Shown piece by piece: positions 1-64,000 of a stretch of DNA of 64,000 bases. The stretch's first letter is position 1; each line of letters starts with the position of its first letter. Origin of the DNA: Burkholderiales bacterium (GTDB lineage: Bacteria > Pseudomonadota > Gammaproteobacteria > Burkholderiales > Burkholderiaceae_B); assembly GCA_021299735.1 (NCBI GenBank), contig JAJTEM010000007.1, forward strand, positions 1-64,000, written 5' to 3'. The notes below the pieces were generated by a model, which searched no databases, was not told the origin of the DNA, and saw only the letters and a program-made list of their open reading frames with translations. The translations under genes and the position numbers were made by a program.

Positions 1-47
1 TTGGGTTCAGGCTTGGGTTCAGGCTTGGGTTCAGGCTTGGGTTCAGG
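1..47. repeat. 12-bp tandem repeat coding for PEPK units
   Basis: Four near-perfect copies of TTGGGTTCAGGC lie head to tail. Read on the minus strand they encode Pro-Glu-Pro-Lys repeats in the linker of the DedD-like protein. The array may continue beyond the left edge. Such in-frame repeats are prone to length variation between strains. Confidence 0.9.
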
Positions 48-380
48 TTCCGGAATTACAGGCGCTGGCTCTGAAACTGGGTCAACAGGAGCAATTGCCA
101 CCTCTTGATCCTGAGTAGCTTGAGGTGCTTCAATTTTCGGCTGATCGGGAGCTTGGGCGCCCTGCGAAGGAATTTCAGCAGATGGGCGCTCGGGCACCAC
201 AAGCTCGATGTCGCTGCTTGATTGAGATGGCTCGTTTTCAACCAAAGCCGGTACAATGATGATGGCCGCCAGAAAAAGCGCGATAGAGCCCACCAACCGC
301 CTTCTGGATCTGCGTTTTAACTCATCAACCGGATCGTTGTTGACTTTGTTCTTGGCAGTAGAACGCGAATTTGAACTCAC
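1..380 (-). CDS. DedD/SPOR-type cell-envelope protein, N-terminal part only
   Basis: The gene runs off the left edge; only the first 126 codons are visible. I place the start at a GTG at 380, preceded by AGGAG with a 5-nt spacer. The protein has a short basic cytoplasmic N-terminus (KRRSRRR), one membrane segment at about residues 33-46 (ending IIIVPAL), and then a long acidic, Pro-rich stretch ending in PEPK repeats. A single N-terminal anchor followed by a Pro/Glu-rich linker directly downstream of folC is the usual setting of DedD-like septal proteins with a C-terminal peptidoglycan-binding SPOR domain. That domain lies outside the window, so the family is inferred from architecture and synteny. 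Confidence 0.75.
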   Translation of the reverse strand, partial: MSSNSRSTAKNKVNNDPVDELKRRSRRRLVGSIALFLAAIIIVPALVENEPSQSSSDIELVVPERPSAEIPSQGAQAPDQPKIEAPQATQDQEVAIAPVDPVSEPAPVIPEPEPKPEPKPEPKPEP

Positions 381-397
381 CTGCACTCCTGAGAAAA

Positions 398-1804
398 TTA
401 ACCGGGACGTTTTCGAAGGGCTTCCTTCGCCTGCATGGCCTGCGCCACAACATGGAAGGATCCAAAAACGAGGATTCTATCATTGGGCGGCACCGCAGAA
501 GTGACCACTGCATACGCTTGGCTCACACTCTCGTAGCTCTGCACGCTTTTTTCTGGTGGCTGCTTGGCAATTCCACCTTTGGCCAGTGCCTGAGAATTGG
601 CAGCCCAATCAAACGGAGCGGAATCTACACCAGCCAGTTCAAGTTGTTGCTGCAATTGTGCAGTGCTTCTACCCCGGTCACCATCAAGTGGCACCAGGTG
701 CCAGTGATCTACCCTGTCTTTCAAGGCCTTCACCACTTCAACAGCGTCTTTGTCGGCCAACATCCCGAAAATACAATGGGTGTAGGGGAAAAAACCCATG
801 TTGTCGAGGCTTTCACGCAAATGCGCAGCCGCATGAGGATTATGGCCCACATCCAAAACCACGGTGGGTTGACCAGGCAGCACCTGGAAACGTCCGGGCC
901 ACTCAACCAGCAAAAAACCTTGCCGTATTGACTGTGCCGGAACCGGCAACCGATCGCGAACTGCCTCAAGCGCAGCCAAGGCTGCAGAAGCATTCAACAA
1001 CTGGTTGGTACCGCGCAAAGCTGGGTAAGCCAGGGCAGCCCGGCGCATAGTGCGCCCGCCATAAGCCCATTGTTGCTTGTCGCCACTATAGTTGTAATCG
1101 CGCGCAAACAACCAAAGATCGGCACCAATTGAATTGGCATGATCAATAACACTTTGCGGCGGCTTGGGGTCGCCCACAATTGCAGGTTTGCCTGCACGGA
1201 AAATACCCGCCTTTTCACGACCGATGCTTTCACGGTCAGGGCCTAAAAAGGCTTGGTGATCAAGATCTACGCTGGTGCAAATTGCACAATCAGTGTCAAA
1301 AATGTTCACTGCATCCAGCCTGCCACCCAGGCCCACTTCCAGAATTACTGCATCCAGATCAAGCCGAGAGAACACCAAGGCCACTGCCAGTGTGGTGAAC
1401 TCAAAGTAAGTCAGGGAAATGCCAGTTGCGGTGCGTGCTTTCTCCACCTGCTCAAACGCAGAGATCAATTCTGGCTCGCTCACCTCGGCACCGTTAATAC
1501 GTGCACGTTCAGTGAAGCGAATTAGATGGGGCGAGGTGTACATGCCCACCTTGTAGCCCGCCTGAATCAAAATGCTTTCCAGCATGGCGCAGGTTGAACC
1601 CTTGCCATTCGTGCCTGCCACGGTAAACACCAAGCCATTCAAGGCAAAGCCCATGTGTTGCTGAACCACTTTCAGCCGGTCCAGCCCCATGTCGATTGGC
1701 TTGCTGTGAATTGATTCCAGGTAAGCCAGCCACTGATTCAGTGTTGCGTCAGTTGCCGGCTTATTTGGCTTGGAGGGATTTGCTTGGGGTACTGCTTGAT
1801 TCAT
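398..1804 (-). CDS. folC: Bifunctional dihydrofolate synthase / folylpolyglutamate synthase
   Basis: Adds L-glutamate to dihydropteroate and then to tetrahydrofolate in the cytoplasm using ATP, completing folate biosynthesis and retaining the cofactor. The 468-residue product has the Mur-ligase-type ATP loop AGTNGKGST near residue 63, and a C-terminal ligase domain with DVGHNPHA. Length is a little above the family's roughly 420-440 because of a hydrophilic N-terminal extension (residues 1-20). It lies 8 bp downstream of accD, matching the common proteobacterial accD-folC-dedD order. Recognition is firm; the exact N-terminus is less certain. Confidence 0.95.
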   Translation of the reverse strand: MNQAVPQANPSKPNKPATDATLNQWLAYLESIHSKPIDMGLDRLKVVQQHMGFALNGLVFTVAGTNGKGSTCAMLESILIQAGYKVGMYTSPHLIRFTERARINGAEVSEPELISAFEQVEKARTATGISLTYFEFTTLAVALVFSRLDLDAVILEVGLGGRLDAVNIFDTDCAICTSVDLDHQAFLGPDRESIGREKAGIFRAGKPAIVGDPKPPQSVIDHANSIGADLWLFARDYNYSGDKQQWAYGGRTMRRAALAYPALRGTNQLLNASAALAALEAVRDRLPVPAQSIRQGFLLVEWPGRFQVLPGQPTVVLDVGHNPHAAAHLRESLDNMGFFPYTHCIFGMLADKDAVEVVKALKDRVDHWHLVPLDGDRGRSTAQLQQQLELAGVDSAPFDWAANSQALAKGGIAKQPPEKSVQSYESVSQAYAVVTSAVPPNDRILVFGSFHVVAQAMQAKEALRKRPG

Positions 1805-1812
1805 GGGTGTAT

Positions 1813-2691
1813 TCAGGCCGCTTGGTCGATCTGCTTTTTCATTAACAAAGCCAAAAGGCTCGCCAGTGTTTTCTTCATTTCACGGCGATCGACAATGCAA
1901 TCCACCGCGCCTTTTTCCATCAAAAATTCTGCACGCTGAAAACCTTCAGGCAAAGTTTGGCGAACAGTTTGTTCAATCACTCGGGGGCCAGCAAAGCCGA
2001 TCAAGGCCTTGGGCTCGGCCACCACAACATCGCCCAAAAAGGCAAAACTGGCCGACACACCGCCCATAGTAGGATCAGTCAACACTGAAATGTAAGGGAG
2101 CTTGGCCTGGCTTAATCTGGCCAACATGGCTGAAGTTTTCGCCATTTGCATGAGCGACCCCAGGCCCTCCTGCATACGCGCACCACCCGAGGCTGCAATG
2201 CTGATGAAAGGCACATTCGCATCGAGTGCCGCCTGAACGCCACGGCAGAAACGCTCACCCACCACCGAGCCCATAGAGCCGCCCATGAACTCGAATTCAA
2301 AACAGGCAATTACCACTTCCAGGCCATTCATGGTGCCTTTCTGAACCACCAAAGCATCAGTTTCGCCGGTGGCTTCTTTGGCCTCATTCAAACGCGCCGT
2401 GTAGCTTTTGCTGTCCTTGAATTTCAGAGTGTCCATGGGCAACACTTCGCGCCCAATTTCCACACGCTCATCATTGTCGAACAACAAATTCAAACGCTCA
2501 CGCGAGCCAATCCGCATGTGGTAGGTGCACGAGGGGCACACCATGGCATTGTTGACCAGGTCGTTTTGATAAAGCACGGCATCGCAGCTTTTACATTTCG
2601 CCCAAATACCCTCAGGAACGCTTTTTTTAGCCGCGTCGCCGGGTGTTTTTGAGGAAATGCGCGGCGGAATAATTTTATCTAACCAACTCAT
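1813..2691 (-). CDS. accD: Acetyl-CoA carboxylase carboxyltransferase subunit beta
   Basis: Beta subunit of the carboxyltransferase that transfers the carboxyl group from carboxybiotin to acetyl-CoA, giving malonyl-CoA for fatty-acid synthesis; the partner AccA is not in this window. The 292 residues begin with the family zinc ribbon (CKSC near 33 and CPSC near 52), followed by the crotonase-like fold with the oxyanion-loop Gly pairs ([22 protein letters not shown]). Length is typical. It sits between trpA and folC, as in many beta- and gammaproteobacteria. Confidence 0.97.
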
Positions 2692-2724
2692 ACACTTTCC
2701 CTTGCTGAGGATTTCTTTTCGAAG

Positions 2725-3540
2725 TTATTGTTTCGCGCCGAATTGCGCATCAAGCGCAGCACGAATTGGAGCAATGAACTTGCCCGCCAAAGCGGCTGCC
2801 TCTTGTGGGCTACCTGCTTCTAAAAACTGAATTAATGCAGAACCGATCACAACGGCATCTGCAGACTGCGCAACGCGGCAGGCTGATTCTGCATCGCGAA
2901 TGCCAAAACCCACACCCACCGGCACGTCGGTGAATTTGCGAATAGTGGGCAACTTGGAGCTAACCTCGGCTGCATTCAGGTTTTGTGCACCAGTAACACC
3001 CTTAAGCGACACGTAATAAACATAACCACTGGCCGCTTTCGCCACTTTTTCAATGCGTTCATCCGACGAGGTGGGTGCCAGCAAAAATATTGGGTCAAGA
3101 TTAGCCGCACGCAGGTATTTGGAGAATTCAATAGACTCCTCGGGCGGATAATCAACTACCAACACACCATCCACCCCGGCCTTTTTTGCCTCAGATACAT
3201 ACTTCTCAACACCCATGCGCTCAATCGGGTTGGCATAACCCATCAGCACGATTGGAGTGTGCTGATTGGTTTGGCGAAACTCGGCCACGTAATCAAGAAT
3301 TTTCCGGGAGGTAATGCCCTTTTCCAAGGCGCGCTCACTGGAACGCTGAATGACGGGGCCGTCTGCCATGGGGTCGGAAAACGGCACGCCCAACTCGATC
3401 ACATCAGAACCCGCATTGGCCAGGGCATGCAGCATGGCCACGGTTTGACCCGGGTCGGGATCACCACCGGTTACGAATGGAATCAGGCCCTTGCGGCCTT
3501 CTTCTTTCAACTTTGCAAATACAGCTTTGATTCTTGACAT
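2725..3540 (-). CDS. trpA: Tryptophan synthase alpha chain
   Basis: TIM-barrel subunit that cleaves indole-3-glycerol phosphate into indole and glyceraldehyde-3-phosphate; indole is channelled to TrpB. The catalytic Glu is visible in [11 protein letters not shown] and the catalytic Asp follows in DPMADGP. The phosphate-binding region GFGIRD is near residue 212. Length 271 is standard. It follows trpB with a 15-bp gap, so both chains are likely co-translated from one message for the alpha2-beta2 complex. Confidence 0.97.
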
Positions 3541-3555
3541 GATTTTGATCGAAAT

Positions 3556-4809
3556 TTATTTCTTGTTGCAGGCCATTTCCGCGCCTGTTTTACAATCGGG
3601 GTGGCAATAAAACTCGGCACCACTAAGGCGCGCCACGGTGTGCATGTCTTTGTCGCCACGACCCGACAAATTCACCAGAATCACTTTGTCTTTAGGCAGG
3701 GTTTTGGCCAGCTTCGCTGCATGCGCCAAGGCATGGCTGCTTTCAAGCGCTGGAATGATACCTTCAATTCGGCAACACTGGTGGAAGGCCTCAAGCGCCT
3801 CGGCATCGGTAATGCCCACATATTCAGCGCGGCCAGAATCTTTCAGCCATGCATGCTCTGGGCCAACTCCTGGGTAATCCAGGCCTGCGGAAACAGAATG
3901 GGTTTCAATAATTTGACCATCTTCGCTTTGCAGCAGGTAGGTTCGGTTGCCGTGCAATACGCCCGGAGTTCCTGCACTAAGGGATGCGGCGTGCTTGCCT
4001 GTGGCTATGCCCTCGCCTGCGGCCTCGACACCAATCAGCTTTACGCCGTCTACGTTCAAGTAGGGGTAAAAAATACCCATGGCGTTTGAACCACCACCCA
4101 CGCAAGCCAATACGTAATCAGGCTGCTTGCCCACCATGGCTGGCATTTGCTGAATGCATTCGCGGCCAATTACGCTTTGGAAGTCGCGAACCAGCATGGG
4201 GTACGGGTGTGGGCCAGCCACCGTGCCAATAATATAAAAGGTATCTTCCACATTGGTTACCCAATCGCGCATGGCTTCATTCAATGCATCTTTCAGGGTT
4301 TTGGAACCGGAAGTAACTGGAATAACCTCAGCACCCAACAGCTTCATGCGGAACACGTTTTGCGCTTGGCGAGCAACATCTTCCTGGCCCATGTACACCA
4401 CACACTTCATGCCGTAGCGCGCAGCCACTGTGGCCGTGGCCACGCCGTGCTGGCCTGCACCAGTTTCAGCAATTACGCGGGGCTTGCCCATGCGCTTGGC
4501 CAACATGGCTTGCCCTATGCAATTGTTCACCTTGTGGGCACCGGTGTGGTTCAGGTCTTCGCGTTTGAAGTAAATTTGAGCGCCACCCACCAAATCGGAC
4601 CAGCGCTTGGCGTGGTAAATGGGGCTGGGGCGACCCACAAAATGTTTCAGTTCGCTTTCAAACTCTGCCAAAAATTCGGGGTCGTTTTGGTAGTGTGCGT
4701 AGACACTTTTCAGTTCGTCCAGGGCGTGAACCAGTGTTTCAGATACAAATGTGCCGCCGTATGGGCCAAAATGACCGGTGGCGTCTGGAAATTCATAGGG
4801 TTTGTTCAT
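3556..4809 (-). CDS. trpB: Tryptophan synthase beta chain
   Basis: PLP enzyme condensing indole with L-serine to form tryptophan. The PLP lysine is in GAHKVNN and the phosphate-binding glycine loop is GGGSNAMG. At 417 residues it is the usual length for the TrpB1 type. It lies 23 bp downstream of trpF and just upstream of trpA. The C-terminus carries a short extra tail with two Cys (CHPDCK), which is slightly unusual but does not affect the assignment. Confidence 0.97.
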
Positions 4810-4832
4810 GATGCTGCTCTATCTGGGTTCAC

Positions 4833-5468
4833 TTACAACAGCCCTGCATCGGCCTTTTGAACCGCTTTGCAGAACATTTCAATTTTCTCGATACTCTTCA
4901 CGCCGCGCGCCGACTCAATCCCGCTGGACACGTCGACACCATAGGGACGCAGACCATGAATGGCCTGCTCAACATTGCTTGTATCCAATCCCCCGGATAA
5001 TACCAAAGCCTGCTTCAGTTCACCCGCTTTGGGCAGCAAAGACCAGTCAAAAGTATGCCCCGTTCCACCATACGCTTCGCTCCATGAATCCACAAGCAGC
5101 GCTTGCGCAGTTTGAAATCGCAAGCTTTCGGCAAGAAGGTCAACGCCAGCCTTCATGCGAATGGCTTTGATGTAAGGGCGTTTAAAACTGTCGCAGTACT
5201 CTGGGGTTTCATCGCCATGAAACTGTAACAGCACGTTTGGAATTTCTTCGATCACTGAAATAACGAAATCAGCCTGCGGATTAACAAACAAGGCAACCGG
5301 GGTTTGCCAAGCACCCAAACAGCGTGCAAGTACAGCAGCCTGCTTCACCTCCACATGGCGTGGCGAAGGCGGATAAAACACAAAACCCACTGCATCCGCG
5401 CCAGCCCATGTGGCCGCGCGCACTGTGTCTTCGGTTTGAAAGCCACACAATTTGATTCGGGTTCTCAT
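4833..5468 (-). CDS. trpF: Phosphoribosylanthranilate isomerase
   Basis: Amadori isomerase of tryptophan biosynthesis, converting N-(5-phosphoribosyl)anthranilate to 1-(o-carboxyphenylamino)-1-deoxyribulose 5-phosphate. The general-base Cys is in IKLCGFQ (residue 8) and the acid Asp in VDVSSGIE near residue 175. It is a stand-alone gene, not fused to trpC. Its ATG overlaps the truA stop codon by 4 bp (ATGA), which fixes the start and suggests translational coupling. Confidence 0.96.
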   Translation of the reverse strand: MRTRIKLCGFQTEDTVRAATWAGADAVGFVFYPPSPRHVEVKQAAVLARCLGAWQTPVALFVNPQADFVISVIEEIPNVLLQFHGDETPEYCDSFKRPYIKAIRMKAGVDLLAESLRFQTAQALLVDSWSEAYGGTGHTFDWSLLPKAGELKQALVLSGGLDTSNVEQAIHGLRPYGVDVSSGIESARGVKSIEKIEMFCKAVQKADAGLL

Positions 5469-6229
5469 GTAAACAGTTCCTGTATTCCGTATTGCTCCGG
5501 GTACTCAATATTCCACAAACTCAAGCCTTGCGCCGGGTACGTTTTTGCCGCCAGGCTTCGGTTTCTGGATTCCAGAACATTCTTCAACCATCCCTCGGTT
5601 TGCCTGTGCTGCCCTACCTCCATCAAGCTACCCATCAGGTTTCTCACCATGTGGTGCAAAAACGCATTGCCATGAATCTCGAAATAACAGTGGTCGGGTG
5701 CTTCAATCAGGTTTAAAGCATACAAAGTGCGCACCGGGCTGGCTGCCTGGCACTGTGAGGCGCGAAACGCGCTGAAATCGTGCGTACCTAACAAGCAAGC
5801 CGCTGCGCGTCGCATGGCGGCCAAATCAAGTGGGTAATGCACCCAGGTCATGAAACGTTTGAAGGGGTCCCGAACGGGCGCACTGTAAAAATAGTAGCGA
5901 TAAGTTCTTGATACCGCGGTGAAACGTGCATGAAAACTGAAATCAAGCTGCCTTGCACCCTGCACTGAAATGGTGGGTGGCAAACTGTTGTTAACGCCTT
6001 TCACCCAGGCGGTCAATGGCCTGTCGGCTGTTGTGTCGAAGTGCACTACCTGCTGGCGCGCATGCACACCAGTATCAGTTCGGCCCGCACAAATTAGGGT
6101 AACCGGTTCGTGAGCAATGGCCTCAATCGCCTTGGTCAGGCAATCCTGAACTGTGCGGCCGTGGGGTTGGGTTTGCCAGCCCTCGAACTCATGACCATCG
6201 TAGCTCAGGCCCAGGGCCACCCTGTTCAT
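5465..6229 (-). CDS. truA: tRNA pseudouridine(38-40) synthase
   Basis: Isomerises uridines 38, 39 and 40 in the anticodon arm of tRNAs. The catalytic Asp lies in the family motif CAGRTDTGVHA near residue 52. Length 254 is typical. It sits between fimV and trpF, a frequent arrangement in Betaproteobacteria, and starts immediately after the fimV stop codon, so it is probably read from the same transcript. Confidence 0.96.
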   Translation of the reverse strand: MNRVALGLSYDGHEFEGWQTQPHGRTVQDCLTKAIEAIAHEPVTLICAGRTDTGVHARQQVVHFDTTADRPLTAWVKGVNNSLPPTISVQGARQLDFSFHARFTAVSRTYRYYFYSAPVRDPFKRFMTWVHYPLDLAAMRRAAACLLGTHDFSAFRASQCQAASPVRTLYALNLIEAPDHCYFEIHGNAFLHHMVRNLMGSLMEVGQHRQTEGWLKNVLESRNRSLAAKTYPAQGLSLWNIEYPEQYGIQELFT

Positions 6230-8413
6230 TTAATTCAAAGTGGCCAAAAGTGCCTTGGCCTTGCGCACCTGGTCTGCGTCGCCTTTTTTCACGATTTCGT
6301 TCAAAAGCTCCTTGGCGCCGTCTGCATCACCAATTTCAACATAAGCGCCCGCCAAATCCAGCTTGGTGGCAACCTCTTGCCAAGTGACGTCATCGACTTT
6401 TTGGGTTGGAACATCGACATCCAGTTCTATCTTTTCTTCAGAATCGGCTGGCTGATTTTTAGCATTACTCTCAGGTGAATCAACTGCATCCTTCGATTGA
6501 GTCTCCACAAGATCATCAAAGGCCGAGGATGCATCGAAATCAACATCCGCATCAACCTTCGCGGGCTGCCTGCGCAATTCCTCAAGCTCTTCCTGAGCGG
6601 CCAGTGTGCCTTTCTCTATATCCTCAAGGTCATCAAGAATTGAACCTGTTCGAGCTTCGGTTACCTCGTCTTCAGGGAAATCCAGTGTTACTTCATCATT
6701 CGATATTGCATCTTGTTGTGGCGGTACCTCATCGGATATCTCATTGAATTCCGGAATAACACTGGCAGGTATTTCTGGCTCTGCTTTCACATCAAGCGTG
6801 GCTGCAATTGGCTGTGTAAGCCCAGCGGGGTCAGCCTGCTTTGCTCGATCGTTCAAAACCTCGTCCAGATCAAAGTCCGAATTTTCTGCTTTGTCGAGTT
6901 TGCTGGCGCGTTCGGCTGCAATCGCAGTGCTGGCTGCGGCGATGGCTTCATCAAATTCATTCACTTCACTGAAGGACGAATCACTTTCCGGCGCGAACTC
7001 ATCTTCAGTTTTCTCGGCTTTGTTCTTGCGTGCGCGAGCAATTAACAGAAGCACCAGCAACACAGCCAAGCCACCAGCACCCGCCAAAACCCAGGGTAGC
7101 CAGTCAAAAGGTGGCTCATCGGCAGGCGTTTTTACACTTTCGGCGCCGGCGGGGGGCGCTTCGCTGGCTAAAGGTGCTTCAAGCGCTGGTGGCTCAGCAG
7201 TGCTGTTGTCCTGCGACAGGGTTTCCGAGGGCAACTCAACCGCAGCAGGCTCCGCTGTGTCTATTGGGGCTGGCGTATCAGTAACCGAGGGTACTGCCTG
7301 CTCGCTGCCGAGATCTTTTTGCATGTCGAGTAGGCGCTGCAAATCACTGACGTTTTTTTCAAGCAGCGCGATTCGCTCGTTGGCTTCAGCCAAAGCCTTG
7401 TTTTTAGCCAACAGCTCCTCTGCGCTGGCATCAGCGCTGCTTGCGCCTTGGGCTGCCCCGGGCGCTATCTGCAAACGATCAGCTGTTACAGCTGCTCCGG
7501 CCTTCGGCGCCTGTTCTTGGGGGGTAATACTACCTTGGGTGCTGGACGAACCAGCCGTAGAAACTTGCTTATCGACAGTCAATAGACCAATTTGGCGTGC
7601 ATAGGCTGAATAAACATTCCTATCGTCGTTTTCAGCAAGAATTAGCAAAGCCTCTTTGCTATTGCGAGCTCGTAAAACCGAACGATTCGGAACCTGAATT
7701 TGGGCGCCTTCACGAATCAGGTGAACGCTGCCATTGATGAAAAGATCTCGGTTGGTCTCGTAAATTGCAGCCATGGCTTGGTTTAAGGTGACACCGTCAC
7801 CAACAAGCTGCATAGCCAACTCTGACAGGGTGTCTCCACGTTGAACATTCAAGGTGCCCGGCTTGGCTGACGCAGGTGTCTCTGGGGCAGCCGCCGAGGA
7901 GGCTGCCGTCGGCGGTTTGCGCGTTGTTGCTGCTTCAGGCGCAAGCGGTGGTGGCGTCATCGGTGGACGAATTTCAGGAAGACTCGCTGCAGGTTCAGTC
8001 GCCTTCGCCACGCCAGCAGGAATAGTTAGCGTGTATTCACGCGCTACTCGACCACCTGCCCACGTCAATTCAACCAAAGTATCAATAAAACCCGCTGGCA
8101 GAGGCTGAGAGGAAGTGATCTTGACCAATGCGGTGCCAGGCTGAGGCCCATCTTGCACAGTAAACTTCAGATTCTTCAGGTTTGGATCCATGCTGAGGCG
8201 GGCCGCTTTGAAAGCCTCTGCCGAGGCGAGCTTGGCCTGCAGGGAAGCACGTTCCTCTGGTAACACCAAATCAACCTGAATTTGTGCCAAAAAAGGCTCA
8301 CCGGCACCGGACAGCACTTCGAGCTTACCAAGCTGTGCCGCCTGCGCGAAGGAACTTGCCAACAAACCTGATGCAAAAACAAAGGGCAGAATCTTCTTTT
8401 TGGTATGCCTCAC
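6230..8413 (-). CDS. fimV: FimV/HubP-family polar inner-membrane protein
   Basis: A 727-residue protein with the FimV layout: signal peptide (residues 1-26), a conserved periplasmic domain (LGKLEVLSGAGEPFLAQI), a LysM peptidoglycan-binding domain near 188-245 (NVQRGDTLSELA), a predicted coiled coil near 335-365, one membrane segment near 440-460 (PWVLAGAGGLAVLLVLLLIA), then a long acidic cytoplasmic region and the C-terminal FimV helical domain (LDLAGAYVEIGDADGAKELL). In other bacteria FimV/HubP organises the cell pole, type IV pilus assembly and chemoreceptor placement. The function here is inferred from the family; no pilus genes are nearby. Confidence 0.93.
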   Translation of the reverse strand: MRHTKKKILPFVFASGLLASSFAQAAQLGKLEVLSGAGEPFLAQIQVDLVLPEERASLQAKLASAEAFKAARLSMDPNLKNLKFTVQDGPQPGTALVKITSSQPLPAGFIDTLVELTWAGGRVAREYTLTIPAGVAKATEPAASLPEIRPPMTPPPLAPEAATTRKPPTAASSAAAPETPASAKPGTLNVQRGDTLSELAMQLVGDGVTLNQAMAAIYETNRDLFINGSVHLIREGAQIQVPNRSVLRARNSKEALLILAENDDRNVYSAYARQIGLLTVDKQVSTAGSSSTQGSITPQEQAPKAGAAVTADRLQIAPGAAQGASSADASAEELLAKNKALAEANERIALLEKNVSDLQRLLDMQKDLGSEQAVPSVTDTPAPIDTAEPAAVELPSETLSQDNSTAEPPALEAPLASEAPPAGAESVKTPADEPPFDWLPWVLAGAGGLAVLLVLLLIARARKNKAEKTEDEFAPESDSSFSEVNEFDEAIAAASTAIAAERASKLDKAENSDFDLDEVLNDRAKQADPAGLTQPIAATLDVKAEPEIPASVIPEFNEISDEVPPQQDAISNDEVTLDFPEDEVTEARTGSILDDLEDIEKGTLAAQEELEELRRQPAKVDADVDFDASSAFDDLVETQSKDAVDSPESNAKNQPADSEEKIELDVDVPTQKVDDVTWQEVATKLDLAGAYVEIGDADGAKELLNEIVKKGDADQVRKAKALLATLN

Positions 8414-8477
8414 CCGTTTACTCCATGAATGTTCAAACCACCTTCGGCAGCTTTTTTAGGATCGATATTGATGCAGC

Positions 8478-9602
8478 TCAGCGTTCAATCAAAATACGCA
8501 GCATTCGGCGAAGTGGCTCGGCCGCTCCCCACAACAGCTGATCGCCCACTGTAAACGCGCTTAGGTATTCTCCACCCATGGCCATTTTCCGCAAACGGCC
8601 AACAGGCACTTGCATACGGCCTGTTACTGCGGCTGGGGTTAAATCGCGCATGGACGCCTCACGCTCGTTGGGAATCACTTTAACCCAATCATTCGCCTTG
8701 GCGAGCATGTCGTTAATTTCATTGAGGGGAATGTCTTGCTTCAGCTTTATTGTCAAGGCCTGCGAATGGCAGCGCATTGCACCAATACGAACGCACAAAC
8801 CATCTACTGGTACGGAACCTGGGGTTCCCATGGCTGGTTTACCCAAAATCTTGTTTGTCTCAGTGCCACCCTTCCATTCTTCTTTGGATTGGCCGTTGCC
8901 CAGGTCTTTGTCAATCCAGGGAATCAGGCTTCCGCCCAGCGGTACACCAAAGTTATCGGTTGGGTATGTGTCGGAATTAATATGCTGTGCCACCTTGCGA
9001 TCAATTTCGAGAATGGCGGAAGCAGGATCTGCCAACAAATCCTTAACTGCACCGTGAATGCTGCCCATTTGCGAGATCAGTTCACGCATGTTTTGAGCAC
9101 CAGCGCCCGAGGCTGCTTGGTAGGTCATGGAAGTAATCCACTCAACCTGATTGTTCTGGAACAATCCGCCCAAAGCCATCAACATCAGCGACACGGTGCA
9201 ATTACCGCCCACGTAGTTCTTGATGCCCTTGGTCAAGCCATCCTTGATCACGTTCATGTTCACCGGATCAAGAATGATGATCGCGTCGTCTTTCATGCGC
9301 AGGCTCGAAGCCGCATCAATCCAGTAACCATTCCAGCCAGCCTCGCGCAGCTTGGGAAACACCTCATTGGTGTAATCACCCCCCTGGCAAGTTAAGACCA
9401 CATCCATCTGCTTCAATGCATCAATGTTGTTTGCATCTTGCAACGGCGCAGCGTTGCCGGCGAATGCAGGCGCTTTGCCACCAGCATTCGAAGTGGAGAA
9501 AAAAATCGGCTCGAAATGCGCGAAATCATTCTCTTCCTGCATGCGTTGCATCAGCACAGAACCCACCATGCCACGCCATCCAACCAAACCAACTTTCAAC
9601 AT
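8478..9602 (-). CDS. asd: Aspartate-semialdehyde dehydrogenase
   Basis: Reduces L-aspartyl phosphate to aspartate semialdehyde with NADPH, the branch point for lysine/diaminopimelate, threonine and methionine. It has the N-terminal nucleotide loop [10 protein letters not shown] and the active-site Cys in [10 protein letters not shown] near residue 136. Length 374 fits the gram-negative class. It lies downstream of leuB and upstream of fimV, as in many Burkholderiales. Confidence 0.97.
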
Positions 9603-9647
9603 AAAAAACTCCGAGACTTTTAAATTCCTGAATGGCGATTCGCCCTT

Positions 9648-10739
9648 TCACTGCCTGGCCAGTGCTGCCACGATTGCATCACCCATACCTGCGGTACCCG
9701 TGCGCACCTTGCCCTCACGCCAAATGTCGCCAGTGCGCGGGCCAGTGGCCAATACACTTTTCACCGCGCTTTCAATGCGGTTGGCGTAATCTTCCAGGCC
9801 GAAGGTGTAGCGCAACATCATTGCGGCAGAAAGCACAGTGGCCATTGGATTCGCCAGGTCTTTTCCAGCGATGTCAGGTGCGGAACCATGAATCGGCTCA
9901 TACAAACCAAAATTCGTTTCATTCAGCGAGGCAGAAGGCAACATGCCAATCGAACCAGTCAACATGGACGCTTCGTCTGACAAAATATCACCGAACAGGT
10001 TACCCGTCACGATCACATCAAACTGCTTGGGGTTTTTCAACAACTGCATGGCGCAGTTGTCCACGTACATGTGGCTTAACTCAACATTGCTGTATTCCTT
10101 GCCCACTTCAGTCACAATATCGCGCCAAAACTGGGTTGTTTCCAACACGTTGGCTTTGTCAACCGAGCACAACTTTCCACCACGCTTTTGCGCAGCCTGA
10201 AAAGCCACATGCGCAATTCTACGAATTTCGGTTTCAGCGTAACGCATGGTGTCGAATGCTTCGCGCTCGCCCTTGAATGGGCCATCTTCGGCAATGCGAT
10301 TGCCACGTGGTGTGCCGAAGTAAATGTCACCAGTCAGTTCACGAACAATCAGAATATCCAAACCAGCCACAACCTCAGGCCGAAGGGTAGAGGCATCGGC
10401 CAGTTCTTCGTACACCATGGCGGGGCGGAAATTGGCGAACAGGTTCAGCGCTTTGCGAATGCCCAAAATAGCTTGCTCGGGGCGCAGGTGACGCGGCAAG
10501 GTATCTAGCGAGAAATCACCCACTGCACCAAACAGCACCGCATCGGAAGCTTTGGCCAATGCCACTGTTTCTTCGGGCAGCGGCACACCTTTTTCACGAT
10601 AAGCCACGCCACCAATCAGGGCATGTTCAAACTCAATGTTCAAGCCATCGGTTTTCAGTGCTTCAAGCACTTTCACGGCTTGCGCGGTAATTTCCGGGCC
10701 AATGCCGTCACCGGGCATTACGGCAATTTTCAAAGTCAT
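9648..10739 (-). CDS. leuB: 3-isopropylmalate dehydrogenase
   Basis: NAD-dependent oxidative decarboxylation of 3-isopropylmalate in leucine biosynthesis. Visible family signatures are the N-terminal [10 protein letters not shown], the substrate-binding region [10 protein letters not shown], and the metal/NAD-binding tail [16 protein letters not shown]. Length 363 is normal. It follows leuD by 23 bp and forms the end of the leuC-leuD-leuB block. Confidence 0.97.
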
Positions 10740-10762
10740 TCTGTTTCTCTGTTTGTTCTTGT

Positions 10763-11404
10763 TTAAATGGTGTTAGCAAGCCAAGGTTGATTGGCAAGGC
10801 GATTTTTCTCGAAAGCGACAATTTCGTCGCGATGCTGCAAAGTCAGGCCAATGTCATCAAAACCGTTCATCAAGCAATACTTGCGGAAAGCATCAACGTT
10901 GAAGCCATAACTTTTTCCAGCAATGCTCACGTTTTGATTCTCAAGGCTTACGGTGATTTCAATTCCAGGTTTGGCATTGATTGCTTCAAAAATTTCTTTA
11001 AGCTCTTCCTCTTTTAAAACAATGGGTAAGAATCCATTCTTAAAGCAATTGTTGAAGAAAATATCTGCAAAACTGCTTGAAATTACAGCCTTGAAACCAT
11101 ACTGCTGAAGCGCCCAAGGTGCATGCTCACGCGAAGAACCGCAACCAAAATTGGGACCTGCCACCAGTACAGTGCCGCCTTTGAATTCTGGCTTGTTCAA
11201 TTCGAAATCAGGATTCAGGGGGCGCTTGGTGCAATCCATGCCCGGCTCGCCTTCGTCCAGGTAACGCCAACCATCAAACAGGTGCTCACCAAAACCGGTG
11301 CGCTTGATGCTTTTCAAAAACTGCTTGGGGATGATGGCGTCGGTGTCCACATTGGCGCGGTTCAACGCAACGGCAATACCAGTGTGGGTTACAAATTTGT
11401 CCAT
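10763..11404 (-). CDS. leuD: 3-isopropylmalate dehydratase small subunit
   Basis: Small (swivel-domain) subunit of isopropylmalate isomerase, partner of LeuC. I use the ATG at 11404 (MDKFVTHTG), giving 213 residues; an upstream in-frame start would add 23 residues with no family similarity. The conserved substrate-contact loop [13 protein letters not shown] is near residue 83. A small lipoprotein gene separates it from leuC. Confidence 0.96.
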
Positions 11405-11493
11405 AATTAATCCGTGAGTAGTCCGGTTGATCCGGGGTTCAAACTGCGCAAGCGGGTAAACCCACGCCAGCACAGTTTGAAAATACCAATAAA

Positions 11494-11631
11494 TTACTTC
11501 TTGTTTTGATCTGCTGTGCGCTCTATCGCGGCACCGCCGGCCTTGATGTCTTTTCCCATGCCCTCGATGGTGTTGCAGGCAGACAAGGTCAAAGCTGACA
11601 AAGCGATCAGAAATGCGGAAACGATTTTCAT
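11494..11631 (-). CDS. Entericidin-like small lipoprotein
   Basis: A 45-residue product starting at ATG 11631 behind a good GGAG ribosome site. It begins [19 protein letters not shown], a lipoprotein signal with lipobox LSAC (lipidated Cys at residue 19). The mature part [19 protein letters not shown] matches the entericidin A/B family of tiny envelope lipoproteins. Its place between leuC and leuD looks like an insertion within the leucine block. Whether it acts in toxin-antidote lysis, as proposed for enterobacterial entericidins, cannot be told from the sequence. Confidence 0.85.
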
Positions 11632-11649
11632 ATCAAACACTCCTTTCTT

Positions 11650-13050
11650 TTAAAAAGTTCTGGAATCCGTGAAATGGCCTGCAATCGCCGCCGCAGCCGC
11701 CATAGCCGGGCTGACAAGGTGTGTACGGCCGCCCGCACCTTGACGTCCTTCAAAATTCCGGTTGCTGGTGGATGCGCAACGCTCGCCGCTGCCCAAACGG
11801 TCAGCATTCATGGCCAGGCACATTGAACAGCCGGGCTCTCGCCACTCGAAACCTGCTTCCAGGAAAATTTTGTCCAAACCTTCCTTTTCAGCTTGGGCCT
11901 TGACCAATCCTGAGCCAGGAACCACCAAAGCCAGCTTCACCGATTCTGCTTTTTTTCTGCCCTTCACCACCGCAGCGGCGTCGCGCAAATCTTCAATGCG
12001 TGAATTGGTGCAAGAACCAATGAACACGGTGTCCACATTGATGTCTTCTATTTTCTGCAAAGGCTTCAAGCCCATGTACTGCAAAGCACGCTCGTAACCC
12101 TGACGCTTTACAGGGTCGGCAACGCTGGCAGGATCGGGCACCACACCGTGCACATCAGTGACCATTTCTGGAGAAGTACCCCAGCTTACCTGTGGCTGAA
12201 TATCTTCAGCGCGAAGCTCAACAACTTGGTCAAAGTGGGCACCTTCATCGGAATGCAGGGTTTTCCAATAAGCAACAGCTGCATCCCACATATCGCCCCT
12301 CGGGCTGAATGGGCGGCCTTTTACGTATTCAATTGTTTTTTCATCCACGGCCACAACACCAGAACGCGCGCCGCCTTCAATGGCCATGTTGCAAAGCGTC
12401 ATGCGGCCTTCAACCGACAAGCTGCGAATGGCAGAACCGGCGAATTCAATGGCGTAGCCTGTACCACCAGCTGTGCCAATTTTGCCAATAATGGCCAGAA
12501 TGACGTCTTTGGCAGACACACCTTTACCCAACGTACCTTCCACGCGAACCAACATGTTTTTGGCTTTCTTCATCAGCAAGCACTGAGTGGCCATAACATG
12601 CTCAACTTCAGAGGTACCAATACCAAATGCCAGCGCACCAATTGCGCCATGGGTGCTGGTGTGTGAATCGCCACACACCACAGTCATGCTAGGCAAGGTT
12701 GCGCCTTGCTCAGGGCCAATCACGTGCACAATGCCTTGGCGCAAATCTTTGATATCAAAGTACGTTAAACCGTGGGCTTTCGCGTTTTTGTCGAGCGTTT
12801 CAACCTGCAAACGCGAAGTGGGGTCAGCAATGCCTTTCGAGCGGTCGGTGGTGGGCACATTGTGGTCCACCACAGCCAGGTTGGCACTGTTGCGCCACAA
12901 GTCTCGCCCGGCAAGCTCTAAACCTTCAAAAGCCTGGGGGCTGGTTACTTCATGCAGCAAATGACGGTCGATGTAGATCAGTGAGGTGCCATCTTCTTCA
13001 GTGCGCACCACGTGACTTTCCCAGAGTTTGTCGTAAAGAGTTTTTGCCAT
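11650..13050 (-). CDS. leuC: 3-isopropylmalate dehydratase large subunit
   Basis: Aconitase-family large subunit isomerising 2- to 3-isopropylmalate in leucine biosynthesis. The 4Fe-4S cysteines are visible in VIGSCTNSR and in [22 protein letters not shown] is also diagnostic. I choose ATG 13050 ([10 protein letters not shown], 466 residues), with AGG upstream, over a TTG two codons earlier. It heads the leuC-lipoprotein-leuD-leuB cluster. Confidence 0.97.
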
Positions 13051-13164
13051 TGTCAAGGACCTGCTTCGGGCTGGCTTGTTGAATTGACCTGTTTCGCCAA
13101 CGAACCTACCAGCAAATTGCGTGGAAAATAACCCCTGATTATGCCACAGGCAGGCTAGCGCTCA

Positions 13165-13785
13165 CTAGGAACTAGACCTAGAGTCATCATCAAACCCCGA
13201 AAACAGAAGGTCCGTTAACAGCTGATCAAGCTCGGGCACCAGCAAAGGGCTGTTGTAGTCCGGCGTTTGTCCTTTTAAACACCGTAAAACCAAAGTTTTG
13301 GTCGGCAGGGTTGACGTTTGCAAAAATACTTTTAGTTTTCTGCCTACTTCGGTAGATTTTTCATCATTTGTTAGAAATGAAATTTCTTTTTCAATTTGGC
13401 TGTCAAGTTCAGCAAGCAAATCGGGAGGAATCATTGCGCTGGGTTTTTCCAACCCATGAGAGGCGGACTCTCCGATAAAAGCACTCTCCGGTATGGGAGA
13501 CAGAAAACTGGATTCTCGAGATCGAGGGGCGGTGATATTGGAATCAAACGATGAATTCAATCCGGAATCGTTAGTTTTTTCAGCCGCGCCTGTATTGAAA
13601 AGATGGTTTGTCACATCCAAAACCATCGATGGTCCCAAGCCAGCTTTAAAAAGCGCCTGACTCAACTCAAGCTGAGTCAGAACAATCTCCTTGGGAACTG
13701 ATTCGGTTCTTTTAGGATGCAGATCTAGCTTACTTAAATGTGAATCTTGAATATTTGGAGGACATTTATTTACCGATTTTTCCAT
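13165..13785 (-). CDS. Hypothetical protein, 206 residues, no recognised domain
   Basis: An intact reading frame with a credible start: GGAG seven bases upstream of ATG 13785. The product is soluble, with no signal peptide or membrane segment. It is rich in Ser and Leu, has a polar low-complexity middle (about residues 70-110), and a more ordered, charged C-terminal half (DLLAELDSQIEKEISFL). It lies alone between the M48 protease and leuC genes and looks more AT-rich than they are. I do not recognise the family. A secreted or regulatory protein is possible, but nothing here proves it. Confidence 0.6.
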   Translation of the reverse strand: MEKSVNKCPPNIQDSHLSKLDLHPKRTESVPKEIVLTQLELSQALFKAGLGPSMVLDVTNHLFNTGAAEKTNDSGLNSSFDSNITAPRSRESSFLSPIPESAFIGESASHGLEKPSAMIPPDLLAELDSQIEKEISFLTNDEKSTEVGRKLKVFLQTSTLPTKTLVLRCLKGQTPDYNSPLLVPELDQLLTDLLFSGFDDDSRSSS

Positions 13786-13869
13786 AAGACAACTCCAAAT
13801 TCAGTTAACCAACAGCCTGGATCAACCCCAGATCGATTGGAATTTGCCACGCGGCTTTCGTACCAAGCA

Positions 13870-14703
13870 TCAACGCCTTTGGGCTTGCTCATACAATGGC
13901 TGAACCCGAGCGGAATAAACCTCGAGATCCTGTATGCGGTTTTCAGGCGAGGGGTGGGTGGACAACAATTCGGGGGGCGAGCCGCCACCCGCCCGGCTCA
14001 TCTTCTGCCAAACACTAATGGCAGCGCGTGGGTTGTAACCCGCGCGTGCGGCAAGCTCTACACCAATTCGATCAGACTCAACCTCATGAGAACGGCCATA
14101 CGGCAGCGAAATCGCCACATTGGCAGCCATTCCAGCAAGATCGGATGCACCACGAGACAAACCCAAACCCGCGGAAAGCAAATCAAGCCCCAGTGAAGTA
14201 GCCAACTGCTGGGAAATGCGCTCGCGGCTGTGCTCGCGCAAAGCGTGCGCAATTTCATGACCCATGATTGCGGCAATTTCATCATCAGTCAGGGCTAATT
14301 TTTCGATTAAAGCTGAATAAAACGCGATTTTTCCACCAGCCATGCACCAGGCATTCAACTGATCCGATTCAATCACATTGATTTCCCATTTCCACTGCGG
14401 CGCATCAGGCCGAAAGGCCACGGTTTGAGGAATCAGCCGATTGGCAATGGCGCGCACGCGGGCCACCTGCTTGGCATCGCGGTTCAATTTTCCCTCTTTC
14501 TGGGCCTTGGCAATCACATCGGCATAGCCTTTGGCCGCGGCCGCATCCACTTCAGCGGAAGAAACAAGTACGAACTGGGAACGATCAACCCCGACCGCCC
14601 CTCCCGAGGTGGTTTGGGTAGTTAAACACGCAGCCAAAACACCCGTTGAAAACGCAAGGGTCAGAGTTAATATAGTGCGTCGCTTGAGTGCGGAAAATAC
14701 CAT
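13870..14703 (-). CDS. M48-family metalloprotease, lipoprotein
   Basis: A 277-residue protein with a lipoprotein signal (VLAAC, lipidated Cys near 26) and the gluzincin zinc motif HEIAHALREH near residue 149, with the downstream Glu expected in HEVESDRIG. This matches periplasmic, outer-membrane-anchored M48 peptidases such as LoiP/YggG, which degrade misfolded envelope proteins. There is no TPR region as in BepA. The neighbouring genes give no functional clue. Confidence 0.9.
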   Translation of the reverse strand: MVFSALKRRTILTLTLAFSTGVLAACLTTQTTSGGAVGVDRSQFVLVSSAEVDAAAAKGYADVIAKAQKEGKLNRDAKQVARVRAIANRLIPQTVAFRPDAPQWKWEINVIESDQLNAWCMAGGKIAFYSALIEKLALTDDEIAAIMGHEIAHALREHSRERISQQLATSLGLDLLSAGLGLSRGASDLAGMAANVAISLPYGRSHEVESDRIGVELAARAGYNPRAAISVWQKMSRAGGGSPPELLSTHPSPENRIQDLEVYSARVQPLYEQAQRR

Positions 14704-14803
14704 TGTTGCTCACCTGTAATTTTCAGTAAAACCATTGCTTGGAAACGGTACAGAACGCTGCCAAGTTGACATCAACCATGCGCAATTGCCTGTTTAGGAC
14801 AGT

Positions 14804-15988
14804 TTATCCCGGCAAAAGTGCCGAAGATGTATGCTTGGAGGCAATCGTAAAACGCCAGCCTAAAATAAGGGCAAAAAAACCACCGGCCGACGCCATTGCG
14901 AATGCGCTGGCTGGCCCACCCAACTCCCAGGCAAAGCGCCCCACAAATGTGCCGGCTGAGCCACCCAGTCCGTAAGCAATCGTGGCGTACATCGCTTGGC
15001 CACGAACCACCAGATTGGCTGGTAAATTCTCCCTTAACCACGAAATCGTGGCTGTGTGGTGCGCCGCAAAAGTTAGCGCATGCAAACCCTGTGCAAACAA
15101 CATCACCCCACCGTATTCAGGAAAAGCGGCGGTCAGTGAAAACCGAAAAGCACAGGCCGCAAAGCTGATGCAAAGCCAAGTGTTCAACGTGAGGCGCTTG
15201 AAAAAGCGGGTTTGAAGGGCGAAAAACACCACCTCGCACATTACGCCAAATGCCCAAAGACCACCAATACTCATTTCGGCGTAGTTGAATTCGAGCAGAT
15301 AGAGCGAGAAAAATGCGTAGAAAACTCCATGCGCGAAAATCATGAAAAACGCGGCCAACCAGAAAAGCGGCATGGGCCCGGGCAGTAACAGGCGCCTAAA
15401 ACCACTGCCTGTGAACGCGATGGAATGATCGGCGATGCCTGCTGCACGCGGGGAATCGGGCGTGAACTTTAATGCTGCAACAAAACCCAGCAGCAACATG
15501 GCACAAGCCCAAAACGGATATGACCCAAAACCGAAGCGATCTGCCACCGCCCCAAAAACCAGCACCGCCAACACAAACCCCAGCGAACCATACAGGCGAA
15601 CCTGGCCATACTTGCCCGTGCAACCGGCGCAACGTTCCATGGCATAAGAGTCGGACGTGGGTACCAAACCTGAAATACTCAAGTTCAGGAGCAGCACGAG
15701 AACAATAAGGTGGGAAGGCGTTTGCTGAAACCAAAATGCGAGGGCTGCAAAACAAAAGCCGGCAAAGATGCCCAGCCGAATCCAGCGAACCCGGTTGCCG
15801 GTGTGGTCAGCAAGCCAGCCCCAGGCAAAGGGACCGACAATTCGCATCAACTGCATCATGCCCAAAGCCAAAGCAATCACATCCAGGCTGTGACCAATCG
15901 ATTTCAGGTAAGGCCCTAAAAACGGCGAATACAAGCCTACAAACGCAAAATACGCCGCGTAAAAAAGCGCTAACCAGCCCAGTTGCAA
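14804..15988 (-). CDS. MFS transporter, HcaT/LacY-like (MFS_1_like)
   Basis: A 394-residue polytopic protein with about 12 hydrophobic segments. The N-terminus (GLYSPFLGPYLKSIG) and the motif GWLADHTGNRVRW between helices 2 and 3 are typical of the small MFS subgroup that includes 3-phenylpropionate transporter HcaT and nucleoside/H+ symporters. The substrate cannot be assigned. It lies between aroC and the M48 gene on the same strand, about 27 bp after aroC. Confidence 0.85.
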   Translation of the reverse strand: MQLGWLALFYAAYFAFVGLYSPFLGPYLKSIGHSLDVIALALGMMQLMRIVGPFAWGWLADHTGNRVRWIRLGIFAGFCFAALAFWFQQTPSHLIVLVLLLNLSISGLVPTSDSYAMERCAGCTGKYGQVRLYGSLGFVLAVLVFGAVADRFGFGSYPFWACAMLLLGFVAALKFTPDSPRAAGIADHSIAFTGSGFRRLLLPGPMPLFWLAAFFMIFAHGVFYAFFSLYLLEFNYAEMSIGGLWAFGVMCEVVFFALQTRFFKRLTLNTWLCISFAACAFRFSLTAAFPEYGGVMLFAQGLHALTFAAHHTATISWLRENLPANLVVRGQAMYATIAYGLGGSAGTFVGRFAWELGGPASAFAMASAGGFFALILGWRFTIASKHTSSALLPG

Positions 15989-16015
15989 GTGCCTGCCCGC
16001 TTTAGGTTTGAAGAT

Positions 16016-17122
16016 TTAATAATTTGAAATGCCGGGTGGAATTTGCGGGGTGTCTACCTGCACATCGGCACACTGCGCGCGGTGAACCAGCAGGTGATCC
16101 ATAATTACCAATGCCAGCATGGCTTCGGCAATTGGTGTGGCACGAATGCCCACGCAGGGGTCGTGGCGGCCATAAGTTTCAACGTCAATCGAATTGCCCG
16201 CCTTGTCGATCGACTTTCTGGGCAAACGAATGCTGGAGGTCGGCTTGATTGCCATGCGAACTTCAATATCTTGCCCAGTGGAAATACCGCCCAAAATACC
16301 GCCCGCATGGTTAGAACCAAAACCTTCGGGAGTCATTTCATCGCCATGCACCGACCCTTTCTGTGAAATACACGCAAAGCCGGCACCAATTTCCACACCC
16401 TTCACCGCGTTAATACTCATCATGGCGTGGGCAATGTCAGCGTCGAGTTTGTCGTACAAGGGTGAGCCCAAACCCACAAGCACGCCAGTCGCCTGAACAC
16501 GCAGCCCGGCACCACAGGAGTCGCCCGACTTTCTCAGGGCATCCATATAGGCCTCAAGCTCGGCAACCTTTCCATTGTTTGGCGCGAAAAACGGATTGGT
16601 GTGTACGTCATCCCAAGTAGAAAACGGAATTTCTACGTCGCCAATTTGGGTCATGCAACCTCGAATTACGATACCCAGCTTACTGTTCAGCCATTTTTTT
16701 GCGATGGCACCTGCCGCCACCATAGGCGCGGTCATGCGGGCCGAAGACCGCCCGCCACCGCGATAATCGCGAATACCGTATTTGTGCCAGTAGGTGTAAT
16801 CAGCATGGCCAGGCCTGAAAGTATCCATGATGTTGCCATAGTCTTTGCTTCGCTGGTCTTGATTGCGAATCAACAGCCCAATTGGCGCACCTGTTGTAAC
16901 GCCTTCAAACACGCCGGAGAGAATTTCAACCTGATCGGCTTCCTGGCGTTGGGTTACATGGCGTGAGGTGCCTGGCTTGCGTCGGTCCAGGTCGGATTGC
17001 AAATCTGCCTCGGTCAATGGCAAACCCGGTGGACAGCCGTCAACCACACAACCGATAGCTGGCCCATGACTTTCCCCAAAATTACTGACCACGAAAAGGC
17101 GGCCCAAGCTACTTCCGGACAT
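16016..17122 (-). CDS. aroC: Chorismate synthase
   Basis: FMN-dependent anti-1,4-elimination of phosphate from EPSP to give chorismate, last step of the shikimate pathway. The N-terminal signature [18 protein letters not shown] and the second signature [10 protein letters not shown] are both present, as is the C-terminal [11 protein letters not shown]. Length 368 is standard. It feeds the trp genes elsewhere in the window. Confidence 0.97.
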
Positions 17123-17202
17123 GCGTATTCACTCAAACAGGCAAAACATTATTTTATCGGATTATCCCGCACCGGAACGGCACGGGCGTTACAGCCGGCT
17201 TT

Positions 17203-18234
17203 CTACTGAATCAAAGTGCTGTCAAATGCATTGGACAACTGGTGACCCAGCGTGTGGCCGCTCAGGAAAGCATCCTCAACCCGGGCGCCATTCAACCAGT
17301 CGCCGCAGGCACCCAACATATGTTCTTCGCTCAAATAGCAAAGCATACCAACAGGGTTGCTGGGCAGGGAATAGAGCCAGCGGTGTGCTGTGATAGCCAA
17401 AGGCTCTTCAACAAGTTGTCCGGTGACGTTACAAAACACATCGAGCATCATTTTTGCAACTTCATCGGCAGCGTAATCCTGGTGAAGTCGGGACCAGTCG
17501 GCAGTAGCCTGCAACATCCAGCGCTCACCCATGGCCCTTCCCGGTTTGGAAGAATCGCGGCAAATCCAGCCCAATGGGCTGTCCACTACGAAAGCCCCAT
17601 CGAAATCAACCTTCACCGCCTCGCGCGGTGTAAGCATCACCGACCATGTCACGTTCGATTCAACAGCAGCAGCCAAACTAGCCAAGGGCTTGTGAACATC
17701 ATTAAACAATGGCACCACCTGCTCTGCAGGAATGGCGCTAACCAACGCATCGAAGCCAGATTCCACACGCACGGTGCCATCGGCCAAATGCAAAGTAAGC
17801 TGATAAAGCCCATCGCCGCTGCGCGCCAAACCAGCCACCCTGCACTGCAGGCGAATATCCAGCCCCTGGCCCATAAAGCGAGCCAAACTGGCCATTCCCG
17901 GCGTACCAACCCACCGTGTTGTACTGCCTGTGTGCGGAGACGAAAGCCCGTAACCCAAATTGACAACCGACCCTGCCCAAGGCGCTGCAGCGCCCGCTTT
18001 TTGGGCTTGCTCAATTAATTCAATAAATGCGGGTGCAGAAGCCTGAAAATACTGGGTGCCATGATCGAAGCCCAAGGGGGGATCAATATCACGGTCAAGC
18101 CAACGAGTGGGCATACGCCCACCCGGACCACGGCTTTTTTCAAACACGGTCACCTCATGGCCTTGCTGCACCAATTCACGCGCACAGGCCAAACCCGAAA
18201 TACCTGCTCCAACAATCGCAACTCGTTTTTTCAC
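17203..18234 (-). CDS. FAD-dependent amine-oxidase-like oxidoreductase (renalase-like)
   Basis: A 343-residue protein with the N-terminal dinucleotide motif VAIVGAGISGLACARE, followed by the second FAD contact GGRMPTRW. This is the pattern of the NAD(P)/FAD-dependent oxidoreductases related to bacterial renalase. The C-terminal segment ACGDWLNGARVEDAFLSG fits the FAD-closing motif. The substrate is unknown. Renalase proper repairs misreduced NAD(P)H isomers, but that role is not demonstrated for this subgroup. Confidence 0.85.
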   Translation of the reverse strand: MKKRVAIVGAGISGLACARELVQQGHEVTVFEKSRGPGGRMPTRWLDRDIDPPLGFDHGTQYFQASAPAFIELIEQAQKAGAAAPWAGSVVNLGYGLSSPHTGSTTRWVGTPGMASLARFMGQGLDIRLQCRVAGLARSGDGLYQLTLHLADGTVRVESGFDALVSAIPAEQVVPLFNDVHKPLASLAAAVESNVTWSVMLTPREAVKVDFDGAFVVDSPLGWICRDSSKPGRAMGERWMLQATADWSRLHQDYAADEVAKMMLDVFCNVTGQLVEEPLAITAHRWLYSLPSNPVGMLCYLSEEHMLGACGDWLNGARVEDAFLSGHTLGHQLSNAFDSTLIQ

Positions 18235-18277
18235 TTTGATACACCTGTACTGCCTGGTTTTTTGACTTATTTGCTAC

Positions 18278-18754
18278 TTAATTGCTGCTTTCTTCCATGG
18301 GCCAATCGCGAATATAACCTTTCAGCATCTTGTTCTCGAATCCTTGTTCCTCAAGCACCGCCTTGGCCACGTCGTGAAAGGAAATCACGCCACACAAAGT
18401 GTTTCCATCCATTACCGGCAAGTAACGCTGGTGGTTCTCAAGCATCAACTTACGAAGGCTGTCTACTTCCATGTCGAGCGTGGCCACAGTGGGTTCGATG
18501 TTCATGACCTCGCGCACCACAATTTCAGCAACTGGCGGCGTGGGGCCTGTGCGGTGCTCTTTCTGCCGCTTGGCAAGCACACGAATCACTTCTCGGAAAG
18601 TAACAATACCAGCGAGCTCGCCTTTGTCCATCACAACCAGTGAACCCACATCGTGGTCGGCCATGGTTACAACGCAATCAGACAAGTGAGTATCGGGGGT
18701 GACAGTAAACAGCGTGTTGCCTTTTACGCGCAGAACTTCTTTTACTTGCATCAC
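18278..18754 (-). CDS. CBS-domain pair protein
   Basis: A 158-residue cytoplasmic protein made of two CBS motifs (about residues 8-65 and 80-135), with no fused effector domain. CBS pairs bind adenine nucleotides and act as energy or ligand sensors. The start has a perfect AGGAGG ribosome site six bases upstream, suggesting strong translation. It is divergent from the Mpo1-like gene. The partner protein is unknown. Confidence 0.9.
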   Translation of the reverse strand: MMQVKEVLRVKGNTLFTVTPDTHLSDCVVTMADHDVGSLVVMDKGELAGIVTFREVIRVLAKRQKEHRTGPTPPVAEIVVREVMNIEPTVATLDMEVDSLRKLMLENHQRYLPVMDGNTLCGVISFHDVAKAVLEEQGFENKMLKGYIRDWPMEESSN

Positions 18755-18902
18755 AAACCTCCTAGAATATTTTTATGATCGTTTTATTCATCCTACCCGA
18801 AATGTAGTAGCTTTCAAGTCAAAATTTCTTGGCGAATTCAGGCCTGAAGCGGCGGTAGATATAAACTACAACGACTAAAAACAAATAAACGGAGACATGG
18901 GC

Positions 18903-19217
18903 ATGCCAAAAACAGGAAACAGATTCCAAACCTTTGCCGATTTTTACCCTTTTTACCTGGCTGAACACAACAACCTGACTTGCCGCAGACTACATTTTGT
19001 AGGCTCGACACTTGCACTGGTTTGTCTTTTTAAGCTGATTACAACCGGCCAGCCAATGTGGCTACTCTACGGCTTGCTGACAGGGTATGCATTTGCATGG
19101 GTGGGCCACTTCTTTTTTGAGAAAAACCGCCCAGCCACATTCAGATACCCGCTCTACAGCCTCATGGGTGACTGGGTAATGTACAAAGACATAATCACCC
19201 GCAAAATCCCGTTCTAA
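18903..19217 (+). CDS. Mpo1-like (DUF962) small membrane protein
   Basis: A protein of 104 residues with the DUF962 pattern: FADFYPFYLAEHNN near the start, two to three hydrophobic segments, and GHFFFEKNRPATF near residue 75. The yeast homologue Mpo1 is an Fe-dependent dioxygenase acting in long-chain base degradation; the bacterial role is not settled. Of two in-frame ATGs I prefer the second (18903), because GGAG is then at a normal 8-base distance. It converges on der with only an 8-bp gap. Confidence 0.85.
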   Translation: MPKTGNRFQTFADFYPFYLAEHNNLTCRRLHFVGSTLALVCLFKLITTGQPMWLLYGLLTGYAFAWVGHFFFEKNRPATFRYPLYSLMGDWVMYKDIITRKIPF

Positions 19218-19225
19218 TTTTCGAA

Positions 19226-20551
19226 CTAATCTTTCTTGTCGAACGGGTTCACGTTGCTTCGGAATTCAACCCGAAGCGGCGTGCCATCGAGCTTGAAGCG
19301 CTCGCGAATACGGGTTTCCAGGTAACGCTTGTAGTTGTCTGGAATAGCGTCTAGCGCGGTGCCGTGCACGATAACAATGGGCGGATTCTGCCCACCCTGG
19401 TGGGCATAACGCAATTTGGGCCTGAAAATGCCTTTGCGCGGAGGTTGTTGGTGCTCGACACATTCCTGAATCAAACGTGTCAGTTTTGGCGTGGAAAGCT
19501 TAGCGAAAGCTGCAGCATGCGCCTCATCCACTGATTTCATCATGGCCGCGATGCCAAAAGGCTTGGTTGCGGACACATAATGAAACTTCGCATAATTGAG
19601 GAAAGTTAGCTTTCGCCCTACTTCGGCCTTGATCCGTTCCTTGCGGTAATCGTCCAGGCTGTCCCATTTGTTCACAGCCAACACCAAGGAACGCCCGGCT
19701 TCAACAATAAAGCCAGCAATTGATGCATCCTGATCAGATATATCCTGCTGCGCATCCAGCATCAAGATCACCACATTGGCATCCTCGATGGCTTGCAGGG
19801 TTTTAATCACCGAAAACTTTTCAACCGACTCGAACACCTTGCCGCGCTTGCGCAAACCAGCCGTGTCAATCAAGGTGTAAGGCTTGTCATTGCGCTCAAA
19901 ATCGATGTAAATGCTGTCACGGGTGGTGCCTGGCATGTCAAACGCGATTACCCGTTCTTCGCCCAACAAGGTGTTCACCATCGTCGACTTGCCCACATTC
20001 GGCCGCCCGGCAATCGCCACCTTAATGCGCTTTCCGCCTTCTTCATCATCGGGCAATACGGGCAGCTTTTCACAAGCCATGTCCATCAACTGGCGCACAC
20101 CATCGCCATGGCTTGCCGAGATGGTTTCAGGTTCGCCCAGCCCCAACTCAAAGAAATCGGCGGCCGCCATCGAGTGCGTATAGCCCTCGGTTTTATTGAC
20201 TACCAAGATAACTTCGCGTTTGGCTTTGCGAAGTTCTGCCGCGATGACATGGTCGTGTGGAGTTACACCCTGGCGACCATCAACAAGGAACAAAACCAGA
20301 TCAGACTCAACAATTGCCTGTCGACTTTGCTTGGCCATTTCAGCATAAATACCCTCTTTCGCCACGGGCTCAAGACCGCCAGTGTCTACTACCAGATACT
20401 CTCGGGGACCAACACGACCAACACCATAATGGCGATCGCGGGTCAAGCCCGGCTGGTTAGCCACCAGGGCGTCTCTTGTTCGAGTCAAGCGATTGAACAA
20501 TGTGGACTTGCCCACGTTTGGGCGCCCAACCAGGGCAATGACAGGTTTCAT
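19226..20551 (-). CDS. der: Ribosome-associated GTPase Der (EngA)
   Basis: Essential double-GTPase involved in 50S ribosome maturation. Two G domains are visible, each with a P-loop GRPNVGKST (near residues 8 and 184), plus DTGG/DTAG switch motifs and NKTE and NKWD specificity motifs, followed by a C-terminal KH-like domain. Length 441 is typical. It is the last gene of the hisS-yfgM-bamB-der group, 8 bp after bamB. Confidence 0.97.
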
Positions 20552-20559
20552 GTTTTACT

Positions 20560-21738
20560 TTACTGGACAGATATCAGGGCCACGCTACCGCCACGCGATT
20601 GCGCAATCAGCGCATCGGTCTCAGCAGGCACAGGCTGGCTTGTGAAAGCGGTTGAACCCACTTTTGTTCGCGCAATGGTTTTGCCGGTGTCTCGATCAAT
20701 GAAATGAACATATCCTTCATAATCACCCACTGCAACAGCACGACCAATTACTGTTGGCGTGGTTGGCTGGCGGCGCTGAAAGTTTTCAATTTTCCAAACC
20801 TGCTTGCCACCACTGCGGGAAAATGCAAATAAATCGCCCAGTTCATTGGGGGCAATCATGTAACGGTCGTCCACTGAGGCACCGCTGGGCGCAGAAAAAT
20901 CAGCGCTCCAGATCGGTCTGGCGCTGACTGAATCCAGACACCCTAACTTGCCTTGAAACGCCGCGGCACACACTTCACGGAAGTTGTAAACAGGCGCACC
21001 TGTAATATCGGAAATACGCTCAATTTCGGTTGTTCCACTTGGTGTTGCCAAGCTACCTTCCCAAACCACAGCACCCCCGCTTAGATCGAGTGCCACCAGC
21101 CGCCCACCAGGAAAACCCGCGTAAACCCGCGCATTGTTTACATCGACGGGCGAGTTAACACGCAAAGTGAGTGGAGGTAACTGACGCGCGTATTTCCAGC
21201 GTTGTGCACCATTGGATGCAGAATAAGCAATTACCGAGAAATCAATGCCACGAACCAGAATGGTGCCCGCTGCACCCACCGGCACGCTGCTCACGTCGGT
21301 ACCAACACTGGTTTGCCATTTCTGTTTGCCGTTGGCATCAAACGCCACCAAATTGTTGTTCACATCGATCACAGCAATCGTATCCAGCGTGGCAGCAACA
21401 CCAGCTTTCAACTTAGCACCGAGCTTCACTTTCCATTTTATTTTGCCTGTGGCTTTGTCTATTGCGAACAGCTGACCTTCTTCGGATGCCGCATACACAG
21501 TGGAATCAAGCAACACTGGCGAAAAGCTGCCTTGCTCAGAATCACCCACATCGACGGACCACGCGTTGGCAACCTTGAGATGCGCTGTAAAAGGCTGCAA
21601 TTCCGCAGGCTTTACGGCATTACCGCCAAACGGGTTCAAGCTATTCATGGTTGAGCTGATCGACGCACAGCCGCCCAACAATGCCAACATTACAGCAAGA
21701 GATGAAATTCTAAGGGCTTGCTTCATTGAGCTACTCAT
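20560..21738 (-). CDS. bamB: Outer membrane assembly lipoprotein BamB
   Basis: Lipoprotein subunit of the BAM complex that folds beta-barrel proteins into the outer membrane. Signal with lipobox LLGGC (Cys near 24) and a PQQ-type beta-propeller with repeated blades such as AIDKATGKIKWK and VALDLSGGAVVWEG. Length 392 is normal. The start codon overlaps the yfgM stop codon (ATGA), so the two are probably translationally coupled. Confidence 0.96.
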   Translation of the reverse strand: MSSSMKQALRISSLAVMLALLGGCASISSTMNSLNPFGGNAVKPAELQPFTAHLKVANAWSVDVGDSEQGSFSPVLLDSTVYAASEEGQLFAIDKATGKIKWKVKLGAKLKAGVAATLDTIAVIDVNNNLVAFDANGKQKWQTSVGTDVSSVPVGAAGTILVRGIDFSVIAYSASNGAQRWKYARQLPPLTLRVNSPVDVNNARVYAGFPGGRLVALDLSGGAVVWEGSLATPSGTTEIERISDITGAPVYNFREVCAAAFQGKLGCLDSVSARPIWSADFSAPSGASVDDRYMIAPNELGDLFAFSRSGGKQVWKIENFQRRQPTTPTVIGRAVAVGDYEGYVHFIDRDTGKTIARTKVGSTAFTSQPVPAETDALIAQSRGGSVALISVQ

Positions 21739-22379
21739 TGTTTAGCCTCCAGTTTTGGCAAAGCACTTATCTTGCGTTCAATCACCTGCTTCCAAGGGCT
21801 ATCTGCTTGAATACTGCTCAGCGCCGATTCATATTCTTTGCGTGCAGTTGCTACGTCTTTCTGCGCCAGCGCTACATCGCCCAAACGATCATGAAACAGG
21901 CCTTCAAACCCAGGGTAATTTTTGCTTAAAGCTGTTTTGGCAGCATCAAACTCGGATTGCTCAATCAAAATACCCGCCAACATCAAACGGGCAGTCGCTG
22001 CATATTCATCCAGCTTGGCTTCTTCAGAGGCCCACGTCAAAGCTGCTTTCGCATCGTCGAGCCTACCTTCGTCAAAAAAAGCCTTGGCGGCAATCAAAGC
22101 ACCGCGCTGCGCATAGGTAGAACCTGCGTGCTCCTCCAACAAGGTTTTCTGGATTTGTCCCACGAGTTCGATATTACCTTCGCGAGTGGCTGCCTCTAGA
22201 CGTTCATAGACGACAACGGCCTCATTGGACTGGCGTGCTTGCCACCACTTCCATCCGTTGTTCAGGGCAATGGCACCGAACACAAGAATCAACACGGTCA
22301 AAATAAAGCTGCCGTACTTGGACCAGAATGCCTTCAAACTTGCCAGTTGTTCTTGTTCTTCAAGGCTGTATCGACTCAA
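21735..22379 (-). CDS. yfgM: YfgM-family inner-membrane protein (SecYEG/PpiD-associated)
   Basis: A 214-residue protein: short cytoplasmic N-terminus ([16 protein letters not shown]), one membrane anchor near residues 22-42, and a periplasmic TPR-like region. This is the YfgM layout; in E. coli the protein associates with the Sec translocon and chaperone PpiD to help outer-membrane and periplasmic proteins fold. Its overlap of 4 bp with both hisS and bamB shows tight packing in one operon. Confidence 0.92.
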
Positions 22380-23701
22380 GACTCCTCTCCTTCTCCGTAA
22401 AGCAGGCCGAAAATGGCTTCGGCCAATCCCTCTTGTTTAAATTCTTCTTGCTTGCTTTCACCGCGCAGCAATTTGACTGCCGCAGTTCCTGCATTCAATT
22501 CGTTTTCACCCAGAATAACCGCCACGGCCGCACCGCTCACGTCCGCACGTTTCATTTGGCTTTTAAAACCGCCGCCTCCCGCATGTAACACCACTGCGAA
22601 ACCTGCATCACGTAATTCCTCAGCCAGAGTGAATGCGCGCCGTGCCGTTCCCTCACCCTGATGAACCATATACACATCAAGATCGGCGGTGTCATCAGGC
22701 TGATTCACTTCGAGGTACAACTCAAGCAAACGTTCCAAACCAATCGCAAATCCAATGGCTGGTGTGGGTTTGCCACCCAAAACCTCAATCAAGCCATCGT
22801 AGCGGCCACCACCACAAATAGTACCCTGCGTGCCCAAAGCATCAGTAATCCATTCGAACACGGTGAGATTGTAGTAATCAAGACCACGAACCAGGCGCGG
22901 GTTTTCTATGTAACGCACACCTGCATCATCTAACAGACGTTTTACACCATGGTAATGCGCAAGCGATTCGGCACCCAGAAATTCAGACAAACGGGGCGCC
23001 CCATTCACCATGTCTTGCATGGTGGGGTTTTTGGTGTCCAGAATGCGCAAGGGGTTGCTGTGCAAGCGGCGCTTTGCGTCTTCGTCCAGCAACTCGGCAT
23101 TCGCTTCAAAATAAGTAATCAAGGCTTGCCTGTGGGCCAAACGCTCTGGCGCTTCGCCAAGGCAGTTAATTTCGAGCCGAACATCTTCAAGGCCCATTTC
23201 ACGCCACAGGCGTGACAACATCACGATCAACTCTGCATCAATGTCGGGGCCAGCAAAACCCAGTGCTTCGACATCAAGCTGGTGAAACTGCCTGTAACGC
23301 CCGCGCTGGGGCCGCTCGTGGCGAAACACCGGCCCCATGGAGTACACACGCAGGGGCGCCGCATAGGTAAGGTTATGCTGAATTGTGGCGCGTGCTATGC
23401 CCGCCGTGAACTCGGGTCGAAGCGTGAGTTCATCGCCATTCAAGCGATCCACAAAACTGAACATCTCTTTTTCGACAATGTCAGTAACTTCGCCAATACC
23501 CCGGCGAAACAGCGATGTGGGCTCAAGCACCGGGGTTTTAATCAGGCGGTAACCATAGGAGGTCAACCACTCACGAAGCATTACTTCAAGGTTTTCCCAA
23601 TGTATGCCCTCCACTGGCAATACATCGTTCATCCCCTTGACTGATTGAAGTCTGGGTTGCTTTTTGGCTTTGGTTTGTTCAGGCGACTCAGGATGACTCA
23701 T
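22376..23701 (-). CDS. hisS: Histidyl-tRNA synthetase
   Basis: Class II aminoacyl-tRNA synthetase charging tRNA-His. Motif 2 is seen in [17 protein letters not shown], and the histidine-specific signatures [14 protein letters not shown] and GGGRYDGL follow. I take ATG 23701 (MSHPESPEQ, 441 residues); a TTG four codons upstream is the alternative, and neither has a strong ribosome site. The gene lies between ispG and yfgM, as in most proteobacteria. Confidence 0.96.
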
Positions 23702-23751
23702 TGACGCATTCAACTTAATTTCTCAACCCGATATTGTCGCCTATTCTTGGG

Positions 23752-25035
23752 CTACTTGTTGGTGCCAGCGTACCTTTGCTCAACATAACGCTGCACAATG
23801 GCCTGAAATTCCTGGGCAATATTCTCGCCTTTCAGGGTTACAGTGCGCTTGCCATCCAAAAACACGGGGGCTGATGGTGCCTCGCCCGTGCCGGGCAAGG
23901 AAATGCCGATGTCAGCATGCTTGCTTTCACCCGGCCCGTTCACCACGCAACCCATAACAGCAACCTTCATTTCCTCAACGCCCGGATACTGGTTTTTCCA
24001 GATCGGCATTTGTTCGCGAAGGTAAGTTTGAATTTGATCCGCCAGTTCCTGAAAGACAGTACTAGTAGTGCGGCCACAGCCAGGACAGGCAATCACCTGT
24101 GGCGTGAAAGCGCGCAAACCGAGGGATTGCAAAATTTCCTGACCCACCAGCACTTCCTTGCAACGGTCACCGTTCGGCTCGGGTGTCAGGGATACACGAA
24201 TGGTGTCACCAATGCCCTCTTGCAACAACACAGACAAAGCTGCGGTAGAAGCCACTACGCCTTTCGTGCCCATACCAGCCTCAGTCAATCCAAGGTGAAG
24301 AGGAAACTCGCTTCGGCCAGCCAATTCCCGGTAAACCGCGATCAGGTCTTGAACCTGGCTTACCTTGCAAGACAACACAATTTTATTGGCAGGCAAGCCC
24401 AGCTCTACCGCCTTGTGCGCACTACTTACCGCAGATTCAATCAGGGCCTGATACATCAGTTGTTGAGCTGGCAGCGGATCGGCCTTTTTGCCGTTTTCAT
24501 CCATCATTCGAGCGAGCAGGTTTTGATCCAGGCTCCCCCAATTCACGCCGATTCGAACAGGCTTGTCATATTGAGCGGCAATCGAAATCATGGCTGCAAA
24601 GTTGTCATCACGCGAACGTGCTGAACCCACATTACCCGGGTTGATCCGATACTTGGAAAGCGCTTTTGCACAGTCCGGGTACTTTTGCAGCAACAAATGC
24701 CCGTTGTAATGGAAGTCTCCCACCAACGGCACGGGGATTCGCATTTTGTCCAACTGCTCGCGAATATAAGGCACTGCATCGGCTGATGCATCGTTGTTGA
24801 CAGTGATTCGAACCATTTCACTGCCAGCCAGATACAAAGCCTTAATCTGCAGGGCAGTGTTCAAAGCATCTGCGGTATCGGTGTTGGTCATCGACTGAAC
24901 AAGCACAGGCGCACCCCCACCAATCGAAACAACGTGGTCTTTCCAGCGAACATCGACTTGGTGAGTTTTATGTCGCTTCAGGGGGGTGTTTGGAATCACG
25001 ATGAACTTCAGGCGAGATAGGCAGGTTACTGGCAA
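23752..25035 (-). CDS. ispG: 4-hydroxy-3-methylbut-2-enyl diphosphate synthase
   Basis: 4Fe-4S enzyme of the MEP isoprenoid pathway, reducing MEcPP to HMBPP. The cluster cysteines are seen in [10 protein letters not shown] and GCVVNGPGE. The N-terminal TIM barrel starts with [16 protein letters not shown]. The outermost start is a TTG at 25035; a GTG at 24999 ([10 protein letters not shown]) is equally plausible and would give about 415 residues. It sits between rodZ and hisS. Confidence 0.96.
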
Positions 25036-25065
25036 GGTGGGGACCCAGTGGTCCCCGCGATAATT

Positions 25066-26226
25066 TTACTGAACTGTAATTCGAGCAACTTCACCACGAA
25101 TGGATGCAGTAAGGTCCACAAGCTTTCCGTTATTGGAAATTTTGACTGCCTTTGCGTTGCCCACAATTAACTTGAATGGCGCTTGGCCTCTAACTTCAAG
25201 ATTGCTGCCAGCGTCGTTTAGCTGGGAGATCAGTACATTATCATTGGCATCCCGAACGGTAACCCATGACTGCTCCTGAAAATTAAAGCGCAAAACCCCT
25301 TCTGCACCAGTCGCACCCACGGAAGCAGGTGCAGGAGCAGCTGTTGGCTCGGCCACAGATATTACTGCTGCAGTGGCAGGCGAAACAGTGTTGGGAGCAG
25401 CCGTGCCAGCTGTTGCTGTGCCAGGTGTTACTGTGGTGGGCGCAGCTGGATCATTTTCAGCACCAACAGGCTGTTGAAGCGCCGGAAAGACTGAGGTGTC
25501 TGCGGCCAAAGCAGCCGGGGCTTCCAAACCAGAAGGTGCGGAGCTGTCTGGCGGCAATAAATTTTCACTGCCGGGTGCCGACACCACAGGGGCCTCGTTG
25601 GGTTCAATCACTTCCGAATCATCCACTGCCACCTCTTGGGTTGACATGAACACCGGTATGTAAAACACAGCCATCACCACCACGGCGGCCAGAACAATTC
25701 CATAGCTCAGCGACTTTTTACCCGCTTTGCGATCAAAGTTCAGAGTAGACAAACGCTTTGAACTGTTGGGCATTTTCGGCTCAAGCGGCTCGGTGCGCGC
25801 GCCATCGGCCTGTGCCACTCGCGTGGATTTGTCTTGAACTCGGCCCTCTGAAAACCCGAAAGACAAAATGATTGGCGCTGGATCCATTTTTAGCGCTTTG
25901 CAATAGCTCTTGATGAAAGCTTTGGCAAAGGTCTCGGGCGGCAAACAACTCACATCACCACTTTCGATGGCTTCGAGTTGACGTTCGTTGATTTTGGTCT
26001 GAGCGCTGATATCGCTCAAGGAGTAACCGGCTTTTTCACGGGCGGCACGCAAGATTTCACTAGGGTTTTGACCCGATTCCAGCAAAGTCAAGTTGGGGTG
26101 CTTTTCAGCAGCGAACCCAGTAACAAGCTCCGGTTTTAAATCTTTGCCTAGACTGTTATCTGATGATTCAGTATTGTTCATGGCGCGATTTTCGTTCATT
26201 AGGTTTTTCCAAGCTTCGGCAGGCAC
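25066..26226 (-). CDS. rodZ: Cytoskeletal membrane protein RodZ
   Basis: Links MreB to the elongation machinery and helps set rod shape. The layout is complete: N-terminal helix-turn-helix of Xre type (LRAAREKAGYSLSDISAQTK), one membrane segment near 175-195 (YGIVLAAVVVMAVFYIPVFM), a long Ala/Pro/Thr-rich periplasmic linker, and the C-terminal DUF4115 domain (FNFQEQSWVTVRDANDNVL). The outermost start is a GTG at 26226; ATG at 26199 (MNENRAMNN) has a GGA upstream and may be the true start. Confidence 0.93.
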   Translation of the reverse strand: MPAEAWKNLMNENRAMNNTESSDNSLGKDLKPELVTGFAAEKHPNLTLLESGQNPSEILRAAREKAGYSLSDISAQTKINERQLEAIESGDVSCLPPETFAKAFIKSYCKALKMDPAPIILSFGFSEGRVQDKSTRVAQADGARTEPLEPKMPNSSKRLSTLNFDRKAGKKSLSYGIVLAAVVVMAVFYIPVFMSTQEVAVDDSEVIEPNEAPVVSAPGSENLLPPDSSAPSGLEAPAALAADTSVFPALQQPVGAENDPAAPTTVTPGTATAGTAAPNTVSPATAAVISVAEPTAAPAPASVGATGAEGVLRFNFQEQSWVTVRDANDNVLISQLNDAGSNLEVRGQAPFKLIVGNAKAVKISNNGKLVDLTASIRGEVARITVQ

Positions 26227-26464
26227 AGCAGGCCCCGATTAATAATTGTAGTTCTTTAACATCCTTACACTTGCAGCATAATCGAAGCAAGCGGATGGAT
26301 TCAAGTAATTTCTATGAAAATTCAATGCGTTGAGGAGTTTTTTGAGAAAGCGCCACAAGTTAAATGATGAAAATGTCTTTTTTTAATTTAATCAATACTC
26401 TTTTGGATACAGCTAAACACACAAATATCCCCCTATTGTATGACAAAGTATGCAGGGTGTTTAC
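26227..26464. other. AT-rich gap where pilF often lies
   Basis: A noticeably AT-rich stretch between rlmN and rodZ with no reading frame longer than about 20 codons that looks coding. In many gamma- and betaproteobacteria this slot holds pilF/pilW, a TPR lipoprotein for type IV pilus secretin assembly. Here it is missing. The rodZ promoter probably lies in the right-hand part, but I see no clear consensus boxes. Confidence 0.6.
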
Positions 26465-27604
26465 CTAGACGCCGCGTTTGGAAGAACCCCTCAGTTCCTC
26501 CAGTGAAACCGTGCTGACCAGCCGTTCCTTGACCTTCGTTCGATCACGCACTTCACCGGCCAGTTGACCGCATGCCGCATCAATGTCGTCACCACGGGTT
26601 TTGCGAACTGTGGTCACAACCCCTGCTGCGCCTAGTATATCTACAAACGCTTTAATTGCAGGGCTGGTTGACTTGAGCAAACCCGATTCAGGAAATGGGT
26701 TGAAAGGTATCAAATTGAATTTGCAAGGCACAATCTTCGCAACTTCCAAGAGTTGCTGTGCATGCTCAGGCTTGTCATTCACGCCATCAAGCATCACGTA
26801 TTCAAAGGTGATGAAGTCTCGCGGTGCAAACTTCAAGTAGCGCAAGCAGGCATCCAGCAGTTCCCGCAGGGGATACTTTTTATTCAATGGTACCAAGTGG
26901 TCACGAAGCGCGTCATTGGGCGCGTGCAGCGAGACAGCCAAGGCAACGGGACAATCTTGAGACAGCCTGTCCATGAAAGGTACTACACCCGAGGTTGATA
27001 CGGTAACCCTTCTGCGAGACAAGCCATAAGCCGTGTCGTCCAGCATTAACTGCAAAGCCGGCACCAAGGCGTCATAATTCAGCAAGGGCTCACCCATGCC
27101 CATCATCACCACATTGGTAACCGGGCGTTCCTGTGTATAAACTCGATCGCCCGCGTCGCGTAACAACACATTGGCCTTCCACAACTGCGCCACGATTTCA
27201 GCAGTACTCAAGTTGCGTGAAAAACCCTGTTTACCGGTAGAACAAAACCGGCAATTCACAGCACAACCAGCTTGTGAACTAACACACAGCGTTCCGCGTC
27301 GCTCTTCGGGAATAAAAACGGTTTCAACTGCATCACCGTTGCCAACATCAAAGAGCCACTTGCGTGTGCCATCTTTGGAGATATTGTCGGAAATAATGCC
27401 AGGAGCCTTGATGCAGGCACGGCTGTTCAAATTCTGGCGAAATGATTTCGCGAGGTCGGTCATGGAATCGAAATTATCGACACCTGACTGGTGAATCCAT
27501 TTGGCCAGTTGTTTGGCCCTGAATGGCTTTTCACCCAAATTGCCACACCACTGGATTAACTCGGGCACCGAGTATTCCAGCAAATTGTCGAGTTGTGCAC
27601 TCAT
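26465..27604 (-). CDS. rlmN: Dual-specificity RNA methyltransferase RlmN
   Basis: Radical-SAM enzyme methylating C2 of A2503 in 23S rRNA and of A37 in some tRNAs. The radical-SAM cysteines are in [12 protein letters not shown], and [10 protein letters not shown] is diagnostic. The start is ATG 27604 ([11 protein letters not shown], 379 residues), with GAGAGG upstream; a longer frame to 27655 adds residues without family similarity. It follows ndk, the usual neighbour. Confidence 0.96.
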
Positions 27605-27670
27605 GGTGTGTCCTCTCAAAACAAACGGGGACGCACATGCGCCCCCGGAATTCAACGCAACCGGATCAGA

Positions 27671-28096
27671 TTAGCGTGAAAATACTTGTGAAGCCGGGAA
27701 GAAATAAGCGATTTCATTCGCAGCAGTTTCGGGGGCATCAGAACCGTGAACTGCGTTGGCATCAATACTTTCAGCGAAGTCGGCGCGAATGGTACCAGCA
27801 GCCGCTTCCTTGGGGTTTGTTGCTCCCATCAGCTCGCGGTTCTTGGCGATTGCGTTCTCGCCTTCCAAGGCTTGGATCATCACTGGACCAGAGATCATGA
27901 ACTCAACCAGGTCTTTGAAAAAGGGGCGAGCTTTGTGCACTGCGTAGAAACCCTCTGCTTCAGCGCGTGACAAGTGGGCCATGCGTGCAGCAACTACTTT
28001 CAGGCCAGCGGCTTCAAAGCGGCTGTAGATTTGACCAATTACGTTCTTTGCAACAGCATCAGGCTTGATGATGGACAGGGTGCGCTCGATTGCCAT
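27671..28096 (-). CDS. ndk: Nucleoside diphosphate kinase
   Basis: Transfers the gamma phosphate between nucleoside triphosphates and diphosphates through a phosphohistidine. The active site is visible as [12 protein letters not shown], with His near residue 117, and the N-terminal [12 protein letters not shown] is typical. Length 141 is standard. It is transcribed away from the Bax-inhibitor-type gene. Confidence 0.97.
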
Positions 28097-28269
28097 GATT
28101 TAACAAACTCCGAAGAAAATTATAAAAGCGAGAAAATTAACCCGCGATTATAGCTGGTTTATCTAAAAAACCCAATCACGGGACTGATCTATCCCTTGAA
28201 TTGAAACTTTTAGCCACTACCATTACTCTAAATCGTATAAATTCGTGTTTTACAAAGGAGTGAGAACAC

Positions 28270-28974
28270 ATGTCTGAATCAAGAACTGCACAATTTGGCC
28301 GCACAGCCGTTGGTGTATCTACCGTAGAAACCAACCGAGTTCTGCGCAACACTTACTTCTTGCTGGCACTGTCGATGATTCCGACAGCCTTGGGCGCTTT
28401 TGCGGGCATTCAATTCGGCTTCTTCCGACTGTTCGCGGGCAGCCCAATTCTCTCGTTCGTAGTCATGCTGGCAGCCATGTTTGGCTTCATTTGGGGTATT
28501 CAGCGCAACCGCAACAATTCTTTTGGTGTGGTGCTCATGCTGGGCTTCACGTTCTTCATGGGCCTGATGCTCTCCGGTATTTTGTCGGTGGCACTCAGCC
28601 TGTCCAACGGCAGCTCCATCATCATGATGGCCGCGCTAGGCACAGCAGGCATTTTCTTCGGACTAGCCAGCTATGCTGCGGTAACCAAGCGCGACTTCAC
28701 CAACATGGGCAAAGGCCTGTTGATTGGTTTGGTGATGGTAATTGTGGCTTCCGTGGCCAACATCTTCCTGCAAATGCCAGCCCTGTCGCTGACCATTTCT
28801 ACCATCTGTGTGGGCTTGTTCTCGCTGTTTATTTTGTACGACCTGCAGCGTGTTATGCGCGGCGGCGAAACCAATTACATCTCCGCAGCCCTGAGCATTT
28901 ACCTGAGTTTGTACAATTTGTTCGTGAATTTGCTGCAACTGCTCATGGTATTCGCTGGCGGCAGCCGCGAGTAA
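28270..28974 (+). CDS. Bax inhibitor-1 / YccA-family membrane protein
   Basis: A 234-residue protein with seven hydrophobic segments and the family motif near the C-terminus (LSLYNLFVNLLQLL). The start is preceded by AAGGAGTGAGAACAC, a strong ribosome site. E. coli YccA modulates the FtsH membrane protease, and the wider family includes pH-sensitive calcium-leak channels; which applies here is unknown. It is divergent from ndk. Confidence 0.92.
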   Translation: MSESRTAQFGRTAVGVSTVETNRVLRNTYFLLALSMIPTALGAFAGIQFGFFRLFAGSPILSFVVMLAAMFGFIWGIQRNRNNSFGVVLMLGFTFFMGLMLSGILSVALSLSNGSSIIMMAALGTAGIFFGLASYAAVTKRDFTNMGKGLLIGLVMVIVASVANIFLQMPALSLTISTICVGLFSLFILYDLQRVMRGGETNYISAALSIYLSLYNLFVNLLQLLMVFAGGSRE

Positions 28975-29043
28975 ACACGGGCCAATCAAGCTAAATTTGC
29001 TTGATGTAACCTGTGAGTAACTGATTTAAAAGCACTTTTTTGA

Positions 29044-29075
29044 CACTTTGCAACATCGAAAGTTGTTGCAAAGTG
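29044..29075. other. 12-bp perfect inverted repeat downstream of the YccA-family gene
   Basis: CACTTTGCAACA at 29044-29055 pairs with TGTTGCAAAGTG at 29064-29075 across an 8-nt loop. It would form a stable stem in RNA from either strand. No long T-run follows it, so it is not a classic terminator. It is the first of four successive hairpins in the 208-bp gap before rlmD. Confidence 0.75.
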
Positions 29076-29156
29076 AATTTTGAAAGAGCAATATGAAATT
29101 TCAGTGGGTCGGTATCTATACTGACCGCCGAGTTGGTGAGGCAAACGCACCAACGA

Positions 29157-29181
29157 AAACGGGGCCGCAACGGCCCCGTTT
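29157..29181. terminator. GC-rich bidirectional terminator between the YccA-family gene and rlmD
   Basis: AAACGGGGCCG and CGGCCCCGTTT form an 11-bp stem around a CAA loop. The plus side is followed by TTTGTTATTTG and the minus side by TTTTCG. It begins right after the rlmD stop codon on the minus strand, and lies about 180 bases past the YccA-family gene on the plus strand, so it can serve both convergent units. Confidence 0.8.
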
Positions 29182-29182
29182 G

Positions 29183-30556
29183 TTATTTGTAGTCGCTGTA
29201 TTCCACACGGTCAAAAACTGCAATTGATTCCACATGCGATGTGTGCGGGAACATATTCACCACCCCTGCTTTCATCAGCTTGTAAGAACCTACATTGCAC
29301 AGAACAGCGGTGTCGCGGGCCAATGTGCCGGGATTGCAGCTAACATAAACAATGCGCTTGGGCTGAAACTCGGCACGCGCCCCCACAATGGCCTTGCAAA
29401 TTTCCAGGGCGCCATCACGAGGCGGGTCAACCAACACTTTGTCGTATTGACCCCAACTCTCCCATTCCGGGGTTTCCACCTCAAACAAATTGCGAACATG
29501 GAATTCGGTTTTGTCGGCCAAGCCATTGAATTCAGCATTCTCGCCAGCACGGTTTACCAAGTCTTGTGAGCCCTCAAAACCTTTCACATAACTGCTTTTT
29601 TTGGCTAACGGTAAAGAAAAATTACCCAAACCACAGAACAGGTCGAGGACACGGTCTTCGGGCTTCAAATCGAGCAAAGACACTGCACGGCTGATCATGG
29701 CGTCGTTGATCATGTGGTTCACTTGCGTGAAATCAGTGGGCCTGAAGCGCATGCGAATGCCAAAACTGGGAATGCGATAAGTAAGGTCTACGGGTTTGTC
29801 AGCCTCCAGACGGTGCGCCGTGGCTGGGCCACCTGGCTGCAACCACCAGTCTATGCCCCATTCATTTCCAAATGCACGAAGCGTATCCAGATCAGTTTCA
29901 GTCAAAGGCTCCAAGTGACGCAGCACCATGGCAGTAACCCCATCACCCACAGCCAGTTCAATTTGGGGTACACGCATGAAAATGCTCAGCGTCACCAGCA
30001 TATTGCCCAAGGGCACAATCATGTTGGATACATGCTTGGGCAGCACATGGCATTCCTGCATATCAGCAACGTAGGATGATGCTTTTTCGTGAAAGCCCAC
30101 AAAGAAGCGGTCTTTCTTGATCACGAAGCGAGTACTTAAACGCGCACGGTGGCGGTAACCCCAAAACGCGCCATAAATAGGCGGCATCATTTGTTCGGGG
30201 GTTTGGCGCCCAATTCGCTGCAACAGGTCTTCTAGTGCGCGGTTTTTAATGGCCACTTGGGCGTTGGGCTCAATGTGCTGCATGGCACACCCGCCACACA
30301 CCCCGTAGTGCGGGCACTTTGGTGTAGTACGGGTGGACACCGAATTCAGCACCTGCAGCGTTCGGCCTTTTGAGTAACTAGGTTTTACCCGGGTAATTTC
30401 AGCCACAACAGTCTCACCTGTAATGGCACCATCGATGAAGTGCACTTTGCCATCAACATGGCCAATGCCGTTGGCATCGAGGTCGATCGACTCAATAGTC
30501 AACTGCATCTGTGGAAACACCACAGGTGTTCTTTCTTTTTTCTTTTTGCGGCCCAT
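29183..30556 (-). CDS. rlmD: 23S rRNA (uracil-1939-C5)-methyltransferase
   Basis: SAM-dependent methyltransferase with an N-terminal TRAM domain (VDGKVHFIDGAITGE) and a 4Fe-4S cluster site (CPHYGVCGGCAMQH near residue 80). The SAM-binding segment is DLFCGLGNFSLPL, and the catalytic Cys lies in YVSCNPGTLARD. The start is ATG 30556 (MGRKKKKER); a TTG four codons earlier is possible. It follows nlpD closely. Confidence 0.93.
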   Translation of the reverse strand: MGRKKKKERTPVVFPQMQLTIESIDLDANGIGHVDGKVHFIDGAITGETVVAEITRVKPSYSKGRTLQVLNSVSTRTTPKCPHYGVCGGCAMQHIEPNAQVAIKNRALEDLLQRIGRQTPEQMMPPIYGAFWGYRHRARLSTRFVIKKDRFFVGFHEKASSYVADMQECHVLPKHVSNMIVPLGNMLVTLSIFMRVPQIELAVGDGVTAMVLRHLEPLTETDLDTLRAFGNEWGIDWWLQPGGPATAHRLEADKPVDLTYRIPSFGIRMRFRPTDFTQVNHMINDAMISRAVSLLDLKPEDRVLDLFCGLGNFSLPLAKKSSYVKGFEGSQDLVNRAGENAEFNGLADKTEFHVRNLFEVETPEWESWGQYDKVLVDPPRDGALEICKAIVGARAEFQPKRIVYVSCNPGTLARDTAVLCNVGSYKLMKAGVVNMFPHTSHVESIAVFDRVEYSDYK

Positions 30557-30574
30557 GGCTACATTCAATAAAAA

Positions 30575-31399
30575 TTAACGGGCCGGGAGGTAATCCATCG
30601 GGTCTACAGGCTTACCCTGCTTGCGCACTTCAAAGTGCAATTTTGGGCGATCGGTATCAGACTGCCCTGCTTCGGCTATTTTTTGGCCCTTGGTTACAGG
30701 CTCGCCTTCTTTCACCAACAAGGTTTTGTTGTGCGCATAAGCGGTTAACAAGTTGTTGTCGTGTTTCAGAATAATCAAGTTACCGTAACCGCGCAGCGCA
30801 TTGCCAGAATACACAACACGCCCGGCCTGAGAGGCCAAGACGGGGTCGCCTACCTTGGCAGCAATATCAATACCCTTGTTCACGCCCGCTTTGTAACCTT
30901 GGATGATATCGCCTGGATGTGGCCAGATAAAACCCAAAGTAACAGCCACAGGTGCAGGCGGCTTGATTTCAGGCACTGGCGTGGCCTCAACCGGCTTGGC
31001 ACCACCAGCCGGTGTAATCGGCGTGACTTCAACGCCCGTATCTTCAACCACAGTACCACTTGACGGTGAACTGGCCGCAGCGCCAGGCGCACCTGTCACA
31101 CGCAGTTTTTGACCAACAATTATTTTGCTGGGATCAGCAAGGTTATTCATGCGAGCAAGTTCACGCCAGTCCATGCCATTGTCAAGGGCAATGCTGTACA
31201 GGGTATCGCCGGCCTTAACTGTGTAAATGCCGTCGGCGCCTACCGCAGAGTCGGTAGAACGAGAGGGCAAACGGTCGATTACCGGAGCCTGGTTGCCTGT
31301 TGATGTACATGCAGCCAAAAGGGTCAGTGTGGCAAATCCTACTGCCAATGTACGTGTGTTCCCCAACCACGGGGTTTGAATTGATACGCCACGTTTCAT
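30575..31399 (-). CDS. nlpD: LysM/M23 lipoprotein NlpD
   Basis: A 274-residue lipoprotein (lipobox LLAAC) with one LysM domain (YTVKAGDTLYSIALDNG) and a C-terminal LytM/M23 domain. In the first zinc site the expected His is replaced (NKGIDIA instead of HxGxDIA), so the domain is probably inactive as an enzyme. This matches E. coli NlpD, which activates amidase AmiC during cell separation. The start overlaps the pcm stop codon (ATGA), fixing the N-terminus at 31399. Confidence 0.93.
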   Translation of the reverse strand: MKRGVSIQTPWLGNTRTLAVGFATLTLLAACTSTGNQAPVIDRLPSRSTDSAVGADGIYTVKAGDTLYSIALDNGMDWRELARMNNLADPSKIIVGQKLRVTGAPGAAASSPSSGTVVEDTGVEVTPITPAGGAKPVEATPVPEIKPPAPVAVTLGFIWPHPGDIIQGYKAGVNKGIDIAAKVGDPVLASQAGRVVYSGNALRGYGNLIILKHDNNLLTAYAHNKTLLVKEGEPVTKGQKIAEAGQSDTDRPKLHFEVRKQGKPVDPMDYLPAR

Positions 31400-32136
31400 A
31401 CGATGCGAGTTCCTTGTAACAGGGGTACGAATTTTACCAAGTCTTTTTTCTCTCGATGCCATTTATCGACCGCCAAACGGTCAACAATCACCAGATTTTG
31501 CTGATTTTGGTCAGCCACAGGCACAATAAGACGCCCGCCAATTTTTAACTGCTTCAGCAAGGCTTGTGGTATCTCCAAACCTGCAGCGGCCACAATGATG
31601 ACATCAAAAGGGGCTTGCGCGGGCAAACCCGCCAAACCATCACCATGAATCACGTTTACTTTTTGAAAACCCGCAAGTTTCAGGTTGCGCTGGGCCTTGT
31701 GGTACAACGCCTCAATTCGCTCTATGCTGACCACCCGCTTTGCAATATTGGCGAACACGGCCGCCTGGTAGCCACAACCCGCCCCAACTTCCAGCACATT
31801 GTCCAGTTCGGCGCGGCCATCCAGCGCATACTCCGCAAAACGGGCCACTGTAAATGGTCGAGAAATGGTTTGCTGATGCCCAATCGGCAAAGCTGCATCT
31901 TCATAAGCACGCGAAGCAAATGCTTCATCCACAAACAAATGGCGGGGCACAACGCCAATTACATCCAGCACACGCTGATTGACAATGCCCAGTGTTTTCA
32001 GTTTCTGCACCAAATGACCACGCGCGCGCTCAGAGGTCAGGCTTGAACCACCGATGCGATCAGGAATACGATCCAGTTTTCGTGCAGACTGGGTGATCAG
32101 CGCGGGTGCAGGCTTGAAGCGAGGCTTTTGATCCAT
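31396..32136 (-). CDS. pcm: Protein-L-isoaspartate O-methyltransferase
   Basis: Repairs isoaspartyl residues in aged proteins by SAM-dependent methylation. The SAM motif is LEVGAGCGYQAAVFA, and the PCMT signatures PRHLFVDEAFASRAYED and GQQTISRPF-like GHQQTISRPF are clear. I take ATG 32136 (MDQKPRF, 246 residues); a TTG at 32154 would overlap the surE end. The surE-pcm-nlpD order is the classical stationary-phase cluster, here without rpoS inside the window. Confidence 0.94.
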   Translation of the reverse strand: MDQKPRFKPAPALITQSARKLDRIPDRIGGSSLTSERARGHLVQKLKTLGIVNQRVLDVIGVVPRHLFVDEAFASRAYEDAALPIGHQQTISRPFTVARFAEYALDGRAELDNVLEVGAGCGYQAAVFANIAKRVVSIERIEALYHKAQRNLKLAGFQKVNVIHGDGLAGLPAQAPFDVIIVAAAGLEIPQALLKQLKIGGRLIVPVADQNQQNLVIVDRLAVDKWHREKKDLVKFVPLLQGTRIV

Positions 32137-32144
32137 TTTTTGTT

Positions 32145-32912
32145 TTACAGCCAATCGGCCAGGGTCTTCATTTGTTCGGTGTGCGTCAAGTCAGCTTTCA
32201 AAGGACTAATCGAAATTTTACCCTGCTTGACCGCATAAAAATCGGTGCCGGGGCCTGCATCTTTTGCCCCACCTGGGGGACCAATCCAGTAAACCGTTTC
32301 ATCTTTCGGGTTTTGCGTGGGAATTACCGGCTCGGCATGATGGCGTTTGCCAAGGCGAGTGCATTCATAACCCTGCATGTCATCGTAAGGAATCGGTGGA
32401 ATATTCACATTCAACAAGCAATGTTCAAGGCCAAGCTTGTTGTTCAAAAAACGATCCACAATCTCGGCCGCCACTCGGGCTGCGCTGTCAAGGTGCGCAT
32501 AACCTTTGCCTGCCAGCGAAAAAGCAATTGCCGGCAAACCACACTGAAAGCCTTCCATAGCAGCAGCCACAGTGCCTGAATAAATGGTGTCGTCGCCCAT
32601 ATTGGCGCCGTTGTTAATGCCAGACACCACCAGGTCGGGCCGCCTTTGAAGCAAACCGGTTACCGCCACGTGCACGCAATCGGTAGGCGTGCCATTCACG
32701 TAACGAAAGCCGTTGGCTGCCGTGCGTACGGTGAGTGGGCGATCAAGCGTTAGCGCATTGGATACCCCGGATCTGTCTTGCTCTGGCGCCATGACTTCCA
32801 GGTGAACGGTTTTGCCAAACCGTTCGAGCAAAGCACCATGCAAGGCCAAAATACCAGGGGCACTGTAGCCATCGTCGTTGCTGATCAAAATGTGTGGAAT
32901 GGTCAAGATCAA
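32145..32912 (-). CDS. surE: 5'/3'-nucleotidase SurE
   Basis: Metal-dependent phosphatase acting on nucleoside monophosphates, implicated in stationary-phase survival. The metal site [13 protein letters not shown] is at the N-terminus and [13 protein letters not shown] follows. It begins with TTG at 32912, overlapping the yaaA stop, or at a second TTG at 32906 that has better spacing from AAGGA. Length near 255 is normal. Confidence 0.95.
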
Positions 32913-33679
32913 GCTTCCTTGCGTCGAAATACCCAGGTGTTTTCAGAAGATTCTTTAGCAGCAAAGGCATAACCCTCCACATTGAATTTTTTCAATTGCT
33001 CTACATCGGTAACACGTTGGTCAACAATATAACGAGCCATTAATCCACGCGCTTTTTTGGCAAAGAAGCTGATAATTTTGTACTGACCATTTTTGTAATC
33101 CTGGAACACAGGCTGCACCACACGTGCATTCAAAACCTTGGTATCAACTGATTTGAAATATTCATCGGAGGCCAGGTTAACCAGCACAGGGTTTTCTTTG
33201 CCAAGCTCTTTGTTCAGGGCGGGTGCCACAGTGTCTTTCCAATAAGCGTACAAATCTTTCCCTGCCGGGTTGGGCAATTTCGTACCCATTTCAAGGCGGT
33301 AAGGTTGCATCAAATCGAGTGGGCGCAAAATGCCGTATAGGCCCGAGAGAATTCGCACATGCTTTTGAGCAAAAGCCAGGCCGTCTTCATCCAGGGTTTT
33401 TGCATCAAACCCATCGTAAACATCGCCATTGAATGCCAGCAGTGCAGGCCTGGAATTTTTTTTGGTGAACTTGGTCGACCACTCGCTGTAACGCGTGGCA
33501 TTGAGTACACCCAGCTTGTCAGAAACTGACATCAGTTCGGAAATATCCGCCGGGCTCATGGGTCGGAGAATATTAACCAAGGCCGCAGCCTGCTCAACAA
33601 ATTGTGGCTGCGTACTGCTTGAAACGGACAAGGGTGTTTCGTAATCGAGCGACTTTGCGGGAGAAAGAACTACAAGCAT
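32909..33679 (-). CDS. yaaA: YaaA family peroxide-stress protein (DUF328)
   Basis: A 256-residue protein beginning [16 protein letters not shown], the hallmark of the YaaA family. In E. coli, YaaA lowers free intracellular iron during hydrogen peroxide stress and binds DNA. Length and ordering of motifs ([20 protein letters not shown]) are typical. It is transcribed away from lexA and overlaps surE by 4 bp. Confidence 0.94.
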
Positions 33680-33989
33680 GAATATGAATCACTTGGTTGT
33701 TACTACGGGTTCATTATCGCAGGATATGGCAGTTGAATCAGGGACAGGGTGATATGAAACCAGGAAAAATACCCAAAGTTAGGTATGCAATGGCGAGCCA
33801 AGTAGCAACTTGGTAAGGATGGCCGCGGATGCGACTTTGTCGCTCCGCTTTTGGCCGTGTCTCCCGAGGCTGTCTCTCCCGAAGATGAATGTGTTACCTG
33901 CTCCTGTGCCAAATTGGATTCAGGCAAATGTATTTGCAAGTTTTGAATTACTGTATATAATTACAGCATGTCAACTCGAGATTGGTGCC
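33680..33989. other. Divergent intergenic region between yaaA and lexA
   Basis: A 310-bp stretch. The right end holds the lexA promoter and SOS box. In the middle, at about 33826-33848, is a hairpin with arms GCGAC/GTCGC around TTT. Two open frames of under 80 codons cross the region, one on each strand, but they lack family similarity and a ribosome site, so I do not call them genes. No further structure was seen. Confidence 0.6.
33934..33966 (+). promoter_or_regulatory. lexA promoter with SOS box
   Basis: A sigma-70 promoter TTGCAA (33934-33939), 16-bp spacer, TATAAT (33956-33961). The operator CTGTATATAATTACAG at 33951-33966 overlaps the -10 box and differs from the gammaproteobacterial SOS consensus CTGTATATATATACAG at only a few inner positions. 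LexA bound here would block RNA polymerase, giving autorepression and damage induction of lexA, and of imuA-imuB-dnaE2 if co-transcribed. Confidence 0.92.
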
Positions 33990-34652
33990 ATGAAAGGTTT
34001 AACTGCTCGTCAACAAGAAATTCTGGATTTAATCCGAGACCAAATCAGTCAGTTTGGCAGACCGCCCACCCGCGCTGAAATTGCACGGCAGCTGGGCTTT
34101 CGTTCTGCCAACGCTGCGGAAGACCACCTACAGGCCTTGGCCAAAAAAAATGTAATTGCGCTTGATGCAAGCACATCGCGTGGAATACGCCTGCTGGGCG
34201 AATATGCAGAAGGTCTGGAAGAAACAGCCACCAAGGCCGCCGAACGCGCCGTTGAACAATTCATGCAACTGCCACTTATTGGCCGTGTTGCTGCAGGTAA
34301 CCCCATTCTTGCGCAAGAACATGTGGAAAAACAAATACCCGTTGATCCATCACTTTTTCCTGACAAGCCTGATTACCTGCTAAAGGTGCGCGGCATGTCC
34401 ATGAAAGACATCGGCATCATGGATGGCGACTTGCTGGCAGTAAAAAAAGTCAACACAGCCCGCGCGGGCCAGGTTGTGGTTGCACGGGTGAACGATGAAG
34501 TCACTGTAAAACGTTTTTTCCAAAAAGGCCATGTGGTTGAACTGCAAGCCGAGAACAGCGACTTCGCACCCATTGAAGTTGACCTGCGAACTGAAACATT
34601 CGCAATTGAAGGTTTGGCTGTCGGCCTGATTCGCCAGGGCCAATTGCATTAA
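33990..34652 (+). CDS. lexA: SOS repressor LexA
   Basis: Represses the DNA-damage regulon until RecA filaments stimulate its self-cleavage. The 220-residue protein has the winged-helix N-terminus ([24 protein letters not shown]), the cleavage bond Ala102-Gly103 in RVAAGNP, and the catalytic Ser137 (GMSM) and Lys174 (VTVKRF). I use ATG 33990; the frame is open further upstream but that part would span its own operator. The SOS box lies about 24 bases before the start. Confidence 0.97.
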
Positions 34653-34674
34653 AAAGCAATGTCAGGGGGTTGTT

Positions 34675-35412
34675 GTGTCGTTCGATCTTGCCAACATTCA
34701 CCCTGGCGTGTGGCGTGCCCACCAGCTTGCCAGCGACAACAGCGCCCGTATTTCCAGCGGCTTTGCTCAACTTGACCAACAACTGCCTGGCGGTGGTTGG
34801 CCTACCCGCAATCTGATTGAACTGCTCTTGAAGCACCATGGCATTGGCGAGCTTCGCTTTCTAATGCCCGTGTTGCGCAAGCTTACGCTGGAGAAAAAAA
34901 AGCTTGTGCTGATTGGTGCACCCTTGCTTCCGCTGACACCGGTGTTTGAACAGTTTGGCGTGGAACTGAATCAAGTCCATTTAATTCAAACCGACAAACC
35001 TCAAGACCGGCTTTGGGCCATTGAACAAGTGCTGCAAAGCGATTCCTTCGGTGCGCTTTTCATGTGGCTGCCTGAAGAAAAAACCTTGTGTAGCCCCACT
35101 GTGTTGCGCCGCTTGCAGTACCAAGCCACTCGTTCACAGGGTTTAAGTTTTGTATTTCGCCCCATTCGGGCACAAATGCAGCCCTCCCCGGCTTCGCTAC
35201 GCTTGTGCCTTACAGCGCAAAGTGCCAGCACCCTGCGAGTGCATTTAATTAAACGCCGGGGCCCTGTGCTTGAGCAAGCGCTGCTTATCGATTTGCCCAA
35301 ACCGCAAGGTGCTTTACCCGACACCCCGCACTCACAGGAGCTTGTTCGTGCGCTGGATCGCCCTCAGTTACAAACAACCCCGCAACCCACGCGAAGTCAG
35401 ATCGCAATTTGA
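34675..35412 (+). CDS. imuA: ImuA, RecA-like accessory factor for SOS mutagenesis
   Basis: A 245-residue protein of the ImuA/SulA-like family that cooperates with ImuB and DnaE2 in translesion synthesis. The N-terminus (HPGVWRAHQLA; GFAQLDQQLPGGGWP) is typical of the RecA-fold family, which has lost the full Walker A motif. GTG start at 34675 behind GGGGG. It begins 22 bp after lexA and overlaps imuB by about 65 bp. Confidence 0.92.
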   Translation: MSFDLANIHPGVWRAHQLASDNSARISSGFAQLDQQLPGGGWPTRNLIELLLKHHGIGELRFLMPVLRKLTLEKKKLVLIGAPLLPLTPVFEQFGVELNQVHLIQTDKPQDRLWAIEQVLQSDSFGALFMWLPEEKTLCSPTVLRRLQYQATRSQGLSFVFRPIRAQMQPSPASLRLCLTAQSASTLRVHLIKRRGPVLEQALLIDLPKPQGALPDTPHSQELVRALDRPQLQTTPQPTRSQIAI

Positions 35413-36709
35413 GGCCAATTCGCTGTTTGAATTGGCAGCGCATTACAGCCCGGTGGTGTGTTGGCGACAAGACCAGCACCATGAATATGTGGGTTGGCTG
35501 GTTGAAGTGCACAGCAGCTTCAGGTTGTTTGGTGGTGTACAGGCTTTGCTTTCGCAATTGTGGCAGGCCACAGAAGAATTTCCCGGTGAATTGCAACTGG
35601 CCAATCACCACACGGCCACTGGAGCCTGGTGGTTAAGCAAGTGCGCGCCTGCACGCAATGAAGAAGAATTTTTGGCAATGCTGAATTTTAATGAAAACAG
35701 CTTGCTGGCCTTGCCAATTTCAATTCTTGATTGCGACGCAAAGCTACAAACGACATGGCAACAATGTGGCTTTGCTCGCCTTGGCGATTTGCAACACTTG
35801 CCACGCGATGCATTTTTAAAACGCTTTGGTGCACAGGCACTGGCTGAACTTGATTCAGGTTTTGGTGTGCAAAACAAATTGGCGCCCACCACACTGGCAC
35901 ACCAACCCACGCGCACATTCGAGCAAGAAAAAGAATTGCCATTTCACAGCGACAGGCTTGACCTGATCGAACACCATGCACAAACCCTGCTTGAAGCAGT
36001 GTGCAACTGGTTGAAACAACAAAAACACGGCACACGTGAATTGCACTGGGCCTTTGTTCACACCCACGGCGAAGAAATTTTGTGCCTGAGAAGTGCGCAA
36101 GCCACCGATTGCCTTGAAACCTGGAAACGCTTGCTGCACCACCAACTGGGGCGAATGCAATTTCATGACAACATACGCAACCTTCGAGTGCAATGCACAC
36201 ACAGTGAATTGCTACCCAATATAAATAGCAGTTTTCTACCCGACCCCACGGAAGGCACACGAAACTGGAACAACACCTGCGACATTCTTCGTGCACGCTT
36301 AGGCGAACAAACCGTGCTATTTGCAGCCACAGAAAGCGACCCCAGGCCTGAATGCAGCATTGTGTTACAGAGCACACCAGTACAAAAACCTGCGAACACC
36401 GCATTTAAAAAAATTGAAAATCAACATGCCCCTGAATTAAACCATGCTGCTTTGGCAGCCAGCACGCCTCGGCCCTTGTGGCTGTTGCCAACGCCCAAGC
36501 CACTGCAAGGCAAAGCACCGAATTGGCAAGCAGGTGGCCCATGGCAATTACTCAGCGGCCCAGAGCGTGTTGAGTTTGGTTGGTGGGATGCCCAGCCCTG
36601 TAAACGTGACTACTACTGCGCACGCGATAGTAATTCAAGCCTGGTGTGGCTGTACCAAGACCTGCTTGAAGAAGACTCCCGCTGGTTTTTACACGGCTAC
36701 TTTGCCTAA
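35348..36709 (+). CDS. imuB: ImuB, catalytically degenerate Y-family polymerase homologue
   Basis: ImuB resembles Y-family polymerases but lacks the acidic active-site residues, and acts as a hub linking ImuA, DnaE2 and the sliding clamp. I choose GTG 35348 (RWIALSYKQPRNP), with CAGGAG seven bases upstream, giving 453 residues. The segment LVEVHSSFRLFGG is the typical degenerate palm motif. The start inside imuA suggests translational coupling. The gene ends 12 bp before dnaE2. Confidence 0.92.
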   Translation: MRWIALSYKQPRNPREVRSQFEANSLFELAAHYSPVVCWRQDQHHEYVGWLVEVHSSFRLFGGVQALLSQLWQATEEFPGELQLANHHTATGAWWLSKCAPARNEEEFLAMLNFNENSLLALPISILDCDAKLQTTWQQCGFARLGDLQHLPRDAFLKRFGAQALAELDSGFGVQNKLAPTTLAHQPTRTFEQEKELPFHSDRLDLIEHHAQTLLEAVCNWLKQQKHGTRELHWAFVHTHGEEILCLRSAQATDCLETWKRLLHHQLGRMQFHDNIRNLRVQCTHSELLPNINSSFLPDPTEGTRNWNNTCDILRARLGEQTVLFAATESDPRPECSIVLQSTPVQKPANTAFKKIENQHAPELNHAALAASTPRPLWLLPTPKPLQGKAPNWQAGGPWQLLSGPERVEFGWWDAQPCKRDYYCARDSNSSLVWLYQDLLEEDSRWFLHGYFA

Positions 36710-36721
36710 GGCACACCGAAC

Positions 36722-39700
36722 ATGAATTCCGCCACACAAGCTGCACCCAGTTTTGCCGAAGCACTGGCCTTGAGCAACTTCAGTTTTTTAAAAAGTGCCT
36801 CGCACCCCGAGGAACTGGTGCAACAAGCCAAATTATTGGGCTACAACGCAATTGGTATTGCCGATGAATGCTCGGTTGCCGGCATTGTTCGTGCACACCA
36901 GGCCGCCAAGGAATGTGGCATTCAATTGCTGGTGGGCGCACAATTTGTGTTTGCACACAACAGCCCATTCGCTGGCCAGCGAATTGCCCTGATTGTAAAA
37001 AACAAAACCGGCTACACCCACCTGTGCCGGCTAATTACACAGGCCCGTGGCCGTGCCAGCAAAGGCGACTACCAGTTCACGCGCGACGACCTTGCTGATA
37101 TTCCACCCGGCCTTCAGCTGCTGCTTGTGCCCAACGAGCGCAACAAAGAAAACTTTCCGGCCCTTCTAAGCTGGTGTGCCAAACGTTTCACTGGCCGCAT
37201 GCATGTAGTGTGCAATTTGCAGCACAGCGGGTTCGACAAAGCATGGCTGCGGCACCTGCAAGCCCTGGCCCATTTGCACCATGTTGAATTAATCGCAAGC
37301 AACCTGCCATTGATGCATTCAAGTGAACGCAAAAACCTGCACGATGTACTTACCTCCATTCGGTTAAGTTGCAATCTGAACGAAGCCAAACCTTTTCTGG
37401 AAACCAATGCGCAACGCTGCCTGCAACCCTTGCAAGTGCTTGCCCAAATTTACCCGAATACCTTGCTGGAACAAACCACTGCACTGGCCGCGCAATGTAC
37501 CTTTTCACTTGATGAATTGCGCTACCAGTACCCTCGGGAAATAAGCCCTGAAGGCCTTGAACCAGCGCAATACTTGCGCCAGCTTGTCGAAGAAGGGGCA
37601 AGCAAACGCTACAGCAACACAGTGCCTGCCAAAGTTCAAAAGCAAATTGAACATGAATTGCAACTGATTGAAGAACTGAAATTTGAAGCCTACTTTCTAA
37701 CGGTTTACGACATTGTGCGGTTTGCACGCTCGCGCAATATTTTGTGCCAGGGTCGTGGTTCTGCGGCCAATTCAGTGGTGTGTTATTGCCTGCACATTAC
37801 CGAAGTAAATCCCGACAAAATGGAAGTGCTATTCGAGCGTTTTATTAGCCGGGAACGCAATGAACCACCCGACATTGATGTGGACTTTGAACACTCACGC
37901 CGCGAAGAAGTAATTCAATACATTTATCAAAAATATGGCCGCGACCGGGCTGCATTGGCTGCCAGTGTGGTGGTGTACAGGCCCCGCTCCGCACTGCGTG
38001 ATGTGGGCAAAGCCCTAGGCCTTAATACTGTTTTGATTGAGCAACTTGCGAAATCGCAAGATGGTGGCTACAGCCGCAGCATGAGCGTAGACCACATGGT
38101 GCAGGCCGGCATTGATATTCGCCAAACCGCCATACAGCACTGCGTGCATTTGGCCGACGAACTGCTGGGTTTTCCGAGGCACCTGTCGCAACACACTGGC
38201 GGGTTTGTGATTGCTCGCGACAGCCTGACGGAACTGGTGCCAGTAGAAAATGCGTCCATGCCCGACCGCAGCGTGATTCAGTGGGACAAAGACGACCTGG
38301 ACGCCATGGGCCTGATGAAGGTAGACGTACTTGCGCTTGGCATGTTGAGCGCCATACGCATGACGCTGGACGAACTGCACAAAAAAGCCGGTGCCCCACG
38401 AACCCTGCATGCCATACCGCCAGAAGACAGTGCAACGTACGACATGATGTGCAAAGCCGACACCGTTGGGGTTTTTCAAATTGAAAGCCGTGCCCAAATG
38501 GGCATGCTGCCCCGCCTGAAACCACGCGAGTATTACGACCTGGTTATTCAGGTTGCAATTGTGCGGCCTGGTCCAATTCAAGGTGGCATGGTGCACCCGT
38601 TTTTAAAACGCAGGCAGGGCCTTGAAGCTGTGAACTATCCTTCTGACGCTTTAAGGCAGGCTTTGGGCCGAACACAGGGCGTACCTATTTTTCAGGAACA
38701 AGTCATGCAGGTGGCCATTCTGGCTGCCGGGTTTACACCGGGCGAAGCTGACGCTCTGCGCCGTGGCATGGCTGCATGGAAGCGCAAAGGTGGGTTACAC
38801 CAATTTTACGAGCGGGTGATTAATGGCATGTTACAACGCGGTTATACCCGTGAATTCGCTGAAAATATTTTTAAACAAATGGAAGGGTTTGGTGAATATG
38901 GTTTTCCGGAAAGCCATGCCGCCAGTTTCGCCCTGCTGGTGTATGCGTCAGCCTGGCTGAAATGCCACCACCCGGATGCGTTTTTGTGTGGCTTGCTCAA
39001 TGCGCAACCCATGGGTTTTTACGCGCCTGCACAATTAATTCAAGACGCACAACGGCACGGCGTGAAAGTTCTGCCCATCGATGTGCAATGCAGCGCGCTT
39101 GAATGTGCACTTGAAAACTCTCTTGAAACACAGCTAGGTAACAACACCCTGCTTCCCGTTCGTTTGGGCTTGAACCGGGTGAATGGCCTGAAACATGAAG
39201 CCGCTATTCGAATTGTTCGTACCCGCGAACAAGGTGTGTTTCAAAGCGTGGAAGACTTAACCAAACGCGCCCAACTCGACCGCGGCGACCTGCTCGCCCT
39301 GGCCGATGCCAATGCGCTAGAACAACTGGCCGGGCACCGCCGCCAAGCCGTGTGGCAAACCGCAGCAACCCAAACAAGTGGTGTTCGAAACAGCGCAAGA
39401 AATACAGACCTGCTGAGTAACACCCGCAGCAACGAAACACCGCTTGAATTGCCCAAAGCCAGCACACTGGAAGACATGTTGGCCGATTACCGCGCCACAG
39501 GTGCCAGCCTTCAACACCACCCTGTTTCATTTTTACGCAAGCAACTTGAGCCCTACAAAATAAAACAAGTTGAAGAACTGCGCACTTACCCAAACGGCAG
39601 GCTGGCACGTGCCTGCGGCATAGTTACGCACAGGCAACGCCCGGCCACAGCGCACGGCACCGTGTTTTTAAATCTTGAAGATGAAACCGGGAATGTGAAT

Positions 39701-39880
39701 GTAATTGTGTGGAACAGCTTGGCTGAAGAACAGCGGCAAGTGCTGCGCAATGCACAAATTATGGGGGTGTTTGGTATATGGCAACGCGAAGGTGAAGTGT
39801 GTAATTTGGTGGCGCGCAAGCTGGTGGACTACACTCACCTGCTTGCGCAACTGCAAACACCCTCACGCGATTTTAAATAG
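36722..39880 (+). CDS. dnaE2: Error-prone DNA polymerase DnaE2 (ImuC)
   Basis: C-family polymerase alpha-subunit paralogue that performs damage-induced mutagenic bypass with ImuA and ImuB. The 1052 residues include an N-terminal PHP domain (IGIADECSVAGIVRAH), the palm with catalytic carboxylates in PPDIDVDF, the fingers region GQGSAAN-like CQGRGSAANSVVCYC, a helix-hairpin-helix part, and a C-terminal OB fold (GTVFLNLEDETGNVNVIVW). It is shorter than replicative DnaE, as expected. It ends 9 bp from the convergent parE. Confidence 0.96.
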   Translation: MNSATQAAPSFAEALALSNFSFLKSASHPEELVQQAKLLGYNAIGIADECSVAGIVRAHQAAKECGIQLLVGAQFVFAHNSPFAGQRIALIVKNKTGYTHLCRLITQARGRASKGDYQFTRDDLADIPPGLQLLLVPNERNKENFPALLSWCAKRFTGRMHVVCNLQHSGFDKAWLRHLQALAHLHHVELIASNLPLMHSSERKNLHDVLTSIRLSCNLNEAKPFLETNAQRCLQPLQVLAQIYPNTLLEQTTALAAQCTFSLDELRYQYPREISPEGLEPAQYLRQLVEEGASKRYSNTVPAKVQKQIEHELQLIEELKFEAYFLTVYDIVRFARSRNILCQGRGSAANSVVCYCLHITEVNPDKMEVLFERFISRERNEPPDIDVDFEHSRREEVIQYIYQKYGRDRAALAASVVVYRPRSALRDVGKALGLNTVLIEQLAKSQDGGYSRSMSVDHMVQAGIDIRQTAIQHCVHLADELLGFPRHLSQHTGGFVIARDSLTELVPVENASMPDRSVIQWDKDDLDAMGLMKVDVLALGMLSAIRMTLDELHKKAGAPRTLHAIPPEDSATYDMMCKADTVGVFQIESRAQMGMLPRLKPREYYDLVIQVAIVRPGPIQGGMVHPFLKRRQGLEAVNYPSDALRQALGRTQGVPIFQEQVMQVAILAAGFTPGEADALRRGMAAWKRKGGLHQFYERVINGMLQRGYTREFAENIFKQMEGFGEYGFPESHAASFALLVYASAWLKCHHPDAFLCGLLNAQPMGFYAPAQLIQDAQRHGVKVLPIDVQCSALECALENSLETQLGNNTLLPVRLGLNRVNGLKHEAAIRIVRTREQGVFQSVEDLTKRAQLDRGDLLALADANALEQLAGHRRQAVWQTAATQTSGVRNSARNTDLLSNTRSNETPLELPKASTLEDMLADYRATGASLQHHPVSFLRKQLEPYKIKQVEELRTYPNGRLARACGIVTHRQRPATAHGTVFLNLEDETGNVNVIVWNSLAEEQRQVLRNAQIMGVFGIWQREGEVCNLVARKLVDYTHLLAQLQTPSRDFK

Positions 39881-39889
39881 AACCGGGAA

Positions 39890-41851
39890 TCAAATATCCA
39901 CTTCCACCAAATTGCCTTTGTCTTCCAGCCAGGTACGGCGGGCACCACTTTCCGTGCGTCCCATCAGCATGTGCATCATGGCATTGGTTTGATCCACATC
40001 CATGCTACCCAAGGTCACAGGTAGCAAGCGGCGCGTGTCGGGGTTCAAAGTAGTTTCCCAAAGTTGCTCGGCATTCATTTCGCCCAAGCCCTTGAAGCGG
40101 GAAATCTTGATGTTCGCTTCTTTCACACCTTCCTTGCCCAGCTTGTCCTGAACTGCATAAAGCTCGGCTTCGTCCAGGCAGTACAACTTGCGCGCAGGCT
40201 TTTTACCCTGCGCGGGTACATCAACCCTGAACAATGGCGGCCTCGCCACATACAAATTCTGGCTACGAATCAGTGCAGGAAAATGTTTGTAGAACAAGGT
40301 GAGCAGCAGCACCTGAATATGCGAGCCATCCACGTCAGCATCTGAAAGAATACAAATTTTGCCGTAACGCAAACCGCTTAAATCGGGGTTGTCGTTCACA
40401 CTGTGGGGGTCTACACCAATGGCTACAGCAATATCGTGAATTTCCTGATTGGCAAACAGGCGATCCTTGTCGGTTTCCCAGGCATTCAACACCTTGCCTC
40501 GCAAGGGCAACACCGCCTGAAACTCTTTGTCACGGCCCATTTTGGCCGATCCCCCTGCTGAGTCACCCTCAACCAGGAATACCTCATTCAAAGTAATGTC
40601 AGTGCTTTCACAGTCGGTCAGCTTGCCAGGTAAAATGGCTACAGACGAGCTTTTTCGTTTTTCAACCTTTTGTGCTGCACGCGAGCGGGCCTGTGCCTGT
40701 TTAATTGCCAGCTCGGCAATTTTTTTTCCGTCTTCCACATGCTGGTTTAACCACAGCTCAAAAGCTGGCTTCACCAACGACGACACCAAACGCACCGCGT
40801 CCCGGCTGTTCAAGCGTTCCTTGATCTGCCCCTGAAATTGAGGGTCAAGCACCTTGGCCGAGAGCACAAAACTGGCCTTGGAAAAAATGTCATCGGGCAT
40901 TAGCTTGATGCCTTTGGGCATCAACGAGTGCATTTCACAAAAGGCCTTAATCGCTTGAAACACAGCCTCTCGAAGGCCTGATTCATGCGTACCTCCGGCA
41001 GAGGTTGGAATCAGGTTCACATAACTTTCCCGCACGGGTGCACCTTCTGCCAGAAAGGCCAAAGCCCAGGCGGCGCCCTCGCCTTCTGCGAAGCCTTCAT
41101 CGCGAAGTACATCCACGCTCAAGTCGCCGCTAAATATTGGGGCCACCAGTTCACGGTCCAGCAACTCTTCTTTTAAAAAGCCACGTAACCCATCATCAAA
41201 TTTCCAGCGCTTGGATTCTCCGGTTTTCTCGGAAACCAGAACTACTTCAACCCCTTTCAGCAACACCGCTTTGCTGCGTAACAGGCGGTCCATTTCATTG
41301 AGGGGCAATACTGGGGAATCAAAGTACTGGGGGTCGGGCCACACGCGCACGGTGGTGCCTTTTTTGGGATCGCTGCTGGTTTGGGGGCGAACCTTCAACG
41401 GTTCAATCACATCGCCACCACTGAATACAAGCATACCCACTTGCTTGTCGCGTACCGCACTCACTTCAAGCCGGGTGGACAAGGCATTGGTCACCGAAAC
41501 ACCCACGCCATGTAAACCACCCGAAAAACGATAAGCACCGCCATCCGCCTTGTTGAACTTGCCACCTGCATGCAAACGGGTGAACACCAGTTCAATCACC
41601 GGCACCTGCTCTTCCGGGTGAAGGCCGATTGGAATACCACGCCCTTCATCTTGCACAGAAACACTGCCATCGGTATGAATGGTCACGGTAATTCTGGAAC
41701 CAAAACCACCCAAAGCCTCATCGGCTGCGTTGTCGATCACCTCTTGAATGATATGCAGTGGGCAGTCGGTGCGGGTGTACATGCCGGGGCGCTGCTTGAC
41801 TGGCTCCAGCCCTTTCAGGACGCGGATGGACGATTCTTGGTACTGGCTCAT
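39890..41851 (-). CDS. parE: DNA topoisomerase IV subunit B
   Basis: ATPase subunit of topoisomerase IV, which decatenates daughter chromosomes with ParC (not in the window). The GHKL ATPase motifs are clear (EVIDNAADEALGGFG; DEGRGIPIG; GGLHGVGVSVTNAL). The TOPRIM motifs are VEGDSAGGSAK and LSDADVDGSHI. Length 653 and the QIHD-type sequence ANQEIHD point to ParE rather than GyrB, which is about 800 residues. Confidence 0.94.
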   Translation of the reverse strand: MSQYQESSIRVLKGLEPVKQRPGMYTRTDCPLHIIQEVIDNAADEALGGFGSRITVTIHTDGSVSVQDEGRGIPIGLHPEEQVPVIELVFTRLHAGGKFNKADGGAYRFSGGLHGVGVSVTNALSTRLEVSAVRDKQVGMLVFSGGDVIEPLKVRPQTSSDPKKGTTVRVWPDPQYFDSPVLPLNEMDRLLRSKAVLLKGVEVVLVSEKTGESKRWKFDDGLRGFLKEELLDRELVAPIFSGDLSVDVLRDEGFAEGEGAAWALAFLAEGAPVRESYVNLIPTSAGGTHESGLREAVFQAIKAFCEMHSLMPKGIKLMPDDIFSKASFVLSAKVLDPQFQGQIKERLNSRDAVRLVSSLVKPAFELWLNQHVEDGKKIAELAIKQAQARSRAAQKVEKRKSSSVAILPGKLTDCESTDITLNEVFLVEGDSAGGSAKMGRDKEFQAVLPLRGKVLNAWETDKDRLFANQEIHDIAVAIGVDPHSVNDNPDLSGLRYGKICILSDADVDGSHIQVLLLTLFYKHFPALIRSQNLYVARPPLFRVDVPAQGKKPARKLYCLDEAELYAVQDKLGKEGVKEANIKISRFKGLGEMNAEQLWETTLNPDTRRLLPVTLGSMDVDQTNAMMHMLMGRTESGARRTWLEDKGNLVEVDI

Positions 41852-41916
41852 GACAACCTAGTAATTACATAACCAGTTGATGATATCAATATTTTTGATT
41901 CATTTTGGCTGGCTCT

Positions 41917-41945
41917 GGAACCATCTGTTGTTATGCCAGCACTCA
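41917..41945 (+). promoter_or_regulatory. HrpL/ECF-type promoter-like box upstream of the first ECF gene
   Basis: GGAACC at 41917-41922, a 16-bp spacer, then GCACTCA at 41939-41945. The Hrp-box consensus of HrpL-class ECF sigma factors is GGAACC-N15/16-CCACNNA, so this differs at one defined base. It lies about 190 bp before the ECF start codon, a long leader, so it may not be the main promoter. Confidence 0.45.
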
Positions 41946-41962
41946 GGACCAAGATAGGAAAT

Positions 41963-42001
41963 TTGCAAATCTTGCTTATCACAACTTGCAAATCTTATAA
42001 A
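41963..42001 (+). promoter_or_regulatory. Direct repeat overlapping a possible sigma-70 promoter
   Basis: TTGCAAATCTT occurs twice (41963-41973 and 41986-41996), starts 23 bp apart. Between and over them lies TTGCTT (41972-41977), 18 bp, TATAAA (41996-42001), a plausible housekeeping promoter. The repeats could be regulator half-sites. This is an alternative source of transcription for the ECF-chaperone pair. Confidence 0.45.
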
Positions 42002-42138
42002 GCAGTACGTCACCTCACCCCTATCCGTGGTGACACCACATTCGGACTTTGAGCAGCCTTGATACGCTGTGGTGTTATTTAAACAATTCACCAAGGCCGA
42101 CCATGATTCCACTCCCGTTTCAATTAGAGGGGCTCGAC

Positions 42139-42714
42139 ATGAAACCGATTGCGCCAAAATTAAAGATCACTGCAATTCAAAGGTGCTCAAGGGCGAATCT
42201 GGAAACAACTCGCTCGGAGTTTGAGTTGTTGGTTGCCAAGCAAGAAAAGCGGCTGCGCAACTTCATCGTCAAACATTTTCGGGATGAAAACGCAGTCGAG
42301 GACGTGTTCCAACAAACATTGATAGAAGCTTACTGCTGCTGGGATAGCTTTAGAGGCGATGCCAAAAGGGCAACATGGCTGTTTGGGATCGCGCTGAATA
42401 TTATTCGCAATACGGCGCGCCGCTCGCCACAGTACAAATTCCATTTCACCTCAGATGAAGACCTTGAAATGGAACAGGCCGAAGGATCTGACCCCATGCA
42501 GCAATGCATGAAAAACGAGTTTAGCATCAAGCTGGAATCAGCGATTGGTAATCTGCCGAATGACCTGCGTGAGACCTTGATTCTTGTTGTTCAGCACGGC
42601 AACTCTTACCAGGAAGCAGCTGACATCTTGGGTATTCCAATTGGCACGGTGCGGTCGCGAATTTCAAGATCACGAGCCCAGCTAAAATCAATTTACGATT
42701 TGTACATGGACTAA
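42139..42714 (+). CDS. ECF-type RNA polymerase sigma factor (first of two)
   Basis: A 191-residue sigma-70-family protein with region 2 (RNFIVKHFRDENAVEDVFQQ; GDAKRATWLFGIALNIIRN) and region 4 helix-turn-helix (SYQEAADILGIPIGTVRSRI). ATG 42139 has GAGGGG upstream. No anti-sigma factor is adjacent. The next gene overlaps its stop codon (TAATG). It is clearly related to the ECF at 45242-45847, sharing TWLFGIALN and IGTVRSR blocks. The setting recalls HrpL/BtrS-type regulators of type III secretion, but target promoters are unknown. Confidence 0.88.
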   Translation: MKPIAPKLKITAIQRCSRANLETTRSEFELLVAKQEKRLRNFIVKHFRDENAVEDVFQQTLIEAYCCWDSFRGDAKRATWLFGIALNIIRNTARRSPQYKFHFTSDEDLEMEQAEGSDPMQQCMKNEFSIKLESAIGNLPNDLRETLILVVQHGNSYQEAADILGIPIGTVRSRISRSRAQLKSIYDLYMD

Positions 42715-43148
42715 TGAGCGAGAATTTGACAACCCAACATGGAGCACTCCACAAGATTCTGGAATCCCTGGGCATGTCACCCAGCGAAACAGAACCATGC
42801 GCTGCATCAGAAGGCTATCGAATTGATTTTGAAAAGAATTTCACCATTGAACTGCAAGATATAGGCGACTCTGATTGCAGGGTAAGCGCAAGAATTTTCA
42901 GCCTGGGCAAATCGTTACAGGTTCAAGAAAATCAAATCAAGCTAGCCCTGAACCTTTTTGACGAAGTGAAAAGCGACATACCCACAGGAATATCAATCGC
43001 AATTTCCAATCACGACAATTGCCTACGCCTTTGCATTGAAATTGTGAGCGATAAGAACGATGTGATCATGACTCGATTTCAAGAATTTGTGCATGTAGCA
43101 TTTGCTTACAAGCAAACCTACTTTCAGCACCGAGGCATGGCTCAGTAG
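42714..43148 (+). CDS. Possible type III secretion chaperone (CesT-like)
   Basis: A 144-residue acidic protein. Its pattern fits class I secretion chaperones: an N-terminal helix with LHKILESLGM, alternating beta strands (YRIDFEKNFTIELQDI), a central helix-and-loop, further strands (CLRLCIEIVSD), and a C-terminal helix FQEFVHVAFAYKQTYF. The ATG overlaps the stop of the upstream ECF gene, so the two are co-translated. Similarity is judged by eye only; no catalytic motif exists for this family. An unrelated small regulatory partner of the sigma factor is the main alternative. Confidence 0.45.
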   Translation: MSENLTTQHGALHKILESLGMSPSETEPCAASEGYRIDFEKNFTIELQDIGDSDCRVSARIFSLGKSLQVQENQIKLALNLFDEVKSDIPTGISIAISNHDNCLRLCIEIVSDKNDVIMTRFQEFVHVAFAYKQTYFQHRGMAQ

Positions 43149-43199
43149 CAAAAACACGCTCTGTAAACAATCACCACCAGTTTTATATCCCCGACTTCT

Positions 43200-43538
43200 C
43201 TACACTCGACTTTGTGCAGCTTTTGTTCGATCACTTAACACTGCCTGTATCCAAAGCCTGAATTTTTCTTTGGCATCGTGCAGATTACCGGCCGATATAT
43301 TCTTGGAAATAATCAGCCTGGAATGATCCGAATTGAAAACACAAGTTTGCTCAAGAGACTTGGCAAGCCAACGCTGGGAAAGCCAATCTCGAAGACAATT
43401 ACTTTCATAGCTATTCAATATCAACGACGCTTGAAAGTCGGATGGAGACAACGAGGACTGCAAAAGTGTGCCATGCCCCAAGCCCTCAATGGGCCTCTCA
43501 TCAACTAAAAACCAGTCTCGAGGCGGGCTTGGTGACAT
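43200..43538 (-). CDS. Hypothetical protein, 112 residues
   Basis: Unrecognised soluble protein, last gene of the minus-strand unit that starts with the second ECF. The end (RLIISKNISAGNLHDAKEKF) has a strand-turn-helix look seen in secretion chaperones, but this is weak. There is no obvious ribosome site; the start lies 14 bp past the preceding stop, so translation is probably coupled. It faces the chaperone-like gene with a 51-bp gap that holds no terminator. Confidence 0.5.
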   Translation of the reverse strand: MSPSPPRDWFLVDERPIEGLGHGTLLQSSLSPSDFQASLILNSYESNCLRDWLSQRWLAKSLEQTCVFNSDHSRLIISKNISAGNLHDAKEKFRLWIQAVLSDRTKAAQSRV

Positions 43539-43552
43539 TGAATTAGAAACGC

Positions 43553-43759
43553 CTAAACGCGGGAGGTATCACTTTGAATTTGCTGCGCCAAACTACGAGG
43601 CGCGGCAAGACCCTGGAATCGCTGCACAGCAAGCGGCTTTAAAGGACGGGAGCTGAGCTCAGACAGAATAGACTGGAAAGTACTGCGCGCAGCGGAGCTG
43701 GTGTGGCTACCTGCACCAATTGTTTTTATGGAAGCAAGCTGAGAATTTATATTGATCAT
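43553..43759 (-). CDS. Small hypothetical protein, 68 residues
   Basis: A short Ser/Ala/Leu-rich polypeptide beginning MININSQLASIKTIG, 39 bp after the sigma-54 activator gene. It has no membrane segment or signal peptide. A 5-bp inverted repeat (ATTGG at 43772, CCAAT at 43784) lies just upstream and there is no clear Shine-Dalgarno sequence. A polar, Ser-rich N-terminus would suit a secreted substrate or needle/rod-type component, but this is only a suggestion. Confidence 0.45.
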   Translation of the reverse strand: MININSQLASIKTIGAGSHTSSAARSTFQSILSELSSRPLKPLAVQRFQGLAAPRSLAQQIQSDTSRV

Positions 43760-43798
43760 TTTGTATTTTTTATTGGCGCAAAACCAATAGACGTAGTT

Positions 43799-45130
43799 TC
43801 ATGAAAATTGAGTGTCTTTGTTGTTCAAATAGTTCCCAGTTTTCTCAAGAATATCGAAACGTTTCATGCGGTAATACAGGGAATGCAATGGAATTCCTAG
43901 GCTTTCACTGGCTGAGCGTGCACACCCACGGTGTGCATTGAGTGTTTCAATCAGCACTGCTTTTTCGAACGCCAGCAAGCGCTGCTTTAAACCCTTCACC
44001 GGCTCGCAACCCGGCTCTGCACAAGGCGAGCCGAGTCCTATGACATGTCGCTGCGCGAATGCATGCAACTCGCGCACATTGCCCGGCCAAGGCCGACTCA
44101 ACAATTCATCAATATCCTCAGTGTCCAGGGTTGGCACTTCCAGCTTGAACTGCGCAGCCACATCATTCAAAAAATGTCGATACAATGGAATAATGTCTTC
44201 AAGTCGCTCTGCCAGGGCAGGAATTCTAACCTGCGAGATACTGAGCCTGAAATGAAGATCTTCGCGAAATTTATTCTGTTCAACCAAAGTTTCGAGCTTG
44301 GCTTTGGTCGAGGCAATGACCCGAAACGATGAATTATAAAACGTGTGGCCACCAAGTCGGATTGCACCACGATATTGCAAAGCGTTCAACAACTTGGCTT
44401 GACATGACAATGGCAGGCTATCCATTTCGTCCAGGTACAGCGTGCCATTGTTCGCAAGCTCCAGCTTGCCCGGTCTGTCTTTTTGGGCACCAGTAAAGGC
44501 ACCAGCCATGACACCAAACACCTCCGCCTCAAATAGCTGTTCGGGCAAGGCAGCGCAATTCACATGTACAAACTCACCCTTTACGCCTGATTGAGCGTGC
44601 AACCAACGCGCGGCTGTGTCCTTCCCGGCGCCGGTAGGCCCAAGCAGTACGGTGTCGACAGGAAGCTTCTTCAGGCGTTGAAGTTGGGATACTGCATGGC
44701 GCATGGGTTCCGACCGAACAAATTCGTCGCTGTATGGACCCACGTTACTTTCAGGCAGTTGCTTTTTACCAAATTCAAATGGTTTGGCGCGCATCAGCTT
44801 TTCAAGAACCTGCACGGCAGCCAAAGGGTTAACCGGGTAAACAATCGAGGCAAAAATGGGTATGTCGTGGTACACATACTCTTGCCAGGGTTTCTCTATA
44901 AAACGAATAATCTGTGTTTCAGGTTTCCTTCCGTGAGCCTTGAAATGCTCAATCAGATTTCCAAGTTGCTCCAGATCTTGATCAACCAGCAACCAATGTG
45001 CGGGCAAGCTTCGTTTACGCAAAAGCTCATCCAGTGAAAGTTCATAGACTGTAGCCTGCATTAACAAGGCTGCTGCGCGCAGCCTACTTTTGAGCTCGGG
45101 CGATTCAATGCAAAGTGTTAACTCGGTCAT
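43799..45130 (-). CDS. Sigma-54-dependent transcriptional activator (HrpR/HrpS-like)
   Basis: Bacterial enhancer-binding protein, 443 residues. The AAA+ core has a variant Walker A GPTGAGKD (164-171), the sigma-54 contact loop GAFTGA (210-215), Walker B LYLDEMD (231-237) and arginine-finger region FREDLHFRLS. A Fis-type helix-turn-helix ends the protein (SASESLGIPLHSLYYRMKR). The first ~130 residues are not a normal receiver: a possible degenerate receiver or unrelated sensing domain. It lies directly downstream of an ECF gene that itself has a sigma-54 promoter, so it probably activates its own operon. No good ribosome site precedes ATG 45130. Confidence 0.88.
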   Translation of the reverse strand: MTELTLCIESPELKSRLRAAALLMQATVYELSLDELLRKRSLPAHWLLVDQDLEQLGNLIEHFKAHGRKPETQIIRFIEKPWQEYVYHDIPIFASIVYPVNPLAAVQVLEKLMRAKPFEFGKKQLPESNVGPYSDEFVRSEPMRHAVSQLQRLKKLPVDTVLLGPTGAGKDTAARWLHAQSGVKGEFVHVNCAALPEQLFEAEVFGVMAGAFTGAQKDRPGKLELANNGTLYLDEMDSLPLSCQAKLLNALQYRGAIRLGGHTFYNSSFRVIASTKAKLETLVEQNKFREDLHFRLSISQVRIPALAERLEDIIPLYRHFLNDVAAQFKLEVPTLDTEDIDELLSRPWPGNVRELHAFAQRHVIGLGSPCAEPGCEPVKGLKQRLLAFEKAVLIETLNAHRGCARSASESLGIPLHSLYYRMKRFDILEKTGNYLNNKDTQFS

Positions 45131-45142
45131 TTGCGGCTACAA

Positions 45143-45170
45143 CACAATGAATGGGATAGCATTCATTGTG
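45143..45170. promoter_or_regulatory. 11-bp perfect inverted repeat in the leader of the activator gene
   Basis: CACAATGAATG (45143-45153) and CATTCATTGTG (45160-45170) flank a 6-bp spacer, 12 bp upstream of the activator start codon. In RNA the stem would occupy the place where a Shine-Dalgarno sequence should be, and none is visible. It is either a dimer-binding operator or a translational control hairpin. Confidence 0.6.
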
Positions 45171-45215
45171 AGCGCTGTGCAATCAGATTCAATCACCACT
45201 TGGAATTAGTCACAC

Positions 45216-45244
45216 TGAGCACTCGCCCGCATTCGTAGTGCTCA
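45216..45244. other. Inverted repeat at the end of the second ECF gene
   Basis: TGAGCAC (45216-45222) and GTGCTCA (45238-45244), 15 bp apart; the right arm contains the ECF stop codon. No T-run follows on the minus strand, so it is more likely an intercistronic stem than a terminator. Confidence 0.4.
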
Positions 45245-45847
45245 ATGGTGTGATTCAGAGTGTGCCATCACCTCGACCCGAAGCATGTCACGGGCCCTTG
45301 ACAGGCGCGAGCGTACTGTGCCGATTGGAAGATCCAGTTCAAGTGCAGCATCCTGATAAGTAAAGCCTTCAAGCAAAACAAGCTGAACCACGGTTTGCAT
45401 TTTGCCCGGCAACTGATCAATTGCAGACTTCAGGGTTTCCATGCGTTCCTGGCGCATCAAAGACTCTTCAGGTTGATAAATGGAATCGGCTGGCATCATG
45501 CTGACTTGTTCTTCGAAATCATCACCTTGAAACCGATAGCTGGTGTCACGGTAACGAAAGTTCTTAACCAGATTCAATGCGATGCCGAACAACCAGGTTT
45601 CAGGCTTGGATTCACCTCGAAAACCAGCCCAATTGCGAAATGCGGCCATGTGGGTTTGCTGAATCAGATCATCAACATAATCTTCGCGGCGAAGATGTTT
45701 GCGCACAAAGTGTGTCAAACGTGATTGCTGCGACTTCAACAGATGCTCCAGTGAGCGAAGTTGTGCTGAAGTCAGCGGTGTTGAGGTGTTCTCATCACTA
45801 CCCGAAACAATGATTTCGAACTGTTGAACGTTTGCGGTATGTTCCAT
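45242..45847 (-). CDS. ECF-type RNA polymerase sigma factor (second of two)
   Basis: A 201-residue sigma factor with region 2 (RKHLRREDYVDDLIQQTHMA; PETWLFGIALNLVKNF) and region 4 (TYQDAALELDLPIGTVRSRL). The ribosome site GAGG is six bases before ATG 45847. It heads a minus-strand operon with the sigma-54 activator and two small genes. A good sigma-54 promoter lies about 40 bp upstream. By analogy with HrpRS activating hrpL, this ECF would be the output of the activator. No anti-sigma gene is adjacent. Confidence 0.88.
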   Translation of the reverse strand: MEHTANVQQFEIIVSGSDENTSTPLTSAQLRSLEHLLKSQQSRLTHFVRKHLRREDYVDDLIQQTHMAAFRNWAGFRGESKPETWLFGIALNLVKNFRYRDTSYRFQGDDFEEQVSMMPADSIYQPEESLMRQERMETLKSAIDQLPGKMQTVVQLVLLEGFTYQDAALELDLPIGTVRSRLSRARDMLRVEVMAHSESHH

Positions 45848-45888
45848 GATCTGCCTCTGCTTGTTTGTGTGTGTGGTAACAAACTTAA

Positions 45889-45904
45889 TGCAGTGTGCAT
45901 GCCA
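45889..45904 (-). promoter_or_regulatory. Sigma-54 promoter of the ECF-activator operon
   Basis: Minus-strand TGGCATGCACACTGCA matches the -24/-12 consensus TGGCACG-N4-TTGCA with two mismatches and keeps the essential GG-N10-GC spacing. Transcription would start near 45878, leaving a leader of about 30 nt to the ECF start codon. An activator of sigma-54 is encoded one gene downstream. Confidence 0.75.
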
Positions 45905-45919
45905 GGACAGAGAAAATTC

Positions 45920-45932
45920 TAAATTATTGATT
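45920..45932 (-). promoter_or_regulatory. IHF-like site upstream of the sigma-54 promoter
   Basis: AATCAATAATTTA on the minus strand is an exact match to WATCAANNNNTTR. It lies 16-28 bp upstream of the -24 element, where IHF commonly bends DNA so that a distal activator can touch sigma-54 polymerase. A second, imperfect copy (AATCAATAAATG) follows within 20 bp in the same AT-rich stretch. Chance matches are common in AT-rich DNA. Confidence 0.5.
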
Positions 45933-46069
45933 TATATGTACATTTATTGATTAGCTCTTAACGTCTGTTAGATTTTTTCTAAAATTCAGGCACCACGGGA
46001 AGCAAAATCTCTAAATCAACACGGGGACAGTCCTAGCCTGACTCCAGTTGAGGTGTAAAATGCGGTCAT

Positions 46070-46144
46070 CTCGCGGTAGTACAATGGATAGTACGAGGCC
46101 CTCCTAAGGCTTAGATACAGGTTCGATTCCTGTCCGCGAGACCA
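46070..46144 (+). tRNA. tRNA-Arg (anticodon CCU)
   Basis: A full cloverleaf can be drawn: acceptor CTCGCGG / CCGCGAG, D stem GTAC/GTAC, anticodon stem AGGCC/GGCTT with loop CTCCTAA (anticodon CCT), T arm ACAGG-TTCGATT-CCTGT, discriminator A, and an encoded CCA. It reads AGG codons. It is a single gene followed at once by a terminator. Confidence 0.95.
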
Positions 46145-46150
46145 GGCATA

Positions 46151-46181
46151 AAAAAAGCCCCTGACATTTCAGGGGCTTTTT
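46151..46181. terminator. Bidirectional terminator after tRNA-Arg and the TRAP permease gene
   Basis: AAAAGCCCCTGA and TCAGGGGCTTTT form a 12-bp stem with a CATT loop, flanked by A-run and T-run. It ends tRNA-Arg on the plus strand and the TRAP operon on the minus strand. Confidence 0.92.
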
Positions 46182-46200
46182 CATTCACAAGTCCACTTGC

Positions 46201-48918
46201 TCAGCGGGCCTGCTCGGTCACAATTTTCCAGCGACCATCTTCCTTTTTCAGCCGAAGTGTTTTGCGCGTATTGTCGGAGTATTTATCGGCCTTATATGCC
46301 TGATCAAACTCCGCTGTAGCCTCTTCGCCATTGATTTGAATGTTCAAATTGCTAATACCCACTTCAATGTTTGACTTTTTGGCAATTCGGGAACGGCGCT
46401 GGCTTTCCCACTGGGCTCTGCTTTGGGCACCGGCTAACTCGAAGTTGGCAGAGTAAAAGCTGAGATAACCCTCTACGTCACGCGCACTCCAGGCTGCCGC
46501 CCAATTGCTGATTACTTCGTTTACTTCAGTTTGCAGCTGCTCAGGAGTTGGGCCAGCCGGCACAACGGGTGAAACAACAGGAGCGGCGGGTGCTGCCGCC
46601 ATAGGATCGTTTACAGCAGATGTATTGCTGGCCAGTAAAGCATCTTCAGCGGGAGCAGCCGGATCCTGCGTGATGTCGGATGCAGGATCTGTCATTGCTG
46701 CGGGCTCAGGTGCAATTGAAGGTTCCGGGGCTGGCGCAGGCGACTGATCAAGCACCGCTGGGCGAAGCTGATCCAAGCCTAGGAAATGGCTGATAGGTTT
46801 CAGGTTATCAGCATTATTAATCAGTGCCTGACCACCGTATGTCACGATTAACAGGCCGATGAACAAGGTGTACACGGGCAACAACCAACGCTCGTAACGG
46901 TAGTAAAAAGCCTTGTGCTTGGTTTCTTCCGCAGCTTTGTCCATTTCCTCTTCACCCACCACCTGCCTTGCAAGCAATTGGTTTAGCGCAACAGGCGGTG
47001 ACAAATAACCCAACTCAAACGCAGTGATCACGATCATCCAGAAATGAACTGGGTGAATGCCGTTGCTGTAGGCAATTGGCGCCACCGTGGCAGAGACCAG
47101 AATAACTGCTCCGAATGGATCCATGACCATGCCGATGAATACCATTAAAAACATGAACAGGGTCAAAGCCGTCCAGATACTGCCCATTTCGGCAGGTACC
47201 ACGCTCATCAGGCCAGAGCGTTCAATCATGCCGCCCACGCTGATGGACAATGCCATCAACATAATCAGTGCGCCGATGTGGCCAATGGTTTCAGTTGTGG
47301 CGCTGCGAACAGCTACTTCAAGGCCTTGGTTCTTTTTCTTCTCGGCTGGTGTATCGCCCCCCACTTTGGTGGGGCCTCCACGCAGCTTGTCGAAAATAAT
47401 TACGAACAGCATGATTACCGGCAACATCACTGGCGCAGTAAATTCATCGAGTTTGGTATCGAGCAGATATTCGTAACCATACACCACCAGCAACATAATC
47501 AAGATGTACGGCGATACTGGCACCAAAGCCCGAAGTGATTGTGGCAGTGCCTCTTTGGCCTTGGCCCGTTCAGTAACACGCCCCTCTGCTTTCAGCAGAG
47601 CAATGATCATGAAAATGGTTGAGGTAAGGATGAAAACAAACAAGCCCCAGCCATACAATTCGCTGGTGGTTACCTCTTTGTTCAAGGCAGCTATTACCAC
47701 AATTAACAAACAGGGGCGAAGTACCACACCCAGTGAACCCGACATGGCAGTTGCCGCCAGGGCAAAGTGGCGTCGTGCGCCCACTGCCAATACCTCACGG
47801 TACACGATTGCACCAGCCGCAATCACGAATACACCGGAAGCCCCTGTGTAGGCGGTTGGTATTGCCGCAGCCAGCAACACAATGTAAGTGAACACCTCGG
47901 GTGGCAATTTCCAGGGGCGCAAAATGTCCATGAACAAGGAAACCACGCGGGTTTGCTTGAGCAACATACCGGCCCACAGGTATAGAGCCAGGTTCAGGAA
48001 AATACTGGACAACTCGGTGATTTGGCCAAAGTAAATTGCCAAACCAGCGATGTAATCGTCCATAAAAAAGTTGATACCCGCATTCAGGGCCATAAAGGCA
48101 TAAAGCGGAATACTCAACAGACCCATGCCGTAGCTGCCACCCTCCTCGGCCTGAGCGGGAATTTTGAGCACGTCTTTCAAACTGATAAATGACAGGGCAG
48201 CAAACAAGGCGATCGCAATCATGCTGATCAAGGGGTTTTCAACCGCCACGCCAGAATCGTATTGAAGCTTCAGGTAATAAGCGGCTGAAATGGTCATCAG
48301 CAGGTTCGCGCCCAGCATGGCCAGCGAGTAAACCTGGAAGTCTTTTTTGGTACGCGGTGGGCGCAGGCTAATGTGGTGAAAGTGCTTGGTGGTAGAAATG
48401 GCGGCAATCGCCACCATGATCAACAAAATCAAGGGGCGGTTTTCAGTACCAAACTTGAAAATACCGAAGAAACCGGTTTCTATCTCACGAAACACTTCAA
48501 CTTCAGGTGTAATCGCCTTGCTTACGCGCTCGTACACCGCGTAACGCTCGCGGCACTGATCGCGTGCGGCTTCCAGCGAGGCACGAATTTCATTTGGATC
48601 TATTGCAACATCGCCGAACAAGTCATCGAGATCTGATTTTGGCGCGCTTTCCGCATCCGCCATCTGCTTGGCAACCAGTGCGTCAATATCGGGGTTGGCT
48701 TCACAGGTGGGTGCGGTAGGGTCTGCGCGCAACAAAAAGTATTGAACCTGGTTTTCTGGATCGCCGAACATGCGCTCGCCCAGCCGCAAAAGCTGGCCAT
48801 GCACCATTTCACCCGTACCAATAATCAGGGTGAGTAACAACAGTGAAAAAATCGGGAGGCTGGACAACCATTCAGATGGCGTGCGACCAAACCATTTTTT
48901 GCCGGCGGAACTCTGCAT
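46201..48918 (-). CDS. TRAP transporter large permease with C-terminal NTF2-like domain
   Basis: A 905-residue multi-spanning membrane protein. Residues about 165-690 hold the TRAP (DctM-type) core, with typical segments such as PTAYTGASGVFVIAAGA and MDPFGAVILVSATVAPIA. The N-terminal part, with one membrane segment and a charged periplasmic stretch (about 45-160), may replace the small DctQ subunit. After the last helix comes a Pro/Ala-rich linker (about 690-790) and a roughly 110-residue NTF2/SnoaL-like domain (WSARDVEGYLSFYSANFELAG; EDGRWKIVTEQ). That domain is unusual on a transporter. It follows the binding-protein gene. Confidence 0.82.
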   Translation of the reverse strand: MQSSAGKKWFGRTPSEWLSSLPIFSLLLLTLIIGTGEMVHGQLLRLGERMFGDPENQVQYFLLRADPTAPTCEANPDIDALVAKQMADAESAPKSDLDDLFGDVAIDPNEIRASLEAARDQCRERYAVYERVSKAITPEVEVFREIETGFFGIFKFGTENRPLILLIMVAIAAISTTKHFHHISLRPPRTKKDFQVYSLAMLGANLLMTISAAYYLKLQYDSGVAVENPLISMIAIALFAALSFISLKDVLKIPAQAEEGGSYGMGLLSIPLYAFMALNAGINFFMDDYIAGLAIYFGQITELSSIFLNLALYLWAGMLLKQTRVVSLFMDILRPWKLPPEVFTYIVLLAAAIPTAYTGASGVFVIAAGAIVYREVLAVGARRHFALAATAMSGSLGVVLRPCLLIVVIAALNKEVTTSELYGWGLFVFILTSTIFMIIALLKAEGRVTERAKAKEALPQSLRALVPVSPYILIMLLVVYGYEYLLDTKLDEFTAPVMLPVIMLFVIIFDKLRGGPTKVGGDTPAEKKKNQGLEVAVRSATTETIGHIGALIMLMALSISVGGMIERSGLMSVVPAEMGSIWTALTLFMFLMVFIGMVMDPFGAVILVSATVAPIAYSNGIHPVHFWMIVITAFELGYLSPPVALNQLLARQVVGEEEMDKAAEETKHKAFYYRYERWLLPVYTLFIGLLIVTYGGQALINNADNLKPISHFLGLDQLRPAVLDQSPAPAPEPSIAPEPAAMTDPASDITQDPAAPAEDALLASNTSAVNDPMAAAPAAPVVSPVVPAGPTPEQLQTEVNEVISNWAAAWSARDVEGYLSFYSANFELAGAQSRAQWESQRRSRIAKKSNIEVGISNLNIQINGEEATAEFDQAYKADKYSDNTRKTLRLKKEDGRWKIVTEQAR

Positions 48919-48982
48919 AACGGGTCCTTGTCAGCGTCAATCGGGCGATTGACTGATCTAATTAGAAATTTAAGATAATAAA

Positions 48983-49006
48983 AAAGGGGCAACGGCAAGC
49001 CCCTTT
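48983..49006 (-). terminator. Intercistronic hairpin between the binding-protein and permease genes
   Basis: AAAGGGGC and GCCCCTTT form an 8-bp stem around 8 nt; on the minus strand it is followed by TTTTTT. It lies between two genes of one operon, so partial termination could give more binding protein than permease. Confidence 0.7.
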
Positions 49007-49020
49007 AAATCAAAGGCCAA

Positions 49021-49043
49021 GGGTGGGCCAATAAACCCCACCC
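49021..49043. other. Second hairpin after the binding-protein gene
   Basis: GGGTGGG (49021-49027) and CCCACCC (49037-49043) form a 7-bp GC stem just past the stop codon of the binding-protein gene. It has no T-run; it may stabilise the 3' end of the upstream message. Confidence 0.55.
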
Positions 49044-49051
49044 TGTTTATT

Positions 49052-50092
49052 TTACAACTCTGTCTTTGTTGTGCATTCGGAATCTGCACGGTTCACACTG
49101 CAACGAATTTGCTTCATGATGTTCAAGGCTTTGGGATCATATGAACCACCTTTGGCCAGTGACACGCGTGATTCTCTCAGCAAAATCGTGTATTTCACAG
49201 AGTCTGCAGCAGGAATGTCCATCCATGCTCCGTTCGGAATACCCTTTTCGGCATTCGTGATAATTTGCATGCCAGCCGGGAATTTCTTGAACCAGTAGTC
49301 GCGCGATTTTTGCGCGAAATCTTCAGGGAACTTGGATTTGTTAACAATCACTTGATAGGTCAACACGGCAACCGGGAAACGAACAATCGCACCAGCGTTG
49401 CCCAGGCCTTTGTACAATTCCAACGGTTTATAAGCAGCGGCTGGTGCAGCAATAATATCTACGGAGCCGTTGTTGAACTTGGCACCGAAGTTGGAAATGT
49501 CAGCAGACACAGGCGATGCACCCACTTTGGAAATCATTTCTTTCTGGGCTGAGTCGTAGTCAAACGATGCGATCTTCTTGCCTGCCAGTTTTTCAACTGA
49601 ATTGATGTCGCGGCTTTTCACGTAAAGGTAAGCGGCACCAAAAGGAATAATACCAGCTACCTGATAGTTACCTTGTGTCATCAACGCATCGGCTTTTTCA
49701 CCTGCAAACAACTGAATGGTGCGTTTCACTACTTCGTAGCTCAGGGGCATGTCTACTTTGCCGTCTTTCACCACGGAGGCAGCACCCAAGGCATCAATTG
49801 AGCCGGCTACAGAGTTATAAGCGCGTGTGCGGAAGGACGTGGCAACCAACATGTCGCACTGACCTGTCTTGAAGTTTTCAGAGGCAATTTTTTCGTCTGT
49901 AAAAGCTTCAAGGTGTAATTCTGCACCGAAACCCTTGGCTGCAAGAACATAATCCTTACTCAGGTTGAACACATCGCCACCGGCGCCAAGTATGTCGAAT
50001 ACACACACTTTTTGTTTGGCCAAAGCGGGTGATGCGGACGCCATGAGAGCCAAGCCTAAACTGGCAGTGATTACTTTTAATTTAAGTGTCAT
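49052..50092 (-). CDS. TRAP-type solute-binding protein of the AdeT family
   Basis: A 346-residue periplasmic protein with a clear signal peptide (cleavage after SPALA). The mature start KQKVCVFDILGAGGDVFNL and the region GKKIASFDYDSAQKEMISKVG match the AdeT1/2-type putative solute-binding proteins, once linked to drug efflux but usually encoded beside TRAP permeases. GGAG is seven bases before the ATG. The ligand is unknown. It lies between the TatT-like lipoprotein and the permease. Confidence 0.75.
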   Translation of the reverse strand: MTLKLKVITASLGLALMASASPALAKQKVCVFDILGAGGDVFNLSKDYVLAAKGFGAELHLEAFTDEKIASENFKTGQCDMLVATSFRTRAYNSVAGSIDALGAASVVKDGKVDMPLSYEVVKRTIQLFAGEKADALMTQGNYQVAGIIPFGAAYLYVKSRDINSVEKLAGKKIASFDYDSAQKEMISKVGASPVSADISNFGAKFNNGSVDIIAAPAAAYKPLELYKGLGNAGAIVRFPVAVLTYQVIVNKSKFPEDFAQKSRDYWFKKFPAGMQIITNAEKGIPNGAWMDIPAADSVKYTILLRESRVSLAKGGSYDPKALNIMKQIRCSVNRADSECTTKTEL

Positions 50093-50172
50093 TTCCGGTC
50101 TCCAAAAATTTTGTTTCTGCGCCTTGTACCAATGGCCAGAGTGTGGCCCGAGTTTGCGGTATGTGCAAAAAC

Positions 50173-51201
50173 TTAGTTCAACAAGTCGTCCACGTTCATG
50201 CCTGCCGGCATCGCGGCTTCTTCATCCCAATATTTTCCCATGCTGCCCACCGGTGTGCGCGTACCCACGTTTTCTGACCAATAACGGTCGGAAAGGTTTG
50301 TCATTACAGCCACAGAAATTCCTTCAACCAAAGCAAATTGCTTGCTTGGCTTGAAATCTTTCACAGTGGCAAACCGCTTGGTTGCGTCGCGGAAGCGGGC
50401 TGTATCACCCACGGCCAGCGCGGACAAGCCGTACATGACATGCGACAAACGAACGCCCTGACGCTCGCCGATCAACATGGACAAACGGAATGTACCCCAG
50501 ACGTCTTTACCCTCCGAGGCGCCTGGCAAAATGCTCCAAACAACGGCGCGAGCCGCATTGGGCGCGCCCCACCATTTTGCATTCGATATACAGGTGAGCG
50601 CCCGTTCAGATTTTGGGGCAATGTCGGTAGGTACCCCAACCATTTGTTGGGAAGCAATATCATTTACCACGGCTTGTAAACCAGCCACTGTACCTAGCAA
50701 GTAAGTGAGTTCATCAAAATCACGCTGAAACTCTGGACAACCTTCACCGTATTCAAAATTGTATTTGTCTTCAAGTTTGTTGCGCATGGCTTCAAAAGCG
50801 CGCAACTGGCGGCGGGCTGTAATTTCCAGCAGGCGCTTTTGACCAATACGGGCATCTTGTGCTTCTTCAATGTTGTTTTGCTTGGAGGCGCGCAAGTAAC
50901 GCAGTTCTTCTTCAACGGCGCGTTGTTCTGAACAGGCTGCGGAAGACACCAGCAGAAGGGATTCAAGCAGCTGTGGATCGCCGCCAAATGCGCGGGTGCC
51001 GCCGGAGATCAAAGGAAAATTGCCCGTAGCAAAACGACAGGCCATGTCGACATCGTCAATTTCGAGCTGGGGGGGAATGATTCTGCGTTCAATCAGGTTG
51101 ATCGCGAGGTTGGTAGCCCCCCTTTCGACGCTTGCGCAACCTGCCGCAAATACAAGCACTCCCAAAATGGCTAATGCGCGCCATGCGCCAGCTTTGTTCA
51201 T
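50173..51201 (-). CDS. TatT-like TRAP-associated lipoprotein
   Basis: A 342-residue lipoprotein starting at ATG 51201 (GGAG six bases upstream), lipobox FAAGC. The mature protein is largely helical, with possible TPR-like repeats and five or more cysteines. Its position as first gene of an operon with a TRAP binding protein and permease suggests the TatT family, lipoproteins proposed to hand ligand to the TRAP binding protein (shown for Treponema Tp0956). The family call rests mainly on context. Confidence 0.55.
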   Translation of the reverse strand: MNKAGAWRALAILGVLVFAAGCASVERGATNLAINLIERRIIPPQLEIDDVDMACRFATGNFPLISGGTRAFGGDPQLLESLLLVSSAACSEQRAVEEELRYLRASKQNNIEEAQDARIGQKRLLEITARRQLRAFEAMRNKLEDKYNFEYGEGCPEFQRDFDELTYLLGTVAGLQAVVNDIASQQMVGVPTDIAPKSERALTCISNAKWWGAPNAARAVVWSILPGASEGKDVWGTFRLSMLIGERQGVRLSHVMYGLSALAVGDTARFRDATKRFATVKDFKPSKQFALVEGISVAVMTNLSDRYWSENVGTRTPVGSMGKYWDEEAAMPAGMNVDDLLN

Positions 51202-51460
51202 TGATGTCTCCGTTGATTTTTCTTTTATACCTTGCCTAGTCAATATTTGGATTTGACTTTTGAGTAACAAGGTTTTCGCATGTTATTAAACCATGAAATA
51301 TTCACCCATCCAAGGGAAAGTAAACACTTGTTAATAGAAGCGTCATTCTATTTAAACCGCCAAACCCAAAGATAGATGCCGAAACACCCCGCAATTGAAA
51401 GCAATAATTTGTTCAAAAATGCGGAAAATGAAACATTCTTAAGTTGCTCCCTTGAAACTC

Positions 51461-52861
51461 ATGACGCAGATTGACTTATCGGCAGACAACCTCACTCCCG
51501 CAGTCGAGAAGGGTACCGCTGCAAAGCCTGACCGAATGAAGCAGGCGGTAAAAGACATGGCGCCACTAAAAGGCAAAACTGCACTGGTCGTGGATTCTGC
51601 CCTGGCCACCCGGCGGGCACTTCAGGATCAGCTTTCACAATTGGGTGCCAAGGCGGTTATTTTTGCGAGCACGGTATCCGAAGTTGAACAACATTTAAGT
51701 TCTCGCGAGTTCGCGTTGATTGTGTGTGAATATCAACTCGAAGGGGACCGCAATGGTCAACAACTGCTGGAAGACTTGCGGGTAAACAACAAGCTGGCGT
51801 GGTCTACTGCATTCATGATGGTGACCGGTGAGCGAAGCTACGGCAATGTAGTAGCAGTCGCTGAATTTGAACCCGACGATTACCTGATCAAGCCATTTAC
51901 CGCGTCCACGCTGTCAGACCGCGTGGTGCGGGTATTCAACCGAAAAATTCGTCTGGCACAAGCTTACCAATTCATGTTTGAAGAGCGCTTCGAGGAAGTG
52001 CCTGGCATTTGCGATCAGCTTGAATCCCAATTTCCCCAGTACCTGAACGAACTTGAACGGATGCGTGTGGAGTCGTTTTACAGGTCGGCACAGTACGAAA
52101 AAACCGAACATGAATTACTCCTCAAACTTGAAAAAGCGCCCAAGCCCTGGATGCAATTGTTGTTAGCCAAAGTCAATCTAGAAAAAAAGCAGTTTGATGA
52201 GGCCAATGAATTACTTAGCGCAGTGGTGAAAACAAACCCGGAATACCTTGCAGCAAGCGATTTGTTCGCCGACGTGCTGTGGGAGCAAAACCGCCCTGCC
52301 GATGCCCTGGATATTCTTGAGAAGATGGGTGCAAAGGCGCTTTCGTCAACAACTCGCCTGCGCAAACTGGCCGATCTCGCAGTCAGGATTGGAGACAATA
52401 CCCGTTCGAAGAATTACCTGACCAAAGTGATCGACCGCTCACGCAATACATCACTTTCACAAATTCACGATTACCTGCAGCTGTCGAAAATTTACGTTCA
52501 AGAAGGCCGGCACGAAGAAGCCGAGAAGCTGACTGCCAAAATGCGCAGCACTGTGAACTCTACCGAGCTTGATTTGGCACGCGCCATGATGGCCATACAA
52601 AAAGACATTGCCGATGGGCGTGGCTTGAAGGCCAACGACAAATTAATCGCATTTTTCGAGAGCAACAACGAACTAATTCCAACCCTTGAACCTGAGACAC
52701 TAACCAGCCTGCTGGAATTGTGTTTTGCTGCCAACATGGACAACAAAGGATACGAACTGGCCAGTCAAATTACCAAACACAAACCCTCAAAGGCCATGCT
52801 GGACAGAATTCGAACTGCAATTTCAGATTTTAAAGACAAGAAAAGTGCTGACAGCGACTAA
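51461..52861 (+). CDS. Receiver-TPR protein with Glu at the phosphorylation site
   Basis: A 466-residue cytoplasmic protein: N-terminal extension (1-38), CheY-like receiver (39-160), then TPR-type helices to the C-terminus. In the receiver, Asp45 (VVDS), Thr in MMVTGE and Lys in YLIKPF are kept, but the phospho-acceptor is Glu90 (IVCEYQL) instead of Asp. It may therefore mimic the phosphorylated state. The start is ATG 51461 or TTG 51452; neither has a good ribosome site. No kinase gene is adjacent. Confidence 0.85.
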   Translation: MTQIDLSADNLTPAVEKGTAAKPDRMKQAVKDMAPLKGKTALVVDSALATRRALQDQLSQLGAKAVIFASTVSEVEQHLSSREFALIVCEYQLEGDRNGQQLLEDLRVNNKLAWSTAFMMVTGERSYGNVVAVAEFEPDDYLIKPFTASTLSDRVVRVFNRKIRLAQAYQFMFEERFEEVPGICDQLESQFPQYLNELERMRVESFYRSAQYEKTEHELLLKLEKAPKPWMQLLLAKVNLEKKQFDEANELLSAVVKTNPEYLAASDLFADVLWEQNRPADALDILEKMGAKALSSTTRLRKLADLAVRIGDNTRSKNYLTKVIDRSRNTSLSQIHDYLQLSKIYVQEGRHEEAEKLTAKMRSTVNSTELDLARAMMAIQKDIADGRGLKANDKLIAFFESNNELIPTLEPETLTSLLELCFAANMDNKGYELASQITKHKPSKAMLDRIRTAISDFKDKKSADSD

Positions 52862-52866
52862 AAAAG

Positions 52867-53310
52867 CTACAAGGCCCAAGCAGCCTTGATCAACTCGTCC
52901 AGATAAGCACCATAAAACTCAGGCAAACTCGCACCCAATAGAGGTTTTCCAGCAACCGCACCTTTGGCATTGAAAACAATCACGGTGGGCGAGAACTTCA
53001 CATTCAATGGTCCTGCCAGTGATTTTCCGGTGTAGCTATTGCCATCAAACCATGTGAAGTTTCGTTTGCTGTCTGAAAAATCAATTTCATACACTGCCAC
53101 CCTGCCCTTGTAATTTGGATCAGTGTGAATGTGGCGAAGGGACTGTTGCCTTACTTTCTCGCAATAAGCGCAATCGGGTACTGAAAAAAGAATGACAACT
53201 GCCTGAGCATTTTGCTTGTACAAATTGCCCGGAAACGCCAGTGCACCTTCACCCGCACTAAATACAGGTGAAAGGCAAAACAACATAAACACAGCCAAAA
53301 TTGCTTTCAT
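52867..53310 (-). CDS. soxW: Periplasmic thioredoxin-like protein (SoxW/SoxS type)
   Basis: A 147-residue protein with a signal peptide (MKAILAVFMLFCLSPVFSAG) and the redox motif CAYC in SVPDCAYCEKVR. Sox-linked thioredoxins keep the SoxY carrier cysteine or other Sox proteins reduced and active. I take ATG 53310, 5 bp after soxB; a longer frame overlapping soxB is not credible. The exact subfamily (SoxW versus SoxS) is not certain. No SoxV/CcdA-like electron donor is in the window. Confidence 0.8.
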   Translation of the reverse strand: MKAILAVFMLFCLSPVFSAGEGALAFPGNLYKQNAQAVVILFSVPDCAYCEKVRQQSLRHIHTDPNYKGRVAVYEIDFSDSKRNFTWFDGNSYTGKSLAGPLNVKFSPTVIVFNAKGAVAGKPLLGASLPEFYGAYLDELIKAAWAL

Positions 53311-53315
53311 GCAAT

Positions 53316-55043
53316 TTAGACCACAAACCCCGGGTTGTTGTTCATTCCGATCAACTTCGGCGTGTAAGGCACTTTTGTGGCAATTGTTTTCTTGGCCTTT
53401 AAATAGGTTTCCACCACATCCCAAATAGGCGGCTCGCCATTGCTGCGCGCTTCTTCGGCCACAGGCGCCCACCCTGCGACCTTGTAGGTTTTTGAAGCTT
53501 CGATGGGCTTGCCATTCAAGCGCATGTCGGTAATGCGCTGGCCCGCATCAGCAGCCGGGTTGCAGGTGTAGGTTAAACCGCCCACACGCACCATGTCGCC
53601 GCCTTGTTGGTAATACGGGTCGGGGTTAAACAGGTTGTCGCAAACATCTTCCAACACAGTTTTGATGAACTCACCTTTCATATCGGTCAAGGTGGTGTTG
53701 GGGTAGGTAATTGCGGTTTGGTCCATTAGGTGTTCACGCGTAATGGTTTGGCCAGGCAGCAAGGAGGTTCCCCAACGGAAGCCTGGAGAAAATGCAATTT
53801 CGGCGCCCTTCACTTCCATCAAGGCATCAACAATTAACTGGTCCCAACTTCCATTGAAGTTGCCACGGCGGTACAACAAACCCTCACTCACTGCCAAGGG
53901 CTCGCTCAGCTTTTCAATATACGGCTTGCGTACATTGCGCACAAAGGCATCCATTTCTGGGTCAGCAGGCAGCATATTCGAGAACACGGGCAACAGCCTG
54001 TATTTGAAATCGCGAAGCTTGCCACCTTGAATGTCCATGTCGAGCACACCCAGAAACTTGCTGTTGCTGCCCGCGTTGGTTACGTAGGTTGTACCCGATG
54101 AGTTTTTTACAGGAATGGCGTTGGGCACACCATCGTGCGTGTGACCACCCAAAATAAAATCAATGCCGGTAACCCGGCTGGCCATTTTCAAATCCACGTC
54201 CATGCCGTTGTGTGAGAGAACTACTACAGCCTGTGCACCTTTGGCACGCACTTCATTAACCACTTCCTGCATGCTTTCTTCTTGAATGCCGTACGACCAA
54301 TCTTTTACGAAGTAACGCGGATTGGCGATTGGACTATAAGGAAAAGCCTGCCCAATAATTGCCACCTTGCAACCATTGATTGTTTTCATCACATGGCTTG
54401 GAAACACAGGGTCGCCGAAATCCGCAGTTTTAATATTTTGAGCAACAATGTCGACTTTGCCTTTGAAGTCTTTCTCAGCCACTTCAAGAATTCTGTCTGA
54501 GCCGTAAGTGCATTCCCAGTGCAGGGTCATGACATCCACACCCAACATTTTCGCGGCATCCACCATATCTTGCGCATTGGTCCACAGGCTGGTGGCTGAA
54601 CCTTGCCAAGTGTCGCCACCATCTAGCAGCAATGCACCGGGCCGGCTGGCTTTCATCATTTTGACCAAGGTGGCAAGGTGCGCAAAACCGCCCACCTTGC
54701 CATAGCGCTTGGCAGCTTCTTCAAAATTCAAATAAGTGAATGCATGGGCCTGCGCTGAACCGGGCTTGATGTTGAATGCTTTCAACAGCGATTCGCCCAC
54801 CAAGTGCGGGGCTTTGCCAAATGCTGATGCCACCCCCAAATTCACATTCGGCTCGCGAAAATAAATAGGCACCAATTGTGCGTGGCAATCGGTCATGTGC
54901 AGCAGGCTGGCATTGCCGAAGGGTTTCAGGTCATAAAGTTTTTCACCCTGCCCACCGGCCAAAACTTGTGGTGAGTTGATCGCCATGCCCGCAGCCGAGG
55001 CGGCCGCCAACATGCCCATGAATTCGCGTCGATTCATCTGCAT
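53316..55043 (-). CDS. soxB: Thiosulfohydrolase SoxB
   Basis: Di-manganese periplasmic enzyme that hydrolyses sulfate from the thiosulfonate bound to SoxY. The 575 residues start with a twin-arginine signal (NRREFMGMLAAASAAG), followed by metallophosphatase motifs TDCHAQL, DGGDTWQGSA, LSHNGMD and GGHTHDGV, and a C-terminal 5'-nucleotidase domain. Length is typical. Part of the soxCDYZAXB operon. Confidence 0.97.
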   Translation of the reverse strand: MQMNRREFMGMLAAASAAGMAINSPQVLAGGQGEKLYDLKPFGNASLLHMTDCHAQLVPIYFREPNVNLGVASAFGKAPHLVGESLLKAFNIKPGSAQAHAFTYLNFEEAAKRYGKVGGFAHLATLVKMMKASRPGALLLDGGDTWQGSATSLWTNAQDMVDAAKMLGVDVMTLHWECTYGSDRILEVAEKDFKGKVDIVAQNIKTADFGDPVFPSHVMKTINGCKVAIIGQAFPYSPIANPRYFVKDWSYGIQEESMQEVVNEVRAKGAQAVVVLSHNGMDVDLKMASRVTGIDFILGGHTHDGVPNAIPVKNSSGTTYVTNAGSNSKFLGVLDMDIQGGKLRDFKYRLLPVFSNMLPADPEMDAFVRNVRKPYIEKLSEPLAVSEGLLYRRGNFNGSWDQLIVDALMEVKGAEIAFSPGFRWGTSLLPGQTITREHLMDQTAITYPNTTLTDMKGEFIKTVLEDVCDNLFNPDPYYQQGGDMVRVGGLTYTCNPAADAGQRITDMRLNGKPIEASKTYKVAGWAPVAEEARSNGEPPIWDVVETYLKAKKTIATKVPYTPKLIGMNNNPGFVV

Positions 55044-55111
55044 TGGATAGTTCGCTTTTCAGAAGGTTTACACCCGCGCCATTACAGGCGCAGGTGACGG
55101 TAAGGATTACG

Positions 55112-55753
55112 TTATTTGTTGACCGGAGAATCGGCTGCCATTAGCAAGGCCATCACATCTTTCAACTGTTTTTCAGTCAGAATGCCCTCGGCACCAAAAC
55201 GCGGCATGTTCGAGCATGCATTGTAAGCATGCGAATTCCAGATTTTCGCCCAAGTGTATTTCATGATTTCTTCAGAATTTCCGCGCAGTTTGCTGTACTG
55301 ATAAAGCGACGGGCCGATGTTGCCATAGGACAATTCCTGCGGTGCCAACTGGTGGCAAGCGTAACAGTTGCCCCCCGCTTCAGTGCCCTCTTTGTCTGAA
55401 AACTGAAAACCCACACCGGTTTGTGCTATTTTTTCACCCGCTTTCCAATCGCCCAAATATTGGCCATCGGCGGGGTACTTCACAGCAGCCAAAGCGGCCT
55501 TTTCCAGCTCGGCACGTTTGCCTTGCGGCAAACCACCTGGCGCAGTTTCAGCCACTGAACAGGCTTTTTGTAGTTCGGTTTGGTTGACGCGTTCCAGTTT
55601 CGCAATGCCTTTCTCTTTGAAAGAAGACAACATCAACTGGTGAATTTCCTCGTTGCTCGGCTCGGCAACCATGGGTTTGCTGTCCGTGTTTGCACAGGCT
55701 GACAACAAGGCCACCAAGAAAAGGCCGAATGAGTATTTGATTGTACGAAGCAT
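55112..55753 (-). CDS. soxX: Cytochrome c SoxX, lipoprotein form
   Basis: Small heme subunit of the SoxAX enzyme that joins thiosulfate to SoxY. One heme site CYACH and the axial Met in SNMPRFG are visible in the C-terminal half. The signal has a lipobox (LLSAC), so the protein is probably membrane-anchored, and residues about 25-120 form an extension before the heme domain. At 213 residues it is longer than the Paracoccus type. AAGGAG precedes the start. Confidence 0.94.
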   Translation of the reverse strand: MLRTIKYSFGLFLVALLSACANTDSKPMVAEPSNEEIHQLMLSSFKEKGIAKLERVNQTELQKACSVAETAPGGLPQGKRAELEKAALAAVKYPADGQYLGDWKAGEKIAQTGVGFQFSDKEGTEAGGNCYACHQLAPQELSYGNIGPSLYQYSKLRGNSEEIMKYTWAKIWNSHAYNACSNMPRFGAEGILTEKQLKDVMALLMAADSPVNK

Positions 55754-55770
55754 GTTTGTTCTCCTTGTTG

Positions 55771-56607
55771 TTAGCGCTTAAGCGATGTGGCCTGCATGGT
55801 ACCGCCCTCGGCTTTAACACCCAGGTAAGTAATCAGGTCGATCGACGCTTGTGAGCCATACTTCAACTCGGGAAAACGTTGCTGGCGGAAACAATCGTAC
55901 ATGCGCCATTGCATGGAACGAACTGCACCCTGAGAAACACGGTACGCAGGCCAAGCTGCAAATGCGGCTTGTGCAGGTTCGGGCTTGGTCAGGTTGGGTA
56001 AACCTTGCAGGCGAATTCGTTGATCGTCGGTTGCGTGGCAGCTTGCACATGAAAAATCGTATGGGCCTGCACGGTAGAAGAAAATTTTCTCACCGCGTGC
56101 GCGGGATGCTTTTTCCTCTGGATGGGCCTGTGGCACTTTGATAATGGCACCACGCGACTGGGCATAAATATAAGCCACCAGCGATTCGAGCTCAGTGGGT
56201 TTTTCGCCTGCGCCTGAATACGGCTTCTTGGTAATTTCAGCAATGTCGCGGCCCTGCAAGGTGACCATGCAGTGAACCAAACGTGTTTCTACATCCATTA
56301 CCTTGCCTGCATCGCTAAAAAAGCGAGGCAAAGTGGCCACCGCACCTTCCAGTTTTCCAGGGCCGATACCAAGATCGCATTGCTCGAGTGATGCTTTTTT
56401 GGGACCTTGTGGTTTTGTCCAAAGGTCTTCGCCACGCAGCTCGACCAGTTCTGCCGGGTTACCATCGGCCAACATGTCGCGATATTCCTGAATGCCCTGC
56501 TCGGTACTTTTTTGTGCATGCGCACTCATTGTGAATGGCGCCAGTACACCTGCACCCACAAAGGCTACAGCGGCCAGCTTGGCCGCTTTTTTTACTGTTT
56601 GCCTCAT
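55771..56607 (-). CDS. soxA: L-cysteine S-thiosulfotransferase subunit SoxA, mono-heme type
   Basis: Catalytic cytochrome of SoxAX. The 278 residues carry a signal peptide (cleavage near SAHAQ), one heme motif CASCH at 187-191, and Cys239 in YDCFRQQR as the likely persulfide ligand/active-site residue. Cys77 and Cys113 remain where the second heme site of di-heme SoxA would be, but there is no CxxCH there, so this is the mono-heme class. Confidence 0.95.
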   Translation of the reverse strand: MRQTVKKAAKLAAVAFVGAGVLAPFTMSAHAQKSTEQGIQEYRDMLADGNPAELVELRGEDLWTKPQGPKKASLEQCDLGIGPGKLEGAVATLPRFFSDAGKVMDVETRLVHCMVTLQGRDIAEITKKPYSGAGEKPTELESLVAYIYAQSRGAIIKVPQAHPEEKASRARGEKIFFYRAGPYDFSCASCHATDDQRIRLQGLPNLTKPEPAQAAFAAWPAYRVSQGAVRSMQWRMYDCFRQQRFPELKYGSQASIDLITYLGVKAEGGTMQATSLKR

Positions 56608-56645
56608 CTCACACCCCTTGTTATGGTTTACGTATTAACTGGAGA

Positions 56646-56957
56646 TTACGCTACTTTGGTTTTGTCGGTGCGGGAGTCACCTTTGTTGTCAGTCCATGTC
56701 ACTTCCACTGTGTCACCAGCCTTGCCACCCTTGAAAGAGAAAGAAAGGAAAGGATTTTTGGACACTGCTGGCCCCCAGTTGGCCATCAATACTGTTTTGT
56801 CATTGCACTTGGCTGTCACGTTTTGAATGTACCAGGCTGGTACTGTGCTGCCATCGGCAGCTTTGCGCTGGCCAGTTTCCATTTCATGCGCCATCAACAC
56901 TTTCACTTCGACTTCGTCGCCATTGGCTTTGGCGCGAATTTTCATTGGATCACCCAT
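56646..56957 (-). CDS. soxZ: Sulfur carrier complex subunit SoxZ
   Basis: A 103-residue immunoglobulin-like partner of SoxY. It lacks a signal peptide and is presumably exported with SoxY through the Tat system. VKVLMAHEMETGQRK and the C-terminal VEVTWTDNKGD are typical. AGGAG precedes the ATG, 22 bp after soxY. Confidence 0.96.
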   Translation of the reverse strand: MGDPMKIRAKANGDEVEVKVLMAHEMETGQRKAADGSTVPAWYIQNVTAKCNDKTVLMANWGPAVSKNPFLSFSFKGGKAGDTVEVTWTDNKGDSRTDKTKVA

Positions 56958-56979
56958 TTTTATCTCCTGAATTTTTTAA

Positions 56980-57453
56980 TCAACCGCCACAACCACCAAG
57001 GGTCACTTTGACCTCTTTCTTGGCAAAGTAGTATTTGCCATCGGCTTTCACGAGCGCATACACATCGCTTGATTTCCCCATTTTCACGCGGGTATTTACC
57101 TTGGCATCTGTACCGGCAGGAATCATGAATTGAGCCGACATCATGGATGGGTTATTGGCCACCAACAAAGAAACTTCAGTGGTATTTTTCAACTTGCTGT
57201 CAGCACCCACAGGCACCACAGCACCGTTTTCCGCAATATCAGGAGCGATCACGGTAATGTCTTTGCTCTCGGTGGGCATGTTGCCACCCAAGGCTTTCAT
57301 CAGTTCATCCATCGACTTCGCGCTGAAAGCTTTCTCTGGATAACCTGCAGCAGCAAACACTTCGCTGGGTTTGATCAAACCGGCAGCAACTGCCAAGCCC
57401 AACACTGTCAGGCCAGAAGAGGCCTTCAGGATGGTGCGTCTGTTTTGATTCAT
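56980..57453 (-). CDS. soxY: Sulfur carrier protein SoxY
   Basis: Carries the sulfur intermediates covalently on the Cys of its C-terminal GGCGG arm, which is seen intact. A twin-arginine signal (NRRTILKASSG) precedes the Ig-like domain. Length 157 is normal. The ribosome site is a strong AGGAGGAG. Functions as SoxYZ with SoxZ. Confidence 0.97.
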   Translation of the reverse strand: MNQNRRTILKASSGLTVLGLAVAAGLIKPSEVFAAAGYPEKAFSAKSMDELMKALGGNMPTESKDITVIAPDIAENGAVVPVGADSKLKNTTEVSLLVANNPSMMSAQFMIPAGTDAKVNTRVKMGKSSDVYALVKADGKYYFAKKEVKVTLGGCGG

Positions 57454-57482
57454 TGACTAACTCCTCCTAAAAATTTCATCAA

Positions 57483-58505
57483 TCACTTTTTGCCGGACAA
57501 AAACCAGTCAGAAAGTGCGTTCAAATCTTCTTGCGACAAATGCGACTGCGCTGGCATGGGCATGTCACCCCAAACACCAGCTCCACCTGCTTTTATTTTA
57601 CCTGCAAGGTAGGCCTTGGCATCGGGCTTGCCAGCGTACTTGTTGGCCACCGCAACTACTGATGGACCCAACTTTTTGTTGTCAATTCCATGGCAAGCCA
57701 CACAACCATTGGCATTGAACAAAGACTCGCCAGAATGCATGCTGACCTTCGACGCAGCTTGAGCACTGTTGGCTTGCGCTACTGTAACTACGCCACGCAC
57801 TGGGCCAACCAAACGATTTTGATCTTTCAAGTTGCCATGCGCATCGCGGGCGTACTCGGGCAAATAAGAAATGATCTTCGCTTCCGGTTTGCAGTTTGAC
57901 ATGCAACGGGCTTCTTTCACATCGGGTTTACCCGATGGAAGCCACATGCCGTGATTGGTTTGCATGCCGTTTCGGTTGGGTAATTTGGCCTGGGTTTGCG
58001 CCATGTTCTGGTCGCTTAAAACGAAGTCATCGCCCACTATTCCACCCATGTTCAGAATGTAGGCTGTTACTGCATACACTTCTTCGGTACTCAGGCTTTT
58101 CGGTGCTGTCCATGGCATGGCGCGGTTAATGTAATCCCACAAAGTGGACAAAGTGGGTACTTTCATCAGGGTGGTGCGCTGCGGTGCTGATCCATCCTTC
58201 AGTGATTGCACACGGCCGTTTTTAATATCGGCTGCTGTGGTACCGCCAACAATTGGTGTGAATACTTCATTGCTTTCACCAAATACACCGTGGCAAGAAG
58301 CACACTGGGCTTCCCACACTTCCATGCCCTTGGCCACGCTGCCGCTGCCTTTGGGTAAGCCAACAAAATCGGGGCGTACATCAATGTCCCATGCCTTGAC
58401 TTCTTCAGGTGTGGCAATTCGGCCCAAGCCTTCAAAAGCCAAAGCATTGGTGCTGAACAATACGCCCGTGAAAATAGCAACCAGTAAATTAATCTTGAAC
58501 TTCAT
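57483..58505 (-). CDS. soxD: Di-heme cytochrome c subunit SoxD of sulfane dehydrogenase
   Basis: Accepts electrons from SoxC. The 340-residue protein has a signal peptide (cleavage after NALA) and two heme motifs, CASCH near residue 70 and CVACH near 268, with a likely Met ligand in DMPMPAQ. Two extra Cys lie between (CMSNC). It starts 3 bp after soxC. Presence of SoxCD implies full eight-electron oxidation of thiosulfate without sulfur globules. Confidence 0.94.
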   Translation of the reverse strand: MKFKINLLVAIFTGVLFSTNALAFEGLGRIATPEEVKAWDIDVRPDFVGLPKGSGSVAKGMEVWEAQCASCHGVFGESNEVFTPIVGGTTAADIKNGRVQSLKDGSAPQRTTLMKVPTLSTLWDYINRAMPWTAPKSLSTEEVYAVTAYILNMGGIVGDDFVLSDQNMAQTQAKLPNRNGMQTNHGMWLPSGKPDVKEARCMSNCKPEAKIISYLPEYARDAHGNLKDQNRLVGPVRGVVTVAQANSAQAASKVSMHSGESLFNANGCVACHGIDNKKLGPSVVAVANKYAGKPDAKAYLAGKIKAGGAGVWGDMPMPAQSHLSQEDLNALSDWFLSGKK

Positions 58506-58508
58506 GCC

Positions 58509-59885
58509 TTACCCCACATGCACATTGTGCACTTCACCAGCGGCATCTACGCGCCAGCTTTGAATTGCGTTGTTGTGGTAAATGCTTTTGTCATCGCGTT
58601 TTTCGCGCAATGTTCTGTAGCTGGGCTGCACGTAACCTGTGCTGTCCACTGCCCTGCTTTGCAGCAGCACTTCGCTTTTGCCATCCCACACCCAAGGCAA
58701 GTTGAAACGGGTTAGCGATTTATCATGAACGGGGCCTTGCAATTTGGCTGTTTTCCAGCTTTTTCCGCCGTCGGTTGAAATATCGACCGCTGTAATTTTC
58801 CCTCTGCCACTCCAGGCCAGCCCCGTGATGTTGTAAAAACCGGGGCTGAGTAACTGTTGACCACCCGATGGCGTGGTGATCACAGATTTGCATTCTTGTA
58901 TGGAGGTGTACTGGCGGTGCGTGCCATCGGGCATTAAATCCACGTAATGAATGGCTTCGTCCTTGGTACCGTAAGGCTTGTCACCCACCTCAATGCGGCG
59001 CAGGTACTTCACCCAACTTACACCTTGTACGCCGGGTACCACAAGGCGTAGCGGGTAGCCGTTTTCTGGGCGCAGCATTTCACCATTTTGGCCATATGCC
59101 AGCAACACCTCACCGCTTTCAACCAATTCCATGGGAATGGTGCGGGTCATGGATGAACCATCGGCACCTTCAGCCAGAATGAAGCGACCCTTTTTCAAAT
59201 CAACGCCACAGTATTCAAGCACTTTAATCAAAGGCACGCCTGTGAATTCTGAACAACTCAACATGCCATGGGTGTACTGAACAGTGGGCACAGCCACGTT
59301 GGCCCATTCCATGCCTGAATTGGCACCGCATTCAATAAAGTGAACGCGGGAGACCGATTCCATGCGCATGAGTTCATCGACCGTAAACACCATTTCTTTT
59401 TTTACCAAACCGTTGATCATCAAGCGGTGTTGGGTGGGGTCAATGTCCCACCAGCCTTGGTGGTGTCGCTCGAAGTGCAGGCCGGAAGGTGTGATAATTC
59501 CGAACAATCCCTGCAAAGGGCAAAAAGAAACAGAAGCGGCACCCACTCTGGTAAGGCCCGGAGACTCCCGGCGCTGAAGGTTCTTTTCGTACTGCGAAGG
59601 CATGCCATAAGGCATGGTAGCCACTGGCTGGCCAAGGCCTTTGGTGTGTGCGGGTAAATTCAAAATGGCAGGGTCGCCCTGCGCGGCCTGTACCAAACGT
59701 GGTGAAGTCATCAAGGTAGCTGCGGCGCTGCTGGCCACTGCAGCTGCAAATGCCTTTTTGAAAAACCCTCTGCGATCGGTATCGCTGGCGCGGTTCACAA
59801 AAGCAATGTCGCTGCGGCTAACAAAATTTTCCGGAGCGCGTTGAATTTGACCCAAAGGGGTGTCTGAGGAAATGTCGAATGACAC
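58509..59885 (-). CDS. soxC: Molybdopterin subunit SoxC of sulfane dehydrogenase
   Basis: Sulfite-oxidase-family molybdoenzyme oxidising the SoxY-bound sulfane. Twin-arginine signal DRRGFFKKAFAAA near residue 37, molybdopterin-domain region FIECGANSGMEWANVAVPTV and the dimerisation domain GLAWSGRGKITAVDISTDGG. GTG start at 59885 with AGGAG six bases upstream. First gene of the soxCDYZAXB operon. Confidence 0.96.
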   Translation of the reverse strand: MSFDISSDTPLGQIQRAPENFVSRSDIAFVNRASDTDRRGFFKKAFAAAVASSAAATLMTSPRLVQAAQGDPAILNLPAHTKGLGQPVATMPYGMPSQYEKNLQRRESPGLTRVGAASVSFCPLQGLFGIITPSGLHFERHHQGWWDIDPTQHRLMINGLVKKEMVFTVDELMRMESVSRVHFIECGANSGMEWANVAVPTVQYTHGMLSCSEFTGVPLIKVLEYCGVDLKKGRFILAEGADGSSMTRTIPMELVESGEVLLAYGQNGEMLRPENGYPLRLVVPGVQGVSWVKYLRRIEVGDKPYGTKDEAIHYVDLMPDGTHRQYTSIQECKSVITTPSGGQQLLSPGFYNITGLAWSGRGKITAVDISTDGGKSWKTAKLQGPVHDKSLTRFNLPWVWDGKSEVLLQSRAVDSTGYVQPSYRTLREKRDDKSIYHNNAIQSWRVDAAGEVHNVHVG

Positions 59886-59938
59886 AAAAGTCTCCTAGGT
59901 GTAACCATTTGCCGCACATCGCCTAACACTCAGCGTGT

Positions 59939-59950
59939 ATATGCGCATAT
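59939..59950. promoter_or_regulatory. 12-bp palindrome in the sox promoter region
   Basis: ATATGCGCATAT is a perfect palindrome 54 bp upstream of soxC. Close by on the upstream side lies AGAGC-TTAC-GCTCT (59963-59976). A candidate minus-strand promoter TTGCAC-N17-TAAGCT sits just before the palindrome, so a repressor bound there would block transcription. SoxR-type ArsR repressors bind AT-rich palindromes of this kind in other sulfur oxidisers, but no such gene is in the window. Confidence 0.5.
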
Positions 59951-60004
59951 GCTCATAGTTGTAGAGCTTACGCTCTAACTTGAGTGTGTGCAAGCGGTTT
60001 GAAC

Positions 60005-60370
60005 CTAGGGTTTGTTCTGAGTCTTATGCCCGGCTTTTTGCTTCCGAAGGCTGTCGTGATCTATTTTGTAATCAGGTTTGGATATGCCCTGGCTTGTCGG
60101 GTCTGTAGGCAGTACATTGTGCACGGCCTGCGCACCCACCTTGGCCACAAGGCGCACTGTGTCGTAAGCGGAATGGGTTATCTTCTTCTCGACCATGTGC
60201 ACGGCCGATGAAATTGGGGCGATTGGGCGAATTTTCTTCAGCACTGAGAACGGAATGTCTGCAATACGGCGATGCACACCCTCAACCTGGCGTGTGCCCT
60301 GATCGAGCGTGGCGGATACCAAGTCAACGATGCCACGCAAATGCGGTTCAAGTGACTTTTTTCGGGACAT
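60005..60370 (-). CDS. Hypothetical basic protein, 121 residues
   Basis: A basic soluble protein without a signal peptide or catalytic motif. The segment GIVDLVSATLDQGTRQVEGV followed by IADIPFSVLKKIRPI resembles the N-terminal region found before the alpha/beta-hydrolase domain of some betaproteobacterial esterases; here no hydrolase follows. The tail is Lys/Gln-rich. It is upstream of soxC on the same strand and might be its first co-transcribed neighbour, though the sox promoter region lies between. Confidence 0.6.
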   Translation of the reverse strand: MSRKKSLEPHLRGIVDLVSATLDQGTRQVEGVHRRIADIPFSVLKKIRPIAPISSAVHMVEKKITHSAYDTVRLVAKVGAQAVHNVLPTDPTSQGISKPDYKIDHDSLRKQKAGHKTQNKP

Positions 60371-60486
60371 ACAAACCTCTCTGGGCCTTGGTTATTATTG
60401 AACGGATTTTAGAAGAGATTCAATTTCAGCGGTAGACAAACCATTCCACTGTAAAATACCCAAATTCAGAAATAGATTCAAATAAA

Positions 60487-60966
60487 GTGGCAATCATCAT
60501 TTACGACCTGGAGTGTGAATACTCCCATCGCTTCGAAGGCTGGTTTCGTTCAAACGACGATTTCGATGATCAACGCGAACGAAAACTGCTTACTTGCCCT
60601 GAGTGTGGCACATCGGCGATACGCAAGGTACCCTCTCGCATCAATATCGGTAGCAAGGCTACAACTCAGCCTGCACAGGCTGAGCCAAAAGTTGCCGAAC
60701 CCCAGCCTGCAATTGCGAACAGGGCGAATTCTGTGGACGTGGCCACCGCATTTGTCATGGCCAGGCAGGCCATTCAAGCCCTGATCAACCATTCGGAAGA
60801 TGTGGGTGACCGGTTTGCCGAAGAGGCAAGAAAAATTCACTACGAAGAAGCGCCCGTTCGCGCCATTCGGGGCCAAGCCAGCCCGGAAGAATTTGAGGAG
60901 CTGCGCGATGAAGGCATTGAAATTATTGCCTTGCCCATTCTGCCAAGCGAGGAAGAGCTGAACTAA
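60487..60966 (+). CDS. DUF1178 family protein
   Basis: A 159-residue cytoplasmic protein with the family start IIYDLECEYSHRFEGWF and a zinc-ribbon-like CPECG near residue 38. The C-terminal half (AEEARKIHYEEAPVRAIRG) is the conserved DUF1178 block. GTG start. The function is unknown; the family is widespread in Proteobacteria. It converges on the VIT-family gene. Confidence 0.88.
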   Translation: MAIIIYDLECEYSHRFEGWFRSNDDFDDQRERKLLTCPECGTSAIRKVPSRINIGSKATTQPAQAEPKVAEPQPAIANRANSVDVATAFVMARQAIQALINHSEDVGDRFAEEARKIHYEEAPVRAIRGQASPEEFEELRDEGIEIIALPILPSEEELN

Positions 60967-60987
60967 GGCAATTGATCAATGCCGGTC

Positions 60988-61707
60988 TCAGTGAATGTTC
61001 ACCCCCAGCACTGCGCCCACTGCTGCGCTGAGTACCATTGAGACTGACCCCCAAATTGCCACGCGAAAACCCGCACGCATCACCGGTGCATTCGATACCT
61101 TCGCTGCAAGTGCCCCGGTAGAAAACAGCGTAACAACACTGCTAGCTGCAAGCAGCCACACCGTGTTTGCAATCGGAATGCTTTGAAAATTCGCCAGAAT
61201 AAGCACCAACAAGGGCACTACGCCACCGGCTGTAAAAGTAAAAGCCGAAGCCAACGCGGCTTGCATGGGTTTTGCGGTGCTGTGCGGTGTAATTCCCAGT
61301 TCATCGTGCGCATGCGCGGCCAAAGCATCATGCTTGGTTAAGGCCACAGCCACTTCATGGGCCAATTGTTCGGGCAGGCCACGTTTTTCATAGAGGGTTT
61401 GAAGTTCGAGCAATTCCTGCTTCGGGTTGTTCTTGATGTGCCGTTGCTCCAACGCAAGCTCGGCCTCTTCTGCGTCGGCTTGCGATTTCACTGACACCCA
61501 CTCACCAGCTGCCATGGAAGCAGCGCCTGCCACCAAGCCTGCCACACCAGCCGACAAGATAACCGGGTAAGCTGCCCCACTGCTGGCCATGCCCACCAAC
61601 AAGCTAGCAATTGAAATAATGCCGTCGTTCGCACCAAGGGTTGCCGCGCGCAACCAGGCAATTCGATGGGCAATGTGCTCGTGGTTATAAACAGGGGTTG
61701 GGTTCAT
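60988..61707 (-). CDS. VIT1/CCC1-family iron/manganese transporter
   Basis: A 239-residue membrane protein with five hydrophobic segments and the CCC1 signature LRAATLGANDGIISIASLLVG near the start, then MAAGEWVSVKSQADAEEAEL. Plant VIT1 and yeast Ccc1 move Fe(II)/Mn(II) out of the cytosol; bacterial members are believed to export or sequester these metals. Its start overlaps the gloA stop codon (ATGA). Confidence 0.9.
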   Translation of the reverse strand: MNPTPVYNHEHIAHRIAWLRAATLGANDGIISIASLLVGMASSGAAYPVILSAGVAGLVAGAASMAAGEWVSVKSQADAEEAELALEQRHIKNNPKQELLELQTLYEKRGLPEQLAHEVAVALTKHDALAAHAHDELGITPHSTAKPMQAALASAFTFTAGGVVPLLVLILANFQSIPIANTVWLLAASSVVTLFSTGALAAKVSNAPVMRAGFRVAIWGSVSMVLSAAVGAVLGVNIH

Positions 61708-62201
61708 TTGCCAAGCCCTGCCAGCAAGTTGGGTTGAACAATCTCGATCCAGTAGCCGTCGGGATCTTTTACAAAGGCCACGTTTTTCATTTTCCCCTGC
61801 TCCGGCCGCTTCACATAATCCAGTTTGTTTTCATCAAACCAGGCCACTGCCTTGTTCAGATCGGGCACTGCAAAGCAAATGTGACCGAAGCCTTGGGGCT
61901 GGGCATTGCCATCGTGATATTTAAAACCTGCATCGTTCTCAGTTCCCCAGTTGTGGGTCAATTCCAATACACCGCGCTGGGAGAATGTCCACTGGGTGCG
62001 CTCACCTTCGTCTGATGGCGGTGTTTCGCCCTTGCCAAGCTTGGCGAGAAAATACAGTGAGAACGACATTTCCGGGAAATCCAGTTTGCGCAGCAGGGTC
62101 ATTCCAAAAACTTTTTCATAAAAACCCAGAGACACGGCTGGGTCTTTGATTCGTAGCATGGTGTGGTTGAACACAAATCCGTCGTGTGCTTGTTCGCTCA
62201 T
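61704..62201 (-). CDS. gloA: Lactoylglutathione lyase (glyoxalase I)
   Basis: Converts the methylglyoxal-glutathione hemithioacetal to S-lactoylglutathione. The 165-residue product from ATG 62201 (MSEQAHDGF) has metal ligands in FNHTMLRI and LELTHNWG, and a second half GFGHICFAVPDL with WIEIVQPN. A longer frame to 62495 lies inside regA and is not coding. AAGGA precedes the start. Length near 165-185 fits the Ni/Zn enzymes. Confidence 0.95.
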   Translation of the reverse strand: MSEQAHDGFVFNHTMLRIKDPAVSLGFYEKVFGMTLLRKLDFPEMSFSLYFLAKLGKGETPPSDEGERTQWTFSQRGVLELTHNWGTENDAGFKYHDGNAQPQGFGHICFAVPDLNKAVAWFDENKLDYVKRPEQGKMKNVAFVKDPDGYWIEIVQPNLLAGLGK

Positions 62202-62214
62202 GGCTTTTGTCCTT

Positions 62215-62763
62215 TTATTTAACGCGACGCTTTTCAAGCTTGCGGGCCAATGTTCGGCGGTGCATACCCAACCTGCGTGCGGTTTCTGAAATATTGAAAT
62301 CGGTTTCCACCAACACCTCGTGAATACGTTCCCACTCCAGGTTTTTGATGGAGGTGGCTCTGTTGGTGAGCTCCACGGGTTCACTGCCGGCAACATGACC
62401 AAATGCCGCTTCAATGTCGTCAGTATTCGACGGTTTGGCCAAATACTGACAGGCCCCCAGTTTAATTGCCTCAACTGCCGTGTTAATGCTGGCAAAGCCG
62501 GTTAACACCACAATCAGCATGGCTGGATTGTGCGCATGTAAGGCCTGAACACAATTCAGCCCCGATGAATTGCCACTGAGCTTTAAATCGACCACGGCAT
62601 GGGTTGGCATGCGCTTCGAAAGCACAGCCTCCATTTCTTCCTGACTACTGGCGTGAACCACTTTGTAATCGCGCCTCTCAAAAGAACGTTTGAGTACGCG
62701 GGCAAATGCCTCGTCGTCTTCAACCAGCAACAAAAGCCTTTCAGTACTGCTAACTTGGCTCAT
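62215..62763 (-). CDS. regA: Redox response regulator RegA (PrrA/ActR)
   Basis: A 182-residue response regulator. Receiver with acidic pair EDD, phospho-acceptor in AVVDLKLSG (near residue 58), Thr in VLTGFAS and Lys in YLAKPS. The C-terminal Fis-like helix-turn-helix (NISETARRLGMHRRTLARKL) is almost invariant in the RegA group. It controls redox-dependent functions such as respiration and carbon fixation in other Proteobacteria. The start overlaps the regB stop codon. Confidence 0.93.
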   Translation of the reverse strand: MSQVSSTERLLLLVEDDEAFARVLKRSFERRDYKVVHASSQEEMEAVLSKRMPTHAVVDLKLSGNSSGLNCVQALHAHNPAMLIVVLTGFASINTAVEAIKLGACQYLAKPSNTDDIEAAFGHVAGSEPVELTNRATSIKNLEWERIHEVLVETDFNISETARRLGMHRRTLARKLEKRRVK

Positions 62764-64000
62764 TGTAATTGGCTATCCTGCAAAATCATGGCGTTCAACG
62801 GCAGTGATATAGCCACTTCGGCCCCACCCTGTTCGCGATTGTTCACCAAAAGTTTGCCACCCAGTGTACGCGCCACATTCATGACCAAAAATAAACCAAG
62901 CCCGCCGCCAGGGCGGCCTTTGCTTGAATTGTAGGGTGTACCCAATTGTTCAAGAATGTCAGCCCTGAAACCAGGACCTTGATCCGAAACAGTCAGCAAT
63001 AAATGGTCCTGGTTTTTAGACACGTCAAATCGCAACCAGTTCGGAGAAACCTCAAGGGCATTGTCCAACACGTTAAACACCATTTGCTTCACGGTGGAAT
63101 CAAAAGCAACTGTGTACTCTTCCGCAATCGTGTTGTTGTACTCGAAATGCTGGACTGGACGGCTACTTTCCCATTCTTCCACCAAACCCTCAAAAAACTC
63201 ATTCAAGCTGGTTCTTGAGGAGGACTCCCCACGGGTTTCGCCCGCAGACAACAAAATACCGCTGACAATACTTTTACAGCGAAGCAGTTGCCCTTCAATT
63301 TCCTCGATTTCTTCCAGCATGGCCGGGTCACTTGAAAACTGGGGCATGCGCTTCCAGTCGCTTAACACCACAGACATAGTGGCCAATGGGGTACCCAATT
63401 CATGCGCTGCACCGCTGGCCAACAGGCCCATGCGCACAATGTGCTCTTCCTCTGCGGCGCGCTGGCGCAAGGCAGCCAAAGTGGCATCGCCAGCCCGCAG
63501 GTTGCGCCCGATTCGCGTAATAAAAAAAACCAGCAAGGCGGCGTTTAGCGCAAAGCAGATGACCAGGCCCGTGGCATACACGTCGGCCAGCTTGTAGGCA
63601 CTGCTGGGAGACCACACCAGTGGCTTGTTGAATATGGCCAAAAAAGCAAGGCACAGGGTGGTAATGGCCACCACCAACCAGGTTGATTCAGCGCGCAACA
63701 GCACCGCACTTAAAATAACCTGCAGCAGAAACAGAAACACAAAGGGATTGTTAATGCCACCGGTGAAATAAAGCTGAGCTGTAAGGCTGGCGATGTCTAC
63801 CAGCATGGCCAAAAACAATTCGCGGTTACTCACCACACGTTCTTCATGCCAGCGCAAGTGGCTGCCAATGTTAAAGGCGATCAGGCAAACCATCACAGCC
63901 AGCATGTTAAACATAGGGAGCTTGATATCAAAGCCCCAGGTGGCCACCAATATGGTGGCTATTTGCCCCCCCACCGCCAGCCAGCGAAGGTGAATCAAAT
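62760..64000 (-). CDS. regB: Redox sensor histidine kinase RegB (PrrB), N-terminus outside window
   Basis: Membrane histidine kinase, at least 413 residues visible; the frame is open to the right edge, so the true start lies beyond. Hydrophobic helices fill the first half and include the ubiquinone-site motif GGINNPF. The phospho-His is in GAAHELGTPLATM, the Cys in LLRCKSIVSG fits the RegB redox Cys, and the ATPase motifs are DNALE and GGGLGLFL. Pairs with RegA. Confidence 0.93.
   Translation of the reverse strand, partial: LIHLRWLAVGGQIATILVATWGFDIKLPMFNMLAVMVCLIAFNIGSHLRWHEERVVSNRELFLAMLVDIASLTAQLYFTGGINNPFVFLFLLQVILSAVLLRAESTWLVVAITTLCLAFLAIFNKPLVWSPSSAYKLADVYATGLVICFALNAALLVFFITRIGRNLRAGDATLAALRQRAAEEEHIVRMGLLASGAAHELGTPLATMSVVLSDWKRMPQFSSDPAMLEEIEEIEGQLLRCKSIVSGILLSAGETRGESSSRTSLNEFFEGLVEEWESSRPVQHFEYNNTIAEEYTVAFDSTVKQMVFNVLDNALEVSPNWLRFDVSKNQDHLLLTVSDQGPGFRADILEQLGTPYNSSKGRPGGGLGLFLVMNVARTLGGKLLVNNREQGGAEVAISLPLNAMILQDSQLQ

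Follow-up and report, generated by a model that had tools for sequence, protein, structure and literature searches.

A compact island of six genes in Limnobacter very probably constitutes a master switch for type III secretion that belongs to the core of the genus and is built like the HrpR/HrpS-HrpL cascade. Its promoters connect it with a type III cluster elsewhere in the same assembly, from which we infer that the island regulates the cluster. The arrangement is new: a single activator and two ECF sigma factors are detached from the apparatus and are retained even where that apparatus is unfound or decayed.

A six-gene island conserved across Limnobacter

The first-pass annotation had described six genes, arranged as two convergent units, at 41917-45932 of the window (the whole 64,000-nt stretch of DNA that was analyzed), and every open reading frame (ORF) lies where it was placed (Table 1). 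The plus-strand unit consists of ECF1 and a gene for a 144-aa protein, whose ATG overlaps the ECF1 stop codon; ECF1 has a further in-frame ATG at 42103. On the minus strand lie ECF2, a sigma-54-dependent activator, and genes for proteins of 68 and 112 aa. The translated activator carries what we take to be the GAFTGA motif, and the two sigma factors are identical at 66 of 157 aligned columns. The island is flanked on one side by tRNA-Arg(CCT) at 46070-46144, the sole Rfam match, and on the other by a 653-aa ORF that we read as ParE.

Table 1. Genes and candidate regulatory sites of the island, in window coordinates.
Feature	Position	Strand	Evidence
hrp-type box GGAACC-N17-CACTCA, upstream of ECF1	41917..41945	+	14/14 island-bearing genomes
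ECF1, ECF-type sigma factor, 191 aa	42139..42714	+	Pfam Sigma70_r2 5.5e-8, Sigma70_r4_2 7.3e-13
144-aa protein, predicted class I type III chaperone fold	42714..43148	+	
112-aa protein, suggested feedback regulator	43200..43538	-	orthologues in 13/13 fetched relatives
68-aa small protein, suggested secreted or feedback partner	43553..43759	-	14-sequence alignment; pairwise dN/dS
Sigma-54-dependent activator (enhancer-binding protein), 443 aa	43799..45130	-	Pfam Sigma54_activat 8.4e-51, AAA_lid_14, HTH_8
Second hrp-type box, within 3' end of activator gene, 77 nt before 68-aa ORF	43809..43836	-	
ECF2, ECF-type sigma factor, 201 aa	45242..45847	-	Pfam Sigma70_r2 4.4e-10, Sigma70_r4_2 3.2e-13
Sigma-54 (-24/-12) promoter TGGCATGCACACTGCA of ECF2	45889..45904	-	14-15/16 consensus letters, 14/14 genomes
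IHF-like site AATCAATAATTTA, 28 nt before sigma-54 site	45920..45932	-	offset unchanged in 12/14 genomes
Candidate activator-binding arm, inverted TTTGAATTTTT-like, at -75	45968..45979	-	

The activator is present in 14 of the 16 Limnobacter genomes searched. A comparison of synteny, which the first-pass annotation had recommended, placed the six genes at the same chromosomal spot in all 14, and the order of the six orthologues is identical in 13/13 fetched relatives; the 68-aa gene of G034 was recognized by position and alignment only. Pairwise dN/dS ranges from 0.05 to 0.22 for the 68-aa gene (six pairs) and from 0.04 to 0.16 for the 112-aa gene (7 of 10 pairs returned a value), and residues M1, F28, P39 and D64 of the 68-aa protein are invariant among 14 aligned sequences. 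Because syntenic orthologues occur in every one of the 13 relatives and dN/dS is well below 1, we conclude that the six ORFs are genes, and chance ORFs are ruled out. ECF1 is 93-98% identical in ten relatives and 74-79% identical in three. In the one pair tested, G187 and G112, there was no sign of relaxed selection on the island.

Promoter motifs of the island and its putative targets

The sigma-54 promoter and the IHF-like site in front of ECF2 are widely conserved (Table 1); only G204 and G205 gave no match to the IHF pattern. The candidate activator-binding arm recurs at -74/-75 in 11 of 14 genomes. In 9 of 14 it has a facing partner at -109 to -111, which is absent from the best match of G000. 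Scores of the candidate arm exceed shuffled means only modestly.

A second class of promoter motif is the hrp-type box. In Pseudomonas syringae, an HrpL box, GGAACC-N15/16-CCACNNA, is placed before type III operons (PMC5263251, PMC8303149). The similar box that had been proposed at 41917 is real, we conclude, because its GGAACC and CAC are fixed in 14/14 genomes while the spacer varies. It lies 222-234 nt before the chosen ECF1 start in the 14 genomes, farther than the usual 40-85 nt. The box before the 68-aa gene occurs in 13 of 14 genomes and is absent in G196.

As the first-pass annotation had advised, the rest of the genome was searched for promoters like the one at 41917, and the matches include one before sctV. 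We used the pattern GGAACY-N15-18-CACNNA, which is looser than the HrpL box. Of the 13 sctV upstream regions examined, 12 hold a box that deviates from it by no more than one mismatch (seven of the 12 carry a mismatch). Over these 12 regions the mismatches total 7, compared with a mean of 34.2 and a minimum of 21 for 300 permuted motifs, none of which matched the score of the true box. The sctV of G162 has no box, its best candidate showing three mismatches; since this gene comes after other ORFs on the same strand, it did not enter the sum. Nor did the test include the broken sctV of G202, upstream of which the strict pattern gave none.

The position of the boxes provides further evidence. 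The 289 kb around the type III clusters of 11 genomes contain 24 strict boxes, of which 12 are placed 40-85 nt ahead of an ORF, a placement shared by 2.4% of positions; 393 permuted motifs reached at most 3. The clusters are related and hence not independent. Of the 17 boxes in the own genome, 8 precede an ORF by 41-77 nt. These ORFs include sctV, a ZorA-like gene and the 68-aa gene, together with four genes whose N termini are substrate-like. G187 has 5 of 14 sites 40-85 nt before a start, with a spacing of 76 nt at the 68-aa gene. The box is not enriched genome-wide, with 17 matches in the own genome versus 38 for the reversed pattern and, among the matches listed, 14 of 16 genus genomes likewise yielding fewer boxes than reversed-pattern matches, so only its position counts as evidence. 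In the fetched type III stretches of G112, G131, G203 and G066, no ORF has a strict box at a distance of 40-85 nt; the sole boxes there precede sctV and the ZorA-like gene and carry one mismatch. No box precedes the ZorA-like gene of G201 or the CesT gene on contig C25. Among the matches listed, box contexts were examined for G000 (17/17), G112 (15/15), G187 (14/14), G034 (14/14), G205 (16/19), G162 (11/18) and a few elsewhere. Many box sites fall inside genes.

The type III cluster

The first-pass annotation saw no secretion apparatus near the island, which is true of the 64,000-nt window only. Its proposed search for sct genes located a type III cluster on another contig of the assembly, at C19:26293-50930, and thereby ruled out a regulatory island without an apparatus. 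NCBIfam models match SctV (2.5e-203), SctN (2.9e-151), SctC (2e-99) and SctJ (1.6e-55), as well as SctU, R, S, T and Q, and SctD-, SctL- and SctI-like genes are also present. SctR, SctC and SctJ exceed the NCBIfam cut-off; SctV, SctN, SctS, SctT and SctU fall below it with a type III model still as best match, and the SctQ candidate has flagellar FliN as its best match (2e-10) and SctQ as the next (6.9e-7). A study of other Limnobacter genomes cautions that flagellar genes may have been misannotated as type III genes (PMC4557100). We can rule this out here, since the genome has an FlhA-like as well as an SctV-like gene, and its SctC and SctJ score above the type III cut-offs.

The suggestion that the structural genes reside elsewhere on the chromosome holds for 11 of the 14 island-bearing genomes, in which SctJ scores above its cut-off; in the other three (G034, G187 and G205) neither SctC nor SctJ does. 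Two of these three are metagenome-assembled genomes (MAGs), and G034 retains a decayed type III remnant. The cluster of the own genome has a G+C content of 43.7%, against 51.0% for the window. Furthermore, the SctV tree disagrees with that of the activator, so the island and the cluster did not travel together. A Limnobacter type III system has been placed nearest that of Herbaspirillum seropedicae (PMC4224133).

Small proteins of the island

None of the 144-, 112- and 68-aa proteins has a Pfam match, and Pfam, NCBIfam and PDB sequence profiles gave no convincing family for the first two. The first-pass annotation had considered the 144-aa protein CesT-like. Sequence profiles do not bear this out: none of the 14 family members matches the CesT profile PF05932 at E up to 1, and profile comparisons gave probabilities of 5% against the genome's own CesT protein and 4.8% against the 112-aa family. 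A search of 399 genomes of the order with the 144-aa family gave, besides two genus members, only short matches in six (E 0.001-0.01). The structural model does favor the idea, with a predicted alpha-beta3-alpha-beta2-alpha fold as in class I type III chaperones; its best VIA-align rows are SicP (12.4), ExsC (12.0), SigE (11.9) and CesT (11.2-10.8). It seems quite unlikely that the protein is a YbjN-like regulator rather than a secretion chaperone. The two findings named beforehand as jointly refuting the Hrp-like interpretation have split: the lack of CesT similarity is true by sequence profile but the fold fits, and the lack of type III genes is false.

ExsC, the second best fold match of the model, acts with ExsE as a regulatory feedback pair. 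In a comparable system, HrpG is a chaperone that sequesters HrpV, which in turn inhibits the activator HrpS (PMC8228185). By analogy with HrpG-HrpV and ExsC-ExsE, the three small proteins probably inform the switch of the state of secretion.

A putative cascade and its relatives

We take ECF2 as the HrpL analogue. In the cascade that we propose, a signal would render the enhancer-binding protein active and able to bind upstream of ECF2, where, judging from the sites, bending by IHF would assist the start of sigma-54 transcription. The activator probably amplifies itself, because its gene lies directly downstream of ECF2 on the same strand. ECF2 would then steer RNA polymerase to hrp-type boxes, with ECF1 perhaps acting as a second stage or amplifier. 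Targets would include ECF1 and the 144-aa gene, the 68- and 112-aa genes, sctV together with further ORFs in the type III cluster, and scattered genes whose products resemble secreted substrates.

The likeness to HrpR/S-HrpL noted in the first-pass annotation is well supported at the DNA level, by the sigma-54 and IHF-like sites at ECF2 and the boxes at ECF1, the 68-aa gene and sctV. The HrpR/HrpS-sigma-54-HrpL system of Pseudomonas syringae and its relatives shares with the island a sigma-54 promoter and IHF site before the ECF gene, the class of activator, and an ECF box before type III operons. However, HrpR and HrpS are a co-dependent pair, whereas the island has one activator gene; it also has two ECF genes, sits apart from the type III cluster, and is retained where the apparatus is unfound or decayed. 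In Herbaspirillum rubrisubalbicans, which also has an HrpL, type III operons are likewise preceded by hrp-type boxes, GGAACC-N15-CCACTCAAT, but no sigma-54 promoter was found before hrpL, which sits at one end of the cluster (PMC3487950). Bordetella BtrS/BtrA/BtcB similarly combines an ECF sigma factor for type III secretion with a CesT-family chaperone in regulation (PMC10732220); there BtrS is under the control of BvgAS rather than of a sigma-54 activator.

To our knowledge, no pathogen is known in Limnobacter, an aquatic genus. HrpL-type control is described from plant-associated bacteria, with hrpL in or at the edge of the type III cluster (PMC3487950, PMC5263251); in Limnobacter this kind of control seems to belong to the core of the genus. 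The open-licence literature yielded no paper that joins Limnobacter and HrpL. Some Ostreococcus tauri cultures, of an alga, contain Limnobacter in abundance (PMC4224133). The island would offer a direct handle on when and toward whom the genus uses type III secretion, the box a testable list of substrates, and the genus a naturally occurring example of a regulator that has outlasted its apparatus.

Alternative roles for the island

The first-pass annotation had also allowed that the cascade was put to another use. Part of this stands, in that boxes also precede genes that have no type III annotation and three island-bearing genomes lack SctC and SctJ above the cut-off; the other 11 have SctJ above it. 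On this basis the island could primarily be a cascade for contact or envelope responses in general, with a core regulon of its own, type III clusters being optional additions that acquired its box, an explanation that we consider possible but the less probable one. Examples of such a regulon would be an Ig-domain protein and a NarL-type response regulator: a box precedes the gene behind an HlyD-like gene in G112, G187, G162 and G034 (with the Ig domain verified in G187 and G034) and lies 124-148 nt before the response regulator gene in the own genome, G187, G034 and G205 (domain checked in G187). Retention of the island in the three genomes, the conflict between SctV and activator trees, and the conservation of ECF1, which approaches that of ParE in the ten closer relatives but not in the three distant ones, point the same way. 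Nevertheless, the majority of well-placed boxes in the own genome lie at type III genes or at genes whose products resemble secreted substrates, the 144-aa protein is predicted to fold like a type III chaperone, and a low-GC cluster could have dropped out of the two MAGs.

Alternatively, the two ECF factors might read different promoters, ECF2 the hrp-type boxes and ECF1 an unrelated regulon, so that ECF1 would merely be a box target. ECF1 evolves far more slowly than its operon partner (98% versus 76% identity in G112), suggesting other, conserved duties, but the region-4 helices of ECF1 and ECF2 resemble each other, and we regard this division as unlikely.

A ZorA/ZorB-like pair within the cluster

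One of the genes preceded by an hrp-type box is part of a ZorA/ZorB-like pair inside the cluster (PADLOC ZorA1 8.4e-74, ZorB1 4.1e-79), ZorA and ZorB being components of the Zorya anti-phage system. The ZorA-like protein has only 344 aa, compared with 551-727 for the ZorA1 profiles listed. In the own genome the neighbours of the pair are sctU and the genes before sctJ. Among the matches listed from the open-licence literature, none describes a Zorya-type motor in an injectisome; one paper names ZorAB and type III systems separately. More speculatively, and with considerable doubt on our part, the switch may be a permanent chromosomal part that outlives its machine: clusters of different descent would be exchanged under a kept box, a separate regulon would persist where the apparatus is gone, and most clusters would carry a box-controlled ZorA/ZorB-like ion-driven motor, making an injectisome with its own motor. 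The box that marks this pair raises the question of whether ion-driven motors serve some injectisomes.

A conserved regulatory island in Limnobacter

Reading of the ORFs and flanks bore out the first-pass description of six genes, on their respective strands, between parE and tRNA-Arg. Both ECF sigma factors were recognised by Pfam, as was the sigma-54 activator. Profile searches of Pfam and NCBIfam gave no family match for the 144-, 112- and 68-residue proteins; the single NCBIfam match of the 144-residue protein (E 0.13) falls far under that model's cut-off. The source assembly of this contig (C35) comprises 3.23 Mb in 46 contigs and is 91.9% complete.

Among the 16 Limnobacter genomes used for genus searches, the activator is present in 14 at E 1e-80, and in 13/13 of the better ones; the two genomes without a match are 85% and 65% complete. 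All 13 relatives fetched carry the six genes in identical order between parE and a gene for a 905-residue transporter-like protein. One of them (G147) has additional ORFs towards the transporter-like gene. In another (G034) the 68-residue gene encodes 60 residues and was identified solely from position and alignment. A search for the family of the 144-residue protein returned 11 named loci, eight titled Limnobacter and three from MAGs named to class or order only, while a family-wide draw of 200 genomes yielded the protein in 10, all belonging to the genus Limnobacter. Pairwise, unpolarised dN/dS values for the six genes were 0.00-0.16 between G187 and G112 and 0.02-0.13 between G112 and G203, both of which have the type III apparatus.

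Promoter sites and a proposed mechanism

In aligned upstream regions, ECF2 is preceded in 14/14 genomes by a sigma-54 consensus matching at 14-15 of 16 letters, with an IHF-like site exactly 28 nt farther upstream in 12/14. Facing AT-rich arms occur near -110 (9/14) and near -75 (11/14), scoring only modestly above shuffled means. Upstream of ECF1, GGAACC and CAC[CT][CT]A are kept in 14/14 genomes around a variable spacer of 16-17, and a second box, located towards the activator gene's end and ahead of the 68-residue gene, is found in 13/14. PMC8303149 gives the hrp box as GGAACC-N15/16-CCACNNA. The island boxes fit this pattern, although the C preceding CAC is variable in the ECF1 box.

These sites agree with an earlier comparison to HrpR/S-HrpL cascades, in that the island would work like HrpRS-HrpL. 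That system has a HrpR/HrpS pair, whereas the island does not, and partly for this reason we do not class it as a member. Most likely, the activator, IHF and sigma-54 would act at the ECF2 promoter; ECF2, perhaps with ECF1, would then act at the boxes, and the three small proteins may provide feedback. ECF2 is placed before ECF1 because of their promoters.

A type III cluster elsewhere in the assembly

One option in the first-pass annotation was that structural genes lie elsewhere, and the same assembly does contain a type III cluster, on contig C19. It includes one of the assembly's two FHIPEP genes. SctV, SctN, SctU, SctT and SctS have type III NCBIfam models as best matches, yet score under cut-off; the SctQ candidate best matches FliN, SctL is marginally over the Pfam gathering score, and SctD- and SctI-like matches are under it. 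PMC4224133 already describes a Limnobacter type III system, on contigs from Ostreococcus tauri cultures; it is placed there as the sister of Hrp1, closest to the system of Herbaspirillum seropedicae. In the open-licence literature we found no paper combining Limnobacter and HrpL.

Coordinates of features in the source assembly
Feature	Contig	Position	Strand	Remarks
Perfect 12-bp tandem repeat	C35	1-47		3.9 copies, at window edge
ECF1 start	C35	42139	+	Chosen; 42103 is a possible alternative
Type III cluster	C19	26293-50930		SctC, SctJ and SctR over NCBIfam cut-offs
ORFs that look like translocator or substrate genes	C19	26293-31837		Judged from position and size only
136-bp unit, x2.2	C19	31858-32154 (L009:859-1155)		Just upstream of a 273-residue cluster gene; every copy, inspected by eye, reads as a near-identical small ORF of ~36 residues
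ZorA/ZorB-like motor pair	C19	40344-42170 (L009:9345-11171)		PADLOC 8.4e-74 and 4.1e-79
Two transposase-like ORFs, presumably IS3-like	C19	51044-52203 (L005)		Immediately ahead of the sctV box
Overlapping genes for a CesT chaperone and a CAP-domain protein	C25	31416-32896 (L001:1411-2891)		CAP-domain protein of 312 residues

Boxes in the type III clusters

In 12 of the 13 genomes examined, sctV is preceded by a box with no more than one mismatch; G162 has three mismatches, and G202, with a broken sctV, fell outside this test. Over the 12 genomes, 300 permuted motifs do far worse. The 289 kb around clusters in 11 genomes contain 24 strict boxes. Of these, 12 are positioned 40-85 nt ahead of an ORF, compared with at most 3 for permuted motifs (n = 393). 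Other DNA (204 kb, islands included) held 28 boxes: 25 in islands, our genome's sctV box again and two others. The G162 cluster is distant (SctV 40% identical), yet two of its ORFs have a box upstream, at distances of 63 and 66 nt.

The ZorA/ZorB-like pair sits inside the cluster, in our genome after sctU and before sctJ; further loci concerned are L128, L129/L234, L225, L227, L127, L230 and L232. Among 12 clusters looked at, eight have the ZorA-like gene (cut by the contig end in G196), G034 has a remnant, and the gene is absent from G147, G162 and the G204 stretch. Counting the remnant, 8/9 are preceded at 62-120 nt by a box with one mismatch or none, and mismatches total 9 against a mean of 24.6 and a lowest value of 11 for 300 permuted motifs. 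All six ZorB-like N termini read contain SY[SA]DLMT[AS]LM, whose Asp we take to be the motor Asp.

History of island and apparatus

The SctV and activator trees conflict with support, with long branches flagged. SctV groups our genome with G196 (100/100) and G131 with G112/G203 (99/100); the activator groups G131 with G204 (100/99). Together with the cluster boxes, this conflict argues for an old island that stays put and an apparatus that has probably been exchanged, the box being mostly retained.

SctJ is over cut-off in 13/16 genus genomes and SctC in 11/16. Eleven of the 14 island genomes have SctJ, and neither protein is over cut-off in G034, G187 and G205. In G034, an sctV piece (478 residues) and the ZorA-like fragment lie beside a presumably metH-like gene; because both sit inside one contig, the loss is real. 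G187 and G205 are apparently MAGs, and our genome's cluster is AT-rich (43.7% G + C versus 51.0% in the window), so binning loss is possible for these two.

Candidate members of a wider regulon

Of the 17 boxes in our genome, eight lie 41-77 nt ahead of listed ORFs; in two of these ORFs there is a later ATG, 71-75 nt from the box. The remaining nine boxes are at ECF1, farther upstream of ORFs or within genes. Among the proteins behind the first eight boxes, one contains a transglutaminase-like domain (4.6e-6), one carries DUF4116 repeats (2.7e-32), and four have N termini that, in our judgement, appear substrate-like. In relatives, boxes precede genes for a 153-residue protein (G187; the adjoining gene is presumably htpG-like), a 197-residue protein (G187), a 429/435-residue protein beside what we take to be a TetR-like gene (G187; similar gene in G034) and an Ig-domain protein whose gene follows an HlyD-like gene (G187, G034). 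A gene for a NarL-type response regulator also has a box-like site, 124-148 nt upstream, in our genome, G187, G205 and G034 (L012, L140, L202, L205); in all four this gene occupies the same place, following a TRAP-type binding-protein-like gene. Counts of the box pattern alone showed no enrichment in our genome or the genus genomes, and lone sites apart from the conserved ones are therefore leads.

On contig C25, the CesT protein scores 27.7 bits, which is over cut-off. It adjoins the CAP-domain protein, and the two look like a chaperone-substrate pair. A box was sought at this pair and none was found. The surrounding genes look to us like fatty-acid metabolism genes.
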